From Candidatus Fermentithermobacillaceae bacterium (lineage in GTDB: Bacteria; Bacillota; Sulfobacillia; Fermentithermobacillales; Fermentithermobacillaceae), in the NCBI GenBank assembly GCA_012842425.1, contig DUSU01000078.1, positions 1 to 36,217 of the forward strand: a stretch of DNA of 36,217 nt, given 5' to 3'. Within the stretch, counting starts at the first letter, position 1, and each line of letters starts with the position of its first letter. This document shows positions 1 to 36,217 of this stretch, in pieces. The position numbers were made by a program, and so were the translations under genes. The notes under the pieces are model-generated. The model was not told the origin of the DNA, made no database searches, and was given only the letters and a program-made list of their open reading frames with translations.

Positions 1-1
1 C

Positions 2-937
2 CCGCCTCCGTACATACTCTGGCCGGCGAGGGTCCTCTATCTGGCGCCCCTCCTCGGGGTATTCTGGGCGGGCAACCCGCTTGAGCCGGCCACGCAGGCA
101 GTGTACCGCATCTACTGGACCGGTCTAAACCGGGGCTCTATGGTCTCGGCGCTGTGCCTCGGGGTTACGGCTGCTTCCATCTTTTCGACCGTAAGGATGC
201 CTCGGCCGCTCGCGCGGAGGTCCTTTGTACCCCTCTCTCTCCTTGAGGTCTTGAGCCTTGCGCTCATCATCGTCTCGGGATTCCTACTTCCGGCTTCCTG
301 CGGCCCTGAGGTCCGGGCGTGGGCCGTAGCTGAGGAAACCTACGACTTCGAGTCGTCGCTCGTCTTCAATACTCCTGTCAACATCAAGGAAGTCAGTCTG
401 GTGAGCGACCGTTCGGGCGAATCCGGAGGGTACACGAGTCTCGCCGGGTTCAAGAGCTTGCCGCTGCAGGATACGGTGCAGTTCGACTGGGCAGACCCGG
501 TGCGGACCGCGGTAGCGAAAGGAGAGGATACCGCGCCGGCGACCGGTCCCAGCGTTAGGGAGCTCCTCGCAGAGTTCCGGCTGACAAGATACGCAGACGC
601 GGTATCGTTGCAGGTGTCTGAAACCCTGGCGCCGAGGGCTATCGCCCAAGGGTTTCAGCTGCAAGGACTGGATACTCTGCTCGGATGCTCGCCGGAGGAC
701 CTAAGCGGCGAGACATCCATTGATGTTCCGCCCGGCTACTCGGTCACCGTGAGCTGGTGGAACACGGTAGACTTGCCGGAATCGCTCAAGTACGCCGTCA
801 AGTCCACCGCCCGGATAGCCCACAGGCTCCAGGCAGTCTACTTCGGTGAATCTTACGCTGAGGTAACCCCTGTCACGGAAGGGATAACGTACTACCGGCT
901 TACTTCTAGGGTAAGGCGGTATTCGGGCCAAGACTGA
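2..937 (+). CDS. C-terminal part of a membrane-associated protein of unknown function, 5' truncated by the window edge
   Basis: The frame of ORF 101..937 stays open back to base 2 (PPYILWPARVLYLAPLLGVFWAGNPLEPATQAVYRIYWTG...), so the GTG at 101 is probably not the true start. Hydrophobic segments (LYLAPLLGVFW, LEVLSLALIIVSGFLLP) precede a soluble domain. Confidence 0.6.
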   Translation, partial: PPPYILWPARVLYLAPLLGVFWAGNPLEPATQAVYRIYWTGLNRGSMVSALCLGVTAASIFSTVRMPRPLARRSFVPLSLLEVLSLALIIVSGFLLPASCGPEVRAWAVAEETYDFESSLVFNTPVNIKEVSLVSDRSGESGGYTSLAGFKSLPLQDTVQFDWADPVRTAVAKGEDTAPATGPSVRELLAEFRLTRYADAVSLQVSETLAPRAIAQGFQLQGLDTLLGCSPEDLSGETSIDVPPGYSVTVSWWNTVDLPESLKYAVKSTARIAHRLQAVYFGESYAEVTPVTEGITYYRLTSRVRRYSGQD

Positions 938-980
938 CGTCGGGTAGACGTCCATTGAGAGTCCACGAAGGCCCAATCAT

Positions 981-1016
981 GAGACTGAGGGGCAGCACTC
1001 GCTGCCCCTCAGTCTC
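981..1016. terminator. Strong hairpin between convergent genes, probable bidirectional terminator
   Basis: gagactgaggggcag-cactcg-ctgcccctcagtctc: perfect 15-bp stem with a 6-nt loop between the stops at 937 (+) and 1042 (-). Confidence 0.8.
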
Positions 1017-1041
1017 TTCGTATCGCTCCGGGTGGTTAGGG

Positions 1042-2919
1042 CTAGTCTCCGGTAGCCGGCCTGAGCCCCGGCTTCGCCCTCACGGGCGCTTCCTCGACTG
1101 TCTCCTCCACCACAGGGGCTCCCGTAAACTGCTTTTCGTACAGGGATTTGTAGAGCCCGCCTTTGGCCACGAGCTCCTCGTGGTTGCCGACCTCAACCAC
1201 CCTACCCTTGTCGATCACATAGATCCGGTCGGCGTTCCTTATGGTTGACAACCTGTGGGCTATGACGATAGATGTCCTGCCCTTAAAGAGTTTCTCCAGA
1301 GCTCGCTGTATCAAAAGCTCTGTATAGGCATCCACGGACGAAGTTGCCTCGTCCAGTATGAGTATCCTCGGGTTGGCCAGTAGGGCGCGGGCGAACGCCA
1401 GGAGCTGCCTCTGACCCACTGACAGCCTGGACCCTCTCTCCCGTACTTCTGTGTCGTACCCTTCGGGCTGCCTCATGATGAAGTCGTGGGCGCCGACCAT
1501 CTTGGCCGCCTCTTCGACTTCCTCATCGGTGGCTGTCAGCCTACCGTAGCGGATGTTCTCGCGTATAGTACCGGAGAACAGCACGGTGTCCTGAAGCACG
1601 ATCCCCAGGTTCTGTCTGAGCGACTGGATGGTCACGTCACGTACATCGTGACCGTCGACCAAGACCGCGCCACCCTGGACATCATAGAACCGGCACAAGA
1701 GGTTGATGACCGAGCTCTTGCCGGCCCCGGTCGGACCCACGAGAGCTATGGTCTCGTCGGGTTTCGCCTCAATGTTCACGTTGTGGAGCACGGGAAGGGA
1801 CGGGTCGTACCCGAAAGTGACGTCTTTGAACTCCACGTGGCCTTTCAGCTCGCCGAGTTCGATGGCGCCGGGCTTATCTTTGACGTTAGGCTCGGTATCG
1901 AGCACCTCGAACACGCGCTCAGACGACACGGCCGCCTGGAGGACCAAGTTCCATACCTCGACCAGGTTTCTGATAGGCCAGAACAACCTATTGGTGTAGT
2001 TGACGAAGATAGTAATGGTGCCTATGGTAACGGCGGCATCGCCCAGGGACATCCTGATCCCGCCGTAGTAGTAAACCAGCACCACACCCAGAGTGCTTAT
2101 GATATCGACCAGCGGGAAGAACGCGGCGTGAAGCCTTGCCGCTTCCATCTGGGCCTCGAAGTTCTGGCGGTTGGTATCGGTGAAGCGGTCCTGGTTCTGG
2201 TCTTCCCTGGAGAAAGCCTGGGTAATCCTCATTCCAGAGATGGACTCCTGCAGGTTCGCCGTTATGTCGGCAAGCCTACGCCTGGTCTTGTGATAGGCGC
2301 GGGTAAGCTTCGACTGCAGGAAGAAGATGGCTATGAAGAGCAGGGGCAACGTGATGAACGTCACCAGCGCCAGGCGGGCGTTCAGCTTAAGCATTATATA
2401 GACGATGCCGAAGATGTTGACCAAATCAGAAAGGAGGTTCAAGGAGCCTCCGGCCAAGAGCTGGTTTATGGCCTCTACGTCGTTTATCACCCTGGACATG
2501 ATCCGCCCTGCCTGAAGCCTGTCGTAGAAGTCCAGGCCCAGGTCCTGAAGGTGGACGAACAGCCTCTTTCTGATGGAGTAAAGCATCCGCTGCCCTGTCC
2601 AGGACATGATGTACGTCTGAGTGTACCTGAGGACCGCTATCGCTATCTGGAGCCCCATGTAGAGCGCAACCAGTTTATGCAGCATCTCGTACGTGGCAGT
2701 GTGCGTCTCAACAAGGTCCACAATGCGCCCGATTATGACCGGCCCTTGGAGCCCGAGTATGCCCAGGGTTATGACCAGCGCCATGGCTATCAGCAGGCGG
2801 CCCAAGAACGGCATTACAAACTCCTTTGTCCTTCCCAAGTGCTGGAAGTTTACGTTCTTCAGGCTGAGGTCGTCGGAATCCAGCCGCCCTCGCCCGGGTC
2901 CGTGAAAGTGCATACCCAT
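1042..2919 (-). CDS. ABC transporter ATP-binding/permease protein (exporter half, heterodimer partner 2)
   Basis: Six-TM exporter domain; Walker A GPTGAGKSS, signature LSVGQ, Walker B ILILDEATSSVD, H-loop IVIAHRLST. Confidence 0.95.
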   Translation of the reverse strand: MGMHFHGPGRGRLDSDDLSLKNVNFQHLGRTKEFVMPFLGRLLIAMALVITLGILGLQGPVIIGRIVDLVETHTATYEMLHKLVALYMGLQIAIAVLRYTQTYIMSWTGQRMLYSIRKRLFVHLQDLGLDFYDRLQAGRIMSRVINDVEAINQLLAGGSLNLLSDLVNIFGIVYIMLKLNARLALVTFITLPLLFIAIFFLQSKLTRAYHKTRRRLADITANLQESISGMRITQAFSREDQNQDRFTDTNRQNFEAQMEAARLHAAFFPLVDIISTLGVVLVYYYGGIRMSLGDAAVTIGTITIFVNYTNRLFWPIRNLVEVWNLVLQAAVSSERVFEVLDTEPNVKDKPGAIELGELKGHVEFKDVTFGYDPSLPVLHNVNIEAKPDETIALVGPTGAGKSSVINLLCRFYDVQGGAVLVDGHDVRDVTIQSLRQNLGIVLQDTVLFSGTIRENIRYGRLTATDEEVEEAAKMVGAHDFIMRQPEGYDTEVRERGSRLSVGQRQLLAFARALLANPRILILDEATSSVDAYTELLIQRALEKLFKGRTSIVIAHRLSTIRNADRIYVIDKGRVVEVGNHEELVAKGGLYKSLYEKQFTGAPVVEETVEEAPVRAKPGLRPATGD

Positions 2920-4694
2920 TACCGATCACCGCCTTCCGCTACAGCGACTTCTCGCTCGAACTCTTCTTTCTCTTGGCTCCTGAACTGGAGGTCATAGATG
3001 GCGGTGTAGATCCCGCCCTTCTTGAGGAGTGTTTCGTGGGTCCCTTCTTCTACGATCCTTCCTTTATCCAGCACGATGATCCGGTCGGCATTCCGGACCG
3101 TCGAAAGCCTCTGCGCGATGATAAAGGAAGTCCTGTCCTTCAGGAGCTCGGTGAAAGCCTTCTGGATCTGCATCTCCGTCTCAACGTCAACGCTCGAAGT
3201 CGACTCGTCGAGGAGGAGTATCCGCGCGTCCATGAGAAGCGCCCTGGCGATGGCAACCCTTTGCTTCTGGCCGCCCGACAGGCCAACGCCGCGCTCTCCG
3301 ATCACGGTGTCGTAACCGTTGGGCAGGCTGCCTATAAAATCATCGATGTGGGCGGCTTTGGCGGCCCTGCGGATCTCTTCTTCTGTGGCTTCCGGTTTTC
3401 CGTAGGCGATGTTGTCTCTGAGAGAAGCGGAGAACAGGAAGGTCTCCTGCGTAACCACGCCTATATTTCTTCTCAGGCTCTCCAAGGTCACATCCCGGAT
3501 GTCATGCCCGTCCACCAGGATGCGTCCTTTCGTCACGTCGTAGAACCTTGGGATCAGGTTTATGAGGGTCGATTTACCCGATCCGGTCCCGCCCAAGACC
3601 GCGATGGTCTCACCGGGCTTCACGCTGAAGTTTATGTCCTCAAGCACCATGTTCTCTCCGTCGTAGGCAAAGCTCACGTTCTCAAACGTGACGGCGCCCT
3701 TCACGCGGGGGAGGGGTTTGGCATCGGGCTTGTCGGTTACGTCGGCCTTTGTATCTAGGATCTCGAAAATCCGGTCGCCGGCTGCGATGGTCCTCTGGAC
3801 GCCACTCACCCACATCCCGAGCATCCTGACTTGTCGCAGGGTATCCAGCATGAGGGCGTTGAACGCGACCAGGGTACCTACGCTAAGGGCTCCGGCGATG
3901 ATTTGCCTACCGCCCCAGAAAAAGATTAACGCCAGCGATGACTCGACGAGCAGCATCATCCCTGCTTCGTTCGCTGCCGACGCACGGACCGTATCGATGT
4001 TCTTCTTCAGAAGTTCCATGTTGTCCCGCTCAAACTTCTCGGTCTCGTGCTGCTTTCTGGCGAAAGCCTTAACAACTCGCTGTCCGGTAACATTCTCCTG
4101 GAGCGTGGCTGTGAGGACCGCAAGCATCTGCTGGATGGCCCAGAACCTCGGACGGATGACCGTGGAGTATATCTTCACCCGCCAAGCCAGTATGGGTACC
4201 GGGATCATGGCGACAAGCGTCAGCCTCCAATCAAGAGAGAGCATGAGGGCGATGGACGCAATAAACCTGACCGTCGCCGCCACAATCCTGATGATCTGGT
4301 GGGCTAGGAAGTTCCTCGTTTGCTCCACGTCCGCGGTAACCCGGGACATGAGCTGACCCGTCTGTGCTTTATCGTAGAAGCTGAACGAGAGCTGCTGCAG
4401 GTGCTCGTAGAGTTTGTTGCGGATATCGAATATGATCCTCTGCCCTGCCCAAGACATCCCGTAGCGCTGGGCGTAACCCAGGGCGGCGGCCACCGCCGAG
4501 GCGCCCGCCATTAGCAAGACTCCCCAGAGCAAGCGGTCCCAAGCTCTATTCCCAAATATGTCGTCGACAATCCACTTCACAATGAGCGGCTGCACGAGTT
4601 CCATGCCCGTTATCGCGAAGACCAATATGAAGGTGATCACATAGATCTTCCAGTATGGAACGGCAAACTTCGTGAGCCTCTTAAGAGTACGCAA
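2919..4694 (-). CDS. ABC transporter ATP-binding/permease protein (exporter half, heterodimer partner 1)
   Basis: Walker A GGTGSGKST, signature LSGGQ, Walker B ILLLDESTSSVD, switch loop IIAQRLST (Gln in place of His). Overlaps the downstream partner by 1 nt. Confidence 0.95.
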   Translation of the reverse strand: MRTLKRLTKFAVPYWKIYVITFILVFAITGMELVQPLIVKWIVDDIFGNRAWDRLLWGVLLMAGASAVAAALGYAQRYGMSWAGQRIIFDIRNKLYEHLQQLSFSFYDKAQTGQLMSRVTADVEQTRNFLAHQIIRIVAATVRFIASIALMLSLDWRLTLVAMIPVPILAWRVKIYSTVIRPRFWAIQQMLAVLTATLQENVTGQRVVKAFARKQHETEKFERDNMELLKKNIDTVRASAANEAGMMLLVESSLALIFFWGGRQIIAGALSVGTLVAFNALMLDTLRQVRMLGMWVSGVQRTIAAGDRIFEILDTKADVTDKPDAKPLPRVKGAVTFENVSFAYDGENMVLEDINFSVKPGETIAVLGGTGSGKSTLINLIPRFYDVTKGRILVDGHDIRDVTLESLRRNIGVVTQETFLFSASLRDNIAYGKPEATEEEIRRAAKAAHIDDFIGSLPNGYDTVIGERGVGLSGGQKQRVAIARALLMDARILLLDESTSSVDVETEMQIQKAFTELLKDRTSFIIAQRLSTVRNADRIIVLDKGRIVEEGTHETLLKKGGIYTAIYDLQFRSQEKEEFEREVAVAEGGDR

Positions 4695-4712
4695 GAAGTG
4701 ACCCTCCTCCGG

Positions 4713-4967
4713 CTACTCCGTAACCTTTTCCGGTTCTTCAGATGCCTTAACGATTTTGCCAAGTTGGTCGATGGTATCAGACAACATCCGCGTTACATGC
4801 TCTGCCTTGATAAGGATGATTCCCGCTCCGTGCCGGCTGGCGAAGACCATTATCTTGTCTCCTATTTCAATGCCGTACTCTTTTCGTGCCTCGGCGGGGA
4901 TAACTATCTGCCCCCGCTCCCCAACAGTCGCCGAACCCAAGAACTTGTTACGCAATATGTGGCTCAA
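4713..4967 (-). CDS. AbrB/SpoVT-type DNA-binding transcriptional regulator
   Basis: GSATVGERGQIVIPAEARKEYGIEIGDKIMVFA matches the SpoVT_AbrB fold. TTG start at 4967 with an upstream GGGGAGAGAGGG; the ORF track extends to an ATG at 5021. Confidence 0.85.
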   Translation of the reverse strand: MSHILRNKFLGSATVGERGQIVIPAEARKEYGIEIGDKIMVFASRHGAGIILIKAEHVTRMLSDTIDQLGKIVKASEEPEKVTE

Positions 4968-5026
4968 GCCGTTATCCCTCCTCTCCCCTGAGGTCTGATT
5001 ATGTACTGTAATGATTATCATGAGAC

Positions 5027-5055
5027 GTATGACTTCTCATACATGTCGTCATACA
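5027..5055. promoter_or_regulatory. Candidate operator upstream of the abrB-like/ABC operon
   Basis: GTATGA-cttc-TCATAC inverted repeat (5027-5042), with TCATACA repeated at 5037-5043 and 5049-5055, lying just downstream of a minus-strand TTGTAG-N17-TATGCT promoter-like sequence. Confidence 0.45.
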
Positions 5056-5287
5056 CATGTAAGCATACTACGATTTGTTTCGCACTACAAGTATATCGTG
5101 ATACGAACTATCCAATCCACCCAAGAAATCCGCCTAACCTACGATTGTATATAGAACGGGGAGTGGAGGTGGGGATCATTCTGCGAACCATCTCGCCTGC
5201 CGGCGCCTTGCAGCGAGGAGCGGTTTTCCGGCTAGGAAAACAAACCTCCAGGCAAAAAGGTGTTTCCGGTTCGTACGCAGAAGATCG

Positions 5288-6046
5288 TTGCCGGTGAATC
5301 ATGCATTGATTTTGTCATTCCTTACAGCTACTGCCAAGAAGTCGGTCGAGGCGAGAGTCGCCAGGGCCCGAGATGGGGACTCCCGGGAGCGGGAGGACCT
5401 TATCCGTGACTATACCCCGTTTATCCTGAAGACCGCTTCGACCACGGCGGGAAGATACCTTACAGTTGGAAGAGATGACGAAGTCAGCGTGGCTCTCCTG
5501 GCCTTTGACGAAGCCATAAACGCCTACTCCAGCCCACGACCGGGATTTCTGGCTTTTGCGGCCACGGTGATCCGCAGGAGGCTCATCGACTACTACCGCA
5601 AGGAAAACCGCCGCGACGAAGTCCCGTTTTCGTCGGTCACTCCTCTGGATGATTCGGAGGACTGGCCAATTGATGCCCAGGCCTCGAGGACATACGATTT
5701 AGACGGTTGGTCAAAGGTCCTTGAGAGAAGGGACGATATTGAAAGGTGGCAAGAGGCTCTGAGACCGTACAGGTTGAGCCTCAAGGATGTGGCTAAGGCA
5801 GCACCCAAGCACGCGGACGCCAGGGAAAGGGCGATGAGCATTGGCCAAATACTCGCAACTCACCGGGTGCTTAAGGAGAAGTTCCTAAGGGAAAAGAAGC
5901 TGCCCATACCCGAAATCCTGGCCATCCTTCCGGATGACTTGAGGGTATCGAAAAAGACACTGGAGAGGCAGAGGGCCTACATAACGGCTATCGCCTTGAT
6001 CGTTGCCCATAATCTAGGGAGCCTTCGAGAGTTTCTTGAACTATAG
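5288..6046 (+). CDS. sigI: RNA polymerase sigma factor SigI
   Basis: SigI-type sequence (AKKSVEARVARARDGDSREREDLIRDYTPFILKTAS...GFLAFAATVIRRRLIDYYRKENRR) followed directly by an RsgI-type gene. TTG start; the exact start is uncertain. Confidence 0.9.
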   Translation: MPVNHALILSFLTATAKKSVEARVARARDGDSREREDLIRDYTPFILKTASTTAGRYLTVGRDDEVSVALLAFDEAINAYSSPRPGFLAFAATVIRRRLIDYYRKENRRDEVPFSSVTPLDDSEDWPIDAQASRTYDLDGWSKVLERRDDIERWQEALRPYRLSLKDVAKAAPKHADARERAMSIGQILATHRVLKEKFLREKKLPIPEILAILPDDLRVSKKTLERQRAYITAIALIVAHNLGSLREFLEL

Positions 6047-6068
6047 GGATAGCGGCAGGTGAACTAAG

Positions 6069-7763
6069 TTGAGCCAAAGACGCGGTTTGGTGATAGAGCG
6101 CTCCGGCGATAAGGTAACGGCAATTACCAAGAGCGGCGAGTTCGTGACTTGGAGAGACGACCGCGACCTCATTCCGGGAGAAGAAGTGTTATTGCCTGCG
6201 CCGCGGTTTCAGGGCTTTTTCTGGAAGAGGGTTGTCCCGGCGACTGCGCTGGCCGCCATCCTTATAGTTACATCCTTCTTTGGATACCGTCAGTACCTGT
6301 ACGCCAGGCCGGTCCTGGCATACGTGACCTTTGACACCTCGGGCGAAGTCCCCGCGAGCATCGAACTCGAGGTGAACGACCGCGGTCTGGTGAAAAGGGC
6401 CGTCGCCCTCGACGATGCCGGGGCGGAAGCCCTTTCGCGGATAACCGTGGAGATGCAGTCTGTGCAGACCGTCCTCATGAGGCTGCGAGAGACTATGCCC
6501 AGCGTCACACAAGTAATAATCGCCTTTATCCCGGTGACAGAGGAAAGCGCTCCGGAAAGCAAGATGTCTTCCAAGGTCTCAGGCCTTGCCCAGCGGGTCT
6601 TTGACTCGGCGGGAGAGGCGACGGCCGTAATGCTCGATATGGAGACCAGGGCAATAGCCCAGGAACTCGGGCTTTCGGCCGGAAGGGCGGCTCTCTGGGC
6701 GCTCTGGAACCTGGAGGTAGATGCGTTGCAGGAACCGGGCTCTGAGCCCGGCACAGCTCAGACGGTGGATCCGGGACAAGCCGAGCCAGCATCGACTGAA
6801 GTACAGACAGGACTTGTGGGGTCTCCGGACGATGAAGAGCCTGTGGGCTCCCAGTCTACCCAGACCATAAGCGGCGGTCCGGCAGGGTCGTCCTCGTCGG
6901 GTGGAGGCGAGAAATCTACACAACCGGGGCAGGGTTCCGGCAAAGCACCACCCAAGGGAACCGGAACAACCGTCCACGAGGACCCCGTAAACCCCGGCGG
7001 CTCGACCAAGCCCCCTTCGCCCCCGAAACCGGGCGGTCCAAAGGAACCTGACAGCAAGACGCCGCCGGGCCAGCAGAAGAAAGCCGACACCCAAGCTCTA
7101 CTGGACATGATCAAGAAGAGCCTTCCCGAGCTCAAGTGGGACGACGGTGGGAAGTTGGATCCGAAGAAGTCCGACAAGGAGCTGGAGAAACTCGCGAAAG
7201 ACTGGCTAAAGGGGCTCCTTGAGGTATCCAAGTCCCACGAGGACAAAGATGACAAGGACAAAGAAAAGGATAAGGACAAGAGCAAAGACAAAGATGACGA
7301 CCGGGATAGACGGGATAAGGACGACAACAAGAAGGAGAGCAAAGGGAGCACAGTAGATCCTAAGCCGGCGTCTCCCGGCGGTTCGTCCTCCGGAAATAAA
7401 GACAATAGCAAAGGGCCCGGCAAAGAACAAGAGAAGCAGGGCAAGCCCGACAAGCAGGATAAGAACCAGAAGAACCCGAAGGACAAAGATAAAGACGATA
7501 GAGACGACAAGCAGGGAAGCGGTAAGGGTAAGAACCCGGGGAGCGAGTCCGGATCGATCTACAAGGGATCGGATAAGTCGGGAGACGACAAGTCCTCCTT
7601 GTGGGGCTCGTACGGAAAGGATAGCGTAGGCAGTTCCGGCAAGAAAGAGCCGCATTCTTCGGGCGATAAAGAGGACGGGAAGCCAAACTCGGGTAGCAGC
7701 AATACGGGATATCGCAGTCCTTTGTGGTGGACCTCTGAGTTCCTTAGAAGGCTCTGGAAGTAA
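6069..7763 (+). CDS. RsgI-family anti-sigma factor with a low-complexity charged C-terminus
   Basis: N-terminal RsgI domain (RRGLVIERSGDKVTAITKSGEFVTWRD), single TM (VVPATALAAILIVTSFFGY), middle domain PASIELEVNDRGLVKRAVALDDAGAEAL, then a long K/D/S/G/P-rich tail. TTG start with RBS GGCAGGTGA. Confidence 0.88.
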   Translation: MSQRRGLVIERSGDKVTAITKSGEFVTWRDDRDLIPGEEVLLPAPRFQGFFWKRVVPATALAAILIVTSFFGYRQYLYARPVLAYVTFDTSGEVPASIELEVNDRGLVKRAVALDDAGAEALSRITVEMQSVQTVLMRLRETMPSVTQVIIAFIPVTEESAPESKMSSKVSGLAQRVFDSAGEATAVMLDMETRAIAQELGLSAGRAALWALWNLEVDALQEPGSEPGTAQTVDPGQAEPASTEVQTGLVGSPDDEEPVGSQSTQTISGGPAGSSSSGGGEKSTQPGQGSGKAPPKGTGTTVHEDPVNPGGSTKPPSPPKPGGPKEPDSKTPPGQQKKADTQALLDMIKKSLPELKWDDGGKLDPKKSDKELEKLAKDWLKGLLEVSKSHEDKDDKDKEKDKDKSKDKDDDRDRRDKDDNKKESKGSTVDPKPASPGGSSSGNKDNSKGPGKEQEKQGKPDKQDKNQKNPKDKDKDDRDDKQGSGKGKNPGSESGSIYKGSDKSGDDKSSLWGSYGKDSVGSSGKKEPHSSGDKEDGKPNSGSSNTGYRSPLWWTSEFLRRLWK

Positions 7764-7864
7764 CCTATCTTGTCGCCCCGTTTGAGACCCTGAGGTGATT
7801 GCGCAGGGAGTCTCCAAGACCGTAGAATTCTGGTAAGCGATCGTAGAACGCTTGGGGGCTTTTC

Positions 7865-9919
7865 GTGTCAGAACAACCGGGTGAATTCATAGGTAACTCC
7901 GCAGATATCATCAGAGCCGCCTTTTCACAGGGCGGTATTCTTGCTTCGAAGTTGGGCGATTTCGAAGAGCGGCCCGAGCAGCTAGAAATGGCCTTGGCGG
8001 TATGGGAGTCCCTCATATCTCCCTCACATCTCCTCGTTGAAGCCGGGACCGGCACGGGGAAATCCCTCGCTTACCTCTTCCCAACTGCCCTATGGTGCCG
8101 TGAAACCGGGAAACGAGTGGTGATATCCACCCACACAATCAACCTGCAGCAACAACTTGTGCACAAAGATATCCCGCTGGTCGCCGGGGCTATTTCGGGA
8201 TCCGGGTTCGACCTCCGGTACTCGCAGATAAAGGGCAGAAACCACTACGTCTGCTTGAGAAGGCTTGGACAACTGGCCGAAGAGGTTTCTCAGAGAACCT
8301 CCCTCTTTGTGGCCAATGCCGAGGAGAGGGCCATTCAGGACATCTACGAGCTGTCGGCCGGGAACTCATGGGACGGAGATCGCGACCGGCTCCCCTTCCC
8401 TGTCCCCGACGCGGTATGGTCGCTGGTCTGCTCCGAGAGCGACCGGTGCATGTCCTCTAAGTGCTCACGCTTCGCCCACTGCTTCTACCAGAAGCACCGT
8501 AGGCGGCTGGAAGAGTGCCACATGATCGTCGTGAACCATGCTCTCTTCGCGTCTCACCTCGCAATCTGGAGCCAGAGCAGCGGGAACACGGGGCTTCTCC
8601 CCGGGTTCGAAGCGGTCATTTTCGATGAAGCCCATCACCTGGAGGATGCGATCCGTGACAGCCTGGGGATGGAAGTGAGTCCGGGCAGGCTGAAGCGGCT
8701 TGTCGACGACACCGTGCGTATGGCGAGGACCGGGGTTATTGGAAGGAGCATCACGAGAGAGGGAATCCGGCAGCTCGGCGAGATCCTGGACAGCAGGATG
8801 TCGGCAGTCCAGAGGATCCTCCAAAAGCTCGACCCGGTGCGCCTTGTAGGACGGGATAAGACGCGGCTCAGAGACATCGGGTTGTTTGATGAAGAAGTGG
8901 TGAAGTCTATCAGAGACCTGGGGAAAGAGATTCAGTACTGGGAAGACTTCGACCTCTCGGATGAAGAACGGTTCGAAGTCCAGTCTCTCAGAAGGCGCTT
9001 CGTGGCATTGTCTCAGGACCTATACGGAATATCCAACCTTGATGGCGACGGCGAATCGCACGTGTACTGGGCCGAATCCGTCGAAGGCCCAAGGAGCGGA
9101 CATGTATCCCTGAAGAGGGCTCCGCTTGAGGTAGGCGACTACCTCCGGGAGACGCTGTGGTCGGCGGTACCGGCGGCGATCCTTACATCAGCGACACTGG
9201 CCACAGGGTCATCGTTCGAGTACCAAAAGCACATGTTGTCCCTACCGAATGCCGCAGAGCTCATCCTCGGCTCGCCGTTTGATTACCGGGAACAAGTGAG
9301 GCTGTGCGTCCCCAAGGACTCCAGAGGTCAAGACGTAAACAGCCCGCCTTTCAACGACTTCGTCGCGGACAAGGTTGTTGAGATAGCCGGGATGACCTGC
9401 GGGCGTATGTTCGTGCTTTTCACCAACAAGAAATCCATGGAACGCGTTGCCGAACTCGTACGGGATAAGGTCGAGGAAATGGGATATCCCTTCATGAAAC
9501 AGGGTGACGCACCCAGGGACGCTCTGCTTAAGGACTTCAAAGAAAAGGGCAATGCCGTGCTTTTTGGCCTGGATTCCTTCTGGGAAGGCGTCGACGTCCC
9601 CGGCCAGGCCCTCTCGTGCGTGGTCATCACCAAACTGCCTTTCCCGGTGCCCGACGACCCGGTAATGGAAGCCCGGGAACAGGTATGGAGGAGCCAGGGA
9701 CTCGTGCCGTTCACCCATTACTCCCTGCCGGTAGCAACGCTCAAGCTCAGGCAAGGGTTCGGGCGCCTCATTCGCACAAAGACCGACCGGGGTGCCGTGG
9801 TCATCTTGGACCCCCGTATAGCCACAAAGCATTACGGCAGGACCATACTCAAGAGCCTCCCCCCTGCCAGGCTGACGTTCGATCTAGAGGACGTAGCGGA
9901 GGCAGTGTCTTTCAGCTGA
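7865..9919 (+). CDS. dinG: DinG/XPD-family ATP-dependent DNA helicase
   Basis: Walker A EAGTGTGKSLAY, DEAH box FDEAHHLEDAI, Fe-S cysteines (NHYVC...RCMSSKCSRFAHC), C-terminal QGFGRLIRTKTDRG. GTG start. Confidence 0.92.
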   Translation: MSEQPGEFIGNSADIIRAAFSQGGILASKLGDFEERPEQLEMALAVWESLISPSHLLVEAGTGTGKSLAYLFPTALWCRETGKRVVISTHTINLQQQLVHKDIPLVAGAISGSGFDLRYSQIKGRNHYVCLRRLGQLAEEVSQRTSLFVANAEERAIQDIYELSAGNSWDGDRDRLPFPVPDAVWSLVCSESDRCMSSKCSRFAHCFYQKHRRRLEECHMIVVNHALFASHLAIWSQSSGNTGLLPGFEAVIFDEAHHLEDAIRDSLGMEVSPGRLKRLVDDTVRMARTGVIGRSITREGIRQLGEILDSRMSAVQRILQKLDPVRLVGRDKTRLRDIGLFDEEVVKSIRDLGKEIQYWEDFDLSDEERFEVQSLRRRFVALSQDLYGISNLDGDGESHVYWAESVEGPRSGHVSLKRAPLEVGDYLRETLWSAVPAAILTSATLATGSSFEYQKHMLSLPNAAELILGSPFDYREQVRLCVPKDSRGQDVNSPPFNDFVADKVVEIAGMTCGRMFVLFTNKKSMERVAELVRDKVEEMGYPFMKQGDAPRDALLKDFKEKGNAVLFGLDSFWEGVDVPGQALSCVVITKLPFPVPDDPVMEAREQVWRSQGLVPFTHYSLPVATLKLRQGFGRLIRTKTDRGAVVILDPRIATKHYGRTILKSLPPARLTFDLEDVAEAVSFS

Positions 9920-10005
9920 AAACAAGACGTCCGCCCCCGACAAGCGGGGAGCGGCCGCCGGATCTCGGTAGCTATCTACAAATGTACAGACAAGGTGCCG
10001 GCAGG

Positions 10006-11112
10006 CTACTTAAGCACTTCTTTCAGCGCGCCCAGCAGTCGTATTACATTCGCCTTGGTGGCGTTCGTGCCCATCAGGCCGATACGCCATATCTTGCCCT
10101 TGAACACGCCGAGGCCGCCGGCGATCTCGATGCCGAACTCATCCATGAGCTGCTTTCTGACTTCGCCTTCCTGAACGCCTTCGGGCACGTAGACCGTGGT
10201 AAGGGTGGGCAGCCTATAGGGTTCGTTGACCACCGGCTTGAGCCCGAGTTCGGTAAGTCCCTTAATGAGGACCTCTTGGGCCGCTTTGTGCCTAGCGAAG
10301 CGTGCCTCGAGACCTTCCTCTTTCACAATCCGGAGGGCCTCATTGAGGGCATAAATCATGTTGCTAGGCCCGGTGTGATGGTAGAAGCGCTCGAAACTCC
10401 AATATCTCCTGATCATCCCTAAGTCGAGATACCAGCTCCGGCACGTGGTCTTCCGGTTTTCGATAAATGAGACTGCTTTTTCGCCCAGGGTGATCGGCGC
10501 GAGCCCCGGCGGGCAGCTCAAGCATTTCTGCGAACCGGAATACACGACGTCTAGCCCGAGCCGGTCGGTCGGGACGTCTACTCCGCCCAGAGATGCAACC
10601 GTATCTACGATGATACGCATCCCGGCTTCGTGTACTGCGCCGGCTATATCATCAAGCGGCTGGAGCACGCCTGTGGAGGTTTCTCCGTGGACAATACCAA
10701 CTACCTTGGCATCGGGATTCTTCCGGATGGCCTTCCTCACATCTTCCGGGTCAATGGGCTCACCCCACGGCGACTCGACCTTCACCACCTTGGCGCCGAC
10801 TCTCTCCGCCACCTCGGCCATCCTGTCGCCGAAAGCCCCGGCGGTGCAGATGATCGCCTTATCTCCGGGCTCCAACGAGTTCACCATGGCCGTTTCCATT
10901 CCGGCCATACCCGTGCCGGACACGGCGATGGTCAGCGCATTCTTCGTGCTGAACACGTACCTCAATAGCTCGGCCGTCTCATCCATTATCGCAACATAGT
11001 CGGGATCGAGATGCCCGAGCGTCGGCTCTGACAGAGCGCGCAGGACTCGCGGGTCCGGATTCGACGGCCCCGGTCCCATGAGCAGTTTGGACTTCGGGTT
11101 TCTTTGCTTCAA
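10006..11112 (-). CDS. Class V PLP aminotransferase, alanine-glyoxylate/serine-pyruvate aminotransferase family
   Basis: LMGPGPSNPDPRVL, HGETSTGVLQPLD, VDTVASLGGVDVPTDRLGLDVVYSGSQKCLSCPPGLA (PLP-Lys), IEIAGGLGVFKGKIWRIGLMG. Confidence 0.92.
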   Translation of the reverse strand: MKQRNPKSKLLMGPGPSNPDPRVLRALSEPTLGHLDPDYVAIMDETAELLRYVFSTKNALTIAVSGTGMAGMETAMVNSLEPGDKAIICTAGAFGDRMAEVAERVGAKVVKVESPWGEPIDPEDVRKAIRKNPDAKVVGIVHGETSTGVLQPLDDIAGAVHEAGMRIIVDTVASLGGVDVPTDRLGLDVVYSGSQKCLSCPPGLAPITLGEKAVSFIENRKTTCRSWYLDLGMIRRYWSFERFYHHTGPSNMIYALNEALRIVKEEGLEARFARHKAAQEVLIKGLTELGLKPVVNEPYRLPTLTTVYVPEGVQEGEVRKQLMDEFGIEIAGGLGVFKGKIWRIGLMGTNATKANVIRLLGALKEVLK

Positions 11113-11173
11113 AAGTGGACTCTCCTTTCTACCTACATGGCAAAGAGCATGGCACCGGTGTTTTCACACCTTC

Positions 11174-12070
11174 TTACCTAACGACCCGGCCCAGCTTCTC
11201 AAGGACCTTCCTGATCTCCGCCTTGGCTTCTTCGCTCGCCGGAAGCATGGGCTTCCTGGGCTCGCCTCCGAAGTATCCGACCATGTCCAGAGCGGCCTTA
11301 AGACCCGCAACGCCGTGTTTTGCGGTAACCAGGGCGTTAAGCTCCAGGACGGACATCTGGATCTCCCTTGCCTCCCCAATCTTTCCGGCCAGGGCCAGTT
11401 CGAAAATCTCCACGCATAGGTCGGGAACTACGTTTGCCGTAGCAAGAGTGCCGCCTTTTGCGCCCATCACGGTCGCAGGGAGCAGGAAACTGGCCGAACC
11501 CGCGAACACCGAGAAGTCCTCCGGCACTCCTTTTATGGTCTCCGAGATCTGCACTATGTTGCCGCTTGAGTCTTTCACGCCCACGATGTTGGGATGGCTC
11601 GAAAGCTTGACGACAAGCGAGGAAGACAGGTTGATGCCCGTATTGCCGGGCATGTTGTAGATAAAGATGGGGATGGGTGACTCGTCCGCCACGTCCATGT
11701 AGAAGCGTTCCAAGGCACTCGGCGTCATGTTTGCCTTGAAGTAGTTCGGACTCAGTACAAGGGCCGCCTGGGCTCCGGCCTGCGCGGCTTTCTTGGTGAG
11801 ACGGATTGTCGCCCGGGTGCTCTCCTGACCCGTCCCCGCGATTAGGACCTTCTCCGGGCTAAGGTGCTTCCTTGTGAAAGCCCACATCTCAACCTTCTCA
11901 TCTTCATCCAGGTAGGCCGCCTCGCCGTTGGAACCCATAACAACAAGACCTGCCAGTCCGGTCTTGTCCCACTTGGCTATGTTCTCGGCCAGGTGGTCGT
12001 AGGAGATCCCTCCATCGACGAAGGGCGTCGGTATCGGCGCGAAAATACCTGTGATCGTTCTGGTTCTCAA
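11174..12070 (-). CDS. DapA-family lyase; the sequence resembles 4-hydroxy-2-oxoglutarate aldolase (HOGA)
   Basis: GIFAPIPTPF, GTGQESTRATIRLTKKAAQAGA, IYNMPGNTG, HPNIVGVKDSSGN (Schiff-base Lys), FAGSASFLLPATVMGAKGGTLATANV. TTG start with GGGAGGTG upstream. Confidence 0.88.
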   Translation of the reverse strand: MRTRTITGIFAPIPTPFVDGGISYDHLAENIAKWDKTGLAGLVVMGSNGEAAYLDEDEKVEMWAFTRKHLSPEKVLIAGTGQESTRATIRLTKKAAQAGAQAALVLSPNYFKANMTPSALERFYMDVADESPIPIFIYNMPGNTGINLSSSLVVKLSSHPNIVGVKDSSGNIVQISETIKGVPEDFSVFAGSASFLLPATVMGAKGGTLATANVVPDLCVEIFELALAGKIGEAREIQMSVLELNALVTAKHGVAGLKAALDMVGYFGGEPRKPMLPASEEAKAEIRKVLEKLGRVVR

Positions 12071-12302
12071 TGCGGTTCACACCTCCCAGAAGTGTCTTGA
12101 ACAGCTCCCCCAGGGACCTCTACCCAAACAGAACCGTTACCAACGTTATACACCTGCTTGGATTCCTTTCTGACTGCCAGAAACCCTTCTCTCTTGGAGA
12201 CTACAAGTGATAAACTCGGTCAGGTAGGAGAAGCATTGTTGCGGTTTTGAAAAGCCCCCGAACGGGGCTATCGCTCGCCTCGACATGCCTGGAGGTGCCG
12301 TC

Positions 12303-13145
12303 TTGAACTCAGACTTTCACACACATACAATGCTGTCGCCGGATTCATCCATGACCGTTCAACAGGTGGCTGAAATCGCCCTGTCGCGCGGCCTGAAGGC
12401 AGTAGCCATCACAGACCACGCCGAGATGGCGGACGGAATCTTCGGTTTCCAGAGTCCCCACTGCCGTTCCTACGAAACATACAGAAGCACCGTTGAGCGC
12501 GCGGCAAGTAGCGACCACCTGAAGGGCAAGATCCACGTCCTGCTCGGGGTCGAGGTGGGCTATACGACCGGTGACCATGCCCTCGCAAGCGAGTTCCTGG
12601 ATTCCTACGACTTTGACGTGGTGCTCGGATCAGTCCACAACTCGCCCCCAGTAGATTGGTGGAACCCGGAAGGCGGCGAGCTCCTTAGGACCTCGCCTGA
12701 GGTGGGTGTAGAGGCGCTGGTATGGTACTTCACCCAGCTTGAGGCCGCGGCCTCGTCGGGGCTCTTCGACATAATCGGCCACATAGATGTCTATGAACGC
12801 TACCACCCGGGGCTCTGGCCAAACCCGTTTACGCACTCCAAGATCGCGCCCCTGGCCAAGAAGGCCGTCCGGGCTCTGGCCGTGAACTGCCGGATGGAGA
12901 TAAACCTGGACATGATGAACAAACGGGGCCATTTCGCATGGTCGGCCGGGAAGTTCCTTGAGCTATACCGCGAGATGGGCGGAAAGCCCCCGGTAGCCGG
13001 TTCGGATTCCCACCGTCCCGAGTATGTAGGACTGCATATCCGCAAGGCTGAGGAACTTGCCAGGAAAGCGGGATTCCCGGGCCTTGCCCCGTGGGAAGAG
13101 GTAGTAGCGAAGAGAAAGGCGCAGGGCCGAACTGTCCTCATCTGA
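12303..13145 (+). CDS. PHP-domain phosphatase, HisJ-like histidinol-phosphatase family
   Basis: DFHTHTMLSPDSS, AITDHAE, GVEVGY, GSVHN, GHIDVYERY, SDSHRPEYVG. GGAGGTG lies 5 nt upstream of the TTG at 12303, so the ATG at 12285 is less likely. Confidence 0.87.
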   Translation: MNSDFHTHTMLSPDSSMTVQQVAEIALSRGLKAVAITDHAEMADGIFGFQSPHCRSYETYRSTVERAASSDHLKGKIHVLLGVEVGYTTGDHALASEFLDSYDFDVVLGSVHNSPPVDWWNPEGGELLRTSPEVGVEALVWYFTQLEAAASSGLFDIIGHIDVYERYHPGLWPNPFTHSKIAPLAKKAVRALAVNCRMEINLDMMNKRGHFAWSAGKFLELYREMGGKPPVAGSDSHRPEYVGLHIRKAEELARKAGFPGLAPWEEVVAKRKAQGRTVLI

Positions 13146-13190
13146 CGAGTACAAACCGGCCACGACTAACTTATGTCGACCTAAAGGAAA

Positions 13191-13217
13191 GAGGCGGGAG
13201 AGGATCTCTCCCGCCTC
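13191..13217. terminator. Hairpin between convergent genes, probable bidirectional terminator
   Basis: gaggcgggagag-gat-ctctcccgcctc: perfect 12-bp stem between the stops at 13145 (+) and 13236 (-). Confidence 0.78.
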
Positions 13218-13235
13218 TTCTTCAAGGCTACACCG

Positions 13236-13868
13236 CTACTTGATTAGGTGTAACCAGTCTCCCAGAAGGAACTGCATCCTACCCAGGAAGAGCGACACAC
13301 GAGCCATGACGGTGTTTCCGAAGGCGGCGCCGAACGCGACCATCATCGTGTAGCGACCGACCAGAGACACCTTGCCCTGGACACCCTTCTTCTGGATGGT
13401 GAACAGGAAGTATACCAAGGAGCAGACCGTGCCGATAACGTAGACCCAGTTGGAGACATCGACCCACCAGTCCCCGCTACCCCAGAGGGGCAGGAACGTG
13501 GCGCGCACCTGGTCAACGAAGAACGGCTTGAAGTCCTTGGCAAGGACGTACCCGGAACCGATACCCAGCTGGAAGCAGATGGTGTATCTGCTGAGCCAGG
13601 AGATGGACTTGATATACCTGGTGTAAATGAGCACGCCGATGATGATGGGGATAAGCAGCGACCACTCGCCATCCGTCATGAGACCCTTGGTCACGTTCTG
13701 ACGGATATAGTTGAAGTACGTGAGCGCCACTCCGTATCCAGCGTAGAGCCCTACATAGGTGTGCTCAGCGAACCGGTATAGCGGGTTGTCCTTGAAGACA
13801 GCTGAAACGAGAACGATGGTGAAAAAGGCCTGCAGCCAATTACCCACCGTGATTACGCTTTCGGACAT
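13236..13868 (-). CDS. Polytopic membrane protein of unknown function (cassette gene D)
   Basis: 210 aa with several hydrophobic segments; last gene of a four-gene same-strand cluster with a terminator downstream. Confidence 0.82.
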   Translation of the reverse strand: MSESVITVGNWLQAFFTIVLVSAVFKDNPLYRFAEHTYVGLYAGYGVALTYFNYIRQNVTKGLMTDGEWSLLIPIIIGVLIYTRYIKSISWLSRYTICFQLGIGSGYVLAKDFKPFFVDQVRATFLPLWGSGDWWVDVSNWVYVIGTVCSLVYFLFTIQKKGVQGKVSLVGRYTMMVAFGAAFGNTVMARVSLFLGRMQFLLGDWLHLIK

Positions 13869-13898
13869 TATTGTTTCACCTCCTCAGGATTCAACCCG

Positions 13899-14735
13899 CT
13901 ATGATGCTTGCTTCTTGTTCTTGGTAAGCACATAACCGATGTTACCAAGAATCATGAAGACTATGATGAGAGCGTGAGAGAAGGACTGCGCGTCCATACC
14001 TGCAGTGGCCGAACCCGGCGCTCCGACAAGGACCTCATACTCGGCGGCACCCTTCATGCCTGCCACGAGACCCTTGATCTGGCCCGCCTGAACGAGCGGC
14101 ATGCACTCGGGGATTGATACCGAGATAGCTGCCTCGATAAGCGGGATGTTGTTCGGGCTGGTCACGTGCTTGATATACTCCTTCTCACCGGGGGTACCGG
14201 TGCAGAAGATGGCAACCAGTTTGGCCTGCTTGAGGCTGGTAAACTCCTTCATGAGCGGGAGAGTGTTCAGATCGTTCCCGTAGAAGTCTACGCCCTGAGC
14301 AGTCTCAATGATGCTGTTCTGGTACTGCTGAAGCAGAACTTCGCCGCCGGGCTTGTAGCCGATGTTGACCCAGTCCACACCGTATTCCTTGTCGGGGAAC
14401 TCTGCCTTAACGGTGCTGAATGCCTGCTCAGCCATGTCACCGGCCATCTGCCACATACCGGCGCAGACGAACCTCAGGTCGCGCCCATCCTTCCAGCCTT
14501 GCCTGATCATGGACAGGATAGCCGGCATGAGCTCAGGAATACCACCGGCGGAGAACTCCATGCCCATCCATACGATGCTTCCCGGAGGAAGCTGCTCGAC
14601 GATGTCATATACCTTCTGGGTATCTGCCGAAGGTACGATGGCAAGACCAATCGGCTTTATGAGGGCGAGCGCAATAACGAATATCATCAAGGCGTACAGC
14701 CAACGCCTATCAATGTTCGCAAGCTTTTCCCACAC
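13899..14735 (-). CDS. Membrane protein of unknown function with TM segments at both ends and a central soluble domain (cassette gene C)
   Basis: N-terminal TM WLYALMIFVIALALIKPIGLAIV, central domain of about 200 aa, C-terminal TM ALIIVFMILGNIGYVLTKNKK. GTG start with AAGGAGGTG RBS. Confidence 0.82.
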   Translation of the reverse strand: MWEKLANIDRRWLYALMIFVIALALIKPIGLAIVPSADTQKVYDIVEQLPPGSIVWMGMEFSAGGIPELMPAILSMIRQGWKDGRDLRFVCAGMWQMAGDMAEQAFSTVKAEFPDKEYGVDWVNIGYKPGGEVLLQQYQNSIIETAQGVDFYGNDLNTLPLMKEFTSLKQAKLVAIFCTGTPGEKEYIKHVTSPNNIPLIEAAISVSIPECMPLVQAGQIKGLVAGMKGAAEYEVLVGAPGSATAGMDAQSFSHALIIVFMILGNIGYVLTKNKKQAS

Positions 14736-14762
14736 GCTTTTTCACCTCCTTGTAGTGGAGTT

Positions 14763-15413
14763 CTATTCACCCGTGCCACCCAAGTGGCCGCGCTCGATGC
14801 CAAGAGCGATACGAAGAGCAGTTGCCACGCCACCCAAGCAGGCGCCGATCTGAATACCTCTCATACCCGCGGAGTTGGGTACGTTCAGAATCCAGTCAGC
14901 CATCTGCGAAAGGGCGGGGTGTCCGCCGAGCAGCATCCTGCCAAGCGGCACGCGGCCGAGCATCATAATGAGAGCCGTTACTAGAAGGACAGACGCTTCG
15001 GGGCTACGCACCCTAAACGCTCTGTATGCGGCCGAACCGATATAGAACACGATCGTAGAATAAACGGTAGCGTTCATCGGCGCGATAAGCTGGTTGTACA
15101 TAAAGGTCCAGCCCGGGTGCGATGCGTTCTTGGCCACGAAGATGCCGAAGAACATCATGCCGTATAGACAGATGAGCAGCCAGACGCTGAAGATCCAGCC
15201 TTCCCTCTTGCCAGATATCCTACGACCATGAATCTGGGTCAGGTTGATCGAACCGACGAGCACCGCCCATGCTGCTACGATCAGATACCACCTGTCGAGC
15301 AAGTTCTTGGCAGTGTCGAGGAACGCGACTCCCGTGAAGTAGTTAGCAAGCACGTAAAGGATAGCCAGGATTAGGGTAATGGCTACCGGTAGCTCCTTTT
15401 TCATCCGGTACAC
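14763..15413 (-). CDS. Polytopic membrane protein of unknown function (cassette gene B)
   Basis: 216 aa with about 5-6 hydrophobic segments; an AGGAGGTG RBS precedes the start. Confidence 0.82.
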   Translation of the reverse strand: MYRMKKELPVAITLILAILYVLANYFTGVAFLDTAKNLLDRWYLIVAAWAVLVGSINLTQIHGRRISGKREGWIFSVWLLICLYGMMFFGIFVAKNASHPGWTFMYNQLIAPMNATVYSTIVFYIGSAAYRAFRVRSPEASVLLVTALIMMLGRVPLGRMLLGGHPALSQMADWILNVPNSAGMRGIQIGACLGGVATALRIALGIERGHLGGTGE

Positions 15414-15454
15414 CTCCTTTCGGATTGACCCGGTTCAAAGAATGCGACAAAGGG

Positions 15455-16228
15455 TTACTTGGAAAGCAGGGTTCCAAGGGCATTGGAACCAACGCTGGCC
15501 ATAACGGTGCCTACGACGATAAGGACCACTCCGACCATCTTGCCCCAGTCCTGAGCGACGAGGCTGGCGAGAAGCACGGGCTCCTTGCTGAGATAAGCGC
15601 TGGCAGCGTAGAGCTCCTCACCGATGAGGCAGTAGTCGCAAGCAGCTACGAAGAACGGGATCTGGTGAGTGTTGGCGGTACCGGAGATCTGGATGGCGCC
15701 GGCGATGGAACCGACCTCCGCGAAGATCAAGGACTCAGCCCAGAACGCACCAACCAGGATGTTGGCTGCGGGCTTCTCGCGGAACATGATACCGGTAACG
15801 CCGGTGGCGTACGCGAACTGGTCATCCGAGATCCAGCGGACGTTATCGGGCTTGAAGTTGTCCAGCTTGCCGACCTCGGCAAAGGACTGCTTCACGATTT
15901 CCTCTGAGAGAGGGTAGACGATGACGTTCCTGTTGGTAGCGATGAGATCAGTGTCATAGCGCGCGCACTGCTTGGCCACGTATCCGAGAATGGACATGGC
16001 AGCGAGCGTCTGAGCGTTCTGAAGGTCACCGATACCGGGCGAGAAGTGCACCGGCTTACCCATCTCAGTGCAGCGTCCGATAGCCTCGTCCATGGCCTCA
16101 AGACCTGCCACCTTGTAGATCTCAGGGATCTTCATGCCTCCCCTGGCTCTCCTGATCATGGCGATCACGGCAACCAGGAACAGGATCTCCACCCAGAATG
16201 CGAAACTGTAACCAGTAACTATAGACAT
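15455..16228 (-). CDS. Membrane protein of unknown function, possibly DUF6754-like, with TM segments at both ends and a central domain (cassette gene A)
   Basis: N-terminal TM FWVEILFLVAVIAMIRRARGG, domain KPVHFSPGIGDLQNAQTLAAMSILGYVAKQ..., C-terminal TM MVGVVLIVVGTVMASVG. RBS GGAAGGAGGTGA. The DUF number is from memory and unchecked. Confidence 0.8.
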   Translation of the reverse strand: MSIVTGYSFAFWVEILFLVAVIAMIRRARGGMKIPEIYKVAGLEAMDEAIGRCTEMGKPVHFSPGIGDLQNAQTLAAMSILGYVAKQCARYDTDLIATNRNVIVYPLSEEIVKQSFAEVGKLDNFKPDNVRWISDDQFAYATGVTGIMFREKPAANILVGAFWAESLIFAEVGSIAGAIQISGTANTHQIPFFVAACDYCLIGEELYAASAYLSKEPVLLASLVAQDWGKMVGVVLIVVGTVMASVGSNALGTLLSK

Positions 16229-16413
16229 TTCGTCACCTCCTTCCCATTTGTGACTCTGACATTTCTCCGCAAAAGCGCAGTTTCCTGCCGGAATACAATT
16301 GATTTTTAATCCTCAACTGGCACTTGTCTGTCTAATCAGTCTTCGGTTGGAGAGCTTGGGGAGCCTTTCTAGACAAAATATGCCCAGGTCAGGATATATA
16401 GAATGGAATAAGT

Positions 16414-16442
16414 AAAGGAAGGTGCGCGGAGCACCTTCCTTT
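16414..16442 (-). terminator. Terminator-like hairpin downstream of nrdJ
   Basis: aaaggaaggtgc-gcgga-gcaccttccttt: perfect 12-bp stem, followed on the minus strand by a moderately T-rich sequence. Confidence 0.65.
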
Positions 16443-16472
16443 GTCAGATTTCTTAAGTAAACCAAACGCCTT

Positions 16473-19400
16473 CTAGCACTCGCTGTGGCCGCAAGCAAGA
16501 CACTTGGCGCAGCCCTCAACGTGGACCAGGTTCCACGTTCCGCACTGGGGACACAACCCGAACTTGTTTCCCGGCGCAAGGGGCAAGGCGTCCTGGACAG
16601 GACCTATCTCTTCGTCCTCTTCTTCCTCGGTATCATTCCGGAGATACTCGTCCAGGAACTGTCCGATGGCGTCCGGAACCGACCGGACCCTGTTTGGACC
16701 AAACCCGATGGCCCGGGAACCGCCGATACCTAGGAGCTGGTCGGCAATCTCCTGTGGATCTACGCCGGACCTCAGGGCGGTTGAGATGAGCCTGGCTATG
16801 GCCTCGGTGAAGGCCGATACGTCGCTGCCCGCCTTGCCGATCTGGGCAAACAGCTCGACCGGGTGACCGTTAAGGGTGTTCAGAGTCAGGAACAACTTGC
16901 CTACCGGCGTCTCCTTGGCCGCGGTAAAGCCGTCCAGGCGAACGGGCCGTTCTATGGGCTTTATGTGGCCCCAGACCCCGTTTATCTTCGCCTTGCCGTG
17001 TAGTTCACGGGGATCGAGCTGAGCCTCACCGGTCGCCGGGGCCTCACTTGTACCTTGTCCCTGCGCCTTCTTGTCGGCCCCAACGGTCAGCACCTGCTCG
17101 CTCCGGCTACCGTCGCGGTACACGGTTACTCCCTTGCAGCCCAACTTGTTGGCGAGGACGAACACTTCCTTGACCTCTTCCCTGGTCGCCTCATTGGGGA
17201 AGTTGACGGTCTTGGATACCGCGTTGTGCGTGTGCTTCTGGAAGGCCGCCTGCATCCTTATATGCCACTCAGGCGTTATGTCGTGGGCGGTCACGAACAC
17301 CTTCCTGACTTCCTCGGGGACACCTTGGATGTCGTGCAAGGACCCGTGCTCCGCGATCTTCTCCATGAGCTCGTCGCTGTAGAACCCAAGGGTGCGCGCA
17401 ACCCGCTCAAACCTTGGGTTCACCTCAACGAGGGCCTTCTTGTCGAGCACGTGCCTTGTGAAGGCAATGCTGAACAAGGGCTCGATGCCTGATGAGGCGC
17501 TCCCTATGATACTGATCGTCCCGGTGGGCGCGATTGTCGTAGTGGTGGCGTTTCTCACGGGTTTTTTCCGGGCGGCATAGACGCTCTTTCCGTAGTTGGC
17601 AAAGGTGCCGCGGGACTCGGCCAGCTCCATGGAAGCCTTTACAGACTCCTCCTCGATGAAGCCCATGACGCTCTCGGCGAGCTCCAGGGCTTCTTCCGAG
17701 CAGTAAGGTATGCCCAGGTCGAGGAGCATGTCGGCCCAGCCCATGACGCCCAAACCGATCTTCCGGTTGCCGTGAGCCATCTCATCTATCTCAGGCAGCG
17801 GGTACTTGTTGGCGTCGATCAGGTTATCCAGGAAATGCACTCCCGCCCTGACCGTCTTCCTGAGTCCGTCCCAATCAACTCGGTCCTTTACCCCCTTGGG
17901 GGCCTCCTTGCTCCCCCACACAGGTTTCGTGAAGGCGCCTAGGTTCACTGATCCCAGACAGCACGCCTCGTAGGGCAAGAGCGGCTGCTCTCCGCAGTTG
18001 GATACGACAATCCCGTTGGCTATGAAGGAATGGCTAATGGGGACCGTAAGATCGAAGACTTCTTTTTCGCCGGCCGGTTCGAGGGACTCTACGATGTCAA
18101 CGTACTGCTGACGGTAGAACCCTCTTGACCGCCTTCTCAGGTCTCCGATCTTCTCGGCGAAACGGTCATCTGCGAACCCCACTTCATCGATGAAGCGTCC
18201 CAGGTTATCTCCACTCACCTGGAGTTCATACAGCACGGCGTCACTCACATATACCCTCGTGGGGCCGTTAACAGACTCATAGGCGAAAGACCCCCCGACA
18301 GGCCTGGACCTTTCATAGATGGTTGACATGATCCCGAGGTTTAAAAGGAGAACCTGCACGTCCTCTAGGAGGGCCCTTGACTTCGAGGTAAGCCTGACGT
18401 AGGCCGTGCCGTTGTGCGCGTTCGCCAAAGTGCCGTCGGCCGTGAATATCCCCTGCAGGAAACCAATTACTGCTTCACGAGTGGCCCTGAAGAGCGTTTC
18501 GGGGACTCTCTTGACGGCGGACCTACCGGGTAGGACCCCAAGGCTCCGGAAGAACTCGACCACCGAACGAGAGTGATAGCTGAGGTGGTAAACACCATTC
18601 GCGCGCCTAACGGGCTTCACAGGTCCGTACCACCGGTCGAGAGCCGACTTCACCGTATCCATGACGCGGAGGTCTTGTTCGGCGAAGGTGAACCCAACGC
18701 GAGAGTTCTTCCCAGAATCTATGAGCCAACCGTCGCCGATAAGCCAGCCTAAGACGAGGCCCAGTTCTCCGGACCAACTTGTCGGGAAATCGGTTTGATA
18801 TGTACGGCCATTGGCTCCGGTCCTTAGGTTCCTGACCGGGACGGGCAGCGATGGGTCAAGGCTGAACTGTCCGGCGCCGGACTGAATTAGGACCGAGTCC
18901 ACGCCAGGCCGCAGGCTGCCGGCAGGCACCCACCCTCGAGGAGTCATGATCTTGTGGTCGGCTGTAACCTCCACAGAGTACCCACGCTTGGTCCTGAGTC
19001 GGATTACATCCTTAACGGCAGTCCGGAAAGCCCTCGACAAGGGCACGACATCCACTCCGGTCACAGTGTCTACGGCTGTTCCCGAAGTCCCTTCTCGGAC
19101 CATCCCGCCGAATGAGACACGCCGGTCAACGGCTACTCCGACTCCTCCCGTAGACCACTTCTCGGCTATTTCCCTAATAGGGATGAGACCCATTTCCGTG
19201 GACACAAGAGCGTCGCCGGCAACACACGGGTTAGTACTCTCGATCTCCCCAATCTCAGGAGTCGGGTTATCCTTGTTGAGCCGGTCGAGGAAGATGATGC
19301 CCGGCTCGCCGTTCCTCCAGGCCTGGTCTACGATTTTCTCAAAGACTTCCCGGGCGTTCAGTTTACCGGTAACCTTTCCGTTCCGGGGGTTTACCAGTTC

Positions 19401-20240
19401 GTACTCTTCGCCCTTCTCCACTGCCTCCATGAACTTCTCGGTGATTCCTACGGATATGTTGAAGTTGGTCAGTTCGCTGTTATCGGTCTTGCAGGTAATA
19501 AACTCGAGTATATCGGGGTGATCGACGCGAAGGATCCCCATGTTCGCCCCGCGCCTTACTCCACCTTGCTTGACCGCCTCCGTCGCTGCGTTAAACACCT
19601 TCATGAAAGAGACGGGGCCGGATGCCACTCCACCCGTGGACTTCACGACATCGTTCTTAGGCCGGAGCCTGCTGAAACTAAAACCGGTCCCGCCGCCCGA
19701 TTGATGGATCAGGGCCGCGTGCTTCAGCGAATCGAATATGCTGACCATCGAATCTTCTATGGGCAATACGAAACAAGCCGATAATTGCTGGAGTTCACGT
19801 CCGGCGTTTATGAGGGCGGGCGAGTTGGGAAGAAACTTGGCATCGGTCATCACTTCGTAGAACCTGACCGCCAGCTCGCGGATCTCATGCTTCTTCGTCT
19901 CGACCAGTTCTCGAAAACCATCCCAAGTGAGTTTCACAAGACCCTTTGACTCAAGACGAGTAAAGGCCATCTTCAGGGTCGCCCAGTCCCATTCGGAAAC
20001 CGCAAACTCGAGGTCGCCTGCGACATCCGGTTTCTCAGGAGCGCCCGCTACGCTCGCAGTCTTTTTCTGTCGCCTCTCTGGCCCGGCATAAACCTCGGGA
20101 TAATACACGAAATCCATGAGGGCGATGTTTTTCGCCACCCGCCAGAACATCTCCGCGGGAGTCTCAAGAGGTTTTCCCGCCTCGTCCTTCTTCAGGTACC
20201 TCTTCTCCAAAACCTGAATCGCGTTTTCAGAAAGGTTCAA
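16473..20240 (-). CDS. nrdJ: Adenosylcobalamin-dependent (class II) ribonucleotide reductase, interrupted by an in-frame intein
   Basis: RNR motifs: FLPNSPALINAGRELQQLSACFVLP, SGGGTGFSFSRLRP, GGVRRGANMG, ESTNP/CGEQPLLPYEACCLGSVNLG, ATTTIAPTGTIS; C-terminal Cys-rich CPQCGTWNLVHVEGCAKCLACGHSEC. TTG start. Confidence 0.95.
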   Translation of the reverse strand: MNLSENAIQVLEKRYLKKDEAGKPLETPAEMFWRVAKNIALMDFVYYPEVYAGPERRQKKTASVAGAPEKPDVAGDLEFAVSEWDWATLKMAFTRLESKGLVKLTWDGFRELVETKKHEIRELAVRFYEVMTDAKFLPNSPALINAGRELQQLSACFVLPIEDSMVSIFDSLKHAALIHQSGGGTGFSFSRLRPKNDVVKSTGGVASGPVSFMKVFNAATEAVKQGGVRRGANMGILRVDHPDILEFITCKTDNSELTNFNISVGITEKFMEAVEKGEEYELVNPRNGKVTGKLNAREVFEKIVDQAWRNGEPGIIFLDRLNKDNPTPEIGEIESTNPCVAGDALVSTEMGLIPIREIAEKWSTGGVGVAVDRRVSFGGMVREGTSGTAVDTVTGVDVVPLSRAFRTAVKDVIRLRTKRGYSVEVTADHKIMTPRGWVPAGSLRPGVDSVLIQSGAGQFSLDPSLPVPVRNLRTGANGRTYQTDFPTSWSGELGLVLGWLIGDGWLIDSGKNSRVGFTFAEQDLRVMDTVKSALDRWYGPVKPVRRANGVYHLSYHSRSVVEFFRSLGVLPGRSAVKRVPETLFRATREAVIGFLQGIFTADGTLANAHNGTAYVRLTSKSRALLEDVQVLLLNLGIMSTIYERSRPVGGSFAYESVNGPTRVYVSDAVLYELQVSGDNLGRFIDEVGFADDRFAEKIGDLRRRSRGFYRQQYVDIVESLEPAGEKEVFDLTVPISHSFIANGIVVSNCGEQPLLPYEACCLGSVNLGAFTKPVWGSKEAPKGVKDRVDWDGLRKTVRAGVHFLDNLIDANKYPLPEIDEMAHGNRKIGLGVMGWADMLLDLGIPYCSEEALELAESVMGFIEEESVKASMELAESRGTFANYGKSVYAARKKPVRNATTTTIAPTGTISIIGSASSGIEPLFSIAFTRHVLDKKALVEVNPRFERVARTLGFYSDELMEKIAEHGSLHDIQGVPEEVRKVFVTAHDITPEWHIRMQAAFQKHTHNAVSKTVNFPNEATREEVKEVFVLANKLGCKGVTVYRDGSRSEQVLTVGADKKAQGQGTSEAPATGEAQLDPRELHGKAKINGVWGHIKPIERPVRLDGFTAAKETPVGKLFLTLNTLNGHPVELFAQIGKAGSDVSAFTEAIARLISTALRSGVDPQEIADQLLGIGGSRAIGFGPNRVRSVPDAIGQFLDEYLRNDTEEEEDEEIGPVQDALPLAPGNKFGLCPQCGTWNLVHVEGCAKCLACGHSEC
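17997..19226 (-). other. Intein (410 aa) with a LAGLIDADG-type homing endonuclease, inserted at the RNR NP|CGE site
   Basis: Begins CVAGDALVSTEMGLIPI; block B VEVTADHKIMTPRGW; endonuclease motifs LGWLIGDGWL and FLQGIFTADG; ends ISHSFIANGIVVSN followed by +1 Cys. Removal restores ESTNPCGEQPLLP. Confidence 0.95.
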
Positions 20241-20340
20241 CCTGTACTGCCTCCCACCGGCTCAAAGCCTTCTCTCTATTTGTGTTACCTCCGCTGGTCC
20301 TCTCCCCCCACTAAGGCCCGCAGCCTTTTCGAAAGGACCT

Positions 20341-20829
20341 TCAGTCGCCAGGGTCTTCTGTTTTTTTCTTGCCCTCCTTGTCTCTAAGAATCCTCTCAAG
20401 TTCCTCACGAAACCCCATGAGATCAGTGAACTCCCTGTATACCGACGCAAACCGGACATAGGCGACGTCATCGATAGCCCGGAGTTTCTCCATGACCAGC
20501 TCGCCGGTCTCTTTGGAAGTCACCTCGCCCCTCCCCGACTCCCTTAGGGCGCGTTCAACCTCATACGCTGCTTCCTCCAGGGTCTCCAGGGGTATGGGGC
20601 GCTTCTCGCAAGCTCGCAGCATCCCCGACAAAATCTTCTGCCGGGAAAACATCTCTCGACTTCCGTCCTTCTTAATCACCAAGAGGGGAGCTTCTTCGAC
20701 CCGTTCGTAGGTGGTGAAGCGGCGGCCGCAATTCGGACACTCACGACGCCTGCGTATGGCGGTATCTTCGTCGGTAGGACGAGATTCTAGCACTCTGGAG
20801 TCAAGGAAACCGCAGAATGGGCATTTCAA
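20341..20829 (-). CDS. nrdR: Transcriptional repressor NrdR
   Basis: [44 protein letters not shown] plus ATP-cone. TTG start at 20829 with GGAGAG upstream; the track starts at 20880. Confidence 0.93.
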
Positions 20830-20914
20830 GGAGCCTCTCCACCCTTCACGGACGGGATACCCCAAAGAGAGCGCAACCAAACGGATGTGTGCGCTATATC
20901 TGGGTACGAGGCTC

Positions 20915-21331
20915 CTATTCTACGCTAGATGTATTTCTCCTTGTGGATTTCTCGCGGGCGCGAGAAATAAAGCGGTCGACCGAAACGAGGAACCTCTCGT
21001 GCGTACCTTCGCCAACCTTGTCTACACCGTCATGGGCCTCTACCTGGAAAACAAGTCGTCGTCCGTCGATTTGGGTCAAAGTGGCAGTGGCGGTAACCGT
21101 AAACCCGGGAGGTGTCGCCGAAATATGCCTGATATTGACGAGCGTGCCCACGCTGGACTCTCCCGGCTCCATGTAGGGCTTAAGGGCATCCATAGCCGCT
21201 TCCTCCATAAGAAGCACCAGGTTGGGCGTGGAGAAAACGTCTACTGCCCCGCTGCCCGTTGAAGAGGCCAGGTTGGAAGCAGTCACCTCTACGGTGGCTT
21301 TGCCTTGGATTCCAATCTCTACGGGCTTCAT
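20915..21331 (-). CDS. Hotdog-fold thioesterase, fluoroacetyl-CoA thioesterase-like (FlK) family
   Basis: [68 protein letters not shown]. Confidence 0.85.
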
Positions 21332-21332
21332 C

Positions 21333-21718
21333 TTACTTGTTAAGGGTGAAAGTAAGGTTCATCTTGACGTTCAATGACTGGATAAGCGGACATGCTTTCT
21401 CGGTGGCCTCCAGGCACTCCTTGAGTTTTTCCTCGGTGAGTCCGGGGCACTCGACGTCGTAATGAGCGTTTATGGTCTCGAACCTGCGCGGGTTGTCAAT
21501 CCTCACACCTTCGATGGAATCTCGATTTTGGTGGCCGTAAAGCCTTCTTTACCGAGGACTGCCCTAAGCACCGAACCGCTGCAACCGGCAACTGCCATGA
21601 GTAGGTAATCGGTGGCACGAGGCGCGTCTCCGCCTACGGTCACCTGGTTTCCTCTTGAGTCCACACACAGGATGTTGCTTGTTTGGACACTCGCGGTGAT
21701 TTTCTGGGTTTCGGCCAC
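21333..21718 (-). pseudogene. OsmC-family protein disrupted by an apparent 1-nt frameshift
   Basis: N-terminal part MAETQKITASVQTSNILCVDSRGNQVTVGGDAPRATDYLLMAVAGCSGSVLRAVLGKEGFTATKIEI. After a one-frame shift near 21518 the sequence continues SIEGVRIDNPRRFETINAHYDVECPGLTEEKLKECLEATEKACPLIQSLNVKMNLTFTLNK*. Confidence 0.82.
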
Positions 21719-21896
21719 GGAAGACCCCTCCTCTCATACAGGTGGAAGACACGTAGAACATGCATGTATGATCATAGTACCTCTCGGGAGGTAAGAAAAG
21801 GGGCTAGGCGGGTTTTAACCCCAGTCCACTTCGGGTACTTTTGTGCGTTTTGGGTGCTTTGTGCATTCCGTTACCCAAGGAAAAGGAGAGAGAAGG

Positions 21897-22679
21897 TTGG
21901 ACAGAAAGCATGCGGAACACGAGGCCCTTGAGGCAGAGCGCAACGCGCGGACAACAAGAGACGGGGTCCTGACTGAAGACGATATCCTGCGTCTCCCTCG
22001 CCTCACCCGCGATTTCTGCTCCGTCCGCGCCCTGGAGCTGGCCCCACGACTTCTGGGGACCATCTTGGTCCGCCGGACTCCCGAAGGCCTGACCGCCGGC
22101 AAAATTATCGAAGTTGAGGCATACGAAGGCCCCGAAGACAGGGCGTGCCACGCCTTCGGGGGGCGGAGGACAAGGCGAAATGAGGTCATGTACGGCCCTC
22201 CCGGAGGCGCTTACGTCTACTTTACGTACGGGATGCACTGGATGCTTAACGTTGTAGCTGCACCCGAAGGTGTCCCCCACGCCGTCCTCATCCGCTCTCT
22301 TGATCCCATTGCAGGCATTGAACTTATGGCCAAGCGCAGGCGCGGAGCGCTGCCTTACGCTGAAGGTCCGGGAAGGCTCTGTCAGGCCCTATCTATCACC
22401 GGGGCCGACAACGGGACAGGCCTTGCAGAAGAACGCCGGGCTAAGGGTGAGAGGGCCATGAAGGACCGGGCCATGAGCGCCGCAGGGTCTCAAGGAGCTC
22501 CGGGAGCAGGGTATGACATGTTCATAGCCAAGCCGCCGGAAGGTATGGATTCACCGCCGCCATACATCGTGACAAAACGAGTAGGAGTCGGAAACTCGGG
22601 AGAGGCCAAGCACTACCCGTGGAGGTTCGTTGTAACCGGTACGGGCCCTTCCAAAATGAAGGTGGACTACCCGGAATAG
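21897..22679 (+). CDS. DNA-3-methyladenine glycosylase (Mpg/AAG family)
   Basis: LAPRLLGTILVRRTPEGLTAGKIIEVEAYEGPEDRACHAFGGRRTRRNEVMYGPPGGAYVYFTYGMHWMLNVV. TTG start at 21897 after AAGGAGAGAGAAGG. Confidence 0.93.
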   Translation: MDRKHAEHEALEAERNARTTRDGVLTEDDILRLPRLTRDFCSVRALELAPRLLGTILVRRTPEGLTAGKIIEVEAYEGPEDRACHAFGGRRTRRNEVMYGPPGGAYVYFTYGMHWMLNVVAAPEGVPHAVLIRSLDPIAGIELMAKRRRGALPYAEGPGRLCQALSITGADNGTGLAEERRAKGERAMKDRAMSAAGSQGAPGAGYDMFIAKPPEGMDSPPPYIVTKRVGVGNSGEAKHYPWRFVVTGTGPSKMKVDYPE

Positions 22680-22693
22680 CCGGGAAGCCGGGT

Positions 22694-23410
22694 CTACCCT
22701 CCCCCGGACCGCTCCCAGAAAGACTTAAGGACCCTCGCCAGCCCGTGGGCATCTTCCAGCTGGGGGATGTGCCCGCAACCCGGTAAAGGAACTACCGTCA
22801 CGCAGATTCCTGCCTCTGCAAGCTCGTCGCCCAATCGCCGGAAATAACAAGGGGGGATCACGGCGTCTTCCTCGCCGTAGACGAGTAGAACAGGTTTTCC
22901 GCTGAGGTACTCAGCCTCGCTTGCAGGATACGGCGGCCACGGGACGCCCGCCGCGAGCAGGGGAGCAGCCTTGGCGTAATCCTCACGCAAGACTCCGGCG
23001 TCTTCCCGGGAGATGTGACCCGGGCTTGCTGCCAGACCCCTCAGGGGACTCTCGAACACTAAGGAATCTGGGTTCCGACCGCTCATCGAGGCAGCGCGGC
23101 GTGCCTCGCAATAGGCCCGGGTAGCCGGAGCGAGGAGAGTCACAGAGGAGACCCAAGGCTCTTTGGCCAGGTGAACGGCTATTGCGCCTCCCAGGGAGTG
23201 CCCTACCAAGTGCACCCGCCGTCCTGAAACGAGCGCACGGAAGTAATGCAGCCAGTCCTCGAAGGACAAGGATGTACCTTGCGGCAGCCGGGCGTCGCCC
23301 ATACCGGGGATATCCGGGGTGAGGACCCCCTCCGGGGATTCCATGGCCTCGAGGAGTCTCCGCCAAATGCGCCCGGAACTGGCGGTCCCGTGGATGAACA
23401 GGTGCGTCAC
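22694..23410 (-). CDS. Alpha/beta hydrolase
   Basis: FIHGTASSGRIWRRL, GHSLGGAIAVHLA nucleophile elbow, VLLVYGEEDAVIPP, GCGHIPQLED. Overlaps the stop of the upstream gene by 4 nt. Confidence 0.87.
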   Translation of the reverse strand: MTHLFIHGTASSGRIWRRLLEAMESPEGVLTPDIPGMGDARLPQGTSLSFEDWLHYFRALVSGRRVHLVGHSLGGAIAVHLAKEPWVSSVTLLAPATRAYCEARRAASMSGRNPDSLVFESPLRGLAASPGHISREDAGVLREDYAKAAPLLAAGVPWPPYPASEAEYLSGKPVLLVYGEEDAVIPPCYFRRLGDELAEAGICVTVVPLPGCGHIPQLEDAHGLARVLKSFWERSGGG

Positions 23411-26208
23411 AGCTCTATCCTCCGGAAAGGAATGCCGAGCCTCCGGGCAACGTCCTCTTCCCTACCGTGACAGGAGAACAAGAGTATCTGGTGCCTCTTG
23501 GCGAGCGAAGCCAGTATCTCAAGCGCCCCGGCAAGGCGGGTGTCGTCGTACTGCACAAACGAATCATCCAGGAAGAACGGGATCTCGTCCTTCTTGGTTA
23601 TGGCCTCTGCAATGGCCACCCTGAGGGCGAAGTAACACTGGTCTACGGTCCCTCCGGACAGGGAAGACACATCCACCTGGCTTCCGGTCTCAGGGTGTAC
23701 CACGCTTATCTCGAGGTCAGGCGATATCCTTATGTCCCTGTACCTCCCCGAGGTGATTCTCTTCATTATCTCGCCTACACGCCTGTTGAGTTCGGGGGCG
23801 AACTCACGCCTCAGGCTCTTGGACAGTTCCGATAGGGTGTTGTAGGCCAGGTCGAGGGCCTCCCAGTCCACCGCGAGTTCTTCTTCAACCGCCCGCTTTC
23901 GCGCCAGTTCTTCCTCGATCTCAAAGACGGGCCTCGTATCTTCCATCCGGAGGCGGATCCCGTTCTCAAGTGCCGCGAGCCTGGTCTTTACCTCTCCGAG
24001 ACGGGCCTTGACCGCGTCTTGGGCTCTCCGCCTGGCTTCGTAATCACTTTCCGAGACGGTTTCTTCGTAGACTGCCTCGCCTTCCGTGGCTTGCCAGGGG
24101 CTTACGGCAAGTTCGGCATCGAGCCGGGCGACTTCTTCCAGGATCTCCGCCGGGTCCCGCCCTAAAAGGAAGGCGCCCAGGCGGCCCCTGTACTCGGATA
24201 GAGTCCTCTCGGCCTCATCGTGCTCTCTCTTGGCAACCAGTTTCTTCTCGAGTTCAGCAGAGCTCTGCACACCACAGGCCGCGAACACTTCCGTCTCCTT
24301 AGTCTTCAGCCGGGAAAGGCGTTCGTCCAACTCGCTCAGGAGGTCCCGCGTCTCGCCCATCCGCTCGTTTAGGGTCACTAGGTCCCTCTTGAGCGAGGCG
24401 TGCTTGGCCAGTTTCTGCCTCCCCAAGTTGACGACCGCGTCGGTGATGGCCTCACCGCCTTCGAGACAGCCCAAAGACTTAAGGATCTCCACCAGTTCCT
24501 TCTCTATGGCAGCGAACTCCTGAGATGCCTCAAACCAGAACTTGTGCGCCGCCTCGTAGCGCTCCCTCGCGTTTTTCAGCCGTGCGCGATAAAGGTCCAG
24601 GTCACGGGCAACGGCCCTGAGTTCCTCCACCGATTTCGCGCCGAGAACGGCGAGGTATTCCTGCAGGGCTTTCCTGGCCGACTCGATCCTTTCCACCTGC
24701 TCTTCCACTTCGCGTTCCTTCTGAGCAAGGACCGTTTCATCTTCACGCCTCAGTTTGGCGGCCGCACTCTGGCGGTACACACCGGCGGCCAATAAGGCCA
24801 AAGCCACCCCAAACGCGGACCAGCTCATGGGCATGGCCATCACGGTGAGGGCCACCGCGATACCCAAAGTGGCCAGCGCAAGCGCGTAGAGCACTCCCGG
24901 CGAGCCCGTAGCCTTTCTGGACACGACCTGCGACCGCGCCCGCTCTACTTCCACTTCCATCTTTGCCTTGGCTTTCTCGGCCAAGTGAACCGTCTCTTGG
25001 AGTTCTTCCGCTTCCTTGAGTATTTCCTTGTTGAACTCCTCGTCGGGATACCCCTTCAGGCGCCCTTCTTCCTCGGCAGTCCTGAGCTCTTTCCTAGCGT
25101 CGTTGGCCGAGCGCTCGCTCTTGAATGCCGTCGCCTTAGCGCTTGAGTACCTGGAATACAGGGACATGAGGGCAGCTTCATCGACGCTCTCTGCGGACGG
25201 CATAGACGCCGACAGCTTGGCCTCAATCTCTTTGGCCTTCTGCTCAAGTCGGGCAAGTTCTCCCTCTGCCTCTTCCCGGCGCCGCGCGACGGCATCTATC
25301 TCTTGCTTGAGAGCCCGGTACTCTTCTCCGGCCCCCTGCGGGACGTCTTTCGCCCACCGGAGCTCTTCCAGACGGGCCATAGAATCACTGATGAGGCCCT
25401 GGAGCTCTTCGGCCTCGGCGAGAAGCCCCTTGAGCATCCCGCGGCGAAGCCAGGCGAGCTCCCACTCTCCGCGGGAAACCGCCTCCTCCAGGCGCTCCTT
25501 TTCCCTGGACAGGTTCGAAGCCTCGATGAGCCACCCGCGGAGCTCTTCCGCCCGCTCGTTGGCGGATTTGAGCTCACGCGAAAGCTCGGCTATCTCTTGC
25601 TGCACAATGTCAAGTTTGGCCTTCTGGCTCCGCGGAGCCTTGATCTTGGCCCGCTCGTCGGACAGCGCCGACAAAGCCCGCACCAGCGAAACGTCCTGGC
25701 TCCCACCCTGAAGGATGTCTCCCAGCTTGCCCTGTATCTCGGCCCCTAGTCCGGGCTCTTGTGGGCTTCCCAGCTGGCCAATCCAGACTGTGTTCCGGAA
25801 CTCCTTGGCGGTAAGGCCTAGGTGCTTACGGGCGAAATCGTATTCCTTCCTGGAGTCTTGGGAGAAGAGGCGGGTGACGTCCTCGCCCGTCGTGTCGTCG
25901 TAGATCCGGACCAGGTCCGGGTCAAAAGAACGCTCCACCCTGTAAATGCGCCCGCCTTCCTCGTAGACAAGCGTGCCCCGGTAGTCGCTTCCCGTCCACG
26001 GACGGTAGCGCTCGTACTCGAGGTCACGCGATATCCTTGTCCTGCCTTCCTTCTTGAAACCGTAGAACATGCCGAGTATGAATGCGCCCAGCGTCGATTT
26101 GCCGGCCTCGTTGTTACCCCGGATGATGTTGAGACCCCCGGACAGCTCGATTGTCCGCGGACCCAAGAACTTCCCGAAGGCCGTTGGAGCAAGTTTCCTT
26201 ATCTTCAC
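23407..26208 (-). CDS. YhaN/SbcC-like AAA ATPase with coiled coils and a central hydrophobic hairpin
   Basis: Walker A IIRGNNEAGKSTLGAFILGMFYGF; long coiled coils; LSGGTVDQCYFALRVAIAEAI signature; IPFFLDDSFVQYDD Walker B. Confidence 0.88.
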   Translation of the reverse strand: MKIRKLAPTAFGKFLGPRTIELSGGLNIIRGNNEAGKSTLGAFILGMFYGFKKEGRTRISRDLEYERYRPWTGSDYRGTLVYEEGGRIYRVERSFDPDLVRIYDDTTGEDVTRLFSQDSRKEYDFARKHLGLTAKEFRNTVWIGQLGSPQEPGLGAEIQGKLGDILQGGSQDVSLVRALSALSDERAKIKAPRSQKAKLDIVQQEIAELSRELKSANERAEELRGWLIEASNLSREKERLEEAVSRGEWELAWLRRGMLKGLLAEAEELQGLISDSMARLEELRWAKDVPQGAGEEYRALKQEIDAVARRREEAEGELARLEQKAKEIEAKLSASMPSAESVDEAALMSLYSRYSSAKATAFKSERSANDARKELRTAEEEGRLKGYPDEEFNKEILKEAEELQETVHLAEKAKAKMEVEVERARSQVVSRKATGSPGVLYALALATLGIAVALTVMAMPMSWSAFGVALALLAAGVYRQSAAAKLRREDETVLAQKEREVEEQVERIESARKALQEYLAVLGAKSVEELRAVARDLDLYRARLKNARERYEAAHKFWFEASQEFAAIEKELVEILKSLGCLEGGEAITDAVVNLGRQKLAKHASLKRDLVTLNERMGETRDLLSELDERLSRLKTKETEVFAACGVQSSAELEKKLVAKREHDEAERTLSEYRGRLGAFLLGRDPAEILEEVARLDAELAVSPWQATEGEAVYEETVSESDYEARRRAQDAVKARLGEVKTRLAALENGIRLRMEDTRPVFEIEEELARKRAVEEELAVDWEALDLAYNTLSELSKSLRREFAPELNRRVGEIMKRITSGRYRDIRISPDLEISVVHPETGSQVDVSSLSGGTVDQCYFALRVAIAEAITKKDEIPFFLDDSFVQYDDTRLAGALEILASLAKRHQILLFSCHGREEDVARRLGIPFRRIEL

Positions 26209-26210
26209 CC

Positions 26211-27392
26211 CTACCGCCCCCTCCGGAGTATGACTTTGCCCTGCCTCAGAGCGTCCAGCCCGTACTGGAGGGCCAGATCAGCGACTCGGGCCGAACGTTC
26301 ATCACCCTTGGCGATCAGCCCTTCCCTGAGTCCCACAAGGTGCCTCGCGAAACGCCCTTCAAGGCTTGAGTTCTCAGGGGCGGTCAACGCCTTGAGGTCG
26401 TAGCCGGGAGAGTAGTCCGGGATAAGACGCAGGAAGAAGAAGTCGTCCCCGAGCATGCGCTCGAGTTCGGGGACGTCAAACACTATCTCCGGCTCGACCA
26501 CTCCGGTAAGCCTGATCGCCCAGAGGTCGCGCTTTCTGGTAGACCGGTCTCCTACGGAGAGCACGGCATTTCGGACGCGCTCCAAGGTGTCCAGTCCCGT
26601 GATGTCCAGGTCCTCGCTCCTCATCTGCCTGAGGGCCATTGGGATGAACTCCGCCTGGACGTCGTACCCGGCCTCCCCCTCCCGCTTGTCGGCGCTCACA
26701 AGGAACACGCCTCGCTCGCCCTTGTCGCCGAAGTCCAAGGGCTCGAGGCATCCTGGGTAGACCGCCGTCATTTCGCCTGCCGTGAACTTTCCCGGCGCGT
26801 GGATGTGGCCCAGCGCCGCGTAGTCAATCCCCGATCCTTCCAGGTCCTCAAGATGGATGGGCAGGTACTGGGACCCGTTGTCCGAAACGGCGGCATTCCA
26901 GACCACATCACCGTGGACGACTAATACGCTGAAAAACCCCTCACGGGCTTTGCGGAACCCCTTCAGGAGTCTCCTGTGTTCCAGATACGTCCGCCAGCCA
27001 AGTCCGTAGACGACGGTATTCAGGTCCTCCAATACGACTTCTCCTATCGCGTCGCTTTCAAATACGGTCACGTTTTCCGGCCAGTCTACGGTCTTGTACA
27101 GGGAGTCCCTGACCAGCGGGTCGTGGTTTCCGGGGCTTATGAACACCCTCGTCTCACCAATGGACCTGAAGACCTCCCTGGCCTCTTTCGCCCAGGTGGC
27201 CCTCGCGTGAGAGTGTTCGAAGAGGTCGCCCGAGAGAAGGAGCAAGTCGGCCTTTGCCCGCTTGCAGAGGTCTGCTATGCGGGAAAGGCCCGCCTCGATC
27301 TCCCTTCGCCTAATAGATGCTTTCTCTCTATCCAGTTCTCTGGAAGCCGGGCGGCCGGCGTGGATGTCGGCAGCGTGAACTATCTTCAGCAT
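26211..27392 (-). CDS. YhaO/SbcD-like metallophosphoesterase (DNA repair exonuclease family)
   Basis: KIVHAADIHAGRP, LLLSGDLFEHSHA, ISPGNHDPL, VLVVHGDV, ALGHIHAPG. RBS TTTGGAGGC upstream of the ATG. Confidence 0.92.
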   Translation of the reverse strand: MLKIVHAADIHAGRPASRELDREKASIRRREIEAGLSRIADLCKRAKADLLLLSGDLFEHSHARATWAKEAREVFRSIGETRVFISPGNHDPLVRDSLYKTVDWPENVTVFESDAIGEVVLEDLNTVVYGLGWRTYLEHRRLLKGFRKAREGFFSVLVVHGDVVWNAAVSDNGSQYLPIHLEDLEGSGIDYAALGHIHAPGKFTAGEMTAVYPGCLEPLDFGDKGERGVFLVSADKREGEAGYDVQAEFIPMALRQMRSEDLDITGLDTLERVRNAVLSVGDRSTRKRDLWAIRLTGVVEPEIVFDVPELERMLGDDFFFLRLIPDYSPGYDLKALTAPENSSLEGRFARHLVGLREGLIAKGDERSARVADLALQYGLDALRQGKVILRRGR

Positions 27393-27520
27393 GGATATGT
27401 GCCTCCAAAAAGCATGGGTCGGAGTGAACGGGTGACATCAGAGGAAACATTTCTACTCCGAGAGATCCTTTCCCTCTAGGGCGCCACAGGTCGATCAGGC
27501 AGTCTAGCGGGATAAATCTT

Positions 27521-27949
27521 GTGACTGCTCCTCTTCTATTGTGCGTGTTCGGCCTAAAGAACTCCTATGTACAGGACGGCCGGCCCGTGCTTGAGCTCAC
27601 CGGCATCGGAGGGAAGGTCGAGCCGGGAGAATCCTTCGCGTAGTGCGCCGTGCGGGAGCGCATCGAAGAGACCGGGACGCGCCCTCAGATCGTTCCCTCG
27701 CCAATGACCGTGGATGACCTGCTCAAAAGTGGTGTACGAATGGTAAGTGCCTGGGGCGAGGAAGTACCCCGAGAAGGAAGGGTGACGTTTATCGACTCTC
27801 CGGGAGTATATGCCCGGCATACCGACGACGCCCTTGTCGAGTATGTGGAAGGGAGGCTTCCTCCATGGCAAGCGGCGACCTCCGGCCTAGGTCCTCCCAT
27901 TTTCCGCACTTGGAACCCCACCGGGCGACCACCCTGTCATCCACGATGA
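27521..27949 (+). pseudogene. Nudix hydrolase-like sequence interrupted by an in-frame amber codon
   Basis: Translation from GTG 27521: VTAPLLLCVFGLKNSYVQDGRPVLELTGIGGKVEPGESFA*CAVRERIEETG..., a near-complete Nudix box with TAG at 27641-27643. The 3' limit is uncertain. Confidence 0.65.
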
Positions 27950-28964
27950 TCTCTTGTATCTCACAGGAGTTCGCGCAGTCTGAACACTCGAATCCCCTGC
28001 TTTGGGCACTAGACAGTGCGATGCGCGAGACTCCCCGGAACGCCGTCTGCCTCGAAGGCTCTTCGAGGGCGCGCTCTCTCGCAAGTAGGGCCGCTCCCCA
28101 AGCCCCCATCACCTTGAAGTGCGGAGGTACTGTGATGGGAAGCCCCAGTTTCTCTTCCAGGGCCTTGCGGATGCCGGCGTTGGCCGCGACTCCGCCCTGA
28201 AAAACAACCTTCGGCCTTATCTTCTGGCCCCTGGCGACGTTTGTTATGTAGTTGGCGGCCAAGGCGGCGCACAAACCTGCAATAAGGTCTTCTTTACGGT
28301 AGCCCATCTGCTGCTTGTGGATTAGGTCCGATTCGGCGAAAACGCCGCAGCGTCCCGCGATTCTGGCAGGCGTCCTGGAGCGCAGAGCCCAGTCGCCGAA
28401 CTCCTCGATGGGAATACCCAGTCTCGCGGCCTGGTGGTCAAGGAACGACCCCGTTCCGGCCGCGCATACGGTGTTCATGTTGAAACCGACAGGATACCCG
28501 TCCCTGAAGAAGACGATCTTGGAATCCTGGCCGCCTATATCGATGAGAGTCCCTATGTCGGGAAACAGGAAAGAAGCGGCTTTTGCGTGGCTCGATATCT
28601 CGTTTTTCACCACATCGGCCCCTATGATGACCTTGGCCAAGAGGCGCCCCGAACCCGTGGTGCCGACAAACCTGATGCCGTCGGTCCATCCGCCTTCGGC
28701 AAGGCGCCTAAACCCCTCCTGCATGGCCCAGATGGGGCCGCCTTCATTACGGATGTAATCCTCATATACAATGTGGCCGCAACGGTCCGTGAGCACAATC
28801 TTGGTGGTTACGCTGCCTACATCTACGCCGAGAAACCTGGTCTCGCGGCTCAGGTTCGCCGGACGGAGCTTTTCACTCAGCCGGGCTCTTTCACTCCCCG
28901 CCGCATGCTCCTTAGGCAAGACCTCCCGCAAGGGGATTGGCTTCTTTCTTTCCTCACGCTTCAT
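27789..28964 (-). CDS. BadF/BcrA/HgdC-type ATPase, 2-hydroxyacyl-CoA dehydratase activator family
   Basis: FLGVDVGSVTTKIVLTD, GTTGSGRLL, IDIGGQDSKIVFF, NTVCAAGTGSFLDHQA, RCGVFAESDLIHKQQMG, FQGGVAANAGIRKALE. Start at 28964 (MKREERKK) with GGAG is preferred over 29015. Confidence 0.9.
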   Translation of the reverse strand: MKREERKKPIPLREVLPKEHAAGSERARLSEKLRPANLSRETRFLGVDVGSVTTKIVLTDRCGHIVYEDYIRNEGGPIWAMQEGFRRLAEGGWTDGIRFVGTTGSGRLLAKVIIGADVVKNEISSHAKAASFLFPDIGTLIDIGGQDSKIVFFRDGYPVGFNMNTVCAAGTGSFLDHQAARLGIPIEEFGDWALRSRTPARIAGRCGVFAESDLIHKQQMGYRKEDLIAGLCAALAANYITNVARGQKIRPKVVFQGGVAANAGIRKALEEKLGLPITVPPHFKVMGAWGAALLARERALEEPSRQTAFRGVSRIALSSAQSRGFECSDCANSCEIQEIIVDDRVVARWGSKCGKWEDLGRRSPLAMEEASLPHTRQGRRRYAGHILPESR

Positions 28965-31089
28965 TGGCCGAACTCCTTTTTCTCCTTCCTTCGAGCAAAT
29001 CGCAAAAGGCCTCAAACCTGGTCTCCAAGCCTGCCACTCCGGTCTGCTCTGAGATCATGAGAGACAGGACCGGTATGTCTAGGTCACTGGACACCTTGAC
29101 CAGTATGTTCTGGGCTATTATTTCCGGCATGCAGGTGAAAGGAAACAGGTGGATGACCCCGTCCATCCCCAACGTCTTCGCGAGCACGGTCTCTCCGACG
29201 GATTCCTGGCCGTGCCCGCCCACGTGTACAGGCAAATACGGCTCGGCGCACTTAACCACCCGGTTGTACTGCCTGACCGCGCGAGGCAGCTTGAAGAGGT
29301 GGTAATCCACCCACGATGTAACGTCGAGGGTCCTGTAGACCCTGACACGCTGCTCAAGAGACCCGAGGATCCTCTCCGCGTCTTTGTTCACGAAGGGCTC
29401 ATTCACAACGTAGACCTCTCCGACTATGGCCACCCGGAGCGGGTCCACCTGAAGCCTCGGTATCCGCCGCATGTCGCGGCAGTAATCGCCGAACACCGCT
29501 TTGACTTCTTTGGGGCTCCGGGCCTCGTCCAGTTCCCTGAGGAACCGTGCGAACCGCCTATCGCCTGCACCCCGCTCTGCTTCGTAAGCCCTAATATCCC
29601 GGAGCACATCGACCGCCCTGTCCGAAGCGGCGATCTTGGTGAGGGCCATCCTGAATCCCCTGAGCCCTTTGGTGAAATGGGCCCCTCCGGACAGAGCCCT
29701 GTAGGACTCGACAAACAGTCCCCACTTCTGAGAAAGGGGGAACGGGGAATCGACCGAGAGCACCCTGACCGGATATCCGCTCTTCCTGAGGATCTCTTCC
29801 ATGACCTGCGCGTACCAGCCCAAGCGGCACTTACCTTTACCTTGGATCATCACTATCTTCCGCACGCCGTCTTCGGCATGCTTCCTCATCTGTCCGATGA
29901 GGGTAACCATCGGATAGCAGATGAACTCGGGAGCGATCTCTTTGCCCAGCCGCACTATGTCCTCGGTAAGTGGCGGTGGCATTACCGCCTCGGCTCCCAT
30001 TTCCGCAAACAGGCTTCTCAGGGCGTACCGTAGATTGCCCATGTCTACGAGGCCGATAGGGCCTGTATCGACCTCGCGGGATATCGCGGGGACACTCGGG
30101 CGGCCGGCGGCAGGAGCGCCATCTCCGGGCCCGCCTAGCTCCCCACCAGTTAAGGCCGGCCCGTGTCCTCCAGGCGCCGGGACTCGGGTGGAATCCATGA
30201 ACGCTTCAATCCTGGTAAGAAGCCCGGCCTCTCCCGAATGCTCGTCGACGGCCAGGTTCAGGAGCGGGATACCCCGGTCGCCGGCTTCTTTGGCAACGTA
30301 GTTCTCTATGATCGAAGCGGGGCCGCACGAAAACGCGGACACGAAGATGAGGCGGTTGACTTTTCCGGACCTAACGAGGTGCAAGGCGGCTCCGAGGATG
30401 CGCGCCTCGATCGTCCATAGTCTCTCGGCCTCGTATATCCCTCTGAGAGCCGCCTCCGCGTCCTCTTTCGACACGTTTTCCGCCGTAACGACCGAGCCGT
30501 AATCGCTTACGCGCTCCACCAGTCGCCTCCCAAACACGTCCTGGAGGATGTAGGAGTGACCCATGACGGCCGTATCCCAGATAAAACGACCCGAGAGAAC
30601 GGACAAATGCTCATGTTCTCTCCAAGCCCGGATGGCTTCCTGAAGCGCGCGCTTGGCTCTTACTTCTGATGAAACGCCCAGCCGGCGACCTGCCGAGATC
30701 CATGTCCGGGGCCAACCTTTTGGATCGTCGCGCATATCTATCACGGGGCTTATGAACTCGTCGTCGGAGAGCCCAAAAGCCGCTTTCAGCATTGCGGGGA
30801 GGCCCATCATCTTCGGACAGCAGTAGGACGTGCCCGAAAGAGAGACGACGGCCGGTATAAAGATCTTCCGGCATCCCTTGCGGAGCAGCCTGTCGACATG
30901 GACAAACGCTGCCTTTACCGCTACGCACGGCTCATCGGTAGGACAGAGATCCAGGCGCTCTAGGTCGCTCTCGGAAGTATGCGGCGACTCAGTCCACTGT
31001 ACCCCGAGTTCCCCTAGGAAGGTGCGGTATAAGGGATGGAGATAGAAGAAGCCGAGGCTCCTGGGAACACCCACCGACATCAAGCTCAA
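28954..31089 (-). CDS. Fused DUF2229-type and HgdB-like 2-hydroxyacyl-CoA dehydratase-related protein
   Basis: N-half LGFFYLHPLYRTFLGELGVQW...DEPCVAVKAAFVHV...YCCPK; C-half EFICYPMVTLIGQMRKHAEDGVRKIVMIQGKGKCRLGWYAQVMEEIL; Gly/Pro/Ala-rich linker between halves; adjacent to its activase. Confidence 0.8.
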   Translation of the reverse strand: MSLMSVGVPRSLGFFYLHPLYRTFLGELGVQWTESPHTSESDLERLDLCPTDEPCVAVKAAFVHVDRLLRKGCRKIFIPAVVSLSGTSYCCPKMMGLPAMLKAAFGLSDDEFISPVIDMRDDPKGWPRTWISAGRRLGVSSEVRAKRALQEAIRAWREHEHLSVLSGRFIWDTAVMGHSYILQDVFGRRLVERVSDYGSVVTAENVSKEDAEAALRGIYEAERLWTIEARILGAALHLVRSGKVNRLIFVSAFSCGPASIIENYVAKEAGDRGIPLLNLAVDEHSGEAGLLTRIEAFMDSTRVPAPGGHGPALTGGELGGPGDGAPAAGRPSVPAISREVDTGPIGLVDMGNLRYALRSLFAEMGAEAVMPPPLTEDIVRLGKEIAPEFICYPMVTLIGQMRKHAEDGVRKIVMIQGKGKCRLGWYAQVMEEILRKSGYPVRVLSVDSPFPLSQKWGLFVESYRALSGGAHFTKGLRGFRMALTKIAASDRAVDVLRDIRAYEAERGAGDRRFARFLRELDEARSPKEVKAVFGDYCRDMRRIPRLQVDPLRVAIVGEVYVVNEPFVNKDAERILGSLEQRVRVYRTLDVTSWVDYHLFKLPRAVRQYNRVVKCAEPYLPVHVGGHGQESVGETVLAKTLGMDGVIHLFPFTCMPEIIAQNILVKVSSDLDIPVLSLMISEQTGVAGLETRFEAFCDLLEGRRKRSSANEA

Positions 31090-31162
31090 GACCCGCCTTT
31101 ACACTGTGATGGTGGTAATGTTCCCAAAAAGTGGCGGTAGTAAACGTAACGTGGGGGGCGGA

Positions 31163-32107
31163 CTACTCTGTCCTCGTCACACTGACCTTTCCCGCGCCGC
31201 AGCTCACGACAAGGTCAATCTTCGTTGAGGCTCTCTCGTAGTCCGGCGTTACCCAGGAGTTGCCTGAGCGGGTCATGCCTTGGGCGCCCAGGTCGTGGGT
31301 GATGGTAAGGGGACTCGATATAGACACTCGTAGGCCTGCTGCTCGGGGCACCGTGACATCTACCGTGGCCGCCCCTCCGGATACCGTAACCTTTGTATCC
31401 TTTCCGCTCAGGCCAAACGCGATATCGAGGTCGACAACACCTGCCGATATATCAAGGTCGCCGAGGTCAACCGATCTGCAATCCATGGTGACATTAGCGA
31501 CTCCGCCTGTCACTTTCACGGAGGTCGCTATCGAAGGGTTCAGGGCGAGGTCCCACACCTGTTTGCCGGCTTCGGCCCCATTTCGGTCCGGAGCTTTGAT
31601 GGAGACTCGCGTTTCGCCGTCCACTTCCTCCCACGACCTTGACGGCTCATACCGGTCCCACGATAGGTTCCCCTTCATGAGGATCGGCGACCCAAGATTA
31701 TTGAGGCCAGAGTCGCCTCTGGCCTCGAGCTCCAGCGAAGGAGCCCCCAGCTCCATTTTCAGTCTCGATATCGTTGGGCCAAGGGGCACGGTATACTCTT
31801 CGGTGTGCTCCATGGGTTTCCAAGGCAAGCGGAACTCCCATCTCAGGCCGTTGGACCTCCGCCACGGCCCGTGCCAACCGCCACCAGGGAACATGGCCCC
31901 GAGGATCAGGATGACCACGATCGCTACCGCGAACCACGGGACCTTCCATTTGGAGAACACCAGTTGCAGACCGAGACCTATGACCAGGATAGGCCAGAAC
32001 GAAACGGCCGAATCCCATACACTCCAGGGCAGGTAACCTGAGGTGTTCATGAGGAGGATGGCTCCCACGACCACCAAGACGAGCCCATTCAGAAGCCTGC
32101 TCGCCAC
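31163..32107 (-). CDS. LiaF-like membrane protein with toast-rack-type C-terminal beta domain
   Basis: Four-TM N-terminus (LLNGLVLVVVGAILLMNTSGYLPWSVWDSAVSFWPILVIGLGL...) followed by a beta-rich adhesin-like region. Confidence 0.78.
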   Translation of the reverse strand: MASRLLNGLVLVVVGAILLMNTSGYLPWSVWDSAVSFWPILVIGLGLQLVFSKWKVPWFAVAIVVILILGAMFPGGGWHGPWRRSNGLRWEFRLPWKPMEHTEEYTVPLGPTISRLKMELGAPSLELEARGDSGLNNLGSPILMKGNLSWDRYEPSRSWEEVDGETRVSIKAPDRNGAEAGKQVWDLALNPSIATSVKVTGGVANVTMDCRSVDLGDLDISAGVVDLDIAFGLSGKDTKVTVSGGAATVDVTVPRAAGLRVSISSPLTITHDLGAQGMTRSGNSWVTPDYERASTKIDLVVSCGAGKVSVTRTE

Positions 32108-32113
32108 CCTGTT

Positions 32114-32716
32114 CTACCTCCCCCGCACCGCGCTCAAAATGATAGCTATGCCGGCGAGGATTATGAGCACGGGCCAACCCTGACTAATCAGAGTGAACGG
32201 AAGTCTCCAGACGAAGTTGGGGACGAGTTTCCTGAACAGGATCACCGCGCCGATAGCTATCAGCACGAAACCAAAGAACTGGCGGCTCTTATCACCCGAA
32301 TCATGCTGAGTAGTAACATTCGGTGAGGTCCCTTCGGAGCTGCCGCTTCCGGCTTGAGCAGGCCCAACCTCGCTCTTCGGCACCTCTGCCCCCGCGGCGC
32401 CGGCTCCCGGGGGCTCGATACCACGGCTTCTCAGTATCTCGTCGGCGGTCATCCCGCCTTCTGAAGCCGGACGGCTACTCCCTACCGTATCATCGCTGCC
32501 CGGTCTCAGAGGAGAGGGCACGGATGTCATCCCCGCGGGCTCCTCTGGGATGATTATCCAGGCGAGGATGTAGGCTATGATGACGTTCGGGACAGTAACG
32601 AGCAATAGGGCGAAGAGGAGCCGCATGATCGTCACATCCATGCCGAAATACTCGGCCAATCCTGCTGCCACTCCGCCCAGGACTTTGGTGTGCCTGGACC
32701 GGTACACTTTCTTCAT
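32114..32716 (-). CDS. PspC-domain protein with additional C-terminal LiaI/LiaF-like TM segments
   Basis: KKVYRSRHTKVLGGVAAGLAEYFGMDVTIMRLLFALLLVTVPNVIIAYILAWIIIPEEP. Confidence 0.9.
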   Translation of the reverse strand: MKKVYRSRHTKVLGGVAAGLAEYFGMDVTIMRLLFALLLVTVPNVIIAYILAWIIIPEEPAGMTSVPSPLRPGSDDTVGSSRPASEGGMTADEILRSRGIEPPGAGAAGAEVPKSEVGPAQAGSGSSEGTSPNVTTQHDSGDKSRQFFGFVLIAIGAVILFRKLVPNFVWRLPFTLISQGWPVLIILAGIAIILSAVRGR

Positions 32717-33357
32717 CGCACACCCTCTCCTCCGTCCTTGGAAGATCTACGTTGGTTCAAAAAGACTACCGTTGTTATCCCGCCAAGTACAAGTACGCTG
32801 ATGATTTGCGAAGGTAATGCGGATCGGAGGATTCCGAGTGATGCTATTCCGTCGGTCCGCACCGCAGAGATCACTGAGACCAAATTGTCCCACCAAGCCC
32901 CGGAAGCGACATATCTCCAGAAAGCACCCAAGTCTTGCAGAGATGATAGGAGGTTTGGGCCTTTGCCGAAGAGTACCGGTATGGCAGAACCGTACTTGTA
33001 CTCAAGTATGGAGCCCAGGGCCATGACAAGGGATGCGACGGCCCATCTTATCTTGTATCCCCGGGAAATCTCGAAAGCCTTCTTCCCCGAAGTCTCCTCT
33101 CTATCGCGAAGCACCGGGTCAGGCTCAAAGTCCCACGACCTAACCATCCTTAAGAGGTCCTCTTCAAAGCCCACGGGAGGCTCCTCAGACGGATACTGCC
33201 CGAGCACGGCGTCGAACTTGCGCAGTCCGTCGACTTTCGCCCTGCACTTAGGGCAGGTTCTCACGTGAAGTCGAATCAGAAGCTTCTCAAGCGGAGCGAG
33301 ATCTCCGTAATGGTAGTCTTCCAGCCTCATATCATCAGGACATCTGAGTACCGGCAT
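32713..33357 (-). CDS. Anti-sigma factor with N-terminal zinc-finger (zf-HC2 type) and TM segments
   Basis: CPDDMRLEDYHYGDLAPLEKLLIRLHVRTCPKCRAKV (H-x3-C-x2-C), hydrophobic segments; located just downstream of an ECF sigma gene. Overlaps pspC-like start by 4 nt. Confidence 0.83.
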   Translation of the reverse strand: MPVLRCPDDMRLEDYHYGDLAPLEKLLIRLHVRTCPKCRAKVDGLRKFDAVLGQYPSEEPPVGFEEDLLRMVRSWDFEPDPVLRDREETSGKKAFEISRGYKIRWAVASLVMALGSILEYKYGSAIPVLFGKGPNLLSSLQDLGAFWRYVASGAWWDNLVSVISAVRTDGIASLGILRSALPSQIISVLVLGGITTVVFLNQRRSSKDGGEGVR

Positions 33358-33402
33358 GAGCGCTCACCTCCCGGCAAGGCTCACCGGTGCCTGTACTCTG
33401 AC

Positions 33403-34071
33403 CTACACTGTCCATACAAGTCCACCCGCCTCAAGGATTTTCTTGAGCATCTGTCTTCCTCTATAAAGTCTGTTCTTGATAACGGTCTCCTTCAAGTCCG
33501 TGACATCGGATATCTCTCTAATTGACAAGCCCTCCAGGTGGAAAAGAATAATGAGTTCGCGGTATCCTTCGGCCAACTGGTCAATAGCATCCCTCAGTAC
33601 GCGCGCGGTCTCTTGCCTCTCAAACTCGCCGTCGGGTCCCAGTATGGCGCTGGGGAGCCTCGACGCCCCGGTATTCCCGTCGTCGATCGATTCCTCGGCC
33701 GGTGTCCTTCCGATCTTCCTCCCCCTGTCAGCGCAGATGTTCCACGTGATCCTATAGATCCAAGGCAGAAACGGCTTATCCGGCTGAAAAGAAGCAATCG
33801 CCCGGAAAGCTCTCAGGAGGACTTCTTGGGTTACGTCCATAGCATCCTCGCGATTGCCGGTCATCCGGTAAGCCAGGCTGTAGATATTCCTATAGTATCT
33901 CTGTACCAGGGTGGCGAACGCGTCTTTGTCGCCTCGCTGGGCGCTCTCTATGAGCTTTCTGTCTTCCACCTGGAAGAAATCCCCCTGATAAACCGACCCG
34001 GCCTTCACCCATGAATACGGACAGAAGGCGAAGTAGGTCTCACGGATACTTCGGAAGAAATCCAGCCCCAT
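33403..34071 (-). CDS. ECF-type RNA polymerase sigma factor
   Basis: RKLIESAQRGDKDAFATLVQRYYRNIYSLAYRMTGNREDAMDVTQEVLLRAFRAIASFQPDKPFLPWIYRITWNICADRGRK...LREISDVTDLKETVIKNRLYRGRQMLKKIL-type region 4 (actual text LSIREISDVTDLKETVIKNRLYRGRQMLKKIL). The true start may be GTG at 33969. Confidence 0.92.
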   Translation of the reverse strand: MGLDFFRSIRETYFAFCPYSWVKAGSVYQGDFFQVEDRKLIESAQRGDKDAFATLVQRYYRNIYSLAYRMTGNREDAMDVTQEVLLRAFRAIASFQPDKPFLPWIYRITWNICADRGRKIGRTPAEESIDDGNTGASRLPSAILGPDGEFERQETARVLRDAIDQLAEGYRELIILFHLEGLSIREISDVTDLKETVIKNRLYRGRQMLKKILEAGGLVWTV

Positions 34072-34159
34072 TCTACCAGTGGCCCCAAGGGGCAGCCATT
34101 GAAAGATATGTTAACGAGGAGGCGCAGCAAGAAGACGGTCGCCCCGGAAAAAGAAGAGT

Positions 34160-34178
34160 GGGGCGCGTCCCGCGCCCC
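34160..34178 (-). terminator. Intrinsic terminator of the repeat-protein gene
   Basis: Minus strand GGGGCGCG-GGA-CGCGCCCC followed by ACTCTTCTTTTTCC. Confidence 0.72.
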
Positions 34179-34201
34179 CGGACTTGGAAGCCTCATTACA
34201 C

Positions 34202-35761
34202 TCAAGGCGCAAGGGGCTGCCGTACGAAGTCGGCGTGGAGCACAATGTTCTCCGGAAGGATGGTACTCGCAGTGAGAGGGACGTTAGCCGGCTGCATCCT
34301 GGAGCCTGACCAATACCTCAGCCACTCGGGGTTGTCGCTAAAGATCTGCACTTCGTAAGAGGTCGTGTTCGATATGTCAAACGCCTGCGCGAAGGTTTCG
34401 TCGGGATCGACGGTAACCGTTACGGGAGACCCCGGCACGTTCTGCTTCGTCCCGGTAAGAGACACGTTCAGGACCGCAATGCTCACCTGTACCGGCTCGC
34501 TGAAGTAGTTCAGGACCTGGACGATCGCCGAGGAGGCCTGATTGGCTCTGAACATGGGACCCGAAGTCACGGCCTCAGGATCGGAGGGCCCGTTCCCGTT
34601 CCCATTGCAGCACTCCTCGAGGATCTGCCTTACCTCGGCCTTGATCTCCTGAAGACCGTATTCGGGGTTATCCAGCTTGCACTCGATATCTCTTACCTCA
34701 CGCTTGATCTCGGCCAGACCGGCGCAAGGGTCGTTCAGGGCGGCCTGGATTTCGCATACGTCTGCCTTGATTCGCGCAAGCAGGCACAAGATGTCTTTCA
34801 GGTCCAGTTCTCTGAGAATACACTCGATCTCCCGGATCTCTTTCTTTATCTCGCGGAGGCCAAACTCCGGATCTTGAACGGCGTCTTCGATATCACTCAA
34901 AGTCTCCTTGATCCTGTCCAGGAGACAGTTTAGGTCTTCCACATTTAGGCCCTTTAGGAGGCACTCGATGTCCTTGACTTCCTTCTTGATCTCCTCCAGG
35001 CCGTGCTCCTCGTCTTCGACCTGGTCTTCGATATCGTCTACCGCCTCTTTGATATCCCTAAGCAGGCAGCGAATATCATCCAGGTCCAGTCCCTTGAGGC
35101 GGTCCTCGATCTCCCTTATCTCTTCCTTGATCTCGGCAAGACCGTGGTCTTCGCTGTCAACCTCGTCTTCGATGTCCGCCACGATTTCCTTGATGTCTCC
35201 GAGCGCGCACCGGATCTCATCCAAATCCAGCCTCTTGAGCTCACGCTCGATGTCCTTCACCTCGGCCTTGATCTCACCGAGACCAAACTCCGGGCTGTCC
35301 AGCTTATCCTCGATGTCGGCGAATTGGTCGATAAGCTCTTCGAGCAGGTCTTTAACGTCCTCAAGTGCGTTGTCTTTGGGCCGGCCGTCGAGCGCGTCCT
35401 TGAGAATGTCTTTTATGTCCTCGACTGTTTCTTCTATCAACTTGACTTCAACCTTGATCTCTTCCAGACCAAAGCACGGGTCGTCCAGTTTGGCCTCAAT
35501 ATGGTCTACCCCATCCTGGATGGCTTCCAACACGCAGGCAAGTTCCTTCGGGTCTATGTCACCCAGAATATCCTCAAGATTCGCCACACCTTCGGCAATC
35601 TGCTTGAGTCCAAAACACGGATCGGTCACAGCTCCCTCAACTACCGCCACCTCGGACTTGATCTCGCCGAGGCCGAAGTGCGGATTGTCGAGTTTGGCTT
35701 CGATTCGCCGGAGCTGTTGCTGCAGGACCTTGACGAGACACGCGCTAATGCAGTTGCTCAC
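34202..35761 (-). CDS. Tandem-repeat, predicted helical/coiled-coil protein with a C-terminal beta-rich domain; unknown function
   Basis: Repeated DIED.....GL.EIK.E...IE..L..L.L.DI.CLL..IK units. GTG start at 35761 (MSNCISACLVKVLQQQLRRIEAKLDNP) with AGAGAGGTGA upstream; the track start at 35860 lies 33 codons further upstream. Confidence 0.85.
   Translation of the reverse strand: MSNCISACLVKVLQQQLRRIEAKLDNPHFGLGEIKSEVAVVEGAVTDPCFGLKQIAEGVANLEDILGDIDPKELACVLEAIQDGVDHIEAKLDDPCFGLEEIKVEVKLIEETVEDIKDILKDALDGRPKDNALEDVKDLLEELIDQFADIEDKLDSPEFGLGEIKAEVKDIERELKRLDLDEIRCALGDIKEIVADIEDEVDSEDHGLAEIKEEIREIEDRLKGLDLDDIRCLLRDIKEAVDDIEDQVEDEEHGLEEIKKEVKDIECLLKGLNVEDLNCLLDRIKETLSDIEDAVQDPEFGLREIKKEIREIECILRELDLKDILCLLARIKADVCEIQAALNDPCAGLAEIKREVRDIECKLDNPEYGLQEIKAEVRQILEECCNGNGNGPSDPEAVTSGPMFRANQASSAIVQVLNYFSEPVQVSIAVLNVSLTGTKQNVPGSPVTVTVDPDETFAQAFDISNTTSYEVQIFSDNPEWLRYWSGSRMQPANVPLTASTILPENIVLHADFVRQPLAP
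34754..35317 (-). repeat. Four consecutive 47-aa (141-bp) tandem repeats within the CDS
   Basis: ORF residues 182-228, 229-275, 276-322 and 323-369 align without gaps: DIEDKLDSPEFGLGEIKAEVKDIERELKRLDLDEIRCALGDIKEIVA and three equivalents. Confidence 0.9.
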
Positions 35762-35856
35762 CCCACTGTCACCTCTCTCTTGAGTACCTCGGTGACATAA
35801 TATGCAGGCAGCCAGAGACGTGACTGCCTGGGGGTATTCGCCTGTCTTGGGAGCCA

Positions 35857-36217
35857 TCAAAGGCTCCGGATGATCTCTTTGACCGATGAGGTTACCGCTT
35901 CACTTGACGCGGCAAGAGGTTCCTTGGAGCCGAGCTGGGCGTAAGCCGGAGTCCCGCCGCCGCGGCCACCCCACCTGGACGCGATCCTGGAGACAAGTTC
36001 TCTCGCGTCGGGAGACCCGGAAGGCGATATAACGACCACCGAAAACCTGGGGGACAAAGAATAGCAGACGGTGAGTTTCCCTGCAGACTCGCTGAGCCTT
36101 TTCGCGGCATACTTGAGCCGGTCGCCGTCGAGGGACTCAAAGGCCTCTACCACGGCGGGCTCACCTAACTGGGAGAGTGCCTGAACACGTCTCTCTATCT
36201 GGAAGTCGAGTACGGTC
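35857..36217 (-). CDS. C-terminal fragment of a DHHA1-domain protein (AlaRS/AlaX-like), truncated by the window edge
   Basis: SRIASRWGGRGGGTPAYAQLGSKEP matches the DHHA1 Gly-rich motif. The frame stays open through the window edge (TVLDFQIERRVQALSQLGEPAVVEAFESLDGDRLKYAAKRL...). Confidence 0.72.
   Translation of the reverse strand, partial: TVLDFQIERRVQALSQLGEPAVVEAFESLDGDRLKYAAKRLSESAGKLTVCYSLSPRFSVVVISPSGSPDARELVSRIASRWGGRGGGTPAYAQLGSKEPLAASSEAVTSSVKEIIRSL

Follow-up and report, generated by a model that had tools for sequence, protein, structure and literature searches.

A conserved four-gene membrane cassette containing DUF6754 and its S-M-K partner module: a candidate multi-copy solute transporter

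Four adjacent genes encoding membrane proteins, here termed A, B, C and D, were analyzed in a window of 36,217 nucleotides (the whole stretch of DNA under study) and, with near certainty, make up a conserved unit. Genome comparisons indicated that this unit very likely depends on, or serves, a module of three other genes, S, M and K, a partnership that is the strongest functional clue in the analysis. The reading preferred here is that A-B-C-D is a solute transporter present in multiple copies, to which a probability of about 0.5 is given.

Composition and conservation of the A-B-C-D cassette

The four genes lie on the minus strand at the positions given by the first-pass annotation of this DNA, each preceded by an AGGAGG-type ribosome-binding site as read from the sequence (Table 1). 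Of the lengths proposed there (257, 216, 278 and 210 aa), those of A, C and D were retained; for gene B, ATG 15404 (213 aa) is a more likely start than GTG 15413 (216 aa), since its homologues begin with M-[KR]-x-E-x-P. Both flanking hairpins are real and fold strongly. Their description as two terminators was sustained in part: the one downstream of D is a probable transcription terminator, although the terminator consensus scan does not list it, and the same scan gives the one near nrdJ as a terminator on the plus strand only.

Table 1. Features of the cassette and its borders in the window
Feature	Position	Strand	Length	Description
nrdJ	16473-20240	-	1255 aa	Gene for a class II ribonucleotide reductase; an intein carrying two LAGLIDADG stretches is inserted in frame
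Hairpin between nrdJ and A	16412-16444	-		-19.6 kcal/mol, z = -6.1 (folding); separates the cassette from nrdJ
Gene A	15455-16228	-	257 aa	DUF6754 (PF20539), most conserved of A-D; TM helices predicted at 8-29 and, C-terminally, at 217-245, enclosing a cytoplasmic Rossmann-like alpha/beta domain
Gene B	14763-15404	-	213 aa	Polytopic, with about six TM helices; N-in/C-in orientation predicted; no Pfam match above cut-off
Gene C	13899-14735	-	278 aa	GTG start; extracytoplasmic Rossmann-like domain (about residues 33-240) predicted between two TM helices, the second C-terminal; outer domain more variable than A
Gene D	13236-13868	-	210 aa	Polytopic, with about six TM helices; N-out/C-out orientation predicted from a weaker signal
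Hairpin downstream of D	13180-13232	-		-31.8 kcal/mol, z = -5.4 (folding); probable terminator

The cassette had been described as devoid of recognizable domains. This holds for B, C and D of the window, which matched no Pfam or NCBIfam family above its cut-off, but not for A, a clear member of DUF6754 (E = 4e-96, 321.4 bits against a Pfam cut-off of 27), a family of unknown function. None of 68 C homologues and none of 37 D homologues carried a Pfam family; B homologues showed only scattered weak Pfam matches to unrelated membrane families, and B itself a sub-threshold one to TMD0_ABC (21.2 bits against 27). Profiles of the four proteins found no sequence relative in the PDB. In a search of the open-licence literature, neither DUF6754 nor PF20539 was named in any paper, a description elsewhere being possible, and no account of an A-B-C-D system was found. 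DUF6754 as defined comprises a single protein, and includes neither the obligate partners B, C and D nor the S-M-K module.

To assess conservation, loci were taken from many genomes, their genes were called with a codon-usage script and A to D were labelled with profiles. The order A-B-C-D on one strand was observed in 112 of the 115 loci with room for four genes, in bacteria as well as archaea; the exceptions were one Bathyarchaeota locus, counted twice, in which D could not be detected, and an archaeal locus where B is split (L180:6645-7900), its two ORFs reflecting a frameshift or a sequencing error. Genome-wide co-occurrence, profiled with A, C and D, was almost perfect: of 41 genomes, the 25 that had A were also the 25 that had C, the copy numbers of the two correlating at r = 0.997, and A was found in all 24 genomes, among 300 Bacillota, that carried D. 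Distance matrices among 111 cassettes were correlated at 0.75-0.81 for all six protein pairs. Thus, A, B, C and D are inherited and duplicated together, presumably as subunits of one physical hetero-oligomeric complex. The notion that each gene encodes an ordinary stand-alone membrane protein, placed in this order by local chance, is refuted by the conserved order in 112 of 115 loci, archaea included, and by the obligate co-occurrence across genomes. Two complete cassettes in direct tandem were observed at three places (L030/L182, L114 and L138).

Copy number varied widely. The genome of the window (1.68 Mb in 113 contigs) contains at least 7 copies of DUF6754; relatives contain 1-29, genomes of the same family 5-15, one genome of the same class 27 (29 by the C profile), and several other genomes a single one. 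In another cassette of the window's own genome, gene A (G000:C44:2796-3524, locus L075) carries an internal TAG and is either a pseudogene or affected by an assembly error. DUF6754 was present in 25 of 300 genomes spread over Bacillota and in archaea labelled Culexarchaeum, Culexmicrobium, Methanomethylicota and Bathyarchaeota, and was absent from 14 well-known control genomes. A plasmid or phage origin was considered and discarded, A having no match in plasmids and C none in phages. A short contig from a Methanosarcinales bin (L059, G338) has M-K upstream of A-B-C instead of downstream; being the only case among the 197 genomes of its phylum, this record may be mis-binned and was not relied on.

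The S-M-K module and genomic surroundings

In single-copy genomes, D is often followed by a gene of 594-644 aa (M) and one of 371-450 aa (K). M belongs to MutL (PF13941; E = 1e-128, 429.9 bits against a cut-off of 27) and shows motifs of the ASKHA type: DxGSTTTK in all 4 copies inspected, with GVDIGGATT and GSGG also present in the three from bacteria. The earlier statement that no ATPase is present therefore holds for the cassette but not for the shared module. The one K member scanned had no Pfam match; alignments of K, read by eye, displayed repeated V-x-x-G-x-x-V-type, barrel-sandwich-like motifs, and its C-terminus a weak KOW-like similarity. S is a small protein of 83-140 aa whose gene adjoined M-K or A in 27 of 27 cases among the fetched loci; in single-copy genomes it is located between M and K or next to them. 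Where a genome has multiple copies, most cassettes are located apart from S-M-K; the module then has a cluster of its own, often arranged as M-K-S-M-K near genes resembling tsaE, tsaB and tsaD (named by eye). Such tandems, M1-K1-S-M2-K2 with two MutL-type ATPases and two K, were noted at L191, L192, L199, L200 and L221, and a further diverged M-K pair adjoins ABC/FtsX-like genes at L195, one example of several.

The association between cassette and module was quantified across genomes. Among 300 Bacillota, A was present in 25, K (strong matches) in 24 and both in 23 (Fisher p = 5e-31, relatedness being ignored); the genomes bearing A or K fall in about ten families. The three exceptions were a genome 78% complete (G058), one with a divergent A (G134) and one in which K accompanies a shortened M (G048). 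In this last genome (L197) an M-K pair with M reduced to 469 aa occurs without A-B-C-D; M-K without A-B-C-D was also seen in G023 (L198), where the cluster reaches the contig end and the cassette may be on the missing stretch. Of 200 genomes from one archaeal phylum, exactly the same four contained A and K, with one additional K match to a 66-residue fragment (E = 6e-4).

M could provide ATP coupling for A-B-C-D. The role described for MutL, however, is that of a chaperone reactivating glutamate mutase (PMC4682846), and for this reason M may not energize transport. M shares with MutL/GlmL of the glutamate mutase operon its membership in PF13941 and its ASKHA motifs; its pairing with K and S and its link to a membrane cassette set M apart, and no glutamate mutase (GlmS and GlmE) was noticed beside it in the M-K loci read.

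Cassette copies occupy many unrelated places, with housekeeping genes among their neighbours. Other neighbours include M20, M42 and S9 peptidases, D-aminoacylases, gamma-glutamyltranspeptidase, creatininase and S-Me-THD proteins, some of them named by eye. In a seeded search, peptide or amide hydrolases made up 16.3, 7.0, 5.6, 5.0 and 5.5% of genes from distance 1 onward. They accounted for 26 of 160 immediate neighbours against 16 of 308 genes at least 4 places away (p = 1.3e-4), a partly circular comparison whose p-value is optimistic because the classes were picked after some neighbourhoods had been seen. An unbiased Pfam scan of the 113 nearest neighbours and 113 genes at least 4 places away found M20 peptidases (6 versus at most 2) and MutL (9 versus 3) closer to cassettes, and no enrichment of amidohydrolases near them. 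Most cassettes, that of the window included, share their operon with no catabolic gene. The neighbourhood of the window copy (nrdJ, PHP, DHDPS) is kept within the genus only, that is, in the closest relatives with this cassette, and the cassette of F. carboniphilus whose A is most similar (71%) is flanked by other genes; the genes around the window copy consequently say little about function.

Predicted folds and topology

The folds and topology of A-D are supported by prediction. AlphaFold2 single-chain models were confident (mean pLDDT of 94.5 for A and 96.1 for C), and both proteins were modelled with the same order of helices and strands: a TM helix, a Rossmann-like alpha/beta domain of six strands and a second TM helix. 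The alternation first seen in the sequence, of proteins with a soluble domain (A, C) and polytopic ones (B, D), is thus upheld, with a TM helix at each end of the soluble domain. On family average, the flanks of the A domain contain 6.1 K+R per 36 residues versus 0.3 and 1.5 at the ends of A, and this basic flanking places the domain in the cytoplasm. The flanks of the C domain are acidic (5.7 D+E versus 2.7 K+R) and the termini of C basic, pointing to a domain outside the cell. By the same charge rule B is predicted to be N-in/C-in and D, less clearly, N-out/C-out. With A and C on opposite faces and B and D opposed, a roughly antiparallel arrangement (A versus C, B versus D) is suggested, with about 12-16 predicted helices per A-B-C-D unit.

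Duplicated halves, with A homologous to C and B to D, were tried as an explanation and rejected, profile comparisons giving probabilities of 1-6%; since sequence lends no support to common ancestry, the pairing of A with C and of B with D is a structural hint only. Foldseek searches of A and C against the PDB returned unrelated proteins with low TM-scores (best E of 9.6e-4 for C and 0.013 for A); the matches of C to a GPCR and to trehalose synthase, with query TM-scores of about 0.36 or less, were set aside as showing no interpretable relation. Across 111 cassettes, C was the most divergent protein (median identity 34%) and A the least (45%). Invariant acidic residues were D198 and E205 in A and E234 in C.

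Function and relation to known systems

Solute transport is the function that fits best, because of the number of paralogues, the variable outer and conserved inner domains, a membrane content of roughly 12-16 helices for each unit, the nearby hydrolase genes and peptide fermentation, documented in the complete genome of a family-mate as fermentation of peptides and amino acids (PMC10215811). In such a transporter, C would present its variable alpha/beta domain outside and recognize the solute, B and D would supply about twelve membrane helices to form its path, and A, with its strongly conserved alpha/beta domain on the cytoplasmic side, would couple that path to the M/K ATPase. Cytosolic S-M-K would serve as a common module, one or a few sets attending from one to about 29 paralogous A-B-C-D units, with M as the candidate energy source or regulator. 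The cargo would be small organic solutes, probably peptides or amino-acid derivatives taken up by fermenters. We infer transport, its direction and its substrate from this combination of traits. Counting against it, B and D have no homology to any transporter family. Replacement of ABC importers by the cassette was also considered and abandoned, PF00528 density showing no difference and classical ABC importers not significantly fewer in cassette-rich genomes (p = 0.23). The bolder proposal of a new class of primary transporter common to bacteria and archaea, an antiparallel, pseudo-symmetric heterotetramer with a shared ASKHA ATPase (M+K+S) instead of a P-loop one and up to 29 substrate variants per genome, is doubtful.

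A variable C combined with a conserved A would fit membrane receptors too, and this counts against transport. C would sense outside compounds and A would signal to a common effector, M-K, adjusting catabolism, with paralogues differing in ligand. The shared soluble partner module, the weak similarity of the K C-terminus to KOW (RNA- or protein-binding) and the location of single units near IclR and RpiR regulators and catabolic genes are compatible with such a role, which is nonetheless rather unlikely: two six-helix subunits represent more membrane than a receptor needs, and kinase, cyclase, response-regulator and HAMP domains are absent from A-D and from the one K scanned.

Somewhat less likely again is a membrane-bound enzyme complex acting, for example, on an amide or peptide-like compound, with M as its reactivating chaperone, as described for MutL and glutamate mutase (PMC4682846). 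The invariant acidic residues of A and C and the hydrolase neighbours would agree with catalysis, but A and C have no confident enzyme family or PDB fold, no cofactor motif was seen, and an enzyme of this kind would not usually have 7-29 paralogues per genome. A cell-envelope or structural complex built around an actin-like ATPase, in outline like PilM-N-O and with copies for different surface structures, is improbable: M has ASKHA motifs and the domains of A and C are predicted on opposite membrane faces, but no association with pilin, secretin or cell-wall genes was found, and the copies lie at unrelated loci. A role in anti-phage defence was dismissed, PADLOC having returned no match for A-D.

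The preferred reading, solute transport, was compared with established transporters. Group II ECF transporters have one shared energizing module and many substrate units, and A-B-C-D resembles them in organization only, many membrane units apparently sharing one cytosolic ATPase module. A-D, by contrast, have no P-loop ATPase pair, EcfT or S-component homology; the ATPase is of the ASKHA/MutL type, and four membrane genes carry soluble domains on both faces. More generally, features of ABC importers, ECF included (a P-loop ABC ATPase, a PF00528- or EcfT-type permease), were absent from A-D in Pfam and NCBIfam searches. TRAP and TTT transporters consist of an extracytoplasmic domain plus two unequal membrane subunits, and the likeness extends to these traits; they differ in that both ends of C are anchored in the membrane and that A contributes a cytoplasmic domain, and no homology of A-D to DctP/DctQ/DctM or TctC/TctB/TctA was detected in Pfam and NCBIfam. 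No characterized complex was matched in Pfam, NCBIfam, PDB profiles, Foldseek or PADLOC. With no named family for five of the seven proteins and no match to any known system, A-B-C-D with S-M-K is regarded as a new system, in line with the initial suggestion that the cassette was a candidate for an undescribed one. Neither outcome named in advance as refuting that suggestion, homologues scattered instead of clustered or a match to a characterized complex, was observed.

A, B, C, D, S, M and K therefore constitute a seven-gene partnership of no described function, with up to 29 four-gene loci per genome, in uncultured peptide-fermenting bacteria and, recurrently, in deep archaeal lineages. The phyletic link supplies a directly testable set of partners. 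Should A-B-C-D not be a transporter, it would still be a large membrane system without a name; if it is one, it would explain the uptake of part of these organisms' food, by a class of transporter whose only visible ATPase has the actin/Hsp70/sugar-kinase fold.
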